A stretch of DNA of 64,000 nucleotides from Anaerolineae bacterium (GCA_023382715.1 JAHDWP010000007.1:1-64000); one strand, 5' to 3'; shown: positions 1 through 64,000, counted from the first letter of the stretch. The notes: generated from the letters alone by a model not told the origin. Program-made: numbers and translations.

Positions 1-122
1 CAAACGAATGGTAGCTCACGCCTCCTTGTTTTTACAGAAGTATACGGACATTACCGACACGGCGCCATGGTGTACAATCGGGGCATCGCCTGAACGCTCA
101 GCAGTGGGGAGGTATAACCCGC

Positions 123-1772
123 GTGGAGATCGTGAATTCGCGCGCCGCCCGGTCGTTCGCGCTGCTCACCGTTGCCGCGCTGCTGGTGATCGCGCCGGCG
201 CTCGCCGCCTTCGCCCAGGGGGACGGCACGCCCTCGCCCCTTTCGCCGACGCCCACCTATCCCTTTCACGGCACGTATACTCCGCCCGCCGAGCCGCCGC
301 CGCTGCCCGTCCCGCCGCCGGTCGCGCCGCTGAATGTGGACGCTGACGCCGTCGAGACGATCCTGCTGCTGGGCAGCGATTCGCCGGACAGCTACTATCG
401 CCGCACCGACGTGATGATCCTCCTCGCCATCCACAGGGAAGCCGGGACGGTCGCCCTGTGGCATATCCCGCGCGACCTGTGGGTGTACATCCCCAATCAC
501 ACGATGGATCGCCTCAACACCGCCTATGCCTGGGGTGCGTCCAATGGCTATCCGGGCGGCGGCTTTGGGCTGCTGCGCGACCTCTTCCGCTACAACCTGG
601 GCATCGAGCTGGATCACTACGCGCGGGTCAATTTCACTGGCTTCCAGGCGATCATCGAGAGGCTGGGTGGGCTGGTGATCAGCGTGGACTGCGCCCTGAC
701 CGACTGGCGGCTCAAAGACCCGGCGCTCGATCCCGGCCTGGAGGAGAGTTGGGAGCAGTACACGCTGGGCGTTGGCCGTCACCGCCTCGACCCCTACATG
801 GCGCTGTGGTACGTGCGCAGCCGCCAGACAACGACCGAGCTTGACCGGGGCCGCCGCCAGATGGACGTGCTGCGCGCCATGTGGCAGCAGATGCAGCGCA
901 TGGGCCTGCTGGCGCAGATCGAGCAGTTGTGGCCGCTGGTCACCGGCTGGGTGGATACCGATCTCAGCCTGACCGATATGCTGGCCCTGGTGCCGCTGGC
1001 GACGACGCTCGATCCGGGGGCCATCGCGCGCTACAGCGGGAGCGCGGGCGTGCACTACGAGCGCGTCTACACGCCGGACAATGGGCGCGAGGTGTTCGTG
1101 CCGGTGCGCGATAACCTGCTGCCGATGCTGGAGGACTTCCTCACCCCGCCGACAGGCAACCGCCTGAGCCGCGCCCAGTTTAGCGTGGAGATCGCCGACG
1201 CTTCCTGGTACGCGGCGGGCTGGGAGCATGTGGCGGCCAATCGCCTGGCCTGGGAAGGCTACGCTGCCCACCCATTGGACGGCGTGGCCCCCGTGCAGCG
1301 CGAATTGACTGTCATCTTCGATTACACCGGCCTGAGCAAGGGCAGCCCGCTGGCCGACCTGCAGCGCCTGCTGCGCGTAGACCCCGCCCAGATCATCCGC
1401 CAGCCCGACCCGAACCGGGCGGTGGATTTCCGCGTGGAGATCGGCACCGAGTACCGCGCCTGCGTCTATGGCAGCGCCGAGGACTCCTTGGCGACTGTGG
1501 ACGCGGGCCTGGCCGGGATTCCGCCGGAAGTGCGCGAGGCGGCGAACTGCTGGCTGCGCTTCAGCGCCGAGGTCAATCTGCGCCAGGGGCCGGGCCTGGA
1601 CTACGCGCCCATTGACGTGGCCACGCCCAATGACTTCTTCCCCGTGACCGGGCGCAGCGCCGACCGCGCGTGGTGGCAGATCAGCGCGGACGATGCGCCG
1701 GCCTGGGTCTCTGCGGAGATCACGACGGCGCGCGCGGTCGGCGAGTGCGATGCCGTGCCGGTGGTGGAGTGA
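123..1772 (+). CDS. LCP (LytR-CpsA-Psr) family protein with C-terminal SH3-like domain
   Basis: Members of this family attach undecaprenyl-linked polymers to peptidoglycan outside the membrane. The GTG start is chosen because GGGGAGG lies about ten bases upstream. A hydrophobic N-terminal anchor or signal covers residues 11-32, followed by a Pro/Thr linker to about residue 75. The LCP domain spans roughly 76-300 and shows the expected RRTD (93-96) and IPRD (115-118) motifs, whose Arg and Asp residues bind the polyprenyl pyrophosphate substrate in known members. The last 90 residues contain an SH3-like motif (NLRQGPGLDYAPI) of the type that binds cell wall. At 549 residues it is longer than a plain LCP protein because of the C-terminal extension. 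The gene stands alone. The family call is firm; the polymer it transfers is unknown. Confidence 0.87.
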   Translation: MEIVNSRAARSFALLTVAALLVIAPALAAFAQGDGTPSPLSPTPTYPFHGTYTPPAEPPPLPVPPPVAPLNVDADAVETILLLGSDSPDSYYRRTDVMILLAIHREAGTVALWHIPRDLWVYIPNHTMDRLNTAYAWGASNGYPGGGFGLLRDLFRYNLGIELDHYARVNFTGFQAIIERLGGLVISVDCALTDWRLKDPALDPGLEESWEQYTLGVGRHRLDPYMALWYVRSRQTTTELDRGRRQMDVLRAMWQQMQRMGLLAQIEQLWPLVTGWVDTDLSLTDMLALVPLATTLDPGAIARYSGSAGVHYERVYTPDNGREVFVPVRDNLLPMLEDFLTPPTGNRLSRAQFSVEIADASWYAAGWEHVAANRLAWEGYAAHPLDGVAPVQRELTVIFDYTGLSKGSPLADLQRLLRVDPAQIIRQPDPNRAVDFRVEIGTEYRACVYGSAEDSLATVDAGLAGIPPEVREAANCWLRFSAEVNLRQGPGLDYAPIDVATPNDFFPVTGRSADRAWWQISADDAPAWVSAEITTARAVGECDAVPVVE

Positions 1773-1924
1773 TGGTGGTTGGTGGTTGGTGGTTGGTGAT
1801 CAGTTGTCAGTTGTCGGTGATCAGTGGAGGGGGGACGCAAGCTGCTCACTCCTTCCCCTGGCCTTGCTGGGGGATGGGGGCCTTCGACCACTGCCTGACA
1901 GCTCGTTCGTGGACTCTGGCGGGC

Positions 1925-2119
1925 GGGTGCGCGCAAAGGTTGTCAGCGACTCGCCGGGTGCAGAGCAGTGACCTCACCCCCAGCCGCGCTGCGCTTGGCT
2001 TACCCCCTCTCCGACGCGGAGAGGGGGGCGGCGAGGCGCGTCAGCGCCGAGCGGGGGTGAGGTAAGCCAGGGCGCAGCAGAGCAGCGCCCCTGCCGCCTG
2101 ACAGATTTTGCACGCACCC
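1925..2119. mobile_element. MITE-like element, copy 1 (with internal hairpin module)
   Basis: The left end GGGTGCGCGCAAAGG and right end TTTTGCACGCACCC are inverted relatives of the termini seen in other copies in this window. The interior holds a long palindrome (1971-2063) that repeats elsewhere. The flanks 1917-1924 and 2121-2128 agree at six of eight positions, which may be a worn target duplication. It codes for no protein. Confidence 0.6.
1971..2063. repeat. Hairpin repeat (ACCTCACCCCC...GGGGGTGAGGT), copy 1
   Basis: The outer arms ACCTCACCCCC and GGGGGTGAGGT pair, as do inner blocks around CCCTCTCC/GGAGAGGG. Similar modules occur at 14946-15040, 15889-15985, 33985-34035 (short) and 51359-51450. 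Here the module sits inside the MITE-like element. Confidence 0.65.
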
Positions 2120-2134
2120 CTGGCGGTGGGCGCG

Positions 2135-2163
2135 TTGAATGCCGCCCGCTCCTATGCTATAAT
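2135..2163 (+). promoter_or_regulatory. Sigma-70 type promoter upstream of the glycine riboswitch
   Basis: TTGAAT (2135-2140) and TATAAT (2158-2163) are separated by exactly 17 bases, close to the consensus. Transcription from about 2170 would read through the riboswitch at 2351. The promoter starts just after the MITE-like element ends. Confidence 0.65.
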
Positions 2164-2350
2164 CCCGCGCACTGTGTCGCAGCGCCTTCGAAGCGAGAAG
2201 GTCAGGTGCTTCTGGCAGCGGCTTGTTCGTATGCGCCACGACAAGAGCGATGACACGCCGATCAGGGTGCTGACCTCGGAGGTGCGCCGGGCGCTCTTCG
2301 CCTGGCTGGACGTTGCAGACGATACCTGAACCGTAACCACCACACATCCG

Positions 2351-2548
2351 CCGCCGGGGAGAGCGCCGCGTCCAGCCGGACACAGCGGCCACCGAAGGGG
2401 CAAGCGAGACCAGCCTGGACTGGGGCCTCTCGCGAAACTCTCAGGTTGACGTACCCGGCGGGCGGCGTATCCCTCTGGAAAGCGTTTCGCGCGCCGACGG
2501 GGCAATCTCACCGCACGGTGGGAGAATCTCTCAGGCCAATGACAGAGG
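2351..2548 (+). promoter_or_regulatory. Tandem glycine riboswitch
   Basis: Two aptamers lie in series, the usual glycine riboswitch architecture. The first runs from GGGGAGAG (about 2357) through CACCGAAGGGGCAA to AACTCTCAGG (about 2445). The second starts near 2467 and contains GCCGACGGGGCAA and AATCTCTCAGGCCAATGACA. These conserved blocks are diagnostic. The class normally switches on glycine cleavage genes when glycine is plentiful. The first genes downstream are instead an AAA ATPase and a TOPRIM-like gene, and gcvH begins about 2 kb later. Confidence 0.9.
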
Positions 2549-2580
2549 CAGCCAGCCAGCGGTGCTGTTTGCCTCTTTGC
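2544..2580 (+). terminator. Possible riboswitch expression platform / intrinsic terminator
   Basis: AGAGGCA (2544-2550) can pair with TGCCTCT (2570-2576), followed by a weak U-rich stretch (TTTGCTTTG). Its first arm overlaps the end of the second aptamer, so glycine binding could compete with the hairpin. The U tract is interrupted, so termination strength is uncertain. Confidence 0.45.
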
Positions 2581-2633
2581 TTTGTGATAAACTGGGTTGC
2601 AGGACAGATCGGTTGGAACAGAGTGTCAGGTAG

Positions 2634-3902
2634 ATGGGCATGTTAAACAGGGTCGAGGCGCTGAACTACCGGGCATTGCGCTACATCAGCCAGACGCTCC
2701 GGCCCTTCCAGGTTCTGGTTGGCCCCAACGCGAGCGGAAAATCAACCTTCCTGGACGTCATTGCGTTCGTTGCGGATCTGATCAACAAGCCCACTCTCGC
2801 CGACGCAGTCTATGAGCGCGCCAGCGACATCCGCGATCTGACCTGGAATCGTGAATCCGAATGGTTTGAACTCGCCGTAGAAGCAGATGTTCCGCCAGCA
2901 GTCTTGTTACGTCCTCAGCCCACTCAATATCGCCGGTTGCGCTATGAAGTGCGGATCGGTGTCCAGGAAGAGAGTTCTGAACTGGCGATATTGGCGGAAA
3001 CTCTGTGGCTTGTCTCGCCCGAGTCTGGAGCTCAGGCCAATCACGTTCAACCTCGCCAGTTTCCCTGCGGGCCTTCTGTGCCGCCGCATATCACAGTGGA
3101 GCAGCGCACACCTGCCGGCTGGCGCAAGATCGTCAACAAGATCGAGGGTAGCGGTAACGACTATTTCCGGGCAGAAACCACAGAGTGGAACAACCAGTTC
3201 CGGCTAGGTCCGCGACGCTCCGCGCTGGCTAATCTGCCGGAAGATGAGAGCCGGTTCCCGGCGGCAACCTGGTTCAAGAGATATATTTCCGAGGGCGTGC
3301 AACGCATTGCGCTCAATAGCGAGGCGATGCGCCGTCCCAGCCCGCCGCAAAGCCCGCGCTCGTTTCTGCCCGATGGCTCCAATCTGCCCTGGGTCATTGA
3401 CGATCTGAAGCAAAGACATCCAGAACGCCTATCTTTGTGGGTGGAGCACCTGCGCACTGCCTTGCCGGATGTGTGTGGCATTGACACGGTAGAGCGCCCT
3501 GAAGACCGGCACCGTTATCTGGTGCTGGAATACGAGGCGGGGCTGCGCGTCCCTTCCTGGCTTGTCTCCGACGGCACCCTGCGCATGATGGCGCTCACTA
3601 TCCTGGCCTACTTACCTGGTGTCCAGGGTATCTATTTGATCGAAGAGCCAGAGAACGGCATTCACCCGCGCGCTATCGAGGCGGTTTTTCAGTCGCTCAG
3701 TTCGGTCTACGGCGCGCAGGTTCTGCTGGCCACCCACTCGCCTGTCATCCTGAGTCTGACTGAGCCTGAGCAGTTGCTGTGCTTTGCTCGTACTCCTGCT
3801 GGTGAAACAGACGTAATTCCTGGAGATGAGTATCCGCGCCTGGCGGACTGGCGTGGGGAAGTGAGTTTGTCAACACTGTACGCGGGCGGGGTTTTGGGGT
3901 GA
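2634..3902 (+). CDS. AAA ATPase of the RecF/OLD-like ABC-ATPase group
   Basis: This 422-residue protein resembles RecF/SMC/OLD-type ATPases that couple ATP hydrolysis to DNA or nuclease partners. Walker A is GPNASGKST (30-38). Walker B lies near 333-345 (LIEEPENGIHP), and an ATHSP motif follows near 365, typical of AAA_15/AAA_21 proteins. It starts about 85 bases after the glycine riboswitch; ATGs at 2634 and 2640 are both possible, the latter better spaced from AGG. The stop overlaps the GTG start of the next gene (GTGA), so the two are translationally coupled. Such ATPase plus TOPRIM-like pairs are common in anti-phage systems, but that role is inference. Confidence 0.75.
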   Translation: MGMLNRVEALNYRALRYISQTLRPFQVLVGPNASGKSTFLDVIAFVADLINKPTLADAVYERASDIRDLTWNRESEWFELAVEADVPPAVLLRPQPTQYRRLRYEVRIGVQEESSELAILAETLWLVSPESGAQANHVQPRQFPCGPSVPPHITVEQRTPAGWRKIVNKIEGSGNDYFRAETTEWNNQFRLGPRRSALANLPEDESRFPAATWFKRYISEGVQRIALNSEAMRRPSPPQSPRSFLPDGSNLPWVIDDLKQRHPERLSLWVEHLRTALPDVCGIDTVERPEDRHRYLVLEYEAGLRVPSWLVSDGTLRMMALTILAYLPGVQGIYLIEEPENGIHPRAIEAVFQSLSSVYGAQVLLATHSPVILSLTEPEQLLCFARTPAGETDVIPGDEYPRLADWRGEVSLSTLYAGGVLG

Positions 3903-4522
3903 TGGACGCGGTTACCGACTTGATTGCACTGGTCGCCGATAGCAATATGGAAAACGCCCTTCGTGGCCTACTGAGCAGGCATCAGGCTTTGGGAATACGG
4001 CCCATCACCTATGACGTATTTTGGCATGATAAACGCGATCCCGGTTGTTGGACGGATGCGCACAATGATCTCAGGCCCTATACCAGACAGTATCGTTATG
4101 CGCTGGTGATGTTCGATCACGAAGGCTCAGGGCAGGAACCGCGAAGGGCCGCAGACCTGCAAGGGGAGCTTGAATCTCGGCTGGAAGCTAATGGGTGGCC
4201 TGGAGGCCGGGCCAGAGTGATTGTGCTCGAACCTGAGTTGGAGATCTGGGTATGGAGCGACTCGCCCCAGGTTGATTCGTGTTTGGGATGGCAAACACGC
4301 CAGCCCGACCTGCGCACCTGGCTGCGCCAGAGGAACCTGCTTGCTCCTGACGCCTTCAAGCCTGCCGACCCTAAGAAGACTCTGGAAGTCGCCCTTCGTG
4401 AAGTGAAAACCCCGCGCTCATCAGCTATCTACAGGCAACTTGCTGAACAGGTATCGTTTCGCGGTTGCGTTGATCCCTGTTTCAACCGTTTTCGCACCAT
4501 TCTGACTGAATGGTTCTCCTAA
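3899..4522 (+). CDS. TOPRIM-like (DUF4276/RloB-like) protein, partner of AAA ATPase
   Basis: The 207-residue protein overlaps the upstream ATPase gene by four bases. I do not recognise an exact family. Its acidic motifs fit TOPRIM-like nuclease folds such as DUF4276 and RloB: LVADSNME (11-18), a hydrophobic strand ending MFDHEG (71-76) and LEPELEIWVW (110-119). In those families the acidic residues bind metal, and E-x-E-x-E followed by W is typical. The pairing suggests a complex with the ATPase, perhaps a nuclease effector. It may be related to the small protein that accompanies an AAA ATPase in methylation-associated defence loci, but I could not test this. The pair separates the glycine riboswitch from gcvH. 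Confidence 0.5.
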   Translation: MMDAVTDLIALVADSNMENALRGLLSRHQALGIRPITYDVFWHDKRDPGCWTDAHNDLRPYTRQYRYALVMFDHEGSGQEPRRAADLQGELESRLEANGWPGGRARVIVLEPELEIWVWSDSPQVDSCLGWQTRQPDLRTWLRQRNLLAPDAFKPADPKKTLEVALREVKTPRSSAIYRQLAEQVSFRGCVDPCFNRFRTILTEWFS

Positions 4523-4587
4523 ACCAGACGTCAAGTTAACGGTGATCTGCCACTATCTCTATAGAGACCGAAAGGACACAGTGTATC

Positions 4588-4992
4588 ATGGCCGACTGGA
4601 AAATCCCCGAAGATACGAAGTACACCGAGAACGATGAATGGATCCGCGTGGAAGGCGATACCGCCCGGATCGGGCTGACCGACTATGCCCAGGGCCAGCT
4701 TTCCGACATCGTCTTCGTTGACCTGAGCGAAGTCGAGGTCGGCAGCGCCGTCACCAAGGGCGAGGCGTTCGCCACCGTGGAGAGCGTCAAGGCTGCCTCG
4801 GACGTGTACGCGCCGGCCAGCGGCGAGGTTGTCGCCGTCAATGAGGCGCTCGAAGATTCGCCGGAAGTGGTCAACAGCGATCCCTACGGCGCCGGCTGGA
4901 TGATCGAGATCAAGCTGAGCAACCCCGCCGACCTGAAAGATCTGCTGGACGCCGCCGCCTACACCAAACACTGCGCCGGGCGCGACGCCTAG
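4588..4992 (+). CDS. gcvH: Glycine cleavage system H protein
   Basis: GcvH carries the aminomethyl group on a lipoyl arm between the P, T and L proteins of the glycine cleavage complex. The 134-residue length is normal. The lipoylation motif ESVKAASD is present with the acceptor at Lys68, and the GLTDYAQGQLSDIVFVDLP-type core is conserved (residues 29-46). The start is supported by GAAAGGA upstream. It leads a gcvH-gcvPA-gcvPB series on the same strand. gcvT is not in the window. Confidence 0.95.
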   Translation: MADWKIPEDTKYTENDEWIRVEGDTARIGLTDYAQGQLSDIVFVDLSEVEVGSAVTKGEAFATVESVKAASDVYAPASGEVVAVNEALEDSPEVVNSDPYGAGWMIEIKLSNPADLKDLLDAAAYTKHCAGRDA

Positions 4993-5065
4993 CGGCTCGC
5001 CGCTGATGCGACTCTGGGGGGCACGCCTGTGCCCCCTTAAGACATCCTGATCAGGAGTTCATTCT

Positions 5066-6436
5066 ATGACCTACATTCCCCACACCGACGCCGACCGCGC
5101 GGCGATGCTGGCTGCCATCGGCGTCGAGTCGCTCGATGACCTGTTCGACGCGGTGCCTGCCGAGTTCCGCTTCCCCGCGCTGGGCCTGCCCGATCCGCTC
5201 AGCGAGATGGAAGTGGCCTGGGAAGCTGGCGGGCTGGCTCGCGCCAACGCCGCCGCCAACGACTACGCCATCTTCCTGGGCGCGGGTGCGTACCATCACT
5301 TCGTGCCCAGCGTAGTGGATCACATCCTGCGGCGCGGCGAGTTCTTCACCGCCTACACGCCCTACCAGCCAGAGCTGAGCCAGGGCACGCTACAGGCCAT
5401 CTTCGAATACCAGAGCATGATGTGTATGCTCACCGGCATGGATGCGGCCAACGCCAGCCACTACGACGGCGCGACTTCGCTGGCCGAAGCGGTGACCATG
5501 GTCAGCGCGCACTTTCGCGGCAAGCGCAGCAAAGTCATCCTCAGCCCCGGCGTGCACCCGCAATACCGGGCCGTCGTCCGCACCTATCACCAGGGCAGCG
5601 GCCTGAAATTCGTCGGCGACAAGGGGGGCCGCGCCACGCTGCCCGACCTGGTGGACATGCTGGACAAAGACACGGCCATGCTCGTCGTCCAGTATCCGAA
5701 CTTCTTCGGGCAGATCGAGGACTTCAGCGGCCTGGCCGACGCGGTGCACGCGGCTGGCGCGCTGCTGTGCATTGTGACCGACCCACTCGCCCTGGGCCTG
5801 CTCAAGCCGCCGGGCGCGCTGGGCGCGGATATTGTCGTCGGCGAGGGGCAGCCCTTGGGCATTCCGCTCAGCTTCGGCGGGCCGTACCTGGGCTTCTTCG
5901 CCACGCGCACCGAGTACGTACGCAAGATCGCCGGGCGCATCGTCGGTGAGACGGTGGACGGCGATGGACGGCGCGCCTACGTGATGACCCTGCGCCCGCG
6001 CGAGCAGGACATCCGCCGCGAAAAGGCGACCAGCAACATCTGCACCAACCAGGGGCTGATGGCCCTGGCTGCCTGTGTCTACATGAGCGTGATGGGCAAG
6101 ACGGGGCTGCGCCGCGCCGCCGAGCTGTGCTATCACAAGGCGCACTACGCCGCGCAGCAGATTGATGCCCTGGACGGCTACAGCGTGGACATGAGCAAGC
6201 CGTTCTTCAAGGAATTCGTCGTCACCTGTCCCAAGCCGGTGGAAGAGATCAACCATATTCTGCTGGAGCACTGGGGTATCATCGGCGGCTATGACCTGTC
6301 GCAGGATGATGAGACGCGCCGCAACCAGATGCTGATCGCCGTCACCGAGATGAACTCGCGCGACGAGATTGACACGCTGGTCGAGGCGCTCAAAGAGGCC
6401 AGGAAGCCGCACCTTCACCTGTCGCACGAGCATTGA
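5066..6436 (+). CDS. gcvPA: Glycine dehydrogenase (decarboxylating) subunit 1
   Basis: This is the N-terminal half of P protein, which decarboxylates glycine with pyridoxal phosphate and passes the aminomethyl group to GcvH. The 456-residue length matches the alpha subunit of the two-subunit form found in many bacteria and archaea. The start MTYIPHTDADRAAML and segments such as YTPYQPELSQGTLQ and MVSAHFRG are typical of the family. The start has AGGAG (5053-5057) at good spacing. The active-site Lys lies in subunit 2, encoded 190 bases downstream. Confidence 0.95.
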   Translation: MTYIPHTDADRAAMLAAIGVESLDDLFDAVPAEFRFPALGLPDPLSEMEVAWEAGGLARANAAANDYAIFLGAGAYHHFVPSVVDHILRRGEFFTAYTPYQPELSQGTLQAIFEYQSMMCMLTGMDAANASHYDGATSLAEAVTMVSAHFRGKRSKVILSPGVHPQYRAVVRTYHQGSGLKFVGDKGGRATLPDLVDMLDKDTAMLVVQYPNFFGQIEDFSGLADAVHAAGALLCIVTDPLALGLLKPPGALGADIVVGEGQPLGIPLSFGGPYLGFFATRTEYVRKIAGRIVGETVDGDGRRAYVMTLRPREQDIRREKATSNICTNQGLMALAACVYMSVMGKTGLRRAAELCYHKAHYAAQQIDALDGYSVDMSKPFFKEFVVTCPKPVEEINHILLEHWGIIGGYDLSQDDETRRNQMLIAVTEMNSRDEIDTLVEALKEARKPHLHLSHEH

Positions 6437-6627
6437 GCTTTCAGCCGCGAGCTGGGCGCAGACCATCTGCGGCTGATCGCTGGCAACTGAGGGCTGATCG
6501 CTCCAGGTAGCGGCTCCCGGTTTTCAGTCAACTGCCGGGCGTAGGCTATCTGCCGCTGATCGCTGACAACTGATGGCTGATCGCTGACAACTGATCACTG
6601 ACGACTGATCACTACAAGGGATACACG
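6437..6627. repeat. Imperfect CTGATCGCTGACAA-type repeat tract between gcvPA and gcvPB
   Basis: The spacer consists largely of degenerate units built from GCTGATCGCTGACAACTGA and related TGATCACTGA words. Similar tracts occur near 1785-1830, 27620-27650, 28425-28455, 32570-32605, 46685-46850 and 58505-58540, usually between genes. I see no gene in this spacer. Confidence 0.6.
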
Positions 6628-8136
6628 ATGACCGAACTCATTCTGCAAAAGAACGGCGCTCCCCAACCGCTGGAGCCGCTGATTTACGATCTTGGCTCGC
6701 CGGGCCGGGTGGGTATTACCCTGCCCGCGCCCGATGTGCCGCTCGCCGACCTGCCCGCCGACCTGCTGCGCGACTCGCTCGACCTGCCGGAAGTGAGCGA
6801 GCTGGATGTCGTGCGCCACTTCACGCGGCTGAGCCAGCTCAATCATGGCATTGATATCGGCTTCTATCCGCTTGGCTCGTGCACCATGAAGTACAATCCG
6901 CGCCTCAACGAAGACATGGCCCGGCTACCGGGCTTCGCTGTCGCCCACCCGCTGCAAGACCCGACGACGGTGCAGGGCGCGCTGGCGCTGATGTACCAGC
7001 TTCAGGAATGGCTGGCCGAGATCAGCGGCATGACCGGGGCCAGCCTGCAACCCGCCGCCGGCGCGCAGGGCGAGTTCGCCGGCATCCTGATGATCCGCGC
7101 CTATCATCTGGCCAACGGCGAGCCGCAGCGCACCAAGATCATCGTGCCGGACAGCGCGCACGGCACCAACCCGGCCACGACGGCGATGGCTGGCCTGCAG
7201 GTCGTCGAGATCCCCTCCGACGCCAACGGCGACGTGGACCTGGACAAGCTGCGCGCGGTCTGCGGCGACGACGTGGCGGGCATGATGATCACCGTGCCCA
7301 ACACGCTCGGCGTCTTCGAGGCGAACATCAAGGAGATCGTGGACATCGTTCACGGCTGCGGCGGCCTGGTGTACATGGACGGGGCCAACATGAACGCTAT
7401 GCTCGGCATCGCCAAGCCGGGCGAGATGGGCTTCGACGTGATGCACTACAACCTGCACAAGACCTTCAGCACGCCGCACGGCGGCGGCGGCCCCGGCAGC
7501 GGCCCGGTCGCCGTCAACGAGAAGCTGCTGCCCTTCCTGCCCGGCCCCATCGTGGACATCATCGAAGAGGGCGACGACGAGACGCCGCCGCTCTATGGCT
7601 TCGTCATGCCAGAGCAAAGCATCGGGCGGGTCAAGGCGTTCTGGGGCAACTTCGGGATGCTGGTGCGCGCCTTTTCCTATATCGCCCTGCACGGGGCGCA
7701 GGGGCTGCGCGCCGTCACCGACCACGCGGTGCTCAACGCCAACTACGTCCGCGTCGCCCTTAAGGGCGTCTATCCCATGCCCTTCGACCGCATCTGCGGG
7801 CACGAGTTCGTCTGCATGGGCCACTTCGACGAGGCCGAGGGCATCCACGCGCTGGACATCTCCAAGCGCCTGATGGACTACGGCATCCACCCGCCGACCA
7901 ACTACTTCCCGCTGATCGTGCCCGAAGCGCTGCTGATCGAGCCGACCGAGACGGAGTCGAAGGAAGCGTGCGACCACTTCATCAGCGTGATGAAGAAGAT
8001 CGCCACAGAAGCGGTCGAGTCGCCGGAATTGCTGCACGAAGCGCCGCACAACGCGCCGGTCAAGCGCGTGGACGATGTGCTGGCGGCCAAGCAGTTGGTG
8101 CTGTGCTGCCGCGTCCTGCCGGAAGGCGAGGGGTAG
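6628..8136 (+). CDS. gcvPB: Glycine dehydrogenase (decarboxylating) subunit 2
   Basis: This is the C-terminal half of P protein and carries the pyridoxal phosphate Lys. The motif YNLHKTFSTPHGGGGPG includes Lys278, the expected Schiff-base residue. SCTMKYNPR and QPAAGAQGEF are also conserved. The 502-residue length is normal for subunit 2. It follows gcvPA on the same strand after a repeat-filled 190-base spacer, so the two should be made together. The ATG is preceded by a GA-rich stretch (ACAAGGGA). Confidence 0.95.
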   Translation: MTELILQKNGAPQPLEPLIYDLGSPGRVGITLPAPDVPLADLPADLLRDSLDLPEVSELDVVRHFTRLSQLNHGIDIGFYPLGSCTMKYNPRLNEDMARLPGFAVAHPLQDPTTVQGALALMYQLQEWLAEISGMTGASLQPAAGAQGEFAGILMIRAYHLANGEPQRTKIIVPDSAHGTNPATTAMAGLQVVEIPSDANGDVDLDKLRAVCGDDVAGMMITVPNTLGVFEANIKEIVDIVHGCGGLVYMDGANMNAMLGIAKPGEMGFDVMHYNLHKTFSTPHGGGGPGSGPVAVNEKLLPFLPGPIVDIIEEGDDETPPLYGFVMPEQSIGRVKAFWGNFGMLVRAFSYIALHGAQGLRAVTDHAVLNANYVRVALKGVYPMPFDRICGHEFVCMGHFDEAEGIHALDISKRLMDYGIHPPTNYFPLIVPEALLIEPTETESKEACDHFISVMKKIATEAVESPELLHEAPHNAPVKRVDDVLAAKQLVLCCRVLPEGEG

Positions 8137-8448
8137 GGCGCGCTGTTTGCATAAAACATCACCGCAGAGGCGCGAGCAGGGGGCTTCCGAAGTTTTCGAA
8201 AACTTCGGAAGTCCGGCCCGCCAGGTGCCCGCTGCGCGCATCTGTTCATCTCCCCCACCCCAAACCCCTCCCCCGCACGGAGGGAGGAGCTTAAGGTCTG
8301 CGCTCTGCTCCCTTCCCCCCTCGTGGGGGAAGGGCCGGGGATGGGGGGACGGCGGGACAGGCCTTTCAGTTTGGGCAACAAGGTGAACAGATACCGCTGC
8401 GCTTCTGCGGTGCTGCGATCGCCTGTCCTTCAATCAGGACGCCCGACC
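8137..8448. repeat. Gene-free stretch with palindrome and hairpin repeats
   Basis: This spacer contains a fragment of the CCGCAGAGRCGCAGAG repeat (about 8162), a perfect 28-base palindrome at 8184-8211 built on CTTCCGAAG, and a GGGGAAGGG/CCCTTCCCC hairpin repeat at about 8249-8352. The hairpin family recurs at 14724-14820, 24745-24845, 27706-27812, 28494-28592 and 29363-29470. No gene is seen. Confidence 0.6.
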
Positions 8449-9321
8449 ATGCGCCGTCCCCTCGCCGCGCTGATTGCCGCCGCGCTGATCCTCACCCTGC
8501 TCGCCGCGAGCGCGCCGCTCGCCCGCGCCCAGGCGGACCCTTTCCCGCGCACCGTCAGCGACGCGGCGGGCCACACGCTGACCGTCTCTGCGCGCCCGGA
8601 GACAGTCGCCGTCGTGGGCGATGACCCGGCGCTGGCCCAGGTCGTCGAGGGCGCGGCGCTGCGCGCGCTCCCCGTCCCGCCGCCGGACGCGCCCGCCTGG
8701 GATGGCATCGGGCTGCTGGTCGTCCCCGATCTCTACGCGACGGCCTATCCGGCGCTGATCGTCTCGGCGGAGGCAGCGGGCGTGCCCGTCTTCGTCACGA
8801 CACCCCTCGCCAGCCTGGACGCTTACCGGCAGCGTGTGACCGCATTGGGCCGCGCGACCGGGCGCGACGGGCGCGCTGCCGCCCTGCGGACTCGCCTGGA
8901 ACGGCGCGTGTCCGCGCTCGATGCGGCGCTGGAGGGGCGTCCGCGGGTGCGCGCTCTGGTGCTGACGCCGGAACGCTATACCTTCGGGCAGGGGACGCTG
9001 ATCAGCGACCTGATCGCCGCCGCTGGCGGGGTGAACGTCGCCGCTGAAGCGGGCTATGACGACATCCGCCAGATGGACGAGGCGGCCATCCGCGCCCTGG
9101 CCCCGGACGCCATCCTGCTCGCGCCGGGCTGGGCAGCGGGGGAGATCGCCGCGTTGCGCGAGGAGTCCGGCGCGCGGATCGTGCCGCTGCCCTTTCGCCC
9201 CACGCAACCGGACGACCCGGCGGCGGCCCTGCTTGCCCTGGCGCTGGCTCTGCACCCGGCGCGTACCATTCCCTGGGTGCTGACCTCATTTCCCGCCCCG
9301 CTGCAACCGACCCCGCGCTAG
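8449..9321 (+). CDS. Periplasmic-binding-protein-like protein (BtuF/FepB type)
   Basis: This 290-residue secreted protein resembles class III substrate-binding proteins that deliver cobalamin or iron-siderophore to ABC importers. The ATG at 8449 is preferred to upstream starts because it opens directly into a signal peptide (LAALIAAALILTLLAASAPLARAQA, cut after about residue 27). Next come PRTVSDAAGHTLTV and PETVAVVG, typical of the start of this fold. The second lobe has TLISDLIAAAGGVN, also typical. No permease or ATPase gene adjoins, so the importer must be encoded elsewhere or shared. The ligand is unknown. Confidence 0.78.
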   Translation: MRRPLAALIAAALILTLLAASAPLARAQADPFPRTVSDAAGHTLTVSARPETVAVVGDDPALAQVVEGAALRALPVPPPDAPAWDGIGLLVVPDLYATAYPALIVSAEAAGVPVFVTTPLASLDAYRQRVTALGRATGRDGRAAALRTRLERRVSALDAALEGRPRVRALVLTPERYTFGQGTLISDLIAAAGGVNVAAEAGYDDIRQMDEAAIRALAPDAILLAPGWAAGEIAALREESGARIVPLPFRPTQPDDPAAALLALALALHPARTIPWVLTSFPAPLQPTPR

Positions 9322-9486
9322 ACCTCCGGAGTCCACTGCGGCGCTGGCCCTCTCGTGTAGTACCAAAGTACTGGCGAAACTGACCGAAACCTTCTCCACT
9401 GTCCCCCGTCGGAATAAGCAGTTGGGCCGCACAAAAATGCGCCCGGCATATCTGGTAACCCTGGTACAGAACACACGGAGGACAGG

Positions 9487-10812
<1,326 letters not shown>

Positions 10813-10857
10813 TCATGACGGCCACACGCTGATTGCCAGACGCTGATGGCGGTCAGG

Positions 10858-10890
10858 TCCGGCGGAAGGGAACCGCACCCTTCCGCCGGA
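10858..10890 (+). terminator. Strong hairpin after the poly-Asp gene
   Basis: A perfect 13-base stem (10858-10870 with 10878-10890; core GGCGGAAGGG/CCCTTCCGCC) encloses a seven-base loop, 45 bases after the stop codon. There is no T run, so it may be an mRNA 3' stabiliser rather than an intrinsic terminator. Confidence 0.5.
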
Positions 10891-11035
10891 CGTATCGGTA
10901 TCACGCGAAAGAGGGCAGTGTGTCCTTGCCGGTCGAAACTTGTCACACAGGGGTGGGGGGCGCGCGGCAGCCCGTCTCGCTCTGGTTCAGCCGAATTCGA
11001 TCCACTGCCGGAAGATAACCTGGGCGCTTTGGAGC

Positions 11036-11041
11036 TATAAT
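11036..11041 (+). promoter_or_regulatory. -10 box (TATAAT) before the ECF sigma gene
   Basis: A perfect TATAAT lies 35 bases before the sigma factor start. No convincing -35 box is present at 16-18 bases, so this assignment is tentative. Confidence 0.35.
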
Positions 11042-11076
11042 CGCCGGACACCGCACATGGTAGCACACCGGAACTG

Positions 11077-11670
11077 ATGATGATTCTTCCCATCCTCCTG
11101 GCGCTCCCCGACCTGCCGGACGAAGATCGGCTGCTGCGGCGAGCGAGACGAGGCGACCGCCAGGCCATTGCCCGTATCTACGAGAGTTTTTTCGAGCCGG
11201 TATACCAGTTTCTGCGCTGGCGGGTGAGTGACCCGGCGCTGGCCGAAGACCTGACCAGCGAGGTATTCGTGAAGTTCCTGACCGCGCTGCAAGGAGAGAA
11301 CGCCCCGCGCGACACGTTACGCGGGTGGCTGTTTCGGGTGGCGCGCAACGTGCTGACCGATCACTACCGAGGCGCTCCGCCCACCAGCCCCCTGGATGAG
11401 GCTATGCCGTTCGCCCATGACGTCGACCTCGAAGCCGATACCGATGCGGCCCTCGACGCCGAGCGCGTGCGGCGCGTGGTGGGGATGCTGGCCCCCGACC
11501 AGCAGGAAGTGCTGGTCCTGCGTTTCGGGCAGATGATGAGCTTGCAAGATACGGCGGACAGTATGGGCAAGAGCGTGAGCGCCATCAAGTCACTGCAATT
11601 CCGCGCTGTAGAGATGCTGCGCCGCTTGCTGGCCGAAAACGAACCGGAGGCGACCGGTGGCCTCATTTGA
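11077..11670 (+). CDS. ECF-type RNA polymerase sigma factor
   Basis: The 197-residue protein has region 2 at about 28-95 ([18 protein letters not shown] ... [11 protein letters not shown] ... [15 protein letters not shown]) and region 4 at about 130-185 ([18 protein letters not shown] ... [20 protein letters not shown]). This is the classic two-domain extracytoplasmic-function layout. It overlaps the next gene by 14 bases. That gene encodes a single-pass membrane protein, a usual arrangement for a sigma factor with its membrane-bound regulator. Its target promoters are unknown. Confidence 0.9.
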
Positions 11671-12607
11671 TGTGTTCGACGCCTTCAACGACTGCATAGA
11701 CCGGCTCAACGCGGGCCAGTCGCTGCAAGACTGCCTGCGCGCCCATCCCCAGCACGCCGAGCGCCTGCGCCCCTTGCTGGAGACGGCGATCCTGGTGCAA
11801 CGCGCCCGCCCAACAGCGCCGCCCGGCGCTCAGGCGCGCGTGCGCGAGCGGGTGATGCGGGCTGCTCCCCGCCGCTCGCCGCGCCTGGGATTCGTCTCTC
11901 CTGGTCTGGCCCTGGCCGCCGCGTCGGTGCTGGTCGCGGCCTTTGTGCTGGTGCTGCTGGTTAATCGCGCCACAGGCCCGTCGCTGCGCACCGAGTCGCT
12001 GCCCACCAGCACGCCCACGCTCACTGTGACACCGGCGCCGTCCCACACCGTCACTGCTTCGCCCAGCGCGACCGCCAGCCCGACGCCCAGCCCGACCGCG
12101 ACGCCCACGCTCACGGCGACGCCTACGCCATCCGCCACGCCGACGGCGACCTCCTCACCATCGCCGACTGCGACGCCATCGCCCACCCCGTCGCTGGCCT
12201 CTGCCTGCACGCTGACCATTGTGCCCGCCTCAGTGAACCTGCGCAGCGGCCCCGGCACCGGCTACAGCGTCGTGGGCTACGGGTTTGCGGGCGAGGTGCT
12301 CACCGTCACCGCCCGCCACAGCAGCGAGCTGTGGCTCCAGGTGAAGCTGAACGAGCGCGATGCCTGGGTTGCGGCCAGCCTCGGCACGCTGACCGGCGAC
12401 TGCGCGACACTGCCCGTGCTGGACGTCGCATTGCGCGATGGAGCGGGCGATGACGCGCCAGGAAGCCCGGTACCCGGTGGCACAGCCAGCCCAGGGGACG
12501 ACGATGGGGGCGACGATGGGGATGATGACGACGATGGGGATGATGACGACGATGGCGATGATGGCGATGACGGCGATGACGACGATGACGGCGACGACGA
12601 TCACTGA
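11657..12607 (+). CDS. Membrane-anchored putative sigma regulator with SH3 domain and Asp/Gly tail
   Basis: The GTG start lies inside the sigma gene, with GGAGG at 11646-11650. Residues 1-70 form a small helical cytoplasmic domain ([31 protein letters not shown]) common before the membrane helix in Chloroflexota proteins next to ECF sigma factors. A membrane helix follows at about 80-102. Outside the membrane are a Ser/Thr/Pro linker (about 112-180), an SH3-like domain ([18 protein letters not shown], about 190-255) and an acidic Asp/Gly tail (about 275-316). The layout suggests an anti-sigma factor that senses the envelope. No ZAS zinc motif is seen, so anti-sigma function is inferred from context. 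Confidence 0.62.
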
Positions 12608-12641
12608 TCCGCGCTGGTGTTGGCTGGCGGAGCTGCCCTCG

Positions 12642-14615
12642 TCAGATCACGGTTAAAACGATCACCGCGATGATCGCCCAGATCACCACGAGCACCAGGA
12701 GCAGCAGCGCCAGGTCGCGCAGAGACAGCCCGGCCATGCGCCGCCGTTGAGCGGGCGCTTCTGGTTGCGGAGTCGGCGCGGCGGCGAGCGGTTGCTCGTC
12801 CAGCGGCGGCGCAGACGACTCGCTCACGGGCTGGTCGTCCAGCCAGTTTGCGGACGCGGCCTGGCGGGCAGGCTCTTCGTCCAGCCAGGGCATGAGCGGG
12901 GCGGTCGGCTCGCCGCTGCGCAGCCAGGCCAGCACGTCGTCCAGCGCGTCGTCCAGGCCCTCTGCTGGCGCGGCAGGCTCCGAAGCCCCTGGCGGCGGCG
13001 CTTCCAGCCCTTCGGCGTCCGCGCCTGTCATGCCCCCCGGCAGAGCTAGCTCGTCCTCCACCAGCGTTGCGTCGCGCGGGGCTGCTTCGGAATCGAGCGA
13101 GATGGCCGCGCCTGGCCAGTGATGCGCCAGCAGCAGAACCTCGGACGGCGCGCCCTCGCCGGGCAATACGTCCAGGGGATGGGTCACGATGACGGGCGGC
13201 ACGCCCGCCTGGGTGATGGTCAGGGTCAGCGCGACCGGCCCGGCGCGCAGCGGGGTCAGCGCGAACCACAGCGGCGGCGTGGCGATGCCGGCCATCAGCG
13301 TGGCGCTGGCTCGCTCGCTGTGAACAGTGCAGCCCTCCGCCGCCAGGCGCACCTCGACCGCGCCCGCGCTGAGCCGTCCTGCGGCCTCGGCCTGGCGATT
13401 GAGCGGCGCGACAGCCCCGCCCTCGTCGGTAGCCGAGTTGTCCGCCGTCCCTGCCAGGCGGCGCACGACCCCTGCGGAGGGCGCGAGGGCGTCCGCTTCG
13501 TGTAGCCACGCGACAAGGCGCAGCGGATACCCCGCCGGAGCGGAGCGCGGGGCGGCGGTGTCCACGCGCAGGTCCAGCGCGCCGCCCGGCCCGGATAGAG
13601 GCTCCGGGGCGCGGGCGAACAGGGCGGGCACATACCAGTACATCGTGCGGCGCAGCGAGCGCCGTCCAGCGTCCACCGCCGCGCCGATCGACTCGCCGGC
13701 CAGCAGCGCCGCGTAGAACGTGCGCCAGAAGGTCAGGGCGACATCGGGCGGCAGCGCACTTTGCACTGCCACCACCGCAGGCACCCCGGCCAGCACCAGC
13801 CAGGGGGCCGCGCCCGCCGGCAGCCCCTCCCCGGCAGCGGGAGTCTGTGTCGCGGCGCTCAGCGCGACCAGGCGCAGCGTCGAGCCAGCCAGCGCCGCCC
13901 CGACGATCTCCGCATCCACCAGGTCGGAATCGCCGTGCCCGCTCTCGAAGGCGAAGCGCCCGGTGCGCGCCAGGGCGGTGTGGCCCTCGAAGTGCAGCAC
14001 GTGCGGCGCGCCCGCCAGCAGCCACTCCATCAGGGCGTCCCAGGTGGCGGGCAACAGGTAGGCCAGGTCGAGCGTCCCCGCGCCGAGCGGCCCGGCCAGC
14101 GCGCCCGCCAGGTCGCTGTACTGCGCGGCGAGCGGCGGCCAGCCGGAGGGGTGCGCAGCCACGTACAGGGCTTCGAGAGGCGTGGCCGACGCGGGCGGGG
14201 GCGGTGGCTCCGGGCAGGGCAGGGTGCGCGCCAGGGTGACTGCGCCCGACTGCACGGGGAAGCGCGTGCCGTCGTGGAGCAGCTCCCAGGGATAGCGGGC
14301 GACGCGGGCCAGGTCGCGGTCGAAGCGCAGCTCCATCTCCAGCGTCAGGCCGCGCACGGTCGTTTCGGCCAGCGCCGCCCGGTAGACATCTTCGAGCTTG
14401 CCGGGGAAGAGCGCGCGGAACAGCCCGCGCCCGACATCTTCGCGGAAGGTCGGCTGGCTGGCCATGCGCAGCACGTCTTCGATACGCTGCAGCACGATCT
14501 CGGCGGCCAGGCCCGCCCCGAACGGCGCATCGAGCACTGTCACGGCCAGGCCATCGGCGCGGTCGCTCAGTTGCAGGAGGATGCGCGGGATGTTCGCCGG
14601 GCCTATCTGAGTCAT
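12642..14615 (-). CDS. CHAT-domain protein lacking the catalytic Cys, with C-terminal membrane anchor
   Basis: The 657-residue protein starts at the ATG preceded by AAGGGGGGGAC. Its N-terminal half resembles CHAT caspase-like domains: the His motif is present (VLHFEGHT), as are the WELLHDGTRF segment and the closing VPAVVAVQSALPP...FYAALLAGESIGAAVDAGRRSL. Where active CHAT proteases have an Asn-Ala-Cys motif, this protein has LVALSAATQT, so the nucleophile is absent. A beta-rich Ig-like region follows, then a disordered stretch with repeated W-L-D-[ED] words. The extreme C-terminus is one membrane helix, implying tail anchoring. It may be a non-catalytic scaffold; the partner is not evident. 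Confidence 0.65.
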   Translation of the reverse strand: MTQIGPANIPRILLQLSDRADGLAVTVLDAPFGAGLAAEIVLQRIEDVLRMASQPTFREDVGRGLFRALFPGKLEDVYRAALAETTVRGLTLEMELRFDRDLARVARYPWELLHDGTRFPVQSGAVTLARTLPCPEPPPPPASATPLEALYVAAHPSGWPPLAAQYSDLAGALAGPLGAGTLDLAYLLPATWDALMEWLLAGAPHVLHFEGHTALARTGRFAFESGHGDSDLVDAEIVGAALAGSTLRLVALSAATQTPAAGEGLPAGAAPWLVLAGVPAVVAVQSALPPDVALTFWRTFYAALLAGESIGAAVDAGRRSLRRTMYWYVPALFARAPEPLSGPGGALDLRVDTAAPRSAPAGYPLRLVAWLHEADALAPSAGVVRRLAGTADNSATDEGGAVAPLNRQAEAAGRLSAGAVEVRLAAEGCTVHSERASATLMAGIATPPLWFALTPLRAGPVALTLTITQAGVPPVIVTHPLDVLPGEGAPSEVLLLAHHWPGAAISLDSEAAPRDATLVEDELALPGGMTGADAEGLEAPPPGASEPAAPAEGLDDALDDVLAWLRSGEPTAPLMPWLDEEPARQAASANWLDDQPVSESSAPPLDEQPLAAAPTPQPEAPAQRRRMAGLSLRDLALLLLVLVVIWAIIAVIVLTVI

Positions 14616-15171
14616 GTCCCCCCCTTGTGGGTATATGCTCGATTGTAGTCTTGCGGCGCTGCGGTGCAAGTGGAGCGCCCGGGCGGGGTTCACGAACGAG
14701 TTGTCAGGCAGTGGTCGCAGGCCCCCATCCCCCGGCCCCTCCCCCCGGCAAAGCCGGGGGAAGGGGAGAGCGAGCAACCGGAGTCCCCCCCTCCGGCTTC
14801 GCTGGAGGGAGGATTGAAGGGGGAGACGTGCAGCGAGCATTCCCGAACTTCCCCTGGCGACAGGTTGCTCGTGGACCCCGACCCGGCGCGCGGGGTGCGT
14901 GCAAAACCTGTCAGGCGGGGGCGCTGCTCCGCTGCGCCCTGGTTGACCTCACTCCCGCTCGGCGCTGACGCGCCTCGCCGCCCCCTCTCCATTCGAATGG
15001 AGAGGGGGCACGCCGAGCGTAGCGAGGCTGGGGGTGAGGTCACTGCCCCCAGCCCGGCGAGTCGCTGTCAGCCTTTGCACGCACCCGGCGTGCGCGGCTT
15101 GTGGCTCAAACGCGCCACGTCCGTTAAGATCACCGCCGAGATGACCGAGTTGCCACACGCAGGGAGAGCGC
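14616..15171. repeat. Gene-free stretch with several repeat families
   Basis: From left to right it holds: a possible minus-strand promoter for the CHAT gene (TTGCAC 14669-14664, TACAAT 14647-14642, 16-base spacer); a module CACGAACGAGTTGTCAGGCAG shared in inverted form with 1880-1915; a GGGGAAGGGG hairpin repeat (14724-14820); and the MITE-like copy at 14893-15086. No gene is seen. Confidence 0.55.
14893..15086. mobile_element. MITE-like element, copy 2
   Basis: Inverted ends GGGTGCGTGCAAAACCTGTC and CTGTCAGCCTTTGCACGCACCC are clear. The flanking octamers GGCGCGCG (14885-14892) and GGCGTGCG (15087-15094) match at seven of eight positions, which supports insertion with an 8-bp target duplication. 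A long hairpin module (14946-15040) lies inside. No coding capacity. Confidence 0.7.
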
Positions 15172-15846
15172 ATGAATACGCGACCGGCCTGGGGCGTCCT
15201 GTTCGTCGGCGCGCTGATCGTGGCTGCGCTGCTGGCCTCACCGCTCTGGCTCGACCAGTTCGCCGACTACATCCGCGAGCAGGAGGCGGTCTCGCCCTTC
15301 CCGGATGCCTTCTACCTGCTGCCCAGCCAGGCGCAGGATATGTACGCGCAGCTTTACGACCGCAGCCCGCAGATGGCCGTTGACCTGGTGGCCGCCCGGC
15401 TGGCCGAGCCGCTCGACGTTGAAGAGCCGAACCTGCCCGCCATTGATCCGAACCCGTCGCTGGTGCGCGAACTGCTGACCGGCAACTTCGTGCGCCTCGA
15501 CGCCATGCGCGCGGCGCAGGGCGCGGCCAGCCTCTACCAGCTTTCAGACGGGCGGATGGTGGTGCGCCTGCAGAACCTCGACGCGTTCAACGGGCCGGAC
15601 CTGCACGTGCTGCTCAGCGCCTACCCGCGCCCGGCGACGAAGGAAGAGCTGAACCAGGTGCCACAATACGAGATTGACCTGGGGCCGCTGAAGGGCAACA
15701 TAGGCAACCAGAACTATATCATCGAAAGCCCAGCATTCAACGTGGATAACTACGACGAGGGCAGCGTTGTGCTATACTCAACGCGCTACGAGCTGGTCTT
15801 CAGCTTCGCGCCGCTGAGCGCGCCGCAGCCAGTCCCCGGCTCGTAG
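15172..15846 (+). CDS. DM13 domain protein, membrane-anchored
   Basis: The 224-residue protein has one N-terminal hydrophobic segment (8-25) and a C-terminal DM13 domain (about 100-222). The domain shows GNFVRLDAMRAAQGAASLYQ, the NLDAFNGPDLHVLLS motif and GNIGNQNYII. DM13 is a beta-sandwich related to DOMON domains and is proposed to act in redox or electron transfer at the cell surface. The conserved Cys seen in some DM13 domains is not evident here. The gene is monocistronic between repeat elements. Confidence 0.83.
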   Translation: MNTRPAWGVLFVGALIVAALLASPLWLDQFADYIREQEAVSPFPDAFYLLPSQAQDMYAQLYDRSPQMAVDLVAARLAEPLDVEEPNLPAIDPNPSLVRELLTGNFVRLDAMRAAQGAASLYQLSDGRMVVRLQNLDAFNGPDLHVLLSAYPRPATKEELNQVPQYEIDLGPLKGNIGNQNYIIESPAFNVDNYDEGSVVLYSTRYELVFSFAPLSAPQPVPGS

Positions 15847-15888
15847 CGCTGGGGCGGGCAGGGGCGCTGCTGTGCTGCGCTCTGGTCT

Positions 15889-15985
15889 ACCTCACCCCCG
15901 CCCGGCGCTGGCGCGCCTCGCCGCCTCCTCTCCACGCAGGTGGAGAGGGGGCAAGCCGAGCGCAGCGCGGCTGTGGGGGTGAGGC
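15889..15985. repeat. Hairpin repeat (ACCTCACCCCC family), copy without MITE ends
   Basis: The module lies directly between the DM13 gene and a methyltransferase gene. It shows that the long palindrome can occur without the GGGTGCGTGC termini. A partial GGGGCGCTGCTGTGCTGCGC block precedes it. Confidence 0.6.
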
Positions 15986-16017
15986 CAATACCCTGTGCCC
16001 ATCGTAAGCGAGGTTTT

Positions 16018-16842
16018 ATGTCCGAACAGATTCCTTTTCAGGCTCCCCCCTACAGCCGGCTGGCGGCCATCTACGACCGCGCCGGCCTGTCCGCCTATGC
16101 GCGCCAGCAGGCGCCGCGCTACCTGGAGCTGGCCCAATCGCTGGGTTGGGCGGGGCGGCGCGTGCTCGACCTGGGCTGCGGCACCGGCGTGAGCGCCTGG
16201 CTGCTCGCCCGCCAGGGTATGCGCGTCTTCGGGCTGGACACCAGCGCGGAGATGCTGGCCCAGGCTGCCGTCCAGGGGCAGACGTTCGTCGAAGGCGGCG
16301 AAGTGGTTGCAGATGTCTACGAAATGCCCGCTTTCCTGCAGATGGACATCCGCCACCTGGAAGTGCCCGCCGGGCCGGTGGACCTGGCCCTGGCGGCGGG
16401 GGGAGTGCTCAATGCCATGTCCAGCCTGCGCGACCTGGAGCAGGTGTTTGGGCGCGTGCGCGGCGCGCTGGAGGATGATCGGCTGTTCATCTTTGATATG
16501 CTCACCATCGGGGGGCTTGCCGCCAGCGCCGCGCAGAGCGACCGCGTGATTTTCGACAACGGCAGCGACCTTCTGCTCATCGCCCGCTCTCATTTCAGCT
16601 ACGAGACGCAGCGCCGCACCGTGCGCTATACGATCTTCGCTCAGCAGGGCAATCTCACCTGGGGGCGCACCGACGAGCTTCACGCCGAGCGCGGTTATCC
16701 GGTGCAGGGCGTGGTGGCCTTGCTGGAGCGCACCGGTTTCGCTGTGCTCGCCGTGCTCGGCGCAGACCTGGAGCCTTTCGACGCCCAGGAGGAGACCAGC
16801 GACCGCGCCGTGTTCATCGCTGCCCGCCAGCCTCAGGCCTGA
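16018..16842 (+). CDS. Class I SAM-dependent methyltransferase
   Basis: The 274-residue protein begins at ATG 16018, which starts near the usual family N-terminus (YSRLAAIYDRAGLSAYA). The SAM-binding motif I is VLDLGCGTG (49-57), and the acidic residue at the end of strand beta-2 lies in VFGLDTSAEML. The methyl acceptor cannot be deduced. Neighbours (DM13 protein upstream, convergent lipoprotein downstream) give no pathway. Confidence 0.85.
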   Translation: MSEQIPFQAPPYSRLAAIYDRAGLSAYARQQAPRYLELAQSLGWAGRRVLDLGCGTGVSAWLLARQGMRVFGLDTSAEMLAQAAVQGQTFVEGGEVVADVYEMPAFLQMDIRHLEVPAGPVDLALAAGGVLNAMSSLRDLEQVFGRVRGALEDDRLFIFDMLTIGGLAASAAQSDRVIFDNGSDLLLIARSHFSYETQRRTVRYTIFAQQGNLTWGRTDELHAERGYPVQGVVALLERTGFAVLAVLGADLEPFDAQEETSDRAVFIAARQPQA

Positions 16843-16929
16843 GGCTGGCGCCGGGGGTGCGCTGCCTGGGCAGGGCCGCGCCCGCCGGGTTCTCTCTCCA
16901 GCCGGGTCAGAGGGGAGCCTGGTCCGCGC

Positions 16930-16961
16930 CAGGCTTCGGGAGTCTCCGCAGACTTCCGAAA
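16930..16961. repeat. Imperfect GACTTCCGAA palindrome
   Basis: CTTCGGGAGTCT and AGACTTCCGAA form an imperfect hairpin between two converging genes. It is related to the palindromes at 8184-8211 and 23224-23258. Confidence 0.45.
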
Positions 16962-16987
16962 CCCGCCGTTCGAAAGCGCCCGGCGGC

Positions 16988-17848
16988 TCAGCTTTCGACC
17001 GACATGCCCGCTAGCTCGGCAACTCCCAGCGGCGCATAGCGCAGGCCCACGACCGCCTGACCCTCTTCGCCCTGCATCCAGGCGAACCAATCGCGGTAGA
17101 CGCCGGTCTCCGCCGGCGGCTGCGGCCCCACGATCAGCAGCGGTGTGCGCAGCGGATACTCGCCGCTGGCGACGGTCTGCGGCGTGGGCGCGACGGCGCT
17201 CTCAGCGCTGGATGCGGCCAGCGGCACCGCGCGAACGCGCTCGTCCACAAAGGCCATGCTCACGTAGCCGATGGCTCCGGGGTCGTCCGCCACGAGGTCT
17301 ACTACGCGGGCGCTGGAAAGGGCCAGCCGGGCGGCTGGCAGAGTGGGTTGCCCGTCCATCACCAGCCCGTCGAAGGCCAGGCGCGTATCGGCCCCGTCTT
17401 CGCGGCTGACGACAGTCAGGGGGATGCACGGCCCGCCCAGGGCTGCCCACGAGGTGCTGCGGCCCTGGAAGATGCGGCGCAGATTGTCTACGGTCAGGGA
17501 CGGCACAGCGTTGGTCGGATGGACCACGATGGCGATGCCATCCTGGCCCAGCGGCGCGGCCCACAGGCTGGTCTCTGGCGGCAGGTAGGTGGTCAGCGCG
17601 AAGGGCGCATCACCGGAGCGCAGCCACTCGGCGATCGTCTGCCAATTGGCCTCAACGCTGTCCACCGCGATCACGGTTCTCAGGGGCGCATAGGCCTGAA
17701 CCAGATCGCGCAGCAGCGGCGTGGTCGCTGTCGTCGCCAGGATGCGCACGCTGAAGACTTGCGGCGTGAGCGTCGGATCGGCGACGGAGACCTGGCAACC
17801 GGCCAGTGCCAGGCTCAGGATGACGATGGTGCGTTTGGCCCGCTTCAA
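16988..17848 (-). CDS. PstS-like substrate-binding lipoprotein
   Basis: The 286-residue protein has a lipoprotein signal with lipobox LALAGC (lipid Cys at 18). The mature part resembles the PBP_like_2/PstS fold of phosphate-binding proteins, with IAIVVHPTNAVPSLTVDNLRRIF and DDPGAIGYVSMAF, both typical. It begins 12 bases after the uppP stop, so the two are probably co-transcribed. No pst permease is nearby. It may bind phosphate or another anion or act as an orphan sensor. Confidence 0.78.
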   Translation of the reverse strand: MKRAKRTIVILSLALAGCQVSVADPTLTPQVFSVRILATTATTPLLRDLVQAYAPLRTVIAVDSVEANWQTIAEWLRSGDAPFALTTYLPPETSLWAAPLGQDGIAIVVHPTNAVPSLTVDNLRRIFQGRSTSWAALGGPCIPLTVVSREDGADTRLAFDGLVMDGQPTLPAARLALSSARVVDLVADDPGAIGYVSMAFVDERVRAVPLAASSAESAVAPTPQTVASGEYPLRTPLLIVGPQPPAETGVYRDWFAWMQGEEGQAVVGLRYAPLGVAELAGMSVES

Positions 17849-17860
17849 CTCCTCCCCCCC

Positions 17861-18676
17861 TCAATTGAAGAGGGCAACCAGCAGGCTGAGCACGCCGAAT
17901 ACCGCACAATACGCTGCAAACCCGTACAATCGCTGCCGCTGCAGCAGACGCAGCAGTCCCCAGATACACACAAAACCGACCACAGCCGCCGCTGCAAATC
18001 CGACGACCAGCGGCCCGATCAGCGCCTGGCTGACCTGCTCCGCCCCTGTGATCACATCGAGTCCCTGCTTGGCCCCCGCCGCGAAGACGATGGGCGCTGC
18101 CAGCAGAAAGCTGAAGCGCGCCGACACAGCCCGTGGCAGCCCGCGCACAATGCCCGCTGCAATGGTGCTGCCAGAGCGTGAGACTCCGGGGAGGATAGCC
18201 AGCGCCTGAGCCGTCCCCACGACCAGCGCATCGCGCGTGGTCATGTCTTCCAGCGCGCGCCTGCCAGGCTGCGCCCGCTCGCTGAGGAACAGCACCAGGG
18301 CCGTCACCAGCAGGAACGCCGCCACCAGGCGTGGCTTGGAGAAGGTCGTCTCGAACGCATCTTCGAGCAGGGCACCTACCACTGCTGCCGGTATCGTCCC
18401 CAGCATAATCAGCAATAGGAGCCGTGTATCAGGGTCTTGAACTGAACGGGAACGCAGCGCATGTGCGCCAGCGCGCAAGAGCGCCAGCCAGTCGCGCCAG
18501 AAATAAACCAGCACCGCCATCAGTGTGCCCAGGTGTACCGCCACGTCAAAGAGAAGCGGGGGCTCGGGCCAGTTGAGCCACCAGGGCACCAGCACAAGAT
18601 GGCCGGAGCTTGAAATGGGCAGGAATTCTGTAGCTCCTTGCAGGACGCCCAGCACGAGAGCTTCGAACAGATCCAC
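17861..18676 (-). CDS. uppP: Undecaprenyl-diphosphatase UppP (BacA)
   Basis: UppP removes one phosphate from undecaprenyl diphosphate, recycling the lipid carrier for peptidoglycan and surface polysaccharide. The 271-residue integral membrane protein shows both signature motifs: EFLPISSSGHLVLVPW (17-32) and LPGVSRSGSTIAAGI (about residue 165). The predicted length and hydrophobic profile match. It is followed by the PstS-like gene. UppP can give bacitracin resistance when over-produced in other bacteria. Confidence 0.95.
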   Translation of the reverse strand: MDLFEALVLGVLQGATEFLPISSSGHLVLVPWWLNWPEPPLLFDVAVHLGTLMAVLVYFWRDWLALLRAGAHALRSRSVQDPDTRLLLLIMLGTIPAAVVGALLEDAFETTFSKPRLVAAFLLVTALVLFLSERAQPGRRALEDMTTRDALVVGTAQALAILPGVSRSGSTIAAGIVRGLPRAVSARFSFLLAAPIVFAAGAKQGLDVITGAEQVSQALIGPLVVGFAAAAVVGFVCIWGLLRLLQRQRLYGFAAYCAVFGVLSLLVALFN

Positions 18677-18807
18677 GAGCGATCCTTTCGTAGATAGCGC
18701 GGCGGCGCGCCCCCGCCCCCTGAATCAGGCGGGCCGGGCAGGCGCTTGCCAGGTGCCAGCGGCAGCGCGCAAACCATGCAGCCATAGCGGGAGGCAGCTC
18801 GCGTCTC

Positions 18808-20230
<1,423 letters not shown>

Positions 20231-20245
20231 CAGGTGGTGGGGCGT

Positions 20246-20275
20246 TTGACAAAACCAGAACGAATGTGCTATTCT
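20246..20275 (+). promoter_or_regulatory. Promoter of the winged-helix gene
   Basis: TTGACA (20246-20251) and TATTCT (20270-20275) are 18 bases apart, and TGC before the -10 forms an extended -10 element. The predicted start is about 45 bases before the ATG at 20324. Confidence 0.65.
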
Positions 20276-20323
20276 GTGTGTGCTGATGCCCGACCGCACA
20301 ATGCTTCTGCCGAGGTGATGCCG

Positions 20324-21577
20324 ATGAGCAAGCCCCCTGCACAGCCGCTGCCTCTCAGCGCTGCCCGCGCGCTGGCGCTGCGCGCCCAGGGACTCGCCGC
20401 GCCGAACGGGGCCGAGCCGTCCCCCACGCTGGATGCGCTCTACGAGACGGTTGCCCGGCTGGTGTGCGTGCAGATTGACACGCTGCACGTCGTCCGGCGC
20501 AGCCACTACCTGGTGCTGTGGAGCCGGCTGGGAGCTTACGACCCCGCCGACTTCGACCGCCTGATCTACGACCCCGCGCAGCGCCGCCTGTTCGAATACT
20601 GGTACCACGCGGCGTCCATCATCCCGCTCAGCGAGTATCGCTATCGGCTGGAGACGGTGCGCCATTACCAGGATGGCGGCGGCTGGTGGCCGCAGTGGGC
20701 CGATCAGCCGGAGAACCGCCGGGTCATCGAGGGAGTGCGCGCCCGCCTGCTGGCCGAAGGGGCGCTGCGCACCTCTGATTTCGAGCACGACGGGCCGCGC
20801 CGCGACTCCTGGTGGGACTGGAAGCCGGCCAAACGCGCCCTCGAATATCTCTATAACACCGGCGAAGTGATGATCGCCAATCGAGTCAACTTCCAGCGCG
20901 TCTACGATCTGCGCGAGCGCGTGCTGCCCGGCTGGGTGGATGCCACGCCGCCGGCGGCTGAGGAGACTCATCGCCACGCCCTGACGCGCGCGGCTCGCGC
21001 CCTGGGGATCGCGACAGCGGGACAGATCGCCGACTATGCCTACATGAAGCGCGGCGATGCCGCTCCCATGCTGACCGCGCTGCGCAAGGCGGGGGCGCTG
21101 GTCGAGGTGATGGCGGAGACGGTGAGCGGCGGGGCGGCGGAGTTCCTGGTGCACCGCGACGATCTGCCGCTGGTGGAACAGGCGGCGGAGGGGGCCATCA
21201 CCCCGGCGCGCACGACGTTCCTCAGCCCGTTCGACAGCCTGTTCTGGGGCAAAGGGCGCGACGCGCAGCTTTGGGGCTTCAGCCACGTGCTCGAAGCGTA
21301 CAAGCGCGCGCCCCAGCGCAGTTGGGGCTACTTCTGCCTGCCGATCCTGCACCGCGATCGGCTGGTGGGCCGCTTCGACCCCAAGCTCGACCGCAAGACC
21401 GGGCGGCTGCGCCTGGATGCGCTGCACCTGGAGCCGGGCGTCGCGCCGGACGACGCGCTGATCGGCGACGTGGCGGCGGCGATGCGCGACTTCATGGCCT
21501 GGCACAGCGCGACCGATCTGGTCATCGAGCGCAGCGCGCCGGACGGCTGGGGCGAGCGGCTGATCGCGCTCCTGTAG
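20324..21577 (+). CDS. YcaQ/AlkX-like winged-helix DNA glycosylase family protein
   Basis: This 417-residue protein matches the HTH_42/YcaQ family, whose E. coli member unhooks DNA interstrand crosslinks. The start at 20324 is chosen because GAGG lies eight bases upstream. The motif VQIDTLHVVRRSHYLVLWSRLG (near residue 46) carries a Q-I-D triplet, the QxD arrangement used by AlkX-type enzymes. FEYWYHAASIIPLSEY and LSPFDSLFWGKGRD are also characteristic. It has its own promoter and sits opposite rarA, another replication-stress gene, although the two converge. Confidence 0.8.
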   Translation: MSKPPAQPLPLSAARALALRAQGLAAPNGAEPSPTLDALYETVARLVCVQIDTLHVVRRSHYLVLWSRLGAYDPADFDRLIYDPAQRRLFEYWYHAASIIPLSEYRYRLETVRHYQDGGGWWPQWADQPENRRVIEGVRARLLAEGALRTSDFEHDGPRRDSWWDWKPAKRALEYLYNTGEVMIANRVNFQRVYDLRERVLPGWVDATPPAAEETHRHALTRAARALGIATAGQIADYAYMKRGDAAPMLTALRKAGALVEVMAETVSGGAAEFLVHRDDLPLVEQAAEGAITPARTTFLSPFDSLFWGKGRDAQLWGFSHVLEAYKRAPQRSWGYFCLPILHRDRLVGRFDPKLDRKTGRLRLDALHLEPGVAPDDALIGDVAAAMRDFMAWHSATDLVIERSAPDGWGERLIALL

Positions 21578-21626
21578 GGGAGGGTGGAGAACTCTCCCCT
21601 ACGGCCAACCGCCTGCCCGCCGTCGC

Positions 21627-22997
21627 TCAGGGCGCATCGTCTGGGGGGACGCCCAGGCTCACCAGACGCTCGCGGATAGCGCGCTCGTAGCCGTTGTCTT
21701 TGGGCTGGTACCAACCCGGCGGGGCCATGTCCAGCGGCAGGTAGTGCTGGGCGACCCAGCCGCCGGGGTAGTTGTGCGGGTACTTGTACGCCTCGTGCTC
21801 TCCGGCAGATTCCTGTATCGTGCGCTGGTACTGCTCGCGCGTCTCGCCGTAGAACGTGTCCGACTTGTCGCGCAGGTAGGGCGGGACGTCGCCCGGCCCC
21901 TGCTGCTCGATATGGCCCAGCGCCTTCCAGATCGCGCCGGCGCTGTTGCTCTTGGGCGCGGTCGCCAGGTAGAGGCAGGCGTGGGACAGGAAGTAGTGTC
22001 CTTCGGGCATCCCCACCCATTCGAAAGCCTGCGCCGCCGCCGCAACGACGACCAGCGCCTGGGGGTCGGCCAGGCCGACGTCTTCGCTGGCCAGGATGAA
22101 CATCCGCCGCAGCACAAAGCGCGGGTCTTCGCCCGCCAGCAGCATCTTGGCCATCCAGTACAGCGCGGCGTCGGGGTCGGAGCCGCGCACGCTCTTGATG
22201 AAGGCGCTGATCGTGTCGTAGTGCTCGTCGCCGCTCTTGTCGTAGCGCACGGCCCGTCGCTGGATACTCTCCTCAGCCACTTCCAGGTCCACCAGGATCG
22301 CCCCGCCGGGGCCGGGGGGAGTCGTCTTGGCAGCAAGCTCCAGCGCGTTGAGGGCGCTGCGCGCGTCGCCGCCCGCCACGCGCGCCAGGTGCTGCGCCGC
22401 CTCGTCGGTCAGGCGGATGGGCAGGCGGCCCAGCCCGCGCTCGGCGTCTTCCAGGGCGTAGTGCAGGATGGTGATGATCTCGTCTTCGCGCAGCGGCACC
22501 AACTGGAAGACGCGGCTGCGGCTGAGCAGCGGGTTGACCAGCGAGAAGAAGGGGTTTTCCGTCGTCGAGCCGATCAGCACCACCGTCCCGTCCTCGACAT
22601 AGGGCAGCAGGCCGTCCTGCTGGGCCTTGTTCCAGCGGTGAATCTCGTCAATGAACAGGACGGTGCCCTGGCCGTACATGCCCAGCCGCTCCTGGGCGGC
22701 GGCGATCAGCTCGCGCAGCTCCTTGACGCCGGAGGTGACCGCGTTCAGGCGGCTGAAGTGGCGGCGCGTGCGATTGGCGATGATGTTGGCCATGGTGGTT
22801 TTGCCGGTGCCGGGCGGCCCCCACAGGATGATGGACGTGAGCTGGTCGGCTTCGATAGCGCGGCGCAGCAGCCGCCCCGGCCCGATGATGTGATCCTGCC
22901 CGACGAACTCTTCGAGCGTTCGCGGGCGCATGCGCTGGGCCAGCGGCCCGGTCAGGCGCTGTTGTTGCTGGCGGCTATAATCAAACAAGTCAGGCAT
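21627..22997 (-). CDS. rarA: Replication-associated recombination protein A (AAA+ ATPase)
   Basis: RarA (MgsA) is a clamp-loader-related AAA+ ATPase that acts at stalled replication forks. The 456-residue protein has Walker A GPPGTGKTT (60-68), Walker B LFIDEIHRWNKAQQD, and sensor-1 GSTTENPFFSL. The start MPDLFDY is typical for the family, as is the C-terminal YKYPHNYPGGWVAQHYLP. A TATAAT on the minus strand at 23047-23042 could serve as its -10. Confidence 0.95.
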   Translation of the reverse strand: MPDLFDYSRQQQQRLTGPLAQRMRPRTLEEFVGQDHIIGPGRLLRRAIEADQLTSIILWGPPGTGKTTMANIIANRTRRHFSRLNAVTSGVKELRELIAAAQERLGMYGQGTVLFIDEIHRWNKAQQDGLLPYVEDGTVVLIGSTTENPFFSLVNPLLSRSRVFQLVPLREDEIITILHYALEDAERGLGRLPIRLTDEAAQHLARVAGGDARSALNALELAAKTTPPGPGGAILVDLEVAEESIQRRAVRYDKSGDEHYDTISAFIKSVRGSDPDAALYWMAKMLLAGEDPRFVLRRMFILASEDVGLADPQALVVVAAAAQAFEWVGMPEGHYFLSHACLYLATAPKSNSAGAIWKALGHIEQQGPGDVPPYLRDKSDTFYGETREQYQRTIQESAGEHEAYKYPHNYPGGWVAQHYLPLDMAPPGWYQPKDNGYERAIRERLVSLGVPPDDAP

Positions 22998-23085
22998 GGG
23001 GGCCTCGCGCGACGGTGAACAGCCAGCGGATAGGACCTCTTATTATAGCGCAGCCGGGCGCAGCGCGGGGCCGGCGGGCAGATCA

Positions 23086-23216
23086 GGATGCGTGCAAAAC
23101 CTGTCAGGTAGGAGCGCTGCTCTGCTGCGCCCCCGTAGGGGCGTATTGCAATACGCCTCTACGAACCTCACCTCATCCCGTGCCAAACGAGTGGCTGACA
23201 ACCTTTGCACGCACCC
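23086..23216. mobile_element. MITE-like element, short copy (131 bp)
   Basis: The ends GATGCGTGCAAAACCTGTCAGG and GGCTGACAACCTTTGCACGCACCC are inverted. The flanks GCAGATCAG (23078-23086) and GTAGACCAG (23218-23226) agree at seven of nine positions. It includes a GGGGCGTATTGCAATACGCC palindrome (about 23144-23163). No coding capacity. Confidence 0.6.
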
Positions 23217-23223
23217 CGTAGAC

Positions 23224-23258
23224 CAGACTTCCGAAGTCTCGCAGACTTCGGAAGTCTG
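23224..23258. repeat. Perfect 16-bp stem palindrome (CTTCCGAAG family)
   Basis: Arms 23224-23239 and 23243-23258 pair perfectly around a CGC loop. It lies eight bases after the MITE-like element. Related palindromes lie at 8184-8211 and 16930-16961. Confidence 0.6.
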
Positions 23259-23347
23259 ACCCTGAGCGCCGCCGGGCCGGTTGTCAAGCGCCCCCGTTCA
23301 GGGTATCACTGAGCGCGCGAAGGGGACTCTCCGGGGATGGGTATTCA

Positions 23348-24733
23348 TTGAACAGCCGGCCTGATCGCTCGCTGTGGGCGGGCGCTGCCCAGGTGCTCAC
23401 CGGGCGGACGACCAAAGCGCGTCTGATTCGCGGCACGGGCGGCACATTCGTGCTGCGCCTGGGCAACATGGCCCTCAAGTTCGCCATCAGCCTGGCGCTG
23501 GCGCGGCTGCTCGGCGCGGGGCATTACGGCGTGTTCAATTTTGCCCAGGCGTGGATTCTGCTGCTGATCATCCCCGCGACCGCCGGCTTCGACCGCCTGC
23601 TCATCCGCGATCTCTCGACTTATCTGATGGAAGGCGCATGGCCGGCCATGCGCGGCCTGCTGCGCTTCGCGACGCGCTGGGCGCTGATTCTCTCGGCGGG
23701 GCTGATCGCGCTGGGCCTGGCGGCGGCGTGGCTCACCTACACGCTGACCGGGCGGCCAGCCCTGCTCAACGCTGAGCAGGCGGGCCTGGCGCGCGCCGCG
23801 CTGGTCACGCTGGCGGTTGCCCTGCTCGTGCTGCCACCCCGCGCCCTGACGCTCATCCAGCAGTCGGCCATGCAGGGGCTGCGCCATGTCGTGCTGGGTC
23901 AGGTGCCCGACCAGGTGCTTCAGCCGGCGCTGTTTCTGGCGGCGCTGGGCATCACCGTCCTTGTCGGGCGAGCGGTCGCCTCCGCTCAGGCGGCGATGGC
24001 CCTGTTCGTGGTGACCACGCTGCTCGCGCTGGCGTTCAGCATGTGGCGGCTGCGCGAAGCGCTGCCCTCGGCGGTGCGCGCTGCCACCCCCGTCAGCGAG
24101 GGGCGGGCCTGGCTGACCAGCGCCGTCCCCTTCGCCCTGACGCAGGGCCTGATCGTGCTCAACGTGCAGGTGGACTCGCTGATGCTCGGCGCGCTGGACA
24201 GCGCCGAAGCGGTCGCCTACTACACCGTGACACAGCGCCTGACCACGCTGATCACGCTGCCGCTGATCTCGGTCGGCGTGGCCCTGGCTCCGCACATCGC
24301 CAGCCTGCACGCGGCGGGCCAGCGCCGCGAGTTGCAGCGCGCGGTGACGGGCAGCACACGGCTGGCGCTCGGCACGGCGCTGCCGATCACGCTGCTATAT
24401 ATCGTCGCCGGGACGTTCTTCCTGGGGCTGTTCGGGGCGGAGTACCGCGTCGCGCAGACGGCGCTGGCCCTCTTCAGCCTGGGCCAGCTTGTCAATGCGG
24501 CGACCGGGCCGGTCGGCCCGCTGCTGCTGATGACCGGGCACGAGCGCGCAGCCACCCTGACGACCGGGCTGGGCGTGGCGCTGCACATCGTCCTCAACGC
24601 GCTGCTCATCCCGCTGTGGAGCATTGAGGGCGCGGCGGCGGCGGGGGGGATCAGCATCGCCGCCGTCAACCTGACGCTGGCCGCGCTCGCCTGGCGGCGG
24701 CTGCGCATCAACACGCTGCCGGTTGGGGAGTAG
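23348..24733 (+). CDS. Oligosaccharide flippase family protein (Wzx-like)
   Basis: The 461-residue protein is highly hydrophobic with about 12-14 predicted membrane segments and resembles the polysaccharide biosynthesis/MVF flippases that move lipid-linked sugars across the membrane. N-terminal features are GTGGTFVLRLGNMALKFAISLALARLLGAGHYGVFNFA. The C-terminal half contains EYRVAQTALALFSLGQLVNAATGP, also typical. The start is uncertain: TTG at 23348 is used for want of an in-frame ATG before residue 41. Its substrate is unknown, but the polysaccharide operon at 34-39.6 kb could supply one. Confidence 0.8.
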   Translation: MNSRPDRSLWAGAAQVLTGRTTKARLIRGTGGTFVLRLGNMALKFAISLALARLLGAGHYGVFNFAQAWILLLIIPATAGFDRLLIRDLSTYLMEGAWPAMRGLLRFATRWALILSAGLIALGLAAAWLTYTLTGRPALLNAEQAGLARAALVTLAVALLVLPPRALTLIQQSAMQGLRHVVLGQVPDQVLQPALFLAALGITVLVGRAVASAQAAMALFVVTTLLALAFSMWRLREALPSAVRAATPVSEGRAWLTSAVPFALTQGLIVLNVQVDSLMLGALDSAEAVAYYTVTQRLTTLITLPLISVGVALAPHIASLHAAGQRRELQRAVTGSTRLALGTALPITLLYIVAGTFFLGLFGAEYRVAQTALALFSLGQLVNAATGPVGPLLLMTGHERAATLTTGLGVALHIVLNALLIPLWSIEGAAAAGGISIAAVNLTLAALAWRRLRINTLPVGE

Positions 24734-25148
24734 AGCGCGCTTCCCTCAACCCTCGGCTCCTTCTCCCGTGGTGCGGGCGAAAGGGAACGCTCCTGCGAGG
24801 GAAAACAGGTTCTCTCACCCCGCGCGCGAGGAGATTGAGGGGTGGGGGGAGAAGCCTTTTCGCATGGGCTGACAGTGAACTGTTGTGAAATCTGCTCATC
24901 GCGGATCGCAGCCAGTTCTGGCTTGCGCTCGCGAATTTGTGCTATACTGCGAGGCGTCATCGAAAAAATTACATTTTGCGCTGATTTTTCTGCTTTTTCT
25001 CGTCCTGCAGGGGTGCCAAAGTGCTGTAACATGGCACCTATAGACTTTTGCCTTCGGCGATTCGGATCGCTGAGTCTCGCCCGGTCGCGGGAGAAGGCCA
25101 TCGCCCGGCGGGCGGTTTGCAGGGGTTTAGCCTCCGGCGAGGACCAAA
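24734..25148. other. Gene-free leader region of the RiPP cassette
   Basis: A GGGAGAAGG-type hairpin repeat covers about 24745-24845. An AT-richer stretch follows, with a -10-like TATACT at 24943-24948 (no good -35). The last 120 bases are rich in small hairpins (CGATTCGGATCG; CCTCCGGCGAGG), the last of which includes the GAGG that probably acts as ribosome site for the first PqqD-like gene. This looks like a structured 5' leader; I recognise no riboswitch class. Confidence 0.4.
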
Positions 25149-25418
25149 ATGCGTTATTTGCAGAATCCTGATATTGTGGTGCGCGAAGAGCCGGGCGAGG
25201 TGTGGCTTTTCTTCGACCCGGACACGAACCAGAGGCGCTACTCCAACGCCGTAGGCGCCAGCGTGTGGGAGCTGTGTGACGGCACGCGCGACCTGGCCCA
25301 GATCGTCGTCGAAGTCTGCGCCGCGTTCGAAGGCGCGCCCTCCGATCAGGTCGGCGCCGACGTGCGCGAGCTTCTGCAAAACATGGAAGCCGATCACTTC
25401 ATCGTCCGGGCCGATTAG
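25149..25418 (+). CDS. PqqD-like RiPP recognition protein (first copy)
   Basis: PqqD-like proteins bind the leader of a precursor peptide and present it to modifying enzymes. This 89-residue protein fits the family: a short beta hairpin (VWLFFDPDTNQRRYSNAVGASVWELCDG), then helices with DLAQIVVEVCAAFEG and a final LLQNMEADHFIV. It is the first gene of the cassette and is followed 22 bases later by a radical SAM gene. The position and size match ScmD of the SynChlorMet cassette as I recall it. Confidence 0.82.
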   Translation: MRYLQNPDIVVREEPGEVWLFFDPDTNQRRYSNAVGASVWELCDGTRDLAQIVVEVCAAFEGAPSDQVGADVRELLQNMEADHFIVRAD

Positions 25419-25440
25419 CGCCGAACTGAAAGGGGGACAC

Positions 25441-26550
25441 ATGGCTGGCTCATCGCTCACACCTACCCCGCACAGCATAGATATTTCGCTCACCGGGCGC
25501 TGCAACCTCAAGTGTACCTACTGTTTTTATGCCAACGAGATGACCGCCCTGACGGACCTGCCCACCGATAAGTGGCTGGCCTGTTTTGAGGAGCTGGGGC
25601 GGCTCAATACCATGGAAGTCACGCTGTCGGGCGGCGAAGCCTTCACCCGGCGTGACCTGTTCGAGCTGATTGACGGCGTGATCGCCAACCGGATGCGCTA
25701 CAGTCTCCTCAGCAATGGCACGCTGATCACCGACCAGGTGCTCGCCCGCTTCGACGAAGGCAAGCGCCGCCAGCGCCTCAACTCCATTCAGATCTCCATT
25801 GACGGGTCGCGCGCCGAGATTCACGACGCCAGCCGGCCCAAGAGCTTCTCCCGCGCCGTGCGCGGCCTGCGCCTGCTGAAGGAAGCGGGCTTCCCTGTCA
25901 CTGTGCGCGTGACCATCACCAAGCACAACCTGCACGACCTGGAAAACATCGCCGCGCTGCTGCTGGAGGACATCGGCCTGCCCTCCTTCAGCACCAACGA
26001 CGCCATCCCCATGGGGTCGGGCTGCCAGAACGAGGCGGAGGTCGCGCTTGACTCGCACGAGCAGTACGAAGCCATGCAGATCGTGGGCCGGCTGCTGGAG
26101 CGTTATCCGGGGCGGCTCAACGCCCAGGCCGGGCCGCAGGCCAAAATCCAGATGTACGCCGAGATGGAGCACGCCCGGCGCACCGGCGAAAAGACCACGC
26201 GCTGGGGCATGGGCCGCCTGACCGCCTGCGGCTGCACCTTCTCCAAGCTGGCCATCCTGCACGACGGCACGATCGTGCCCTGCAACATGCTCACCGAGCG
26301 GCTGGGCAACATCACCACCGACTCAGTCCACGAGATCTGGCATACGCACCCCGTGCTGACTGCCATGCGCCAGCGGCGCTTCATCCCCATGCAGGACGTG
26401 CTCGGCTGCGCGGACTGCGAATGGGCGCCCTACTGCAACGGAAGCTGCCCGGCGCTGCCTTACACACTTTATGGCGACTTCAACCGCGCCAACCCGCACG
26501 ACTGCTATCGTCGCTTCCTCCAGGAGGTTGGTCATGGCGTCTCTGCCTGA
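25441..26550 (+). CDS. Radical SAM/SPASM enzyme, ScmE-like
   Basis: The 369-residue enzyme starts at ATG 25441 after AAAGGGGG. The radical SAM cluster motif is CNLKCTYC (Cys21, 25, 28), which binds the [4Fe-4S] cluster that cleaves SAM. LSGGEAFTR and SIDGSRAEIHD are conserved core motifs. The C-terminal third is a SPASM domain with CGCTFSKLAILHDGTIVPCNM and CADCEWAPYCNGSCP, giving ligands for auxiliary clusters. Such enzymes install crosslinks or other changes in RiPP peptides. The segment RMRYSLLSNGTLITDQ and the gene order recall ScmE of the SynChlorMet cassette. It overlaps the next gene by 17 bases. Confidence 0.82.
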   Translation: MAGSSLTPTPHSIDISLTGRCNLKCTYCFYANEMTALTDLPTDKWLACFEELGRLNTMEVTLSGGEAFTRRDLFELIDGVIANRMRYSLLSNGTLITDQVLARFDEGKRRQRLNSIQISIDGSRAEIHDASRPKSFSRAVRGLRLLKEAGFPVTVRVTITKHNLHDLENIAALLLEDIGLPSFSTNDAIPMGSGCQNEAEVALDSHEQYEAMQIVGRLLERYPGRLNAQAGPQAKIQMYAEMEHARRTGEKTTRWGMGRLTACGCTFSKLAILHDGTIVPCNMLTERLGNITTDSVHEIWHTHPVLTAMRQRRFIPMQDVLGCADCEWAPYCNGSCPALPYTLYGDFNRANPHDCYRRFLQEVGHGVSA

Positions 26551-27619
26551 TGGCGTCCCGCCGCTGCGCGAGATTTACCTGTACATCACCGGCTCGTGCA
26601 ATCTCAACTGCCGCCACTGCTGGATTGACCCGGTCTTCAGCGGTCGGATCGAAAAGTACCTGCCCTGGGCCGACCTGAAAGGGATCATCGAGCAGGCGCA
26701 GGAGATCGGCCTCAGCGCGGTCAAGATCACCGGCGGCGAGCCATTCCTGCACCCGGAAATGGTCGAGATCCTCTACGCGCTGCGCGGGATGGGCCTGAAC
26801 CTGCGTATGGAGACCAACGGCACGCTGATCGGCCCGCGCGAGGCCAGGGCGCTCAAGGAGAACAACGTCACGTTCTCGCTCTCCCTTGACGGGCCGAACC
26901 CGCTGCTGCACGACGACCTGCGCGGCGTGAAAGGGTCGTTCAAGCGCACGCTGAAGGGCATCGAGCACCTGCGCGCCGAGGGGCTGAGCTTCCAGGTGAT
27001 CATGAGCGTGCACCGCGGCAACGTGCACGGCCTGCCGATCACGCTGGAGCTGGCCCACGACCTGGGCGCGAACAGCCTGAAGGTCAACCCGATCACCCTC
27101 TCCGGGCGCGCCGACGCCATGCAGCAGAACGGCGAGCTGCTCACCGTCGCCGAGACGCTCGACGCCTACCACGCGCTGATGGAGCACCCGCTGGCCCAGA
27201 ACGGCTTCCCGGTCCATTTCGACATCCCGCCGGCCTTCCAGCCGATGAAGAAGGTTGGCGAGCGGGGCTTCGGCACGTGCGGGATACACGGCATTCTCGG
27301 TGTGCTGCACGACGGGCGCAGCGGGCTGTGCGGCATCGGCGAGCACGTCAAGGACCTGGACTTCGGCAGCCTGCTGGAGCCGGGATCGGTGCGCCGCGTG
27401 TGGGAGCAGAACGCCACCCTGCAGGCGATCCGCGAGAACGTGCCGCGCCATATGAAGGGCATCTGCGGGCGCTGCATGTTCCGCAACTACTGCCTGGGCA
27501 AGTGCATCGCCAACACGTTCACCATCACCGGCGACCTGTTCGAGGGCTTCCCCTTCTGCGAGCAGGCTTACGCGGAGGGGCTGTTCCCGGAGAGCCGGCT
27601 GGTGGCGTTCAAGGGATAG
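26534..27619 (+). CDS. Radical SAM/SPASM enzyme, ScmF-like
   Basis: The 361-residue enzyme starts inside the preceding gene, with AGGAGG at 26521-26526. The SAM cluster motif is CNLNCRHC (Cys22, 26, 29), followed by a WIDP tetrapeptide that I associate with ScmF proteins. KITGGEPFLHPEM is the conserved GGE motif. The C-terminal SPASM-type region has CGIHGILGVLHDGRSGLCGIG and CGRCMFRNYCLGKC. Two different radical SAM enzymes in tandem imply two modification steps or a two-enzyme complex. The product is unknown. Confidence 0.82.
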   Translation: MASLPDGVPPLREIYLYITGSCNLNCRHCWIDPVFSGRIEKYLPWADLKGIIEQAQEIGLSAVKITGGEPFLHPEMVEILYALRGMGLNLRMETNGTLIGPREARALKENNVTFSLSLDGPNPLLHDDLRGVKGSFKRTLKGIEHLRAEGLSFQVIMSVHRGNVHGLPITLELAHDLGANSLKVNPITLSGRADAMQQNGELLTVAETLDAYHALMEHPLAQNGFPVHFDIPPAFQPMKKVGERGFGTCGIHGILGVLHDGRSGLCGIGEHVKDLDFGSLLEPGSVRRVWEQNATLQAIRENVPRHMKGICGRCMFRNYCLGKCIANTFTITGDLFEGFPFCEQAYAEGLFPESRLVAFKG

Positions 27620-27705
27620 CTGTCAGCTATCAGTCAACAGCTATCAGCAGATAAAAATGAGTCGTGTTTGTGCAGCGGGCTTAACGCTGAGAGGGTATAT
27701 GGTAA

Positions 27706-27812
27706 GCCCCCTCATCCCCGGCCCCTTCTCCCTCGCAAGCAGGGAGAAGGGGGGCAAATCGCCGGTTTTCCCCTCGCCCCACTGAGGGAGAGGGGTGCAG
27801 GGGTGAGGGAGT
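27706..27812. repeat. GGGAGAAGGGG hairpin repeat inside the RiPP cassette
   Basis: CCCCTTCTCCCTCGC and GCAGGGAGAAGGGG form a long hairpin, flanked by further CCCTCGCCCC/GGGAGAGGGG blocks. The same family is repeated at 28494-28592 and, degenerate, at 29363-29470. It separates the radical SAM genes from the peptidase gene. Confidence 0.55.
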
Positions 27813-27856
27813 TCCCTACACGCTCTGAAAGCTGACCGCTGAGGGCTGAAAGCTCT

Positions 27857-28423
27857 ATGACGATCACCCGCTTCATCGTGCGCGGGCACAGCATGAGGCC
27901 CGCCTTTCGCCAGGGCGACGTGCTGGCCCTGGCCCCCGCCCCGCCGGACAGCCTCCGCCGCGGCCAGGTGATCGTCTTCCGTGTGCCGGATCGCGACCCC
28001 GGCGACTGGGTGGTGCACCGTGTGATCCACGTCGCGGGGAGCGGGGCAGCCCGGCAGATCGTCACGCGCGGCGACAACGCCCCGCGCAGCGACGGGGCCG
28101 TGCCGCCGCAGTGGATCGTCGGGCGGGTGACCGGGCGCTGCCGGGGCGAGCGGGTGCTCCCGCTGCGCCGTGCCGAAGAGGTGTTCTGGCTGTTCGCCGC
28201 GCGCCCTGTCCGGCGGCTGCGGCGGTGGCGCTACCGCCTGCTGGCCTGGCTGATCCCGTCTCTGCTGGCGCTGGGGCTGGGTCGGCTGCTGCACGTGCGG
28301 CGGGTACGCCTGGGCGAGCGCGAGCTGTCGGTGCTGTGGGGGCGGGTGATCGCCGTGCGCCAGCAGACGCCCGACGGCGTGCGCGGCTGGGTGCACCCGT
28401 TCTTTCGCGGGCGGGAGTTGTGA
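27857..28423 (+). CDS. S24/S26-type signal-peptidase-like serine protease
   Basis: The 188-residue protein begins with the S26 core: GHSMRPAFRQGDVLAL, with Ser12 as nucleophile. The second motif is WVVHRVI (His54) instead of the Lys-containing motif of standard bacterial leader peptidases, and RGDNAPRSD (71-79) follows. A Ser-His pair is typical of the archaeal/ER-like S26B group. A hydrophobic stretch near 125-140 may sit in the membrane. Its place in the cassette suggests that it removes the leader from the modified peptide, which is inference. Confidence 0.75.
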   Translation: MTITRFIVRGHSMRPAFRQGDVLALAPAPPDSLRRGQVIVFRVPDRDPGDWVVHRVIHVAGSGAARQIVTRGDNAPRSDGAVPPQWIVGRVTGRCRGERVLPLRRAEEVFWLFAARPVRRLRRWRYRLLAWLIPSLLALGLGRLLHVRRVRLGERELSVLWGRVIAVRQQTPDGVRGWVHPFFRGREL

Positions 28424-28724
28424 GAGAGTGGTCAGTGATCAGTGACCAGTTTTCAGTGAGAGGCTGTTTGAAAGGCTGCGTCTGCCTTTGACCCCCCATC
28501 CCCGGCCCTTCCCCCACGAGGGGGGAAGGGAGAAAAGCGCGCCCGCTAAGCCCCTCCCTCCTGGTGGGGGAGGGGTTTGGGGTGGGGGGAGACAACTTCT
28601 CAAATGATCTCTGGGCGGGAATGAGGTCAACTGAAAACCGATCACCGAACGCGGATCGCGGTGGCGCATGGTGGATTTTCAAATTCGCAATTCGCAATCC
28701 CAAATTCGCAATCAAGGAGCGCGT
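28424..28724. repeat. Gene-free stretch with repeats
   Basis: It contains a short TGATCAGTGACCAG tract (28430-28455) and a CCCCTCCCTCC/GGGGGAAGGG hairpin repeat (28494-28592). An AT-rich run of ATTCGCAATCC words (28679-28713) precedes AAGGAG, the ribosome site of the next gene. Confidence 0.55.
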
Positions 28725-28997
28725 ATGACTGCACTACCCATCGCCAACCCGGAGCTGGTCTTCCGCTCCGACGGGGAAGAAGGGTTGCTCTTCGACCCGG
28801 AGACCGGGCAGATCATCTACCTGAACGAGACGGCGGCCTTCATTTACGGGCTGCTGGACGGGGAGCACAGCCGCGAGCAGATTATTGGCTTGCTCATGCA
28901 GAAATATGATATACTGGATCGCGAGGCGGCCCAGGACGACCTGGACGCCATGCTCCAGAACATGCGCGAAGCGAACCTGATCGGGGAGACGGCCTGA
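28725..28997 (+). CDS. PqqD-like RiPP recognition protein (second copy)
   Basis: The 90-residue protein has the same beta-hairpin plus helix pattern as the first PqqD-like protein: EEGLLFDPETGQIIYLNETAAFIYGLLDG followed by HSREQIIGLLMQKYDI and a final helix with DLDAMLQNMREANLI. ATG 28725 has AAGGAG eight bases before. It ends 40 bases before the candidate precursor. Two leader-binding proteins in one cassette may serve the two radical SAM enzymes or two processing stages. Confidence 0.82.
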   Translation: MTALPIANPELVFRSDGEEGLLFDPETGQIIYLNETAAFIYGLLDGEHSREQIIGLLMQKYDILDREAAQDDLDAMLQNMREANLIGETA

Positions 28998-29037
28998 GCG
29001 GGCCGGCCTTGTGATAGTAGGGGGAGGAGCGGACACG

Positions 29038-29319
29038 ATGACTAAGCGGACCTATGTGAAACCCGAGTGGCACGCGATGGGGATGCCGATTGCCGCGGCG
29101 GCGTGCCAGAGGGGATTCGAGGATGTGGGGACGATGGGGTATTGCCAACCTGGAGGTATTGCTGCTGGAGCTTGTAATGGAGGATCGGGTGTCTTTGGCA
29201 CAGCTTGCACGGACGGTGGGGCGGTAACGGATCCTGGTGGTGCCTTCTATTGTTACACTGGGGGAAGCCCGAAAGACGTGAGCAATAACTGTACGACTGG
29301 TGGTGTAGCCGTCGGATAG
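29038..29319 (+). CDS. Candidate RiPP precursor peptide (Gly-rich, six Cys)
   Basis: This 93-residue peptide has a strong ribosome site (GGGGGAGGAG). The N-terminal part (MTKRTYVKPEWHAMGMPIAA) looks like a leader of the Y-x-K-P-E type that PqqD-like domains bind. The rest is a low-complexity core rich in Gly, Ala, Thr and Ser, with six Cys at 23, 36, 46, 57, 72 and 85 spaced 10-15 residues apart. Many Cys are followed by T, N or Q and a Gly pair. It lies just after the second PqqD-like gene and before the HprK-like gene, the usual place for a precursor. Sulfur-to-carbon links by the SPASM enzymes are one possibility. No homologue is recognised. Confidence 0.7.
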   Translation: MTKRTYVKPEWHAMGMPIAAAACQRGFEDVGTMGYCQPGGIAAGACNGGSGVFGTACTDGGAVTDPGGAFYCYTGGSPKDVSNNCTTGGVAVG

Positions 29320-29507
29320 TAAGAGATCATTGGGGAACTTGTGCGCCTGCCCTTGTCTCCCACCGCTAGCCCTTCCCCCACGAGGGGGAAGGGCGAAAAG
29401 TGCATACGCCAGGTCTCTTCTGCCTTGTGAAGGAAAGGTTTCGGGAGGGAGAACGATTTCTCAAAAGCCCTCTGATTTCTGGTGATAGGTTCTTGTGATT
29501 AGCTGCC

Positions 29508-30395
29508 ATGTCCTTTGTTAACCTCCAGTACCAAATCGGTCATACAGCAATAGAAATAATCACCACGGGTGTTTCTCATTATCATCCCAACCACGTATTT
29601 AACGACGATCTTTCAAGTAAATTTTTGAAAAATACTATCGACATCGATTATACAGTTACTCTCGAAATTCATGCTCTGCCTGTTGATTTTGGAATAGACT
29701 TGGAGAAACTTATATTATGCCATAATTTAGACGATGGCCGCTGGATATATTTATCATTTGATAAATGGATTGCCCTTTTTAATGAGCAGGAATCGCGATT
29801 TGTTCTCTTCTTAAGAAATTTTCGTGTCTTCTCTGAGGCGTATAAGAGTACATTATCATTTCTTTTTAAATACTTTACCAAAGATATTGGGACCTTCTTC
29901 CATAGTGCGGGGATACAGATCGCAGATCACAACTATATTTTTCTAGCCCCCAGTGGTACAGGGAAGACGACTTTATCCCTACGCGCGCAGAAGGGCGGGC
30001 TTCCGGTTCTTTCCGACGAGATGGTTTTTGTCTCAAAGAATGGGGGTTGTTTTGTGGCCTATTCCTCTCCATTTGGGCGCATAACTGACGGTCCGCTGGA
30101 AGCTCCGTTAGGTGGCATCTTCTTTCTCAAGCAGGGGACAGCAGCCAGGTTCTCGCGTATCAATTCTTCACAGGCCCTCGCGCGAGCGTGGCAAGATAGT
30201 TATTACCGGGACACGGTTCTTGATTTCTCCGACCAAAAACTGCGCTTCAAGAATCGTATTGTAACGCCGGCAGAACGGCTTAAAATCTTCGATCTCTGGC
30301 ATGAACTTTTCTCAACCGTCCCGTGTTTTGAGATGGAATTCCCCATTGATTTCGACGATTGGCACAAGCTGGCTGAGCTTGTCGAGAACGCTTGA
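29508..30395 (+). CDS. HprK-like P-loop protein of RiPP cassettes (possible ScmC-like)
   Basis: The 295-residue protein resembles HPr kinase-like proteins found in many RiPP clusters. The P-loop is APSGTGKTT (147-155), preceded by FFHSAGI (130-136) and followed by VLSDEMVFV (167-175), matching the HprK core without the N-terminal domain of true HprK. Its role in RiPP pathways is unproven; phosphorylation of the peptide is one idea. The gene is strikingly AT-rich (the line 29581-29640 has 19 G/C in 60) against high-GC surroundings, and its codons differ accordingly, so recent transfer is likely. Confidence 0.78.
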   Translation: MSFVNLQYQIGHTAIEIITTGVSHYHPNHVFNDDLSSKFLKNTIDIDYTVTLEIHALPVDFGIDLEKLILCHNLDDGRWIYLSFDKWIALFNEQESRFVLFLRNFRVFSEAYKSTLSFLFKYFTKDIGTFFHSAGIQIADHNYIFLAPSGTGKTTLSLRAQKGGLPVLSDEMVFVSKNGGCFVAYSSPFGRITDGPLEAPLGGIFFLKQGTAARFSRINSSQALARAWQDSYYRDTVLDFSDQKLRFKNRIVTPAERLKIFDLWHELFSTVPCFEMEFPIDFDDWHKLAELVENA

Positions 30396-30398
30396 TTT

Positions 30399-31580
30399 GT
30401 GAACCACCAACAGCAGTCCCTTCTCGCAGCCTGTTTAATCAACGAACAGAGATACGAAGAAGAGTCTCCCGTAGCTCCTCTAGAAGCGCTGATTAGTACG
30501 GCCATTCGGTATAACCTCGCCCCGCTGCTCCTCTGGACGCTCAAGGGGCGCGCCGAACCCCTCGACCCGGCCCTGGCCGCGCAGCTTGGCCCCCTGCAGG
30601 CGCAGGCTCGCCAGGTCGCCGCGCGCTACGTCCACCTCAAGGCCGCGCGGGCGCACGTGGACGCGACGCTGGCCGCCGCCGGCATCCCCGCCCTGTGGCT
30701 GAAGGGCGCGGCCCTGGCCGAGACGGTCTACCCGCAGCCCGTCCTGCGCCCGATGGGCGACCTCGACGTGCTGGTGCCCTTCGCGCGGCGCGCCGAGGCC
30801 CTGGCCGCGCTCAAGGCAGCGGGCTGCGCTGACGAGCCGCGCGGTCCACTCGCCGCGCAGGTGGCCCCTTTCCTGCCGCCGGACGAGACGCACCACCATT
30901 ACAACCTGGTCAGCGGGCCGGGCGGCGTGCGCGTGGAGCTGCATTTCCGCGTGGCGCGGGCGATCCTGCCCGACCTGGCCGCGCTCGACTGGTTCTGGTC
31001 GCAGACGATGGAGGCGGCGGATCGGGCGGGCAGGCTGCTCGGCTTCCGCACGCTGCGGCCAGAGGCGCACCTGCTCTACCTGTGCGCGCATGCCCTGCTG
31101 CAGCACGGAGAGGCGCAGATTGGCCTGCTGCACTTCTACGACCTGCACCTGCTGGCCACCGTCTACGACCTGGACTGGACGCTGATCGTCGAGCGGGCGG
31201 TGGCGCTGCGCTGGACGTACCCGGTTGAGCGGGCGCTGACGCTGACGGCGGAGTACTTCAGCACGCCGGTGCCCGCCTGGGTGCCGGAGCAGTTGCGGGC
31301 GCGCCGGCCCGCCGGTGAGGACGTGGGCATCGTCGAGCAGATCGGCGCGGGCGATACACGCTGGGCGCAGACGGTGCGCGGGCTGCGCCGCCTGACACCG
31401 CGCCAGCGGGTCGCGCTGGTGTGGCGGATCGTTTTTCCGCCGCGCGCTTACCTGCGCATGCGCTACCGGGTGCGGCCCGGCGTGCCGCTGCTGCTCTACT
31501 ACCCGTACCGCTGGTGGGATCAGGCGCGGGGCGTCGGGCGGGGAGTGCGGCGCTGGGCAGCGCTGCGGGCGAGGAAGTAG
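30399..31580 (+). CDS. Nucleotidyltransferase-fold protein (NTP_transf_5 type)
   Basis: The GTG start lies three bases after the HprK-like stop. The 393-residue protein has the signature IPALWLKGAALAETVYPQPVLRPMGDLDVLVP (96-127), with the G-D-L-D acidic pair at 121 and 123, and ETHHHYNLVSGPGGVRVELHFRV later. This family often accompanies HprK-like and PqqD-like genes in RiPP clusters; its activity is not established. The first 40 codons are of low or mixed GC, like the upstream gene, while from about 30520 the gene takes on the high-GC style of the chromosome. Confidence 0.8.
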   Translation: MNHQQQSLLAACLINEQRYEEESPVAPLEALISTAIRYNLAPLLLWTLKGRAEPLDPALAAQLGPLQAQARQVAARYVHLKAARAHVDATLAAAGIPALWLKGAALAETVYPQPVLRPMGDLDVLVPFARRAEALAALKAAGCADEPRGPLAAQVAPFLPPDETHHHYNLVSGPGGVRVELHFRVARAILPDLAALDWFWSQTMEAADRAGRLLGFRTLRPEAHLLYLCAHALLQHGEAQIGLLHFYDLHLLATVYDLDWTLIVERAVALRWTYPVERALTLTAEYFSTPVPAWVPEQLRARRPAGEDVGIVEQIGAGDTRWAQTVRGLRRLTPRQRVALVWRIVFPPRAYLRMRYRVRPGVPLLLYYPYRWWDQARGVGRGVRRWAALRARK

Positions 31581-31927
31581 CCGGTTTCCGAAGCGGGCAT
31601 GGTGGCGCCCGTTGACCCACTGCCCAGCGTGACGCGCCGCTGTCAGCCTTTGCACGCACCCCAGTATCAATTCAGCAGTTGACGGAAGGAATTTTCCGAG
31701 TTACTCTTCGGGGACGAGTTCACTCCTGTATCCTACGCTTCGCACGAAAACCATCTTAACTCGTTGTTAAGTGCTATCGGGCGCGGGATCAAGACTGCGG
31801 CAGCTCTCTCTGTAAGAAGATTGTGCGAAATGATGGGAGCCGTATGCTGACCTGGCAATCCGGGCGAGCCAGCATAGGCTGAATCTTCGATGGCGAGAGC
31901 GGTGCCATCTGCTGGGGTGGAGGAAGC
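31581..31927 (+). other. Structured leader before the NusG-like gene, with a solo MITE end
   Basis: A single right end of the MITE family (GCTGTCAGCCTTTGCACGCACCC) lies at about 31639-31661. The following 260 bases are less GC-rich and contain hairpins: CTTAAC-loop-GTTAAG (31755-31771) and TATGCTG/CAGCATA (31843-31876), with an alternative CTGGC/GCCAG pairing. No gene is seen. Such a leader would fit a regulated antitermination gene. Confidence 0.4.
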
Positions 31928-32443
31928 GTGAGCACTGCATCCTGGTACGTCATTCACAGCAAGCCCCGCAAAGAGAACCAGGTCAACGCCTATTTGCGGG
32001 CGCAGGGCCTGGAGACGTTCTACCCCACGCTGCACGTGCAGCCGGTCAATCCGCGCGCGTCCAGGATCCGCCCCTACTTCCCGCGCTACCTGTTTGTGCA
32101 CGCCGACCTGGACGCAGTGGGCGTTTCGGTGTTACAGTGGGTGCCGGGGGCGATCGGGCTGGTGTCGTTTGGTGGGCAGCCCGTGCCGGTGCCCGCGCAC
32201 GCCGTGCACGAGCTGAAGCGCCGCGTCGCCGAGATTCGCGCGGCGGGCGGGCTGGTGCTCGACGGGTTGCAGCCGGGTGACGCGGTGCGCATCACGCAGG
32301 GGCCGTTCGCCGGCTACGAGGCGATCTTCGATGCGCGGCTCAGCGGGGCGGAGCGGGTGCAGGTGCTGCTGACGATGCTGGGCCGGCTGGTGAAGGTGCA
32401 GGTTAACGCGGGGGCGATTGAGAAGCGGCGCGGGCGCGGGTAG
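31928..32443 (+). CDS. NusG-family transcription antitermination paralogue (RfaH/LoaP type)
   Basis: The 171-residue protein starts at GTG with GGAGG upstream. The NGN domain opens with WYVIHSKPRKENQVNAYLRAQGLETFYP and contains RPYFPRYLFVHADL; a KOW segment follows (GDAVRITQGPFAGYEAIFDA). The ending is short and basic. Specialised paralogues of this kind help polymerase read long biosynthetic operons and usually sit at the operon start. Here it is the last gene of the + strand block, with a convergent gene downstream, so its target is unclear. Confidence 0.85.
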   Translation: MSTASWYVIHSKPRKENQVNAYLRAQGLETFYPTLHVQPVNPRASRIRPYFPRYLFVHADLDAVGVSVLQWVPGAIGLVSFGGQPVPVPAHAVHELKRRVAEIRAAGGLVLDGLQPGDAVRITQGPFAGYEAIFDARLSGAERVQVLLTMLGRLVKVQVNAGAIEKRRGRG

Positions 32444-32613
32444 GGGGTGCGCCCCCGAAGATCCGCGCTACGTCGCCCTCTGCATGTCGGAGCAGCGCCG
32501 TGTGCTCGATCTGATCATCCTGCGCACGCTTCTCGCCCTTTTCCGCTGACACCCCTCTCGTACAGACACAATCGCCGATCGCCGAAAGCTGATCGCTGAT
32601 CACCACCCGCCCC

Positions 32614-33864
32614 TCACGCAGTGGGCGAAGACGCGCGCGGGGCAGGGGTCGTCAGCGGCAGCCAGCGCCCCACCACGAAAGCCATCACCAGGAAGATGAG
32701 ACCCCCACTGATGTAGATGCTGCGCAGGCCGAAGACCATGGCCAGCCCCGCGCCGATCATCGGCGCGGCGGCGCGCCCGGCGGAGATGATCGCCGCTTCC
32801 AACCCGTAGACGGACCCTTCTTCGCCCGGATCGGTGTGCGTGGCCAGCAACGCGCTGAGCGTGGGCAGAAGTCCGCCCGCCGCCGCGCCTGTGGCCGTGA
32901 AGAGGATGGCCATCTGCCAGACGGACGTGACCAGCCCTAGCGGGATGTAGAACAGCCCGGCGATGATGGCGATGGTGACCAGGAGACGGCGGTGACCCAG
33001 ACGGTCGCCAAGCTGCCCCAGGTAGATCGCCCCGATGGTGCCTGCCGCCCCGGAAAGCGCCAGCAGTGCCCCGGTGATAGTCGCCGTCTGACCTTCGTCC
33101 CCCAGCAGCTCCAGGACGAACAGCGCGGTGAATGGCTCGATCATCGAGCGGGACAGCGTGGTCAGAAGGCGCGCCAGGAAAGTCAACCGCACTGCCTGCA
33201 CGCTGAGCACGTGCGCCCAGGCTGCCAGGAAGCTGTGGTGCCCATCCGCAGAGCGTGGAACCGGCTCGAAATGCTCGTGAACGCCCCACGAAGCCAGCCC
33301 GCCGGCCAGGGCCAGTAGCGCAGCGGTGGCGACGAACGACGTGCGGAAGCTGAAGGTATCGGCCACGTACCCGCCGAATAGCGGCCCCGCCGAGACGCCG
33401 CCCCACAGCCCGACCTGCAGCAGGCCGAGCGCATAGCCCATCCGCTCGCGCGGGACGCTGGCCGCGACCAGCGCGGTCAGCGCGGAGAACACCCCCGTGA
33501 CCAGCCCCTGAACGGTGCGCAGGACGACCAACTGTTCCGCCGAGGTGACGAAGCCCATCAGCAAAATGACGAGCGCGCCGCCCCAGGTTGCGCGCAGCAC
33601 CATCATCTTGCGCCCGTGCCGGTCGGCCAGCGCACCCCAGACGGGCGCGGCGATCATCATGGCGAAGGCCTGCGCCGAGAAAACGAGACCGGCCATCAGC
33701 TCGATGTTCAGGCCGGTGGTGGAGCCTAATTCCTCCACGTAGAGCGGCAGGAAGGTAAAGATGCTCGACATGCCGACCGCGGAGACGAATTGCACGAACG
33801 CCAGGACATACAGCGTGCGCTTCCAGGCGTGTTGGTCGTCCATGATCTCCTCAGACTCGCGCAT
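32614..33864 (-). CDS. Major facilitator superfamily transporter
   Basis: The 416-residue protein has about 12 membrane helices. The MFS signature between helices 2 and 3 is seen as GALADRHGRKMMVLRATWGGA. The start at 33864 has GAGGG upstream; a second ATG at 33843 is also possible. The second half repeats the pattern with GQLGDRLGHRRLLVTIAII. It resembles drug-efflux members, but the substrate cannot be told. It is transcribed away from the polysaccharide operon and separated from it by a MITE-like element. Confidence 0.88.
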   Translation of the reverse strand: MRESEEIMDDQHAWKRTLYVLAFVQFVSAVGMSSIFTFLPLYVEELGSTTGLNIELMAGLVFSAQAFAMMIAAPVWGALADRHGRKMMVLRATWGGALVILLMGFVTSAEQLVVLRTVQGLVTGVFSALTALVAASVPRERMGYALGLLQVGLWGGVSAGPLFGGYVADTFSFRTSFVATAALLALAGGLASWGVHEHFEPVPRSADGHHSFLAAWAHVLSVQAVRLTFLARLLTTLSRSMIEPFTALFVLELLGDEGQTATITGALLALSGAAGTIGAIYLGQLGDRLGHRRLLVTIAIIAGLFYIPLGLVTSVWQMAILFTATGAAAGGLLPTLSALLATHTDPGEEGSVYGLEAAIISAGRAAAPMIGAGLAMVFGLRSIYISGGLIFLVMAFVVGRWLPLTTPAPRASSPTA

Positions 33865-33940
33865 GGCGGCACCCTCGCGCCGCTCTCGATAGAGGGATGA
33901 TAACGCCGCGTGAAAGGGCACACAAGGCCGCGCGGCGGCA

Positions 33941-34091
33941 GGGTGCGTGCAAAGGTTGACAGCGACTCGCCGGGCGCCGGACTGTGACCCCACCCCCCAG
34001 CCGCGCTGCGCGTCAGCGCCGCGCGGGGGTGAGGTCAGCCAGGGCGCAGCAGAGCAGCGCCCCTACCGCCTGACAGATTTTGCACGCACCC
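33941..34091. mobile_element. MITE-like element, copy with shortened hairpin
   Basis: The ends GGGTGCGTGCAAAGGTTGACAG and CTGACAGATTTTGCACGCACCC are inverted. The flanking octamers CGGCGGCA (33933-33940) and TGACGGCA (34092-34099) match at six of eight positions. The inner hairpin is shorter than in other copies. A further GACTCGCTGACAACCT fragment lies at about 34167. Confidence 0.65.
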
Positions 34092-34189
34092 TGACGGCAG
34101 GAGCGGAAACGCGCTCAACAGGTCGCAGTCAGGTCGGGGGGAGGGGTTCGGTGCTCCCGCGCCAAGAGACTCGCTGACAACCTCTGCTC

Positions 34190-35269
34190 TCACTGCCTCT
34201 GCCCGGCGGCTTCGTAGGCGGCGATCTCCCCTTCCAGCGCCGGGGGGAACAGTGTGCGCCGGAAGAGGGCGATCACCACCAGGCCGAGCAGCACGCCCAC
34301 CCACAGTTGGAACAGGGCGATGAGGAAGGTGGCCGTGCCCGCGTCCGGCTTGGACAGGGCGAGGATGGCCGTCAGCAGGGGGCCGATGGTCAGCTCGCGC
34401 CCGCCCGCGCCGCCCGGCAACGCCGACAGCGAGGCGACGATCACCGAGAAGCTGAGGATGAACGTCGCCTGGGCGAAAAGCGTCCACGACGGCTCCAGGC
34501 CCAGCCCGATCAGCAGCAGGGTGAAGCCGAGGCTATCCGTTGTGTAGGCGGCCAGTCCGACCAGCGTCATCGGGACGAGGTGGCGCAGCTTGATCAGGTC
34601 GTAGCTGGACTCGTACAGGGTGCGCAGCACGCCGTGCGCGCGCCGCACGCCCGGCCCGCGCGCGACCAGGCGCAGCGCCCAGTCGGCCAGCGCGCGGCTC
34701 TGGATCAGCACCATGCCCGCGCCCAGCGCCAGCGACACGCCGATCAGCACCGCGCGCACCGTCCCCAGCGGCACGCCCGCCACATCCACCGCGCTGCCGG
34801 CGGCGAGCATGGCGACCGTCGTCAGCGGGATCACGGCCAGGCCGTCCACCAGCCGCTCCAGAAAGACGACCGGCGCCGCCCGCGAGAATTCCACGCCGCT
34901 CAGATTTTTGAGCACCAGCGCCTTGAGCACTTCGGCCAGCTTGCCGGGGCTGATCGAAAGGGCCAGCCCGGCCAGCCACAGCACGGCGCTGTCGCGCTCG
35001 CGGACGGCAGGCGCGGCGGGGTTGGGCGGGGGCGGGGCGGGCAGCCCGCGCACGGTTCGCACGCCGATCACGCCCAGGAAGTAGCGCCATTCGAAGTAGC
35101 GCAGCGCCCAGTTGATGCACTTGAGCGACAGCACGGGGACGAGCAGCCACAGCGGAAAGTCGCGCAGATTCTCGGCCAGCGCGCCCGCGCCGGTGATGGC
35201 GACGACCGCGATGAGCACGGCGGTGATGAACAGCAGCCCGGCGAGGACCTGGCGACGATAGCGGCGCAT
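34190..35269 (-). CDS. LPG-synthase-TM (UPF0104) family membrane protein
   Basis: The 359-residue protein has about eight hydrophobic segments and the SISPGKLAEVLKALVLKNLSG and LSALPGGAGGRELTIGP motifs typical of the flippase-like half of lysylphosphatidylglycerol synthase (PF03706). Proteins with only this part are common in envelope sugar operons. It is the last gene of a five-gene minus-strand operon and begins nine bases after the preceding gene. Function in lipid or glycolipid flipping is inferred. Confidence 0.78.
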   Translation of the reverse strand: MRRYRRQVLAGLLFITAVLIAVVAITGAGALAENLRDFPLWLLVPVLSLKCINWALRYFEWRYFLGVIGVRTVRGLPAPPPPNPAAPAVRERDSAVLWLAGLALSISPGKLAEVLKALVLKNLSGVEFSRAAPVVFLERLVDGLAVIPLTTVAMLAAGSAVDVAGVPLGTVRAVLIGVSLALGAGMVLIQSRALADWALRLVARGPGVRRAHGVLRTLYESSYDLIKLRHLVPMTLVGLAAYTTDSLGFTLLLIGLGLEPSWTLFAQATFILSFSVIVASLSALPGGAGGRELTIGPLLTAILALSKPDAGTATFLIALFQLWVGVLLGLVVIALFRRTLFPPALEGEIAAYEAAGQRQ

Positions 35270-35278
35270 GGGACGACC

Positions 35279-36178
35279 TCAGCGCAGCGCGGTTTCCGGC
35301 TCGGCGACGTTCGCCGGCGGCGCGGGCAGCGGCGTGGCGATGACCGTCTTGGCGAGGATGCCCAGGACCAGCTCGGTCGCCACCCACGCAAAGCGATGCA
35401 CTGCCGCGTAGACCAGGGCGTCGGGCGCGGCCAGCAGCGGGACGAGCAGCGCGGTCATGACCGTCTCGCGCACGCCGATTCCGCCCGGCGCGAACACGGC
35501 CACGTAGCCGATCACCCAACTGAGACAGAACGCGCCCAACGCCAGCGCGCCGGATCGCCACCCGCTGACGGCGGGTAGGATGATCCACAGGCTGATCCCC
35601 ACCAGCGCCCAGATCGCCGCCTGAAGCATCAGCCCGCCCAGGGCTGCCCGCCAGCTTCGCTCCCCGCCGAAGCGCAGCCGGATCAGCCACAGCAGCGCCC
35701 ACCACACCGCGATCAGCCCGGCGACGGCAATCCCCGCCCGCGCGCCAGGCAGATAATAGGCGAGAGTCCCGATTAGCCCGGTCAGCGATGCCGAGAGCAC
35801 CAGCCACAGGTTTTCGATGACCATGGCTCGCGTCACGGCGCGCAGCGGCAGACCGTCGGCGTGGTAGAAGCCCGCTCGCCCCACGAAATGCCAGATGCCG
35901 CCCGGCAGATACTTGGCGAGCTGGCTCAGCGTAAACATGGGGAACATACGCCGGTAGCCGATGCGGTGCCCGGCCAGGTTCACCGATCGCTGGGCCATGA
36001 GGATCAGCAGCAGCTTGGAAGCGAACAGGCAGGCGACGGCCAACGCCAGCCGCACCGGAGAGATGGTGCGCAGTTGCGGGCCGATCTCGCCCCAGTGTGT
36101 CCACAGGTAGCGGACGACTGCCCCCGCCACCAGGACGAGCCACAGCCACTTAACGAGGCGCATCAGGCGGGCGGTCAC
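35279..36178 (-). CDS. Second LPG-synthase-TM-like membrane protein
   Basis: The GTG start overlaps the stop of the pyruvyltransferase-like gene as GTGA, so translation is coupled. The 299-residue protein shows LAKYLPGGIWHFVGRAGFYH and YVAVFAPGGIGVRETVMTALL, both typical of the same fold as the next gene, and about eight membrane segments. Two such proteins in tandem may form a pair or act on different lipids. The substrate is unknown. Confidence 0.76.
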   Translation of the reverse strand: MTARLMRLVKWLWLVLVAGAVVRYLWTHWGEIGPQLRTISPVRLALAVACLFASKLLLILMAQRSVNLAGHRIGYRRMFPMFTLSQLAKYLPGGIWHFVGRAGFYHADGLPLRAVTRAMVIENLWLVLSASLTGLIGTLAYYLPGARAGIAVAGLIAVWWALLWLIRLRFGGERSWRAALGGLMLQAAIWALVGISLWIILPAVSGWRSGALALGAFCLSWVIGYVAVFAPGGIGVRETVMTALLVPLLAAPDALVYAAVHRFAWVATELVLGILAKTVIATPLPAPPANVAEPETALR

Positions 36179-37449
36179 GTGAGCAGCGCGTCCAGGCTGG
36201 TGAATTGAGTCGCCGCCGATGCCTGTGCCGGTTTCAGCGCCGCCGCGATCTGCGCGCTGAGCGCGGCGCGTTCGTCCAGCAGGGCGCGCACCAGGGCGGG
36301 GATGTCGGCGAGCGGGTCGGCGAAGTCCACCGCGAAGCGCTCGATGCCGAACTCGGCCAGCACTTCGGCGTATTTGTGGCTCCAGCCGATGACCACTGGC
36401 GGGACGCCCAGCGCCAGTGCCGAGATCATGGCGTGGAAGCGCGAGGTCAGCACGGCGTCGCACCGGGCGAACAAGCGGCGACTGCCCGCCGTGTTGAGGT
36501 CATAGTCCACCACGTCCACTGTCACGCCGAGCGCACCGGGCAGATCGCGGGCCAGGCGCTCGCGCAGGGCGGCGATGGCCGGCAGGTCGTTGTTGGCCGA
36601 AGACTCCGATCCCTGACGGGTGGCGTTGGGCACGACGACGAAATGGACGTCCGGCCCGCCCAGATCGCGCACCAGCCGGGCGAAGACGCCCGGATAGTCG
36701 CCGCCCTCTTCGGCGGTCTTGTTATGGACGAGCGAGCTGGGGATCAGCCCGATGATCGTCTGGCCCGCCGCGCGCAGCCCTGCCAGCTTGGCCGCCAGGG
36801 CGTCTACGCGGTCTTCGTTCTCAGCGGTCAGGCTGTATTCCGGTTGGTACAGAAAGGCGATGTCGGCGGCCTGCTCCCACTTGCTGGCGGGCAGGCGCAG
36901 GTCGCGCAGATGCTCAGCAGTCACCGCCCCGCGCGCGTAGATGCGTCGGCAGCGCGGCAGGAACAGGCGCGCGCTCAGGCGGGTCAGCGGATTCTTGAAC
37001 GGGCCGAGCGCCTGGGCCAGCTTGATCACCGGCACGCCGAGCAGCATGGCCGGCCAGATAAGCAGGATGTTGAAGGGCAGGAACTTCTCGCGCCCGTCGG
37101 CGAAGGAGATGCCGCTGACGTCCAGCAGGGCGTCGCAGCGGCGCAGCGCGCGGGCCGGGTGTGGCAGCAGGCGGTCGGGCCAGCGCAGCCGCAGCAGCCC
37201 GGCCAGCCAGATCAGCACGGCGAAGGGGAAGGTGCGCAGCACCAGGTCTTTGGGCCGCGCGCCGATGACGGTGATCCGCGAATCGCGCACCAGGGCGCGA
37301 TCGCGCCTGGGGAAGTAGGAGAAGAGGATGATCCGCGCGTCTGGGCGGCGGGCGCGCACCTGGCCAATGGTTGTGACGAGCATGGCCTCGGCCCCGCGAT
37401 TGCCCCACAGAGTCGCGCCGGTGATGGCGATAGTCGGTTCGCTGCCCAC
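36175..37449 (-). CDS. Polysaccharide pyruvyl transferase family protein
   Basis: The 424-residue protein opens with TGATLWGNRGAEAMLVTTI, the typical start of the pyruvyltransferase fold (PF04230), and has KLAQALGPFKNP and the late motif CDAVLTSRFHAMISALALGVPPVVIGWSHKY. Family members add ketal pyruvate to surface sugars or, in other branches, act as glycosyl- or related transferases. It follows the FrhB-like gene after one base. This fits capsule or cell-wall polymer decoration. Confidence 0.85.
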   Translation of the reverse strand: MGSEPTIAITGATLWGNRGAEAMLVTTIGQVRARRPDARIILFSYFPRRDRALVRDSRITVIGARPKDLVLRTFPFAVLIWLAGLLRLRWPDRLLPHPARALRRCDALLDVSGISFADGREKFLPFNILLIWPAMLLGVPVIKLAQALGPFKNPLTRLSARLFLPRCRRIYARGAVTAEHLRDLRLPASKWEQAADIAFLYQPEYSLTAENEDRVDALAAKLAGLRAAGQTIIGLIPSSLVHNKTAEEGGDYPGVFARLVRDLGGPDVHFVVVPNATRQGSESSANNDLPAIAALRERLARDLPGALGVTVDVVDYDLNTAGSRRLFARCDAVLTSRFHAMISALALGVPPVVIGWSHKYAEVLAEFGIERFAVDFADPLADIPALVRALLDERAALSAQIAAALKPAQASAATQFTSLDALLT

Positions 37450-37450
37450 G

Positions 37451-38554
37451 CTACAGGCTCTCCAGCCCTTTCAGCAGATAGAGGTAGAGACGGATCACCG
37501 GGCGCGGCGCGCGCAGGATGACCGCCCGCCCGATGCGCGTGCGCGACACGCGCTCGTTGAGCAGGGCGATGAAGGCGATGGCGTAATCCACCGGGCGCAC
37601 GCGGGCATCGTTGCGAGCCTTGATGCGCACGCCGAGGAACCGCCCCACGCGCGCCCGCGCGTTGACGCTGTAGTGGAAGGGAGCTGTGCGCGCCTGGCCG
37701 TTGGCGATTTCGTCCACCGGCTCCTCGCTGCCGATCAGCACTCCGTCGCGCAGCGCTGCCGCGATCAGCGCGCTGCCGGCAGGCGTGCGCGCGATGAGCG
37801 CCGTGTGCTTGATCGGGTTAGCCTTCATGCGCGGCGACCAGATGTCTCCGGCGGAGATGTCGCAGTGATAGCCGAAATGGTCGAAGCAGTGGTGACACTT
37901 GGGCTGAGCGAAGAAGTACAGATTGCGGTAGTCGGAGAAGGTCTCGAACGGCTTGACGACCTGCGCTCCGTCGGCAAAGGTGGCTTCCAGGCTGCCACGC
38001 CAGTGGCCGATGCGCCAGTGGTAGCCGGTCAGCGGACCATGCCCCTGGCCCAGCCTATCCACAATGGCGTCGGTGAGGGCTGGCTCGGAGTTGTGCCCGC
38101 AGAACAGGGTGATCACCAGGGCGATCCGGGCGTCGAGCGCCGCGCTTCTGGCTCGCGCACGCTGGAGGATGGTCGCGTCGCAGGGCAGGGCGACGACTGC
38201 CAGCCGCCCGTCGAAGGCTTCGATCAGCGGCAGGGCGTCGTTGGCGAAGTAGACCGCCGCGTATTTGCTGCCCTGGGCGACCATGATCTCCTCGCGGGTG
38301 CGGGCGATGATGAACTCCGGGCGCGGTTTGGCGGCGCGCAGGGCCGTCCGGCAGACCAGCGCGCCGCCAATCTGCCCGCTCTCCAGGAGGTAAATCAGCA
38401 GTGCTGAGACGCTCCCGCCAGAAGCGGCGTTGGCGTGCACAGCATCATCGGCGGCGTAGGTGAAATAACACTGCTCGAACTCGCCCACGTAGCGCCGCAA
38501 CTGGTCGGGCGTGAAATTCTTGTGCCAGAGGGCCTGGCGGAGGCGCTTGATCAC
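37451..38554 (-). CDS. FrhB/FdhB-like (coenzyme F420 hydrogenase beta) family protein in sugar operon
   Basis: The GTG start overlaps the stop of the glycosyltransferase gene (GTGA). The 367-residue protein has the YFTYAADDAVHANAASGGSVSALLIYLLE N-terminus and the PCDATILQRAR segment of the FrhB_FdhB family. It also carries CGHNSEPALTD and CHHCFDHFGYHCDISAGDIW, giving Cys ligands for an iron-sulfur cluster. FrhB-like proteins in polysaccharide operons are flavin/Fe-S oxidoreductases of unclear role, often next to pyruvyltransferase-like genes as here. Confidence 0.82.
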   Translation of the reverse strand: MIKRLRQALWHKNFTPDQLRRYVGEFEQCYFTYAADDAVHANAASGGSVSALLIYLLESGQIGGALVCRTALRAAKPRPEFIIARTREEIMVAQGSKYAAVYFANDALPLIEAFDGRLAVVALPCDATILQRARARSAALDARIALVITLFCGHNSEPALTDAIVDRLGQGHGPLTGYHWRIGHWRGSLEATFADGAQVVKPFETFSDYRNLYFFAQPKCHHCFDHFGYHCDISAGDIWSPRMKANPIKHTALIARTPAGSALIAAALRDGVLIGSEEPVDEIANGQARTAPFHYSVNARARVGRFLGVRIKARNDARVRPVDYAIAFIALLNERVSRTRIGRAVILRAPRPVIRLYLYLLKGLESL

Positions 38555-39573
38555 GGCTCGCCACCACTCCTCTCCATTGCCACGTCTGCGCTGGCCTGCG
38601 CGCGCTCTGCATCGGGCGCGCGCAGCACCGCCCGCGTGATGCGCAGCGGGTCTTCTTCGCGCTGCACGACCGAGACGACCAGTTCGGCCAGCAGGCCGAT
38701 GGTGCCCAACTGCACGCCCATCACCATGAGCAGCACGCCCAGCGTGAGCAGCGGGCGCTGGCTGAGCGGGCGCATCCCCTGGAACCATTCGATGGACAGG
38801 TAGGCGTTGACCAGGAAGCCAGCCAGCAGCAGCAACAGCCCCGCCCCGCCAAAGAGGTGCAGCGGACGGTAGCGAAAGTTGTTCAGAAAGAGCACGGTCA
38901 GCAGGTCCAGCCCGCCGCGCAACAGGCGGCCCGGCCCGTACTTGGAGCGCCCGAAGCGCCGTTTGTGGTGCACGACGGGCAGCTCGGTCACGCGGAAGCC
39001 GTTGTAGTGGGCCAGGATGGGGATATAGCGGTGCAGGTCTCCATAGAGGCGCAACTCGCGCACGGCCTCGGCGCGGTAAGCCTTCAGCCCGCAGTTCATA
39101 TCGTGCAGGCGCAGACCGGTCACCCAGGCGGTGACGTGGTTGGCGATCCACGACGGGATGCGCTTGGAGAGCGGGTCCTGGCGCTGGAACTTCCAGCCGC
39201 TCACCACGTCGTAGCCTTCATCCAGCCTGGCCAGCAGGTTGGGGATTTCCGCCGGATCATCCTGCAGATCGGCGTCCATGGTGATGAGGATCGCGCCACG
39301 CGCCAGGGCGAAGCCGGTGTTGAGGGCCAGGCTCTTGCCGGAATTGCGCCGCTGCTCGGCCACCACGACGTGAGCATCCGCCGCCTGCAAGGCGCGCAGT
39401 GCGTCGCGCGTGCCGTCGGTGCTGCCATCGTCCACATAGACGACTTCCCAGGTCACGCCTAGCGACTCCACCACAGCGCGAATCCGCTCGTGCAACAGCG
39501 GCACGCTTTCGGCTTCGTTGTAGGCGGGCACGACGATGGACAGGTCGAGCGATCTGGCGGGCGGGTGCTCCAT
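38551..39573 (-). CDS. Family 2 glycosyltransferase, dolichol-phosphate-mannose-synthase-like
   Basis: The 340-residue protein heads the envelope operon. The GT-A domain shows LSIVVPAYNEAESVPLL, VYVDDGSTDGT and ITMDADLQDDP (the metal-binding DxD), then HKRRFGRSKYG. Two membrane helices at the C-terminus (about 235-310) place it with the DPM1/ArnC group, which load sugars onto polyprenyl phosphate. Its product could feed transferases or the flippase-like proteins of the same operon. Confidence 0.9.
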   Translation of the reverse strand: MEHPPARSLDLSIVVPAYNEAESVPLLHERIRAVVESLGVTWEVVYVDDGSTDGTRDALRALQAADAHVVVAEQRRNSGKSLALNTGFALARGAILITMDADLQDDPAEIPNLLARLDEGYDVVSGWKFQRQDPLSKRIPSWIANHVTAWVTGLRLHDMNCGLKAYRAEAVRELRLYGDLHRYIPILAHYNGFRVTELPVVHHKRRFGRSKYGPGRLLRGGLDLLTVLFLNNFRYRPLHLFGGAGLLLLLAGFLVNAYLSIEWFQGMRPLSQRPLLTLGVLLMVMGVQLGTIGLLAELVVSVVQREEDPLRITRAVLRAPDAERAQASADVAMERSGGEP

Positions 39574-39665
39574 CCCAGGTCTCCCTCATGGGCGCGTGAG
39601 TGCGAACGCGCGTGATTGTAGCAGGGCGGGCCGACCGCGCCAATGCCTTAAAGAGCCGTAAGCAC

Positions 39666-39695
39666 AACATGCCGGAGCGAGTGCCCCGGCATGTT
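39666..39695 (-). terminator. Hairpin after the collagen-like gene
   Basis: Perfect 10-base arms AACATGCCGG and CCGGCATGTT enclose a 10-base loop, about 30 bases after the collagen-like stop on the minus strand. No T run is present, so it may act as a 3' stabiliser. Confidence 0.45.
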
Positions 39696-39723
39696 ATCCC
39701 TGGTGCGCTGGGTATAGAGGTGC

Positions 39724-40542
39724 TTATTCCGCTGCCGCACAGATAGCGTAGCCGGTGAGGGTGAACTTCCCCTCGCCGCGCGCGCGGATGAGCCAGCTTG
39801 AGTCGTCACGGGGGGCGCTGACGTAGATGTTGACTGCCGCGCTGGAAGCGCTCGCTCCGCCACCGAACACGCGCTTTCCTTCTGGGCACGCGAGGATGAG
39901 CACGGCCTCACCGGTCACTGCGCTCTTTTGCGTGACGATCTCATAACCGGCGAACGTGCCAGGGTCACCCTGGGGGCCAGCCGGACCGGCGGGACCGGCG
40001 GGACCAGCAGGACCAGCAGGCCCGGCGGGGCCGGGTTCACCCTGCGGGCCAGGCTCGCCCTGCAGACCGGCGGGGCCGGGTTCACCCTGCGGGCCAGCAG
40101 GCCCAGCGGGGCCAGCGGGGCCTTGTTCGCCCTTTGCGCCAGCGTCACCCTTTGGCCCGGTGGGGCCGGGTTCACCCTGCGGGCCAGGCTCGCCCTGCAG
40201 ACCAGCAGGGCCTTGCTCACCCTTTGCGCCAGCGTCACCCTGCGGCCCAGCGGGGCCGGGTTCACCCTGGGGGCCAGGCTCACCCTGCGGGCCAGCGGGG
40301 CCAGGCTCACCCTGCGGGCCAGGTTCGCCCGGCGGCCCGGCGGGGCCGGGGTCACCTTGCGGGCCAGGCTCGCCTGGCGGGCCAGGTTCGCCCGGCGGCC
40401 CGGCGGGGCCAACCGGCCCGGCAGACCCCTCGGGGCCGCGCGGCCCCGGCTCCCCTTTGTCACCCTGGCAGCCGCTCAACAGCGAGCCGACGAGTATCAA
40501 TACGACCAGTCCGATCAGAAGTGATAGTCGTCTTCGTTTCAA
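39724..40542 (-). CDS. Collagen-like surface lipoprotein
   Basis: The 272-residue protein has a lipoprotein signal ending LLSGC (lipid Cys at 25). Residues 27 to about 194 are some 56 uninterrupted Gly-X-Y triplets, rich in GEPGPQ, GPAGPQ and GDAGAKGEQ, as in bacterial collagen-like proteins that form triple helices. A globular C-terminal domain of about 75 residues follows ([20 protein letters not shown]...), with Cys in [16 protein letters not shown] and in the last residues. It may trimerise the helix or bind ligands. The DNA repeat could vary in length by slippage. There is no LPXTG-type anchor. Confidence 0.85.
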
Positions 40543-40886
40543 AATAGTCTCTCCTCAGCACAATACAAAAGACGGCACAAGTGCGGGGTTCAGTCCGGCG
40601 CGAAGGGCGATGATAAAGACACAGTGAGTCTGACGGGTGGCCAGGCCAGCGGCCAGATGCCGAGTCGCCCTGCGCGTGACTGCCCTCTCTATTGAACACT
40701 ATTGCGCACCGCCGAGTCAACCGAGTCGTGGGGGATGCTGTTGACGAAATACTCCCGTAGGGGCGTATTGCAGCAGCGCAGCGCTCCTCTGGCAAGGTTG
40801 TGCGCGCACCTGAGCACGTGTGGCATAGCGCGATCGCATGTGGCGGGCTATGATCCCCCGGCGCGATAGAGGAAGGAGACGTGTGA
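40543..40886. other. Gene-free stretch with partial repeat
   Basis: A fragment of the MITE family (GTAGGGGCGTATTGCAGCAGCGCAGCG ... TTGTGCGCGCACC) lies at about 40755-40811. GGAAGGAG at 40871-40878 is the ribosome site of the next gene. Nothing else is seen. Confidence 0.4.
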
Positions 40887-42179
40887 TTGATACGGCGGGC
40901 GTGCGTTTGGCTGATGTGGGGCGCGATGATGGCCGCGCTGACTCTGTCCGGCTGCGCGGATTCCGTATCGCCGCGCCCGGCGCGCACGCCTAGCCCGCGC
41001 TTGAAGGCCGCTGGCCCGCCGTGCCAGCTTGTGGACTGGGCGCCCTGGCGCAATGCCGACACGACCTGCCTGGAAGTCGTCCTCGACGCGGTGACGCCGC
41101 CCGAAGCCGCCCCTGCCTTGCTGGGCCTGGCCCTGGGGCCGGAGGGCACGCTCTACCTGGCGCGCACGGCAGAGGGGGCCATCTGGGCGATGAGCGACGC
41201 CGATGGCGACCAGTTCCTGGACGGGCCGCGCCTCGTCGCTGCCGGGCTGACTTATCCCACCAGCCTGGCGGTGCACGACGGGGCGCTGTACGTGGCCTCG
41301 GTGGGTGGGCTGCTGCGCCTCGACCCGCTTGCTGAAGGGCGCTTCGCCGCGCCGGTCGTCCTCGTCCCCGATTTGCTGGATGAGGAGCGCGGCTTCTGGC
41401 CGGGCAGCGTCCAGGTGGGGCCGGATGGACGGCTGTACGTCAGCCTGGGCGCGGGCTGCGCCTGGTGCGATGCGGCGGAAGTCGCGCCGGGGATGCTGGT
41501 CAGCTACGCGCTGGACGGGAGCGACCGCCGTGTGGAGGCGACCGGCCTGCGCGACCCCTGGGACTTCGCCTGGCACCCGGCCACCGGCGAGCTGTGGATC
41601 GTGGACAGCGGTCGCATCGTGCCGGGGACGCTGGTGGGCGGCCCACCCGACGAGCTGAATCGCGTCACGCCCGGCGCAGACTTCGGCTTCCCGCGCTGCA
41701 TGGGCGACCGCCAGCCCGACCCGGCGCTGTCCACGCAGGAGGCAGATGGCTGCGCGAAAACAGAGCCGCCCGCGTTCGCTTTCCCTGCGCAGAGCAGCCC
41801 TGGGGGGATCGTCTTCTACGATCACGACGGTTTCCCGTTCTGGCAGGGCGACCTGATCGTGGCTTTGCGCGGCTCGTCCACGCTGGCGGAGCCGGCGGGT
41901 TACGCGCTGACCGTGGCGGGCTTCGGCGATGACGGCCAGCCCGACGGCACGGCTGCGCTGATCTCCCCGACCAGCGAGCACCGCCGCTTTCAGTTGCCAC
42001 TGGCCGCTTTCTCGCTCATGCGCGTGGGCTTCTACCCGTATCATCCGGTGGACGTGGTACTGAGCGCGGAGGGCTGGCTGTACGTCTCGGTACAGGAGGG
42101 GCGCGTCTTCCGTGTTCGCCCGCGCCCGGCGGCGGGCGGGGTTGAAGCTGCGCCGCCGACGCCCGTCGCGCTGCCCTGA
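40887..42179 (+). CDS. Glucose/sorbosone-dehydrogenase-like beta-propeller lipoprotein
   Basis: The TTG start is chosen because GGAAGGAG lies eight bases upstream and a lipoprotein signal (ALTLSGC) follows. The 430-residue protein matches the GSDH/PQQ-dependent sugar dehydrogenase propeller: LLGLALGPEGTLYLA, GSVQVGPDGRLYVSLGAGCAWCDA, GLRDPWDFAWHPATGELWIVDSG and GFPRCMGDRQPDP. Family enzymes oxidise sugars outside the cell with PQQ. Whether this protein binds PQQ is not certain. It is followed 28 bases later by a small membrane protein gene. Confidence 0.8.
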   Translation: MIRRACVWLMWGAMMAALTLSGCADSVSPRPARTPSPRLKAAGPPCQLVDWAPWRNADTTCLEVVLDAVTPPEAAPALLGLALGPEGTLYLARTAEGAIWAMSDADGDQFLDGPRLVAAGLTYPTSLAVHDGALYVASVGGLLRLDPLAEGRFAAPVVLVPDLLDEERGFWPGSVQVGPDGRLYVSLGAGCAWCDAAEVAPGMLVSYALDGSDRRVEATGLRDPWDFAWHPATGELWIVDSGRIVPGTLVGGPPDELNRVTPGADFGFPRCMGDRQPDPALSTQEADGCAKTEPPAFAFPAQSSPGGIVFYDHDGFPFWQGDLIVALRGSSTLAEPAGYALTVAGFGDDGQPDGTAALISPTSEHRRFQLPLAAFSLMRVGFYPYHPVDVVLSAEGWLYVSVQEGRVFRVRPRPAAGGVEAAPPTPVALP

Positions 42180-42207
42180 CCGTGCTCAAGCGCCCGAAGG
42201 AGTGATC

Positions 42208-42786
42208 ATGTCCGAACGCACCCAAGCTGCTGTCCCGCCCGCCTCGGCGGAGATGGCTGCCCGGCTGACCGCTAACCACGCCGGACGGCTGACCTCTGCG
42301 CAGCGCCGCCTGGCGCTGATCGCCGGGCTGGGGGCGCTGGTCGTCTTCCTGTGTCCGCTGGCGATGCTGGCGCAGATGGGCGCGCTGCTGTTGTGGGGTG
42401 ACGCGCCCGTGTCAACGCTGGCCGGCGTGCTCTTCACGATCGTGGGGGCGCTGTTCGTGGTGCTGTTCGCCGGGCTGGTGGGCGTGAACGCGCTGACCTT
42501 CCTGCCGGAAGCGTTCATGCGCCAGCCGGTGCGCTGCGCGCGCGGGCCGCTCCAGGTTCGCGTCACCGAGGGGCACCGGCCAGAGCTGCCCTTCTCGTAC
42601 ATCGTCGGCGACTATTCGTTTGCGCCGTATGTCGCGCCTGGCGACGTGCCGCTGCGCGTTGGCGCGCCGTATGTGGTTTACTACGCGGCGCGCAGCCGCC
42701 TGCTGCTGAGCCTGGCGGCGCTTGATGCGCCCGACGGAGCGCAGTGGGAACCGGCTGAGGAGGCTGGTGAACCTGGCGAGACCTGA
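42208..42786 (+). CDS. Membrane protein of unknown function (two helices)
   Basis: I do not recognise this 192-residue protein. It has a polar N-terminus, two membrane helices (about 36-62 and 70-96) and a C-terminal soluble part with RCARGPLQVRVTEGHRPELPFSYIVGDYSF and VGAPYVVYYAARSRLLLSL. The start ATG 42208 has GAAGGA upstream. It is probably co-transcribed with the propeller gene. Confidence 0.7.
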   Translation: MSERTQAAVPPASAEMAARLTANHAGRLTSAQRRLALIAGLGALVVFLCPLAMLAQMGALLLWGDAPVSTLAGVLFTIVGALFVVLFAGLVGVNALTFLPEAFMRQPVRCARGPLQVRVTEGHRPELPFSYIVGDYSFAPYVAPGDVPLRVGAPYVVYYAARSRLLLSLAALDAPDGAQWEPAEEAGEPGET

Positions 42787-42832
42787 CCGGCAGGGCAGGC
42801 GGCGAGCGCGAAGGTCCTGCTGCCCCAGAAAT

Positions 42833-44590
42833 CTATTCCGAGGACGGGCGCAGCGGCAGCATCACCGTGAAGACTGATCCTTCGCCGAGGCGACTCTCCA
42901 GCCCCACCTGGCCGCCGTGCGCCTCAACCAGGCTCTTGACGATGGACAACCCCAGGCCCGTCCCCTCGATGGCTTCGGTGTCGGGCGTCCGCACGCGGAA
43001 GAAGCGCTGAAAGACGCGCGCCTGGTCTTCGGGGCTGATGCCCAGGCCGTCGTCGCTGATGGCGATGCGCACCATGCCGTTGCGCACGTCGGCGCGCACC
43101 AGCACGCGCCCCTGGGCGGGCGTGTACTTGACCGCGTTGCTCAGCAGATTGGCCAGAATCTGGGTCAGGCGACCCTCGTCGGCGGGGATGGGCGGGATGT
43201 CCGGCGGGATGTCAATGGTCAGGGCCATGCTCTTCTCGCGCAGCAGGGGCATGAACGGCCCGGCTACCGCCTCGACCAGGCTGGCGAGATGTACCTGCGA
43301 ACAGCGCAGGGTGATGCCGCTCTCGATGCGTGCCATATCCAGCAGGTCGTCAATGAGGTGGCGCATATGCGCCACCGCCCCCTGGATGCGCCGGATGTAG
43401 TTCTGGCCCTGCGCGTTGAGCGGATTGGTCATCTGCACCAGGTCCACATAGCCCAGGATAGTGCTCAGCGGGTTCTTCAGGTCGTGTGAGGTGGTCGCCA
43501 GCAGCTCATTCTTGAGCTTGTCGGTTTCTTTGTACGGGGTGATGTCGTGCATCACGATTGACCAGCCGACTTCTGGCAGGTGGGCGACGCTGGCGTGCAG
43601 GGTTTTGTCTTCGGGCAGCGCCAGCTCGCTGACTGGCCCCGACTCGCCAGCGCGCGCCCGGTCGAGCAGCTCGACGAGACCCGACCCGCCGAAGACCTCA
43701 GCGAAGGGCCGCTCGCCGTATTGCTCTTTAGGCGGCAGGTGGAAGGTAGCCAGCGCCGCCTGGTTGACCAGCACCAGCCGCTCCTCATGATCCACCACGA
43801 TCACGGCGTCGGCGGTGCTGCGCAGGATCACTTCCAGCTTCTGGCGCTCGCGCTGCATGGCGTCCAGCAGATTGGCGTTGTCAATGGCGGCGGCGGCGCG
43901 CGAGGCCAGGCGCACGGCGAACTCCAGATTCTCGGCGTTGAACGCGCCGGGCGCCCGGCTTTCGCAGCGGATCACAGCGATGACGCGATCCTGGCGCGCG
44001 ACTGGCACGGCAAGCTGGGATCGCACGCCGGGCAGCGCCTCGACATAGTCCGGGTCCTGGCCTGTGTCTGCCACATTCTCCGGGACGCCCGTTTGCGCCA
44101 CGCGCCCGGCGATTCCCCGGCTGATCGGCCATGGCTCGCTGCTGAGCCGCTCCCACGCCCCTGGTGAGTAGCCATAGCCTGTGACGTACTGCAAGGTCTG
44201 CGTCTCCCCCTGAACCAGGGCGACCGCCGCCGCGTCGCTGTTGGTGAAGCGCAGCAGCCAGTCAACGGACAGGCTGAGGATGCGGTTGACACTGAGGGTG
44301 TAGTTCAGCTCGCGGTCAATACGGCTGAGAATCTCCAACTCTTTGACTCGCTCGGCAAGCTGGGCATCGGCGCTGGCGCTGTGCGCGAGCCGCGCCTGAT
44401 AGAGGGTCAGCAGCCCGACCAGCGCGGGGAAAAGAGCGACCCATTGCACGAGTCGCCCGCCAGGCCCGCCCGCCAGCGCGTAGATGACCAGGATGAGCGA
44501 GGTCAGGGCACCGGCGATGAGGGCCGCCAGGCGTGTTCCTCGCCAGGACATTGGTATCTGGCTGGCGCTGGGGGCGGTTGCAGAAGGCAC
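42833..44590 (-). CDS. Membrane sensor histidine kinase with GAF and PAS domains
   Basis: The 585-residue kinase has two N-terminal membrane helices (about 18-65), a short coiled region, a GAF domain (about 85-240, with GIAGRVAQTGVPENVADTGQDPDY), a PAS domain (about 250-355), HisKA with the phosphoacceptor in TTSHDLKNPLSTILGY (His near 369), and HATPase_c with N (LANLLSNAVKYTP), G1 (AISDDGLGIS), F (RVFQRFFRV) and G2 (GTGLGLSIVKSL) boxes. No response regulator gene is adjacent, so it is an orphan kinase. A TATAAT at 44693-44688 on the minus strand may be its -10. Confidence 0.93.
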   Translation of the reverse strand: MPSATAPSASQIPMSWRGTRLAALIAGALTSLILVIYALAGGPGGRLVQWVALFPALVGLLTLYQARLAHSASADAQLAERVKELEILSRIDRELNYTLSVNRILSLSVDWLLRFTNSDAAAVALVQGETQTLQYVTGYGYSPGAWERLSSEPWPISRGIAGRVAQTGVPENVADTGQDPDYVEALPGVRSQLAVPVARQDRVIAVIRCESRAPGAFNAENLEFAVRLASRAAAAIDNANLLDAMQRERQKLEVILRSTADAVIVVDHEERLVLVNQAALATFHLPPKEQYGERPFAEVFGGSGLVELLDRARAGESGPVSELALPEDKTLHASVAHLPEVGWSIVMHDITPYKETDKLKNELLATTSHDLKNPLSTILGYVDLVQMTNPLNAQGQNYIRRIQGAVAHMRHLIDDLLDMARIESGITLRCSQVHLASLVEAVAGPFMPLLREKSMALTIDIPPDIPPIPADEGRLTQILANLLSNAVKYTPAQGRVLVRADVRNGMVRIAISDDGLGISPEDQARVFQRFFRVRTPDTEAIEGTGLGLSIVKSLVEAHGGQVGLESRLGEGSVFTVMLPLRPSSE

Positions 44591-44975
44591 GGAGGTTTAT
44601 CTTTCTTAAACGGTATAGCCCGTCGCCCGCTTGCTGTGCGCGAACGTGGCCAGGAAGCCATGCTGCGCTTTGCTCGTTTTCTTCTTTATTATACACAAGA
44701 CTTGATCTGGCAATAGCAAACGGGCGGGGCGGCGATTAACAGCATTGAGTAGGACAGGATGAGCGCGCGCGGGCGCTGCTGTGGATAACCTGTCAATAAA
44801 TGATCTGAAAAGGGCGCGCCAAGGAGGCGTGCGGTGCCTTTGCGGGGCTTTCAGGGGCAGCGCGCGCACGCGGGGTGCGTGCTGCGGCTGCCGGCCTGGC
44901 CACAACACGTCAACATCTGGTGGATAACCTGTTCAGCCGGGCGTATTGTCTGTGCACAGGCTGATGATGACCTGT
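44591..44975. other. Gene-free stretch
   Basis: It separates the kinase from dcd. It contains the kinase -10 box (44688-44693), an AT-rich stretch, and a GGGGTGCGTGCTGCGG word near 44873 that may be a relic of a MITE end. No gene is seen. Confidence 0.4.
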
Positions 44976-46664
44976 TTATAACTTGGGCAGCACGATGGTC
45001 TGCTGGCCCTGGTATTTGCCCTTCTTGTCCGCGTAGGACACCTCACATTCCTCGTCCGCCTCGAAGAAGAGCACCTGGGCGATGCCCTCGTTGGCGTACA
45101 CTTTGGCCGGAAGGGGGGTGGTGTTGCTGATCTCCAGCGTGACGAAGCCCTCCCAGCCGGGTTCGAAGGGCGTCACATTCACTATCAAGCCGCAATTCCG
45201 CACGAAGACGCCGGCTTCCAATGCGAAATTCCCCGCCTCCGGCACTGTCAGGCAATACACGTCATGGTCGCCCGGCAGTTCTTTGATGCTCTGGACTTTG
45301 TGGTTGACGCTTTCTCGGCGATTGCCCCTGAATTCCGCAATCAGGTCAGGAAACCGGCGAAATACAGCCCGGTCGCAGTTCAGCAGCCGGGCGGCGCCCC
45401 GCACCGATCCGGCCTGGTCGAGCGCGGCGCGCACAACATCAGCGGAGATCTCGTCACGCAGCCGGATTCCACGAGCGATCTCGCGCTGGCGCTCGCGGCG
45501 AGTGCCGTCATCGCGCGCCCAGGCTTCCCTGGAAAGCTGGCTGCGAAGCTCACGAACGGCGTCGTCATCATAATAGGTTTTTAGGGCGGCGCTCTGTCGG
45601 GCGCGGCGCTCATCAGTCCAGCTTTGCAGGCGCTGTTCGATCAATGCGGCGCGGATTTCGGTGTAGGCCGGGTCGTGCCAGAAACGCTGGGCCTGCTCAC
45701 TCTGTGCCTGAGAAATGCGCGCTCGCCATTCCGGGTCCTGGCCCAGGCGTTCGAAGGCGCTGCGGATGGCGCGGCTGTGCTCCTCAGGGTCGAAGTCTTC
45801 CCCGTAAGCGCTGGCGTTATGCAGTTGGATGTGCTCGCTGGCTGGCATCCGTGTCAGATTCCAGGGCATGTTGTTGCGGCGGTTGCGATCAACGTGGTGG
45901 CGATGTGTTCCAGGCTCATCAGCATACAGGCCATTGCGGATATTCCACTCATCAGCCAGCCGATGCGTGGGGAATGCGTGCCCGTTCAACGGCTGATAGA
46001 CCATCTCGTAGCCGCGCCACAGGTGCCTGTAAAGGGGCATCAGGCTGTCCCCTGGGCGCAGATTAGCGGCGGCCTCCAGGCGACCGTCGCGGGTGACAAA
46101 CTCGTGATCAGAGGTGCAATGAATGACCGCGCCGCTGTCGAGTGTGACTGCCAGCAGGGTATCCCGGCCAATGTAACGTGGCGCGTCAAGCCAGGACACG
46201 ATGATCCGGCCATGCGGCCCCACGCTGTATCCCCAGAACATCTCCCCGTCTTCGTGGCGACGAGCCATGTCTTCAAGGGTGGGCGCTGTGCCGTCCGCCA
46301 GGGCGACGCGCGTATCACCACTGAAGCAACGCGCGTAAGAAGATTTTCCCAGGCAGATGGTCAGCACCTTGCGCGGGATGCGAAAGTACTCGATGGTGCG
46401 CGCCAGCACGAACGAATTGGGGGGGATGATGCACTCCTCGCCCCTGAAGTCCACCATCGAGCGCGGGTCGAAGCACTTGGGATCAACGACCGTGTTGTAG
46501 ACGTTGGTGAAAATCTTGAACTCGTCGGCGATGCGGATGTCGTAGCCGTAGGACGACACGCCGTAGCTGATCACGCCGTCGCGCACCTGGTGGTCTACGA
46601 ACGGCTCGATCATGCCGTGTTCCAGCGCCATCTTGCGTATCCAGTGGTCGGGTTTCAGGCCCAT
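44976..46664 (-). CDS. dcd: dCTP deaminase interrupted by an intein
   Basis: The 562-codon frame encodes a 184-residue dCTP deaminase split by a 378-residue intein. The enzyme makes dUTP from dCTP for thymidylate synthesis. Extein landmarks are [34 protein letters not shown] and FVTLEISN, with catalytic Arg (Arg112) and Glu as in E. coli Dcd. The intein splits exactly after this Arg, at Cys113, inside the most conserved active-site motif, so the unspliced protein should be inactive. The extein resumes with Cys491 as the +1 nucleophile. The gene is followed by a spacer to the kinase gene and preceded by argS on the same strand. Confidence 0.9.
45195..46328 (-). other. Intein with HNH homing endonuclease in dcd
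   Basis: The intein spans Dcd residues 113-490. Block A is [13 protein letters not shown], block B lies near [15 protein letters not shown] (Thr and His of the TxxH motif), and the C-terminal block is [23 protein letters not shown] before Cys+1. The last residue is Asn, but the one before it is Arg, where most inteins have His. An HNH-type motif occurs in the middle: [20 protein letters not shown]...HIQLHN, with an NUMOD-like helical DNA-binding region after it ([21 protein letters not shown]). The frame is open, so homing may still be possible. Confidence 0.88.
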
Positions 46665-46848
46665 GAGCGTTGCGTCTCCCTGGTGGATGGTGATTGGTTG
46701 TTAGTGATTGGTGATTGGTTGGCAGTGATCGGTTTTCAGCGATCAGTATGGCGATTCCCGGTGCTCCTAGCCACCCGCTGATTACCGACAACCGATCTTC
46801 CTTGCCTCAGACCGCCCGCTGATCACTGGCGACTGATCACTGATCGCT
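46665..46848. repeat. TGATTGGTGATTGG and CTGATCACTGATC repeat tract between argS and dcd
   Basis: Degenerate units of GTGATTGGTTGTTAGTGATT and GATCACTGGCGACTGATCAC make up most of this spacer. It belongs to the same loose family as 6437-6627. I see no gene. Confidence 0.55.
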
Positions 46849-48558
46849 CTACATCACATCCGGCGCGGACATGCCCAGCAGCGTCAGCAGACGCTTGAAG
46901 ACAACGCGCGCCGCCCCGTAGAGCCGCAGCCGCGCCCGCGCCAGGTCTTCCGGCACGTCTCCGTGCAGCACGCGCACTTCGTCGTACATCGGGTGGAACA
47001 GTCGCGCCAGGTCGAGCGCATAGAAGGCCAGCTTGTGCGGGGCCAGCTCCCCGTAACACTGCACCAGCACTTCGGGCATCTCCAGCATCTTGCGCACAAA
47101 GTCCCGCTCCTGCGCGCCGAGCAGGCTCAGATCGGCGCCGTCCGCGCTCAGGCCGCGCTCCGCCGCCTGGCGGAAGATGCCCGCACAGCGCACGTGGGCG
47201 TTCTGGATGTAGTAGACCGGATTCTCGTTGGCGTGCTTGCGGGCCAGGTCCAGGTCGAATTCCAGGTGGCTGTTGGGGCTGCGCGCCAGGATGAAGTAGC
47301 GCACCACGTCGGCCCCCACGTCGGCCACCAGGTCATCCTGGGTGACGAACTCGCCGCGCCGCGTGCTCATTTTGCGCTGCTCGCCGCCCTCAATCAGCGT
47401 CACGAACTGATAGATCACCACGTGCACCGGCTCCGGATCGTGGCCGAGGGCGGACAGGCCGCGCGCGACCGTCTGCGCCTCGACGATGTGATCCGCGCCC
47501 AGCACGTTGATCAGGGTGTCGAAGCCGCGCTCCAGCTTGTTGACGTGGTAGGCGATGTCCGGCAGGACGTAGGTCGGCTCGCCGCTGGACTTGACCAGCA
47601 CGCGGTCTTCCTCGTCGCCGAAGGTGGTGGCGCGGAACCAGGTTGCCTCTTTGGCGTCCGGCGGCAGCTTGGCGCGCTCTTCGTCGCCAGCACCCTCGCG
47701 CACGACCGCCCGGTAGACATGGCCGCGCGCTTCGAGCGCCTCCAGCGTGCGCCACACGCTGCCGTCTTCGTAGAGGCTGTTCTCGTTGAAGAAAGTGTCG
47801 AAGCGGATGTTGATCAGGGCCAGGCTGCGCTCGATCCAGGCGAACATAGCCCGCTCCGCTTCCAGCTTGAAGCGCTCCCACGGCTCGTCGCGCAGGGCAT
47901 CGCCGTGCGCCGCCACCAACTGGCGCGCAATCTCCACCAGGTACTCGCCCTGGTAACCCTCGGCGGGCAGCACGGCGGGCAGGCCGAGCGCCTGCAGATA
48001 GCGCGCCTGCAGGCTCTGGCCGAGGATGCGCATCTGGCGGCCCGCGTTGTTGAAGTAGTACTCCATCTGCACAGCATAGCCGAGCGCGGCCAGGATGTTG
48101 GCCATCGTGCTGCCGATCACGCCGTTGCGCGTGTGGCCGACGGTCAGCGGGCCGGTCGGGTTGGCGCTGACGCACTCGACCTGGGCGCGCTGGCCGCGCC
48201 CGATGTCGAGCGCGAAGACCTCATCGCCCGCCGCGATGATCGCGTCAATCTGCGCCAGCAGCCAGGATTCGTCCAGGCGAATGTTGAGGAAGCCCGGCGG
48301 GGCGACTTCGACGGCGGCGACGAAGGGCGCGGGCGGCATGTGGCGGGCGATGCTCTCCGCTACGTCGAGCGGCTTGCGCCGGGCGGGTTTGGCCAGTTGC
48401 AGGGCGACCGGGCTGGCGAACTCGCCCAGCTCTGGCTTGCTGCTGCGCTGGACGAGGATCGTCGCCGGGAGGTCGAACGGTGGCAGGTCGCCGGCGTCTT
48501 GCGCCGCTGTGATTGCGGCGCCGATCAGGGATGCGAGTTGGGGAGGCAGCAGGTGCAC
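46849..48558 (-). CDS. argS: Arginyl-tRNA synthetase
   Basis: ArgS charges tRNA-Arg. The GTG at 48558 is chosen because GGAG lies eight bases upstream and the following residues open the Arg N-domain. The 569-residue protein has the class I HIGH-type motif in ANPTGPLTVGHTRNGVIG, KMSTRRGEFV as the KMSKS equivalent, and the C-terminal anticodon-binding DALR domain (AFYALDLARLFHPMYDEVRVL). Length and order are normal. Confidence 0.95.
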   Translation of the reverse strand: MHLLPPQLASLIGAAITAAQDAGDLPPFDLPATILVQRSSKPELGEFASPVALQLAKPARRKPLDVAESIARHMPPAPFVAAVEVAPPGFLNIRLDESWLLAQIDAIIAAGDEVFALDIGRGQRAQVECVSANPTGPLTVGHTRNGVIGSTMANILAALGYAVQMEYYFNNAGRQMRILGQSLQARYLQALGLPAVLPAEGYQGEYLVEIARQLVAAHGDALRDEPWERFKLEAERAMFAWIERSLALINIRFDTFFNENSLYEDGSVWRTLEALEARGHVYRAVVREGAGDEERAKLPPDAKEATWFRATTFGDEEDRVLVKSSGEPTYVLPDIAYHVNKLERGFDTLINVLGADHIVEAQTVARGLSALGHDPEPVHVVIYQFVTLIEGGEQRKMSTRRGEFVTQDDLVADVGADVVRYFILARSPNSHLEFDLDLARKHANENPVYYIQNAHVRCAGIFRQAAERGLSADGADLSLLGAQERDFVRKMLEMPEVLVQCYGELAPHKLAFYALDLARLFHPMYDEVRVLHGDVPEDLARARLRLYGAARVVFKRLLTLLGMSAPDVM

Positions 48559-48864
48559 GGTCAACACTCCTTGACCGAAATGGGCGGGCCGGGCGCAAAG
48601 TCCGCGCCATTGTAGCACATTTCGTGGCGGGGGTGAGGGGGGAGTCTGGGCGAGCGCATCAGCGCCGGGCGGGGGTGAGATCAACCAGGGCGCGGCGGGA
48701 TAGCGCCCCGCTGCTGGACAGAAGTTGCACGCACGACTCGCTGGACGCCGGGCGAGATAGAGGGAGAGGGCAGGGTGCTGCGCCCCTCGGCGATCCCCCG
48801 CTCCCCCCGTTGGAGAGCGGGGGAAGCGAGGCAGAGACGGGACGAAGAGGCGGAGCTTCTCCGC
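48559..48864. repeat. Gene-free stretch with degenerate MITE fragment
   Basis: TACAAT at 48614-48609 on the minus strand may be an argS -10. A right end of the MITE family (GACAGAAGTTGCACGCAC) with part of the hairpin module lies at about 48655-48733. GGAGAGCGGGG blocks follow. No gene is seen. Confidence 0.45.
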
Positions 48865-49914
48865 TCAGTACACGGTCTGGGCGTAGATAGCGAGCACGAC
48901 CAACGCCTGAAGCACGGCTCGCGCCTCTGGCCGGTCAAGCCCCCACTGCACCAACCCGTCCCCCGTGAAGGCCGGCAACCGCCCGCTGCTGTGCAGCAGC
49001 CCGGCCTTGAACGCGCTTTCCTGGGCCGCGACGTTGGCGAATTCTGCGGCGAGATCGGGGTTGACCGAGCCAGCGCCCACGTAGAGCGTGTCGAAAGTCA
49101 GGCCGAGCACCGGCGCATAGTCCGCCGCGAAGAAGCTGCCCATGCTGCGCAGCGTTTCCTCTGGCTGCTGGACGAGCACCGCCGACGGGATGATCACGAT
49201 GGCCGCCGGCGGCACATTGCCGGGCATCGGCAGCGCGCCCGGCTCGGCGACCAGGATGTCCAGGCCGAACTCGCTGCGGATGGCGAGCACATCATCCAGC
49301 AGCACCGGCGGTTCCAGCCCGCGCTCGGCCAGCCACTGCCGGTTGAGCAGGATTATCTGGTAGCCCCAGGTGACCGGTTGGCCCGCCAGGGGATCGCCCC
49401 CGCACATGGTCAGATCAGGAGCCGACTCGCACATCCAGCCCATCGTGCGCGCCATCGCGCGCTCGTCGAACTGGACTGGGGGCAGCGCAGGATTGACCGG
49501 CTCCCACAGGCAGCCTTCGGGCGGCCCCCCGCCGCAGGCGTTGTTGAACAGGCCGGGCAGCGCCTCGAGCAACGCCGCCAGGAAAAACTCGCCGCGCGAT
49601 GGCCGGGGCAGAATGAGGGCGTTTTCGACCAGCGGCTCGGCGATGTCTGTGGGGGCGAAGATGACATCCGGCCCCGGCTCTCCCGCTTCACGGGCAGCGA
49701 TCACCGCCTGCAGCAGGTAGGGCGCTTCGACGACGCGAACATCCGCCCGCGCGCCCAACCCGTCAGCGAAGGCCCTGGTTGCGTCCTCGATGACGCTGAC
49801 ATCTTCTTCTGCCAGCGCCGACCACACATGCAGTTCTCCCGCCTGTGCCAGGGCGCCGTGCCCCAACGGGACGACGCTCAGCAGCGCGATCACAAGTACC
49901 AGTTTTCTCCACAC
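48865..49914 (-). CDS. Extracellular solute-binding protein (family 1 type)
   Basis: The GTG at 49914 has AAGGAG nine bases upstream and opens into a signal peptide (KLVLVIALLSVVPLGHGALA). The 349-residue protein resembles the maltose-type ABC binding proteins: LHVWSALAEEDVSVIEDATRAF at the mature start, PDVIFAPTDIAEPL and WGYQIILLNRQWLAERGLEPP. The mid-region has extra Cys (NNACGGGPPEGCLW, WMCESAPDLTMCGGD) that could form disulfides. No ABC permease or ATPase adjoins. The substrate is unknown. Confidence 0.8.
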   Translation of the reverse strand: MWRKLVLVIALLSVVPLGHGALAQAGELHVWSALAEEDVSVIEDATRAFADGLGARADVRVVEAPYLLQAVIAAREAGEPGPDVIFAPTDIAEPLVENALILPRPSRGEFFLAALLEALPGLFNNACGGGPPEGCLWEPVNPALPPVQFDERAMARTMGWMCESAPDLTMCGGDPLAGQPVTWGYQIILLNRQWLAERGLEPPVLLDDVLAIRSEFGLDILVAEPGALPMPGNVPPAAIVIIPSAVLVQQPEETLRSMGSFFAADYAPVLGLTFDTLYVGAGSVNPDLAAEFANVAAQESAFKAGLLHSSGRLPAFTGDGLVQWGLDRPEARAVLQALVVLAIYAQTVY

Positions 49915-50231
49915 GGCAGGTTGCTCCTTCGCCGTCTTGTGCGCCCGGACTATCCTGGAACGCCTGGTTTGATTATACTCACTTTGTCCGGCGAGGTGAG
50001 AGTCGGGACTCTCGCCGGGGCGCATCTCATGACAGGGACGAGATTCCCGAACCGCAGAGGCGCAGAGGTTGCGGAGAAGGGCCAGAATCCTCTCGGCACT
50101 CTTTTTCCCTGCATCTCAGCGGCGATCTTCCGTCCCCCAATGAGCTGCTCCCTCACGTCCTCGCTGTCATGTGCAGCGCCATCACACGCGATCCACAGAT
50201 CAGCGGACTGGCCCGAAAGGATTGGCGATCT
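49915..50231. other. Gene-free divergent region
   Basis: TATAAT at 49977-49972 on the minus strand may be the -10 of the binding-protein gene. A copy of the CCGCAGAGGCGCAGAG repeat lies at 50052-50067. AAAGGA (about 50214-50219) lies before the GTG at 50232 of the epimerase. Confidence 0.45.
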
Positions 50232-51263
50232 GTGCGTATTCTCATTATAGGCGGCACGCGCTTCATCGGCCCGCCGCTTGTCCACCTGCTGCATGACCAG
50301 GGTCATACGATCTGGCTATTTCACCGCCATCCAGCCCAGGTCGCGCTGCCGGAAGGCGTCCAGCACCTCTTCGGTGAGCGCGCGCGGCTGCCCGACCATG
50401 CGGACGACTTTCGCAACATCCTGCCGGACGTGGTCATTGACATGATCCCGCTCGGCGAGCAGGACGCGCATATCGTCGTGACGGCCTTCCGGGGCCTCGC
50501 CGGGCGGCTGATCAGCCTCAGCAGCCAGGATGTCTACCGCGCCTATGGCCGGGTGCAGGGCACCGAGCCAGGCCACCCCGATCCGCTCCCGCTGACCGAA
50601 GATAGCCCCCTGCGCCAGCGTCTCTACCCGTACCGCGCCGAGACTCCCCGCGCTAGCGACGACCCGCGCCGCGCCCTGGACGACTACGAAAAAATTCTCG
50701 TCGAGCGCGTGATTCTGGGCGCGCCAGACCTGCCCGGCACCGTGCTGCGCCTGCCGATGATCTATGGGCCGGGCGACTACCAGCACCGCCTGTACGAGTA
50801 CCTCAGGCGCATGGACGATGATCGCCCGGCGATCCTGGTCAGCGAGCAGCTCGCCCGCTGGCGCTGGACGCGCGACTACGTGGGCAACACCGCCGCTGCC
50901 ATCGCCCTGGCCGCGACCAATTCGCGCGCTGCCGGGCGCATCTACAACATCGGCGAGCGCACCGCTCTCACCACCGCCGACTGGATTCGGGCCATCGGCC
51001 AGGTCGCCGGCTGGGATGGGCTGGTCGTCGCCGCGCCAGATTACCAGCTTCCCCTGGAGATGCAGTCGCATGCCGGGCTGGATCAGGAACTCTACGTGGA
51101 CACGACGCGCATTCGCAGCGAGCTGGGCTTCATCGCCCACTACACCCGCGAGGAGGGCCTGCGCCACACCGTCGCCTGGGAGCGCGCCAACACCCCGCCC
51201 GCGCGCGATCCGCGCCAGTTCGATTACGCCGCCGAAGACGCCATCCTGGCCCGGCTGCTCTAG
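50232..51263 (+). CDS. NAD-dependent epimerase/dehydratase family protein
   Basis: The GTG start opens directly on the Rossmann motif RILIIGGTRFIGPPLVHLL (2-20), the GGTRFIG form common in this extended SDR branch. LSSQDVYRAYGR and RLPMIYGPGDYQHR are typical. In place of the classical Tyr-x-x-x-Lys pair, the motif near residue 156 is DYEKILVERV, so Tyr and Lys are closer than usual (Tyr-Glu-Lys) and activity may differ. Substrate unknown, probably a nucleotide sugar. Confidence 0.82.
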   Translation: MRILIIGGTRFIGPPLVHLLHDQGHTIWLFHRHPAQVALPEGVQHLFGERARLPDHADDFRNILPDVVIDMIPLGEQDAHIVVTAFRGLAGRLISLSSQDVYRAYGRVQGTEPGHPDPLPLTEDSPLRQRLYPYRAETPRASDDPRRALDDYEKILVERVILGAPDLPGTVLRLPMIYGPGDYQHRLYEYLRRMDDDRPAILVSEQLARWRWTRDYVGNTAAAIALAATNSRAAGRIYNIGERTALTTADWIRAIGQVAGWDGLVVAAPDYQLPLEMQSHAGLDQELYVDTTRIRSELGFIAHYTREEGLRHTVAWERANTPPARDPRQFDYAAEDAILARLL

Positions 51264-51568
51264 GCAACTCCAACCCTTGCGCTGAGTGTAGCATGGCGGG
51301 TGCGCGCCCGTGCCCCCCAGTGTGTGGGGGCTTGCGCGCCGCCGCAGCGCCCCCCGTGACCTCACCCCCGCTCGGCGCTGACGCGCCTCACCGCCCCCTC
51401 TCCGATGCGGAGAGGGGGTAAGCCGAGCGCAGCGAGGCTGGGGGTGAGGTAAAGCTCCACTGCCCCCAGTGTGTGGGGGCTTGCGCGCCGCCGCTGCGCC
51501 CATTACCATAGAGACGCACGGCGCTGCCGGAACATCCCGGCCCGCTTACGCGCCGGCCTGAATCGCGA
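51264..51568. repeat. Gene-free stretch: hairpin repeat flanked by direct repeats
   Basis: A full ACCTCACCCCC-type hairpin (51359-51450) is bordered by two copies of CCCCCAGTGTGTGGGGGCTTGCGCGCCGCCGC (about 51314-51345 and 51464-51495). This suggests a duplication or insertion around the hairpin. No gene is seen. Confidence 0.6.
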
Positions 51569-52486
51569 ATGAGGCCCATGTATAAGGTCAACGTCTCCGT
51601 CCCCGCCGTCAGCACCAACGTCGGCCCTGGCTTCGACGTGCTGGGGCTGGCCCTGAACCTGCGCAACGTCATCGAGCTGAGTCTGCGCGCCGACGACCGG
51701 CTCGATGTGCATGTGGAGGGCGAGGGCCAGGAAGCCCTGGCACTGGACGTGACCAACCCGGCCATGCGCGCCGCCGTGCGCCTGTTTCAGGAATTGGAGC
51801 AGGCCCCCGCCGGCCTCAACGTGCGCTGCGCCAACCGCATCCCCTACGGCGCCGGCCTCAGCGCGCGGGTGTCGCTGGCTGTGGGCGGACTGGTCGGGGC
51901 GAACAACCTGCTCGGCGGCCCGCTGAGCCACGACGCGCTGGTGCGCATGGCCGTCGAGCTGACCGGGGACGGGCCGGCGGTCGTGGCGGCCATCTCCGGC
52001 GGGCTGAGCGCGTGCAGCGCCGGTGCCGAAGGGCCGATCTACCGCACGGTGCCGATCCGTCCGCTGCGTGCGGTGATCGCCGTGCCGCGCCTGCCAGACT
52101 TCCAGCCGCGCCTGCGAGCCGACCTGCCCGCGCGGGTGACGATGAGCGACGCCACCCACAACATCGGGCACGCGGCGCTGGTCATTGAGGCGCTGCGCCT
52201 GGGCGACTTCAAGCTGCTGCGCGAGGCGCTGAGCGATCGGCTGCACGAGCCGTATCGCCGCCAGCACATCCCCGCCTACAACGCCGTCGTCGCGGCGGCA
52301 GAGGACGCGGGCGCGGTCGCTGTGACGCTGTGCGGGCCGGGGCCGGCGCTGCTAGCCTTCGCCCCCTACAATCACGAGAGCATCGAAGGGGCCATGCAGC
52401 GCGCCTTCCGCGCGGCGGGCATCGAGGCGCGCACCTGGTCGCTGGGCAGCGATCAGCAGGGCGTGGTGATCAGCGTTGTGCAGTGA
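51569..52486 (+). CDS. thrB: Homoserine kinase-like GHMP kinase
   Basis: ThrB phosphorylates homoserine on the way to threonine. The 305-residue protein starts MYKVNVSVPAVSTNVGPGFDVLGLALNL (from residue 4), which is typical of homoserine kinases. The GHMP phosphate loop is altered: IPYGAGLSARVSLAVGG (91-107) instead of a GLGSSA type. The C-terminal GPGPALLAFAP motif is normal. The first or second ATG (51569, 51578) may be used. Function is likely but the loop change merits caution. Confidence 0.78.
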   Translation: MRPMYKVNVSVPAVSTNVGPGFDVLGLALNLRNVIELSLRADDRLDVHVEGEGQEALALDVTNPAMRAAVRLFQELEQAPAGLNVRCANRIPYGAGLSARVSLAVGGLVGANNLLGGPLSHDALVRMAVELTGDGPAVVAAISGGLSACSAGAEGPIYRTVPIRPLRAVIAVPRLPDFQPRLRADLPARVTMSDATHNIGHAALVIEALRLGDFKLLREALSDRLHEPYRRQHIPAYNAVVAAAEDAGAVAVTLCGPGPALLAFAPYNHESIEGAMQRAFRAAGIEARTWSLGSDQQGVVISVVQ

Positions 52487-52529
52487 GGCACAGGCCGTTC
52501 ATCATTTCCATAATTTACATCAGCAATAA

Positions 52530-52558
52530 TTGACTATTTCAATGAACGCTGTTACACT
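52530..52558 (+). promoter_or_regulatory. Promoter of the HesB/IscA-like gene
   Basis: TTGACT (52530-52535) and TACACT (52553-52558) have a 17-base spacer, near consensus. Transcription would start about 40 bases before the ATG at 52605. Confidence 0.65.
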
Positions 52559-52604
52559 TTGACCAATCGTCCATTGTCCGCAGTACACAGCATAGGAGCA
52601 TATC

Positions 52605-53111
52605 ATGGCCGATGGTACCCAGATTGACGTCCAGCAGCCCGCTATGCCGGAGACAGAGTTCCCCCTGTTGACTATCACACCGCTCGCCGTCAGCAAGGTT
52701 CGTGAGTTGATGGCGGAGCGTCAGCTTGAAGGCTTCGCGCTGCGCGTGTTCACCCAGGGTGGCGGCGCCGGCCTGTCCTATGGCATGGCCTTCGAAGAGA
52801 CGATCTACGAGCAGGACTGCGTCGTGGAGAGCGATGGCCTGCGCCTGGTGATTGACCCCACCAGCCTGTCGTACATGGTTGGCTCGGAGATTGATTTTGT
52901 GGACAGCCTGTTGGGCAGTGGGTTTGCTATCAATAATCCGAACGCTATCTCGACCTGCGGCTGCGGCGGTCACTCTCACGAGGGCGAAAGCGGCGGCTGC
53001 GGCTGCGGCGGTCATTCGCACGCGGACGAAGATGACGCGGTAGGTCACAGCGGCGGCTGCGGCTGTGGCGGTGGGGGGGGCGGTGGCGGCTGCGGCTGCG
53101 GCGGCCACTAG
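52605..53111 (+). CDS. HesB/IscA-family protein with Cys/Gly/His-rich tail
   Basis: A-type carriers bring iron-sulfur clusters to target enzymes using three Cys. Residues 20-120 fit the fold: LLTITPLAVSKVRELM, LRVFTQGGGAGLSYGMAFEE and the final TCGCG with Cys118 and Cys120. The first of the three usual Cys is replaced by Ala55 (GGGA instead of GGGC). The protein then extends by about 48 residues containing three more CGCG blocks (132-135, 152-155, 163-166) and GHSH pairs. Such a tail could bind metal or a cluster. The total of 168 residues is well above the usual 105-120. A terminator follows. Confidence 0.82.
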   Translation: MADGTQIDVQQPAMPETEFPLLTITPLAVSKVRELMAERQLEGFALRVFTQGGGAGLSYGMAFEETIYEQDCVVESDGLRLVIDPTSLSYMVGSEIDFVDSLLGSGFAINNPNAISTCGCGGHSHEGESGGCGCGGHSHADEDDAVGHSGGCGCGGGGGGGGCGCGGH

Positions 53112-53142
53112 ACCCGCAGCATCCCAATTACGATGCGAAAAG

Positions 53143-53166
53143 AGCCGGCCCGCGCCGGCTTTTTTC
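53143..53166 (+). terminator. Intrinsic terminator after the HesB-like gene
   Basis: AGCCGGC (53143-53149) and GCCGGCT (53154-53160) pair around a four-base loop and run into six T residues. It lies 32 bases after the stop codon. Confidence 0.9.
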
Positions 53167-53228
53167 TACGGCGGAGGACGCGGGACGCGGGCGCGCGCCA
53201 CAACTCCGGGATGCGCCCTACAACCTCC

Positions 53229-53330
53229 GGGTGCGTGCAAAACCTGTCAGGCGGTGGGGGCGCTGCTCTGCTGCGCCCCGACTGACCTCACCCCCGCGCG
53301 GCGAGTCGCTGTCAGCCTTTGCACGCACCC
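53229..53330. mobile_element. MITE-like element with perfect 8-bp target duplication
   Basis: The ends GGGTGCGTGCAAAACCTGTC and CTGTCAGCCTTTGCACGCACCC are inverted over about 22 bases. The element is flanked by CAACCTCC on both sides (53221-53228 and 53331-53338), a perfect duplication that marks the exact ends. The 102-bp interior has the GGGGCGCTGCTCTGCTGCGCCCC palindrome and no reading frame. This is the best evidence that the family moves. Confidence 0.82.
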
Positions 53331-53368
53331 CAACCTCCTCCGCCATTTCTCGCGCGGGGAGCCGGTGC

Positions 53369-53374
53369 TATAAT
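53369..53374 (+). promoter_or_regulatory. Extended -10 box of the LysM lipoprotein gene
   Basis: TGC-TATAAT forms an extended -10 element 80 bases before the ATG at 53454. The -35 (TTTCTC, 17 bases upstream) is weak. Confidence 0.5.
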
Positions 53375-53453
53375 CGGCATGGGCGACCGGGCAGAGAAGC
53401 GGGGCCGCCAGCCATTCACCCCGCCCCTGGCCCATCGCCGAGGAGGGTGGGCC

Positions 53454-54524
53454 ATGCACACGCCGATCACACGGAATCGCCGCGCCGCGTTACCGCTGGT
53501 TTGCCTGCTGCTGGCGACCCTGGCTTGCAGCCTGAGCATGGGCGACCAAGCCGACGACAACGCGCCGCCCGTCCAATCGCCTGCCTTCAGCCCCTTCCCG
53601 ACGCCGTTCGCCTGGCCGACCGTCACCTTCCCCCCCACGCTCATCCCGACGACCGCCGCGCCGCTGCCGACCGCCTGCACGCGCTACACCGCCTGGCCGC
53701 TGTACACCGTGGTCGCCGGAGACACGCTCGGCAACATCGCCCAGCGCACCGGGACGACCACCCAGCAGCTCGCCGCCGCCAACTGCCTGGCCGACAGCAA
53801 CCTGATCTACGTGGGCCAGCAGCTTTACGTGCCGCTGATTCCGGCCACGAACACGCCCGGCCCCACCGCGACCCTCACCACGGCGCCCAACGCGCCCGTC
53901 TTCGGGCAGGCGATCACCGTCAGCCAGCACTGGCGTGACAGCGCGGGCCAGGCCGTCACCTATTACCAGACGGTGCGCGTGAGCGTCGGCGAAGTGACCA
54001 ACGCCGATAGCGTCAGCTTCTTCGTCAGCGGGGCGACGGGCGGCGCAGCGGCCTACATCGGCCAGGATCGCGACCCCTGGGACGGCGCGTTCATAGACTA
54101 TACTTTCCCCGCGCCGGGCACGTACACCTTCCAGGCCGCCGCCGAGAACGAATTCACCCGCGTCAACAGCGGGACCTTCAGCGTGCGCTACGATCCGAGC
54201 TTCGTGCCGCCCGGCGCGCACCAGTACAATACGCTGGCCTTCGCCCCGGCGGTGAGCACTTCCGGCGGCTGGACGACGCTGCGCGCCGGCACCGCCGTCA
54301 CCATCACCTGGCCGGACGCGCCGGGCGGGGCGACGCGCGTGGATTTCAACCTGACGCCGACCGGCGGCGCAGCGCGCATCATCGGCAGCGACGCCAACCC
54401 GCTCGACGGGGCGACGATCACCTGGACGGTGCCCGCCGGGACGACCGGCCAGGTGCAGGGGCGGGCGATCATGCCCAACGGCCAGGTGATTTCCAGCGAC
54501 GCGGCGGGAGTCATCGCCCAATGA
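53454..54524 (+). CDS. LysM-domain lipoprotein
   Basis: The 356-residue protein starts after GAGGAGGG and has a lipobox LATLAC (lipid Cys at 25). A Pro/Thr linker leads to one LysM domain (82-126: YTVVAGDTLGNIAQRTGTTTQQLAAANCL...IYVGQQLYVP), which binds peptidoglycan. Two beta-sandwich Ig-like repeats follow (about 145-245 and 255-350), each with a QDRDPWDGAFIDYTFPAPG or SDANPLDGATITWTVPAG motif. It is probably a wall-linked structural or binding protein. It is followed by a methyltransferase gene after 22 bases. Confidence 0.83.
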   Translation: MHTPITRNRRAALPLVCLLLATLACSLSMGDQADDNAPPVQSPAFSPFPTPFAWPTVTFPPTLIPTTAAPLPTACTRYTAWPLYTVVAGDTLGNIAQRTGTTTQQLAAANCLADSNLIYVGQQLYVPLIPATNTPGPTATLTTAPNAPVFGQAITVSQHWRDSAGQAVTYYQTVRVSVGEVTNADSVSFFVSGATGGAAAYIGQDRDPWDGAFIDYTFPAPGTYTFQAAAENEFTRVNSGTFSVRYDPSFVPPGAHQYNTLAFAPAVSTSGGWTTLRAGTAVTITWPDAPGGATRVDFNLTPTGGAARIIGSDANPLDGATITWTVPAGTTGQVQGRAIMPNGQVISSDAAGVIAQ

Positions 54525-54546
54525 CGGCTCGCGCAGGGGTGGGCGC

Positions 54547-55407
54547 ATGACCTGGCTGATTTTTCTCGCGCTGGCCGCCGCTATTGGCGGCGCGCTGTGG
54601 TATCTGCTGATCAAGACTGAGGGCATCTACCTGGGCCGGGGCGCGGTGATCTGGCTCTACGACCTCTACGCCGGGCGTTACGACGCCATCAAGCAGTACG
54701 ATGCGGCGGACGAGGATGTGTACCTGGCCCAGCCCATCCTCGAACGGCTGGACTGCGCCCGCGCGCCGCTGGTGCTCGACGTGGCGACCGGCACGGGGCG
54801 GCTGCCGCTGGCCCTGCTGGAACAGCCCGGCTTTCAGGGGCGAATCATCGCCCTCGACCTCAGCCGTAAGATGCTGGCTCGCGCCGCTGAAAAGCTCGCT
54901 CCGTTCGGCGATCGCGCCGCCCTGCTGCACCATCCTGCCGAGACGCTGCCCTTCCCCGATGGAGCCTTCGACCTGGTGACCTGCCTGGAGACGCTGGAGT
55001 TCCTGATGGGCGCGCGGGCCGTGCTCGGCGAGCTGGTGCGCGTCTTGCGACCGGGCGGGCTGCTGGTGCTGACCAACCGCCAGGGGCTGGACGCGCGGCT
55101 GATGCCCGGCCATACCTTCACCCACGAGGTGTTCGAGCGGCTGCTGCGCGACGACCTGGGCCTGGATCGGGTGGAGGTGTTGCCCTGGCAGCTCGACTAC
55201 CGCATCGTCTACGCGCGCAAGCCGGGGGACGCCGTGCCTGTTGGCGCGCGTCCGCTGGAGGAAGTGTGGCGCTGCCCCGCCTGCGCCGCCGTTGACCTGG
55301 TGCCGGTGCGCGACGGCTGGCGCTGCCTGGCCTGCGAGACGCTCGTCCCGCGCGGCGCGGACGGGGTGATCGAGGCGGTGCGCGCGCGGCGCGAACGCGC
55401 TCGCTAG
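54547..55407 (+). CDS. Membrane-anchored class I methyltransferase with zinc-ribbon-like C-terminus
   Basis: The 286-residue protein has an N-terminal membrane helix (2-21), then a ubiquinone-methyltransferase-like domain: VLDVATGTGRLPLAL (76-90), IIALDLSRKML and LPFPDGAFDLVTCLETLEF. Near the C-terminus CPAC...CLAC (about 243-262) could bind zinc. Substrate unknown; lipids are plausible because of the anchor. Confidence 0.82.
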   Translation: MTWLIFLALAAAIGGALWYLLIKTEGIYLGRGAVIWLYDLYAGRYDAIKQYDAADEDVYLAQPILERLDCARAPLVLDVATGTGRLPLALLEQPGFQGRIIALDLSRKMLARAAEKLAPFGDRAALLHHPAETLPFPDGAFDLVTCLETLEFLMGARAVLGELVRVLRPGGLLVLTNRQGLDARLMPGHTFTHEVFERLLRDDLGLDRVEVLPWQLDYRIVYARKPGDAVPVGARPLEEVWRCPACAAVDLVPVRDGWRCLACETLVPRGADGVIEAVRARRERAR

Positions 55408-55753
55408 TGCGCGGCGGGACCTGCCGGGCAGGGGCGCTCTGCTCTGTGCGTCACGCGATGTAGGGTTCTGCTACGAAATCCGGCCATAAGGTTTTGCCAT
55501 TTGTCGGTAGCAACACGGGCGACTGTGCCGCGCCAGAAGCCGGTTGACCTCACCCCCCGGCCCCCTCTCCACACGCGGAGAGGGGAGATCTGGTGGAGTT
55601 CCGTCCCCGCTTCGCAGGGTGTATCGCCAACAGGGCTAACCTCTACACGCGCCCGGCTCTAGGCGGCGGCTGGCAAACGCGGCCCGACCCCTGTAGAATG
55701 ACCCCGGTCTCGCATCGGTGCGCTGTCGCGCACCCGTCACCGGCTCGGCTGCC
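55408..55753. repeat. Gene-free stretch with partial repeats
   Basis: A CCTGCCGGGCAGGGGCGCTCTGCTCTGTGCG block (about 55421-55451) resembles the internal MITE sequence, and a hairpin fragment GTTGACCTCACCCCCC...CGGAGAGGGG lies at 55543-55588. No gene is seen. Confidence 0.45.
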
Positions 55754-57178
55754 ATGACTCTGACGCACATCCTGGCCTTCGCCGCTGCTGCACTGCTCGC
55801 CCTGGTCGCGCTGCCCGCGCGAATGCGCGCCTGGGCGCTGTTCGTCACCAGCGTCGTCGCCATCTACTGGCTGCAACCCGCCGTGACCATCCGCCGGATG
55901 GACTTCCTCTTCCCGACGATGACGCTCGGCCTGGTGATGCTCGCCTGGCTGCTGACGCGCGCCCCCGACCAGCGCCTCACCCGCGAGGACGCCGGCGCCG
56001 CTGCGCTGATCGTCGCGCTGGTGCTGCTGCTGGCCTTCGGGCGCGCCCTGGCCCCTGCCTATCGCATCACCCCGTCCGTGCCGCCGCCGCTGAGCATGGT
56101 CGTGACATGGCTGGCCGCCGGCGGGATCGCCCTGATCGTCCTCAGCCGGGTTCCGGGGGGCAGGGCGCGGCCTTTGCTGGCCCTGGCGCTGGGCATCGTC
56201 GCCCTGTTCGCCGTGCTGAAGACCGAGGCGCTGGCGACCGAGGTGAGCCGCCTGCTGCGCGGCTGGACGGGCCAGTCCCCCGACCTGGCCCGCGCCGACG
56301 AGCTGCAATGGCTCGGCTTCTCCTACGTGGCCTTTCGCCTGCTGCACACCGCCCGCGACCGCCAAACAGGCCTGCTGCCCGCGCTGAGCCTGCGCGAATA
56401 CACCACTTACGCCATCTTCTTCCCGGCCTTCACTGCCGGGCCGATTGACCGCGCCGAGCGCTTCGTGGGCGAGCTGCGCGCGCTGCCCGGCCCGGACGCG
56501 GCGCGCTTCGTGCAGGGGGGGATGCGCATCGCGGTCGGGATCGGCAAGAAATTCGTCATCGCCGACAGCCTGGCGATTCTGGCGCTGGACACGGCCAAAG
56601 CGCAGGCGGCGACCTCAACGCTGGGACTGTGGGCGCTGCTCTATGCCTACGCCTTCCAGATTTATTTCGACTTCAGCGGCTATTCGGACATCGCCATCGG
56701 CCTGGGGCAGTGGTGCGGCGTCAAGCTGCCGGAGAACTTCAGCCAGCCCTACCTCAAGCGCAACATCACCCTCTTCTGGCAAAGCTGGCACATCACCCTC
56801 AGCCAGTGGGTGCGCTTCTACGTCTTCTCGCCGCTCAGCCGCTTTCTGCTCACCCGCCCGCGCAAGCCTTCGCCGACCGTTCTGGTGCTGGTCGGGCAGC
56901 TTGTCACCATGCTGATCATCGGGCTGTGGCACGGCGTCACCTGGGGCTTCGTCGCCTGGGGGCTGTGGCACGGGGCAGGGCTGTTCGTCCACAAGGTCTA
57001 CAGCGACCGCACGCGCGCCCACTACCTGCGCCTGCGCGCACACCCGCGCCTGGGGCGCGCCGTCGAGGTGGCGGGCGTGCTGATCACCTTCCATTTCGTG
57101 GCCCTGGGCTGGGTGTGGTTCGCCTTGCCCGACATCGGGGCCAGTTGGGACGTGTTCGTCCGCCTGCTGGGGGGCTAG
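55754..57178 (+). CDS. MBOAT family O-acyltransferase (AlgI/DltB-like)
   Basis: The 474-residue membrane protein matches the bacterial MBOAT family that carries acyl groups across the membrane to surface polymers. It shows YAIFFPAFTAGPIDRAERF, FQIYFDFSGYSDIAIGLGQWCGVKLPENF, the FWQSWHITLSQW motif and LWHGVTWGF with the invariant His near 391. The next gene, four bases after the stop, encodes an SGNH protein, as in alginate or teichoic-acid acylation systems. Confidence 0.92.
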   Translation: MTLTHILAFAAAALLALVALPARMRAWALFVTSVVAIYWLQPAVTIRRMDFLFPTMTLGLVMLAWLLTRAPDQRLTREDAGAAALIVALVLLLAFGRALAPAYRITPSVPPPLSMVVTWLAAGGIALIVLSRVPGGRARPLLALALGIVALFAVLKTEALATEVSRLLRGWTGQSPDLARADELQWLGFSYVAFRLLHTARDRQTGLLPALSLREYTTYAIFFPAFTAGPIDRAERFVGELRALPGPDAARFVQGGMRIAVGIGKKFVIADSLAILALDTAKAQAATSTLGLWALLYAYAFQIYFDFSGYSDIAIGLGQWCGVKLPENFSQPYLKRNITLFWQSWHITLSQWVRFYVFSPLSRFLLTRPRKPSPTVLVLVGQLVTMLIIGLWHGVTWGFVAWGLWHGAGLFVHKVYSDRTRAHYLRLRAHPRLGRAVEVAGVLITFHFVALGWVWFALPDIGASWDVFVRLLGG

Positions 57179-57181
57179 ACG

Positions 57182-58339
57182 ATGCAGACCTGGCGCTGGC
57201 TCTACAAGCCCGGCAAGCCTTTCGACAGGCGCTTCATTATCCGCGTGCTGGTCAAGACGGCGCTGCTGTTCGTCGCGCTGAATGCCGCCTTCGCCCTGCT
57301 CGACCCGCTGCCCGCGCTGGGCCGGCTGTCGCTGTACAACCGCGTCCTGCCGGGGCGCGCCCGCCTGCCCTACGGCGAGAACCCCGCCGCTTCCTACAAC
57401 CTGAGCCTGTTCAGCCTGGAGGCCATGTTCGCTGCGCACGAGGTGGCGCGCGCGCCGGCCCGCGACGAGTTCCGCGTGCTGCTGATCGGCGATTCGGCGG
57501 CGTGGGGCATTCTGCTGCGGCCAGAGGAGACGCTCGCCGGGCAGATCAACGCCGCCGGGCTGGTGGCGGCGGACGGGCGGCGCGTGCGCGCCTACAATCT
57601 CGGCTATCCCACCATGTCGCTGACCAAAGACCTGCTGCTGCTCGATTACGCCCTGGCGCGCACCCGTGCCGATCTGATCGTCTGGCTGTTCACGCTGGAA
57701 TCGTTCGACGCGCAGGCGCAGCTTGACTCGCCGCTGGTGCAACACAACCCCGCGCCGACCCGCGCGCTGATCGCGCGCTACGGCCTGGCGCAGGACTCCG
57801 CCGACCCGCGCTTTGTGGACCTCTCCGCCTGGGACGAGACGCTGATCGGGCGGCGGCGGGCGCTGGCCGACCTGCTGCGGCTGCAACTGTACGGCGTGCC
57901 CTGGGCAGTGACCGGCATTGATCAGGAATATCCCGCCGACTACACGCCGCGCGCGGTGGACCTGCCCGCCGACGTCACCTGGCACGGGCTGCGCGAAGAC
58001 CTGTTCGCGCCCGCTGACCTGGCCTTCGACGTGCTGCGCGCCGGGGCTGAGCGGGCGGGCGATGTGCCGCTGCTGCTGGTCAACGAGCCAATGCTGATCA
58101 GTACGGGCATGAACAGCGATATTCGCTACAATTTCTTCTATCCGCGCTGGGCCTATGACGCCTACCGACGGCTTCTGCTGGAAGAGCGCGACGCACACGG
58201 CTGGGCGCTGCTCGACCTGGGCGCGGCCATCCCGGACGCGGATTGCTACACCGACAGCGCGGTGCACCTGACGCCCGCCTGCTCGGCTGACCTGGCCGGG
58301 ACAGTGGGCGCGGCGATTGTAGAAGCCAGCGGCGGCTGA
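57182..58339 (+). CDS. SGNH-hydrolase-like (AlgJ/AlgX-type) membrane-anchored protein
   Basis: The 385-residue protein has one N-terminal membrane helix (about 18-40) and an SGNH domain: VLLIGDSAAWGILL with nucleophile Ser105, then a late DSAVHLTP with His362. In AlgJ-type proteins this triad transfers acetyl to polysaccharide after an MBOAT partner passes it across. The four-base gap to the MBOAT gene supports that pairing. The polymer is unknown; a link to the 34-39.6 kb operon is possible. Confidence 0.83.
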   Translation: MQTWRWLYKPGKPFDRRFIIRVLVKTALLFVALNAAFALLDPLPALGRLSLYNRVLPGRARLPYGENPAASYNLSLFSLEAMFAAHEVARAPARDEFRVLLIGDSAAWGILLRPEETLAGQINAAGLVAADGRRVRAYNLGYPTMSLTKDLLLLDYALARTRADLIVWLFTLESFDAQAQLDSPLVQHNPAPTRALIARYGLAQDSADPRFVDLSAWDETLIGRRRALADLLRLQLYGVPWAVTGIDQEYPADYTPRAVDLPADVTWHGLREDLFAPADLAFDVLRAGAERAGDVPLLLVNEPMLISTGMNSDIRYNFFYPRWAYDAYRRLLLEERDAHGWALLDLGAAIPDADCYTDSAVHLTPACSADLAGTVGAAIVEASGG

Positions 58340-58355
58340 GCGAAGGGCAGTTTCA

Positions 58356-58488
58356 CCGCAGAGACGCAGAGGGCGCGGAGAAGAACAAGAGAGATTAAAG
58401 AAAGAGCGAAGGGAAACCTCACCATTAGGAAGCACTGTGAGGGATAGCCTTCACGATTTTTCCCTCGGCGTTCTCTGCGTCTCTGCGG
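58356..58488. repeat. Inverted CCGCAGAGACGCAGAG repeat pair
   Basis: CCGCAGAGACGCAGAG (58356-58371) and its exact complement CTCTGCGTCTCTGCGG (58473-58488) bracket about 100 bases. Partial copies lie at 8162, 50052-50067 and 63987-64000. No gene is seen between the SGNH and ABC genes. Confidence 0.65.
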
Positions 58489-58555
58489 TTCAGGAATTTC
58501 ACCCTTACTGACGGCTGATAGCTGATCGCTGAAAGCTCACGAAGGAGCGCGCGCC

Positions 58556-59326
58556 ATGACCGACCCCCTGATCACCGTCACCGGCCTGGTCAAGACGTTT
58601 GACACGCCCGCCGGGCCGCTCAACGTCCTGCGCGGCATTGACCTGACCGTCGGGCGGGGCGAGTTCGTCGCGCTGGTCGGGCCGTCGGGCAGCGGCAAGA
58701 CGACCTTCCTCAACATGGTCACCGGCATTGACAGGCCGACGGCGGGCGCGGTGACTCTCGACGGGGTGGATGTGGTGGGCACGCAGCAGCAGCAATTGAC
58801 GCGCTGGCGCGGGCGGACGGTGGGCATCGTCTTCCAGTTCTTCCAACTGCTGCCCACGCTGACCGTGCTCGAAAATGTCAAGATGCCGATGGACTTCTGC
58901 CGCGTCTATGACCCGCGCGAGCGGCGCGACCGGGCGATAGACTTGCTGAAGCGGCTGGACATTGCCGACCAGGCGCACAAGACGCCGGATACGCTCTCCG
59001 GCGGGCAGCAGCAGCGCGTGGCCATTGCGCGGGCGCTGGCCAATGATCCGCCGCTGATCATCGGCGACGAGCCGACCGGCAACCTCGACCGCATGAGCGC
59101 GGCCAACGTCTTCCAGATTCTGCACGAGCTGCGCGAGCAGGGGCGCACGGTGCTGGTTGTCACCCACGACCGCGAGCTGGTCTTCGACGTGCCGCGCGTG
59201 CTGATGCTGGCCGATGGGATGATCGAGGCGACCACGTTTGAGGCCGCCGCCAAGCGGCGCAGCCAGGAGTTGCAGGCGGCCAAGCTGCGCACGCACGAGC
59301 GGCGGGCGCTGTCGCAGCACGCTTAG
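58556..59326 (+). CDS. ABC transporter ATP-binding protein (LolD/MacB type)
   Basis: The 256-residue ATPase has Walker [10 protein letters not shown] (near 43), the ABC signature [15 protein letters not shown], Walker [15 protein letters not shown] and the H-loop [10 protein letters not shown]. The PTGNLD and [13 protein letters not shown] features place it with LolD/MacB/FtsE-like export ATPases. The C-terminal 30 residues are an extra charged extension. No matching permease gene is adjacent, so its partner lies elsewhere. Confidence 0.9.
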
Positions 59327-59402
59327 CGCGCGGCTGGAGTGAAGGCCTCGCCTTCTGATCCCCTCTCCGCCTATGGAGAGGGGATTGAGGGATGACTCAG
59401 GG

Positions 59403-61199
59403 CTAGGGGGTGGGCTGCCCAGTAGCGTCCTTGTGCACAGGGCTTTTCTTGCGCCTGGCGCGGCGAGAGTTGCCCGGCGGGCGGGCGTTCGGCGTCTCTT
59501 CGGGCGGCGGCGGGGGCAGCGCGGCCAGCCATTTCTGCGCGTGCTCGACCGCCTCCTGCAGCGACATCAGCAGCACGTCGCGCGCCGCGAACACGTTCTC
59601 CGGGCCGATCTTATCCAGCGCGCCGGTGCGTTGCAGCGTCTTGAGCGCTTTGTCCTCAACGCCGCACAGGATCAGCCTGCCCCCCCGCGCGCGCAGGCGC
59701 TCCGCGTAATTGACCAGCGTCCAGGTGCCGGTGCCGGCCAGCATCTCGTCCCCGCGCAGGCGCAGGATCAGCACGGGCTGGCGCGCCTGGTTGGGCACGG
59801 GCAGCCGCTGTTCCAGGTCGCGCATGGCGGCGAAGAACAGGTTGCCCTGCACTGACAGAATCATCAGCGCGCGGTCGGGCAGCGCGGGCGAGAAGGGGAT
59901 CTCGCGGAACTGGTACGGGCCGACCGGCTCAAGCTGGGTGATGTGCAGGTGGCTGGACTGCATGATGTAGAGCAGCAGCGAGAGCGCCACGCCCACAAAG
60001 ACGCTGTACTGGAGCGGCAGCAGCAGCGTGGCGACGAAGGTGGCTGCCATCGCCCAGCGCCCGGTCCAACTGGCTTTCCACAGGAAACGAATCTCTGCCG
60101 GGTCTACCAGAGTCCAGGCGGCCAGGATGAGATGTGCCGAGAGCGACGCGAGAGCGATGTGCCCGGCCAGGTCGCCGAACAGCAGCATGATCAGGGCCAC
60201 CAGCAGGCCCGCCCACACGTTGGCCAGCCGCGTGCGCGCCCCCGCGCTGACATTGACCGCCGTCCGCGACAGCGACCCGCCTGAAGGCAGTCCCTGAAAC
60301 ACCCCGGCGGCGATGTTACTCAGGCCCTGGCCGATGAACTCGCGCGAGGCGTTGGGCAGGCGGCCATCCGGCTCTTTGAGGCTCTGCGACAGGGCGACGG
60401 TCTGCACCAGGCCCAGCAGGGCGACGGCTAGTGCCGAGGCAGCCAGATGGCGGGCGGCGTCGGCCTGCGGCAAAGAGGCGGCGGGCAGGCTGCTGGGGAG
60501 CGGCGCAATATCCTGCACCAGGGTCACGCCCTCGGCCCACCCGCCCAGAATGGCGATTGTGATGCTGGTGCCTGCCACCGCGACGAAGATGCCCAGGGAG
60601 CGAACCCGCGTCCGCCGGAAGAGCAGGATGCCCGCCATAGTCAGCAGGCCCATGGCCAGCGTGGGCACGTGGGTCTGGTCCAGACCTTCAGACAGGTAAT
60701 TCAGGGTGTGGATGAGGCCGCCGTGCTTGCCGCGCGGGATGCCGGAAAACGTGCCGAGCTGCTCGGTCGCCATCAGCACCGCCGCGCCGGTCAGGAAGCC
60801 CGTCACGACCGCGCGCGATACGAAGCGCGTCAGGTCGCCCAGGCGCAGCAGGCCCAGTATAAGCTGGAATACGCCGGCCAGGACGCTCAGGGTGACGATC
60901 AGAACGCCCACCTGGAAGGCGCCCGCCAGGGGTTCCAGGGCGCTGCCCACCAGCAGCATCAGCGTATTGGTGGGGCCGGTGGTCATATAGGTGGCGCTGC
61001 CGGCCAGCGCGCCCACAATGGGCGCGATGACAGCCGCGTAGAGACCATAGGCCGGCCCGACACCGGCCAGCAGCGCGAAGGCCATCGCCTGGGGGATGCC
61101 CGCCGTCGCGCCGGTGATGGCAGCGATCAGATCGTGCTGAAAGGTGTAGCGCAGATAGTGCCTGGCACGGGATAGTGAGAGCTGATTGGCGATAGACAT
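59403..61199 (-). CDS. SulP family anion transporter with STAS domain
   Basis: The 598-residue protein (start at MSIANQLSL) has a SulP membrane domain: DLIAAITGATAGIPQAMAFALLAGVGPAYGLYAAVIAPIVGAL and TTGPTNTLMLLVG near the start, then GLPSGGSLSRTAVNVSAGARTRLANV. The C-terminal STAS domain (about 440-560) has LILRLRGDEMLAGTGTWTLVNYAERLRARGG in place of the usual DxTG segment. A basic tail (RRARRKK) ends the protein. It may import sulfate, bicarbonate or another anion. The start codon is uncertain; no strong ribosome site is seen. Confidence 0.9.
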   Translation of the reverse strand: MSIANQLSLSRARHYLRYTFQHDLIAAITGATAGIPQAMAFALLAGVGPAYGLYAAVIAPIVGALAGSATYMTTGPTNTLMLLVGSALEPLAGAFQVGVLIVTLSVLAGVFQLILGLLRLGDLTRFVSRAVVTGFLTGAAVLMATEQLGTFSGIPRGKHGGLIHTLNYLSEGLDQTHVPTLAMGLLTMAGILLFRRTRVRSLGIFVAVAGTSITIAILGGWAEGVTLVQDIAPLPSSLPAASLPQADAARHLAASALAVALLGLVQTVALSQSLKEPDGRLPNASREFIGQGLSNIAAGVFQGLPSGGSLSRTAVNVSAGARTRLANVWAGLLVALIMLLFGDLAGHIALASLSAHLILAAWTLVDPAEIRFLWKASWTGRWAMAATFVATLLLPLQYSVFVGVALSLLLYIMQSSHLHITQLEPVGPYQFREIPFSPALPDRALMILSVQGNLFFAAMRDLEQRLPVPNQARQPVLILRLRGDEMLAGTGTWTLVNYAERLRARGGRLILCGVEDKALKTLQRTGALDKIGPENVFAARDVLLMSLQEAVEHAQKWLAALPPPPPEETPNARPPGNSRRARRKKSPVHKDATGQPTP

Positions 61200-61565
61200 A
61201 GGTGTTGGCGGTGTGGGTGGCCGAGCCAGGACTGTGACGCAATTCATTGTATCGTGTTCCCCAGCACTCCGCATATATATCGCGAATGCGTGCAAAAGTT
61301 GACGGCGAGCCGCCGGGCGCGGGGGTGAGGTTAACTGACGGGTTTTGCGCGCACCTCACCCCCGGCCTCGCTGCGCTCGGCTTGCCCCTCTCCGAGCGGA
61401 GAGGGGGCGGCGAGGCGTGTCGGCGCCGCGCGGCCAGAGGCTGATGCGACTGCCCTGCTGTGAGCTGGCCTGCTTTCGCCGGATCGGGCTGGGCGCGCTA
61501 CACTGGGGCGGCGGGCCGCCCTGTGCGCCCCGAATACTTTGGCAGACTCACCAGGATACACGCTC
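61200..61565. other. Gene-free divergent region with MITE-like and hairpin repeats
   Basis: It contains a minimal element with inverted ends at 61284-61356 and an adjoining hairpin fragment (61353-61437: CCTCACCCCC, GGCCTCGCTGCGCTCGGC, CCCTCTCCGAGCGGAGAGGG). The TTTATATCG-like stretch at 61273-61282 is AT-rich. No gene is seen. Confidence 0.45.
61284..61356. mobile_element. Minimal MITE-like element (73 bp)
   Basis: The ends GAATGCGTGCAAAAGTTGAC and CTGACGGGTTTTGCGCGCACC are degenerate family termini facing each other. The flanks show no duplication. It looks like an internal-deletion derivative. Confidence 0.45.
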
Positions 61566-62225
61566 ATGGCCATCGAAATCCTCAAGCTGACGCTCGGCCC
61601 GCTGCAAACCAACTGCTACATCCTGGGCAACACGGCTACCCAGGAAGCCATCGTCATTGATCCGAGCGACAACGCCCCCCTGATCCGCCAGACGGCAGCC
61701 AGTCGTGGCTGGACGGTGCGCGCCATCCTGGCGACGCACTGCCACTTCGACCACATCCTGGCCAGCGCCGACCTCAAGGCGCTGACCGGCGCGCCCTTCG
61801 CCATTCACGCGCTCGATCTGCCGCTGCTGCGCAATATGCCGGTCACGGTGCGCCAGTGGTTCACCACCGAGGTGCCGCCCGCCGCCGAGCCGGACTCCTT
61901 CGTCGAGGAAGGCCAGTCGATCAGCTATGCGGGCATCACCCTGGAAGTGCTCTTCACGCCCGGCCACGCGCCCGGCCATGTCAGCTATGTCCTGCGCGAC
62001 GAGCAGACGGTCTTCAGCGGCGACTGCCTGTTCTACGGCAGCATCGGGCGCACCGATCTGCCGGGCGCGGACTACGGGACGCTGATGCGCTCGATCACGC
62101 GCAAGCTGTTGCCGCTGGGCGATTCCTTCACGATCGCGCCGGGGCACATGCGCGATACGACTATCGGCCACGAGCGCACGCACAATCCCTTCGTGGTGGA
62201 GTACCTCAGCGCAGGGGCGCAGTGA
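61566..62225 (+). CDS. MBL-fold metallo-hydrolase (glyoxalase II-like)
   Basis: The 219-residue protein shows LGPLQTNCYIL, the metal motif THCHFDH (57-63; the usual HxHxDH), GHAPGHVSYVL, a metal-bridging Asp in FSGDCLFYGSIGRTDLPG and a late GH in APGHMRDTTIGHERTHNPF. This matches the YcbL/glyoxalase-II-like group with two metal ions. Substrate unknown; small thioesters are likely. Confidence 0.9.
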   Translation: MAIEILKLTLGPLQTNCYILGNTATQEAIVIDPSDNAPLIRQTAASRGWTVRAILATHCHFDHILASADLKALTGAPFAIHALDLPLLRNMPVTVRQWFTTEVPPAAEPDSFVEEGQSISYAGITLEVLFTPGHAPGHVSYVLRDEQTVFSGDCLFYGSIGRTDLPGADYGTLMRSITRKLLPLGDSFTIAPGHMRDTTIGHERTHNPFVVEYLSAGAQ

Positions 62226-62292
62226 TCCCACTGCGACTCCAAGAGCGGGCAGGGAGCAGCATGGACACGTTCACCCGGCCAGCGGCCAGCGG

Positions 62293-62916
62293 GTGCGCCT
62301 GATGCGCCGGCGGCTGCGCTTCATCTGGCGCTATCTGCGCGGCCATACCCCCTGGGATTCGGGCATTGTTCCACCGGAGATCGTCGCCTGGATCGCGGCG
62401 CTGGAGCGCGACGGTCGCCCGGCAGGCCGCGCGCTCGACCTGGGCTGTGGCACCGGCACCACCGCGCTCTACCTGGCCGAACGGGGCTGGGAGGTGGTGG
62501 GCGTGGACTTCGCCCCCAACGCCATCTGGCGCGCGCGGCGCAAGGCGCAGCGGGCGGGCCTGGTCGAGCGCGCCGCGTTCTTCAGCGCCGACGTGTCGCG
62601 CCCGGACTTTCTGGGCGACGCGGGGCCGTTCGACCTGCTGATTGACGTGGGCTGTATGCATGGCCTGGTGCCAGAACAGCGCCCCCAGTACGCGGCCAAC
62701 CTGATCCGGCTCGCGCGGCCCGGCGCGGCTTACCTGCTCTACGCCTTTCTGCCGCGCGTGGGGCGGGATGGCCGCGCGATGGGCGTTGACTGCGCGGGCC
62801 TGAAGGCGCTGTTCGGCGACGCATTCGCGCTGCTGGACTACGTGCCCGGCCAGGAGGTCACGCAGCCGGTGGCGAGCGCATGGTACACCTGGCAGCGCCA
62901 GGCGGTGACGCCGTGA
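62293..62916 (+). CDS. Class I SAM-dependent methyltransferase
   Basis: The 207-residue protein has motif I ALDLGCGTGTTALYLAERGWEVVGVDFAPNAI (46 onward) and a Rossmann core of normal length. GTG 62293 or ATG 62302 could be the start. It overlaps the next gene by four bases (GTGA), so the two are translated together. The pairing with a phosphatase-superfamily protein gives no clear pathway. Confidence 0.85.
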   Translation: MRLMRRRLRFIWRYLRGHTPWDSGIVPPEIVAWIAALERDGRPAGRALDLGCGTGTTALYLAERGWEVVGVDFAPNAIWRARRKAQRAGLVERAAFFSADVSRPDFLGDAGPFDLLIDVGCMHGLVPEQRPQYAANLIRLARPGAAYLLYAFLPRVGRDGRAMGVDCAGLKALFGDAFALLDYVPGQEVTQPVASAWYTWQRQAVTP

Positions 62917-63836
62917 AGCGCGCCCTGCTGCTCTTCCTGGACGGGGTGGGGCTGGGCGACGACGACCCGGCGACCAACCCTTTCGCGGCAGCGCGCACGC
63001 CCACGCTCGACGCGCTGGCGGGCGGGCAGCGCTGGCTGCGCGGCGTCGCGCGCCACGATAACGGGCGCGCCATCTTCATCCCCACCGACCCGCGCCTGGG
63101 CGTGCCCGGTCGCCCGCAGAGCGCCACTGGCCAGGCGGCGATCCTCACCGGGCGCAATATCCCGGCGGCGCTCGGCGAGCACTACGGCCCGCGCCCCAAC
63201 GCGACCATTCGCGCCCTGCTCGATGGCGACAACCTGTTCAAGCGCGTGGTGGCGTCCGGCGGCTCGGCGGCGCTGATCACGGCTTTTCCGCCGCGCTTCT
63301 TCGACGCGCTGGCGCGCGGCAAGCGGCTGCCTTCCTCCATTCAGTACGCGGCGCTGGCGGCAGGGCTGCGCCTGGCGACGGAGCAGGACATCTACGCGGG
63401 CACGGCGATGAGTCCCGACTGGACGGGGGAGGGCTGGCGCAGCGACCTGGGCTACACCGACACGCCGCTTTATGCGCCGGGGGAGGCGGGCGCGCTCCTG
63501 GCGCGGCTGGCCGGAGAGCGCACGCTGACATTCTTCGAGCACTGGGTTTCCGACGTGGTCGGCCACCGGGGGACGCTGGCGCAGGGCGTGGCATTGCTGG
63601 AGCTGTTCGACGCGGTGATGGCCGGGCTGCTGGCGGGCTGGGACGACGAAGCCGGGGTGATCGTCATCACCAGCGATCACGGCAACCTGGAAGACCTGAG
63701 CACGCGCAAGCATACCACCCACGACGTGCCGACGGTGATCATCGGCGCGGCGCGGGAGCGCGTCGCCGCAGGGCTGCGCGACCTGACCGGCATCGCGCCG
63801 GGGATCCTGCGCGCGCTCGACGGCGCCGGGCCATAA
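62913..63836 (+). CDS. Alkaline-phosphatase-superfamily metalloenzyme
   Basis: The GTG start overlaps the methyltransferase stop. The 307-residue protein begins KRALLLFLDGVGLGDDDPATNPF, with the metal-binding Asp, continues with PQSATGQAAILTGRN (nucleophile loop with Thr), and has ITSDHGNLEDLSTRKHTTHDVPTVIIG near the end. These match the phosphopentomutase/independent phosphoglycerate mutase metalloenzyme fold. It is much shorter than true PGM (about 510 residues) and lacks an obvious extra domain, so a phosphatase or mutase of unknown substrate is likely. Confidence 0.78.
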   Translation: MKRALLLFLDGVGLGDDDPATNPFAAARTPTLDALAGGQRWLRGVARHDNGRAIFIPTDPRLGVPGRPQSATGQAAILTGRNIPAALGEHYGPRPNATIRALLDGDNLFKRVVASGGSAALITAFPPRFFDALARGKRLPSSIQYAALAAGLRLATEQDIYAGTAMSPDWTGEGWRSDLGYTDTPLYAPGEAGALLARLAGERTLTFFEHWVSDVVGHRGTLAQGVALLELFDAVMAGLLAGWDDEAGVIVITSDHGNLEDLSTRKHTTHDVPTVIIGAARERVAAGLRDLTGIAPGILRALDGAGP

Positions 63837-63986
63837 GACCTGGCGTTGCGGCGCTCGCAGGCCAACCGCCCGCCAAGCGTAGGGCGCATTGGGCTGCGAG
63901 CCGTGTCTCTCTGTGCGATACTCGGCGATAGGCCGTGCACTGCCGCCCGGCCCGGTGGGAGCGCATCGTTTCTGATGCGGAGTGTT

Positions 63987-64000
63987 CCCGCAGAGACGCA
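63987..64000. repeat. Start of a CCGCAGAGACGCAGAG repeat cut by the window edge
   Basis: CCCGCAGAGACGCA at the very end matches the repeat at 58356-58371. The space 63837-63986 shows no gene. Confidence 0.5.

Follow-up and report, generated by a model that had tools for sequence, protein, structure and literature searches.

The eight genes between 25149 and 31580 are best read as a RiPP pathway of the SynChlorMet kind, acting on the small Cys-repeat peptide encoded in their midst. We put the probability of this reading at about 0.82, a figure that excludes the type of bond formed. The set is a divergent and nearly complete variant of the SynChlorMet (Scm) cassette, a cassette named in HMM libraries; the papers we searched contained no work on it, on its enzymes or on its product. 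Gene content, conservation of the cassette, the peptide family with its repeat pattern, and co-occurrence with ScmE were all computed here, starting from one 64 kb stretch of DNA, called the window throughout. All eight plus-strand ORFs of the kinds described in the initial annotation are present (Table 1), and the ScmF start at 26534 overlaps the end of ScmE. Related GC-rich intergenic repeats of the CCCCATCCCCGGCCCTTCCCCC type lie among the cassette genes (24743-24766, 27708-27731, 28492-28529 and 29359-29393).

Table 1. Features of the Scm-type cassette in the window; L followed by a number denotes a locus used for comparison.
Feature	Coordinates	Strand	Evidence
PqqD1, PqqD-like peptide chaperone adjoining ScmE	25149..25418	+	PF05402 48 bits; best relatives are PqqD genes of the L043 and L017 cassettes
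ScmE radical SAM/SPASM enzyme	25441..26550	+	TIGR04250 407.4 bits, cut-off 400; nearest relative L017, ~70%
ScmF-like radical SAM/SPASM enzyme	26534..27619	+	TIGR04251 341.9 bits, cut-off 400; nearest relative L035, 59%
S26 signal-peptidase-like protease (Ser/His type), candidate leader peptidase	27857..28423	+	TIGR02228 64.8 bits, cut-off 51.85
PqqD2, PqqD-like peptide chaperone, probably for ScmF	28725..28997	+	PF05402 65 bits; position as in L035
ScmA-type precursor, 93 aa	29038..29319	+	leave-one-out profile E 4.6e-9; 41% identical to L035 precursor
HprK/PEPCK-fold kinase-like protein, ScmC position	29508..30395	+	weak sequence match; AlphaFold model; Walker A APSGTGKT
NTP_transf_5 nucleotidyltransferase-like protein (ntp5)	30399..31580	+	PF14907 E 1e-39; in 32/84 loci
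Low-GC tract: precursor core, HprK-like gene and first 40 ntp5 codons	29143..30518	.	lowest 900-bp GC of window

The proteins were scanned with NCBIfam and Pfam models and judged against the curated cut-offs. Among the Scm models only that of ScmE is passed, and the set is therefore classed as a variant, short of full SynChlorMet membership. For ScmF, TIGR04251 is the best family by a wide distance from the next one at 149 bits, and its cut-off is missed in 9 of the 14 genomes tested, the window's genome included. Scanning with TIGR04248 to TIGR04251 had been proposed as a check, and here only TIGR04250 passes: the ScmD model TIGR04248 gives the two PqqD proteins 38 and 45 bits where its cut-off requires 100, and the ScmC model TIGR04249 gives the HprK-like protein 18 bits where 125 are required. 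The PqqD model proposed alongside gives a clear answer, with both proteins passing PF05402. The SPASM model gives a divided one. Pfam reports radical SAM twice, PqqD twice, NTP_transf_5, and SPASM in ScmE; ScmF stays under the SPASM threshold yet carries the full Cys set, with an N-terminal CxxxCxxC and, towards the C-terminus, C-x11-G-x4-C, CxxCx5CxxxC and a final C. In sequence, CxxxCxxC together with the seven-Cys SPASM pattern is found in both enzymes. The PapB maturase model NF047865 (cut-off 340) gives them 78 and 69 bits. The HprK-like protein matches TIGR04352 weakly (E 2e-4), and its AlphaFold model (pLDDT 80) has a PEPCK/HprK fold, with PEPCK and then HprK as top PDB matches. The S26 protein is the sole protease among the cassette genes. 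Elsewhere in the genome the other radical SAM matches that were followed up are an ordinary anaerobic sulfatase maturase and MoaA (G000:C62:203-1498 and G000:C48:581-1630).

The second-best family of both SPASM enzymes is the heme b synthase AhbD (136 bits for ScmE, 149 bits for ScmF). This match could point to enzymes that work on a non-peptide substrate, with heme-like chemistry as in AhbD/NirJ, the peptide beside them being a structural or metal-binding protein. We regard this as very improbable, since scores are far above those of AhbD with the models of ScmE (407 bits) and ScmF (342 bits) and since, across phyla, the enzymes are found together with PqqD proteins and with a repeat peptide that bears a leader.

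The peptide of the window is not a chance ORF. A leave-one-out profile of 54 positions, built from 59 precursors of other Scm cassettes with that of the window excluded, ranks it first among 1236 window ORFs, the next ORF having an E of 0.068, and its score is reached by 0 of 2000 shuffles. It belongs to the wider group of ScmE/ScmF-linked CxxG-repeat precursors, defined here by a profile match beside ScmE and ScmF. The most probable start codon is the ATG at 29038, which an AGGAG site precedes by eight bases. The leader extends from Met1 to about residue 35 and contains YVKP, and the core carries the CxxG repeats CQPG, CNGG, CTDG, CYTG and CTTG; six CxxG are counted (shuffle p 1.5e-4). AlphaFold yields no confident model of the precursor fold: confidence is restricted to the first ten residues (86), and the remainder is disordered. 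The peptide had been taken as new. Its kind, however, already has a name, ScmA (NCBIfam TIGR04252), though this model gives the window peptide only 10 bits against a cut-off of 35.

In more than 45 loci from many phyla, ScmE/ScmF are adjoined by short ORFs that combine a leader containing [YW]xxP with several copies of CxxG. This recurrence upholds the RiPP reading of the initial annotation, and the peptide is not missing from related cassettes. We curated 60 precursors, with lengths of 53-140 residues (median 81) and 3-14 Cys. Their cores are built from repeats of about ten residues, CxxG[GST]x[AP]. Over the 336 core Cys of these precursors the commonest spacing is 10 (113 cases), followed by 11 (66); position +3 after the Cys is Gly in 82% compared to a background of 20%, position +4 is G/S/T in 65% and position +6 is A/P in 58%. 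Some cassettes hold two or three precursors. A 6.5 kb contig of a same-class genome encodes four CxxG-repeat precursors in tandem (L126:3915-6384, G162:C94), and no cassette enzyme was found on that contig. TIGR04252 matches 10 of the 60 curated precursors at E <0.1, and its cut-off is passed in none of the 36 cassette-bearing genomes tested. Among 298 genomes, the precursor profile and ScmE are each positive in ten and share nine (Fisher p 2e-15). The recall is in part built in, since the profile was made from sequences that include most of the precursors in these genomes; only the specificity, the near absence in ScmE-negative genomes, is independent. This analysis adds a broader precursor family characterised by its repeat unit, a gene layout that recurs among the cassettes, the finding that the curated ScmA model fails, and a composition shift shared by precursor and kinase genes. 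Spanning bacteria and archaea and recognisable by its repeat and its leader motif, the family supplies definite peptides on which two SPASM enzyme families, both uncharacterised, can be studied, and the product of an uncharacterised cassette becomes testable through precursors that the existing reference model misses.

ScmE homologs are found in 10 of 298 same-class genomes, the window's own among the ten, and are absent from all 20 same-order genomes listed; plasmid records gave no ScmE match. Named genomes contribute 74 ScmE loci. Besides that of the window there are 83 loci, three of which duplicate loci of the class search, and their sources include Chloroflexota, Aminicenantes, Fermentibacterota, Thermodesulfobacteriota, Myxococcota, Nitrospirota, Chlorobiota, WOR-3 and methanogens. 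The ScmE tree mixes phyla, with 30 label changes against a minimum of 14, while clustering is still better than shuffled; from this tree, horizontal spread of the cassette by transfer is likely. Parts were mapped on 84 loci, a set in which the window, many short or truncated contigs and duplicates are included. HprK-like genes occur in 57 of these, S26 genes in 43 and NTP_transf_5 genes in 32, so the three are recurrent members of the cassette and not oddities of the window. One further gene forms a 38-locus cluster, the ABC exporter, and the usual order is PqqD-ScmE-ScmF-peptide-HprK-S26-ABC-NTP5. In Fermentibacteria-type loci a protein with two 4Fe-4S ferredoxin-like motifs is encoded just upstream of ScmE (L037:3854-4390, L040:8069-8662, L088:5933-6460); it is a possible electron donor.

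The lack of an obvious exporter beside the cassette, pointed out initially, is confirmed: a cassette-type ABC exporter is absent there, and the 3.88 Mb assembly holds no clear ortholog elsewhere, its best full-length match being a generic ABC exporter at 34%. The suggested substitute, the MFS gene at 32614-33864, does not hold up, being MdtG-like, on the opposite strand and not among the genes conserved with the cassette. The neighbourhood also contains polysaccharide-type genes, namely a flippase, an RfaH-like NusG protein, a pyruvyl transferase and a glycosyltransferase (23348-24733, 31928-32443, 36175-37449 and 38551-39573). A link to exopolysaccharide was considered and is not claimed, because any one glycosyltransferase family is matched by only about 4 of 147 sampled flank proteins.

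The cassette of the window looks like a mosaic. Its ScmE is closest to L017, while its ScmF is closest to L035 (next relative ~44%), and L035 also matches the window in S26 and in the order ScmF-S26-PqqD2-peptide-HprK. Nowhere in the 64 kb is GC lower than within the low-GC tract, at 0.433 over 900 bases compared to a mean of 0.671 (sd 0.045). On the right the tract ends abruptly within ntp5, at about codon 40, where GC3 rises from 21/40 to roughly 10 in every 10 codons. On the left, GC3 is 28/35 in leader codons 1-35 of the precursor and 23/58 in the remainder (p 2e-4), a contrast sought after the fact, which makes this edge less sure. The missing ABC exporter and a tract that cuts into the precursor and ntp5 genes could together be taken for a decaying remnant that lost its exporter, had its core replaced by foreign DNA and makes no product. 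This is unlikely, as all eight frames are open, the cluster Cys and Walker motifs are intact, a ribosome site precedes the peptide and the core keeps its repeat pattern.

That the lowest-GC tract takes in the core of the precursor together with the kinase gene and the beginning of ntp5 suggests an exchanged cargo segment. The composition of other high-GC cassettes bears on this point. There, precursor GC3 differs from that of ScmE by a median of -0.19 (15 of 21 below -0.15) and HprK GC3 by a median of -0.09 (6 of 25 below -0.15); the two shifts correlate (rho 0.56, p 0.013), and ScmF, S26 and NTP5 are little shifted. Precursor, HprK, S26 and NTP5 genes also diverge faster than ScmE and ScmF. 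The low GC of core and kinase gene may therefore reflect relaxed codon selection on fast-evolving genes rather than exchange, given that most high-GC cassettes have a higher AT content in the precursor and HprK genes than in ScmE and that leader and core are alike in general, with no GC break between them across loci (p 0.58). We hold this for a serious alternative, though the less probable one: the tract edges fall inside ntp5 and inside the precursor gene, which selection on whole genes does not predict. The linked shift of precursor and kinase would fit a cargo that is swapped within a conserved modification scaffold. A bolder extension, which we offer as speculation and consider rather improbable as a whole, is a RiPP class with multiple cores: every ten-residue CxxG repeat would be crosslinked by two dedicated PqqD/SPASM pairs, phosphorylation and further decoration would follow, and core and kinase gene would travel together as a module exchanged by recombination between leader and core.

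For the pathway itself we infer the pairing of enzymes and substrate, the order of steps, cleavage, phosphorylation and export from the genes. The precursor would be held by the PqqD proteins through its short [YW]xxP leader, as PqqD holds PqqA (PMC8326336). Probably one PqqD serves each radical SAM/SPASM enzyme, which is the simplest reading because in five loci (L077, L079, L084, L090 and L093) ScmF lies on the opposite strand with a PqqD of its own. ScmE and ScmF would next act on the core. Its CxxG repeats are most plausibly the site of modification, by analogy with known radical SAM enzymes that join Cys to a residue three or four positions away, as in the Cys-X3-Asp thioether of freyrasin (PMC9413430) and the thioethers of NxxC peptides (PMC8326336). 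Gly is among the acceptors in sactipeptides (PMC8326336). A Cys-to-Gly thioether, or another crosslink with loss of two hydrogens at CxxG, is our tentative guess for the product and may well be wrong.

The S26 protease is the likely leader peptidase. No cleavage motif is tied to the presence of S26 among the 60 precursors; an AxA site before the core, considered as its signal, occurs in 8 of 37 with S26 and 9 of 23 without (p 0.24) and shows no association. Precursors at L077:11919-12329, L079:10533-11006, L084:3796-5116 and L093:10612-11549 carry an AYAQ/AHAQ-like stretch ahead of the core, in loci where no S26 gene was found; they are perhaps cleaved by general signal peptidase. The HprK-like protein would probably add a phosphate and the NTP_transf_5 protein then a further group, as on some lasso peptides, where an HprK homolog and a nucleotidyltransferase occur together (PMC8498205). 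Only 3 of the 60 precursors have Ser at the C-terminal end, so the target of the kinase must differ from the known lasso target. The mature product would be exported, by the ABC protein in many sister cassettes and by another carrier here.

Compared to SynChlorMet as modelled (TIGR04248-TIGR04252, ScmA and ScmC-ScmF), the window shares an ScmE that passes, ScmF as best family, and PqqD, HprK/PEPCK-like protein and Cys-repeat precursor in one neighbourhood. It differs in ScmA, ScmC, ScmD and ScmF proteins below the curated cut-offs, in an extra PqqD and in the absent ABC exporter. Ranthipeptides (freyrasin with PapB; NxxC peptides) also have a SPASM radical SAM enzyme adjoining a precursor with a short repeated Cys motif. 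In contrast to their CxxxD, the motif of the window is CxxG with a period of about ten, there are two SPASM enzymes and separate PqqD proteins, the enzymes are not of the PapB family, and crosslinking is only a putative chemistry. Phosphorylated lasso peptides (paeninodin, pseudomycoidin) have in common with the window an HprK homolog and a nucleotidyltransferase gene beside a PqqD-like protein, but no lasso cyclase or B2 protease is seen among the window cassette genes, and Scm precursors are of the Cys-repeat type, few of them ending in Ser. The PQQ pathway (PqqD/PqqE/PqqA) likewise combines a free PqqD with a SPASM enzyme acting on a small precursor. The Scm precursor differs in being fast-varying and multi-repeat, as would be expected of a natural product more than of a fixed cofactor.
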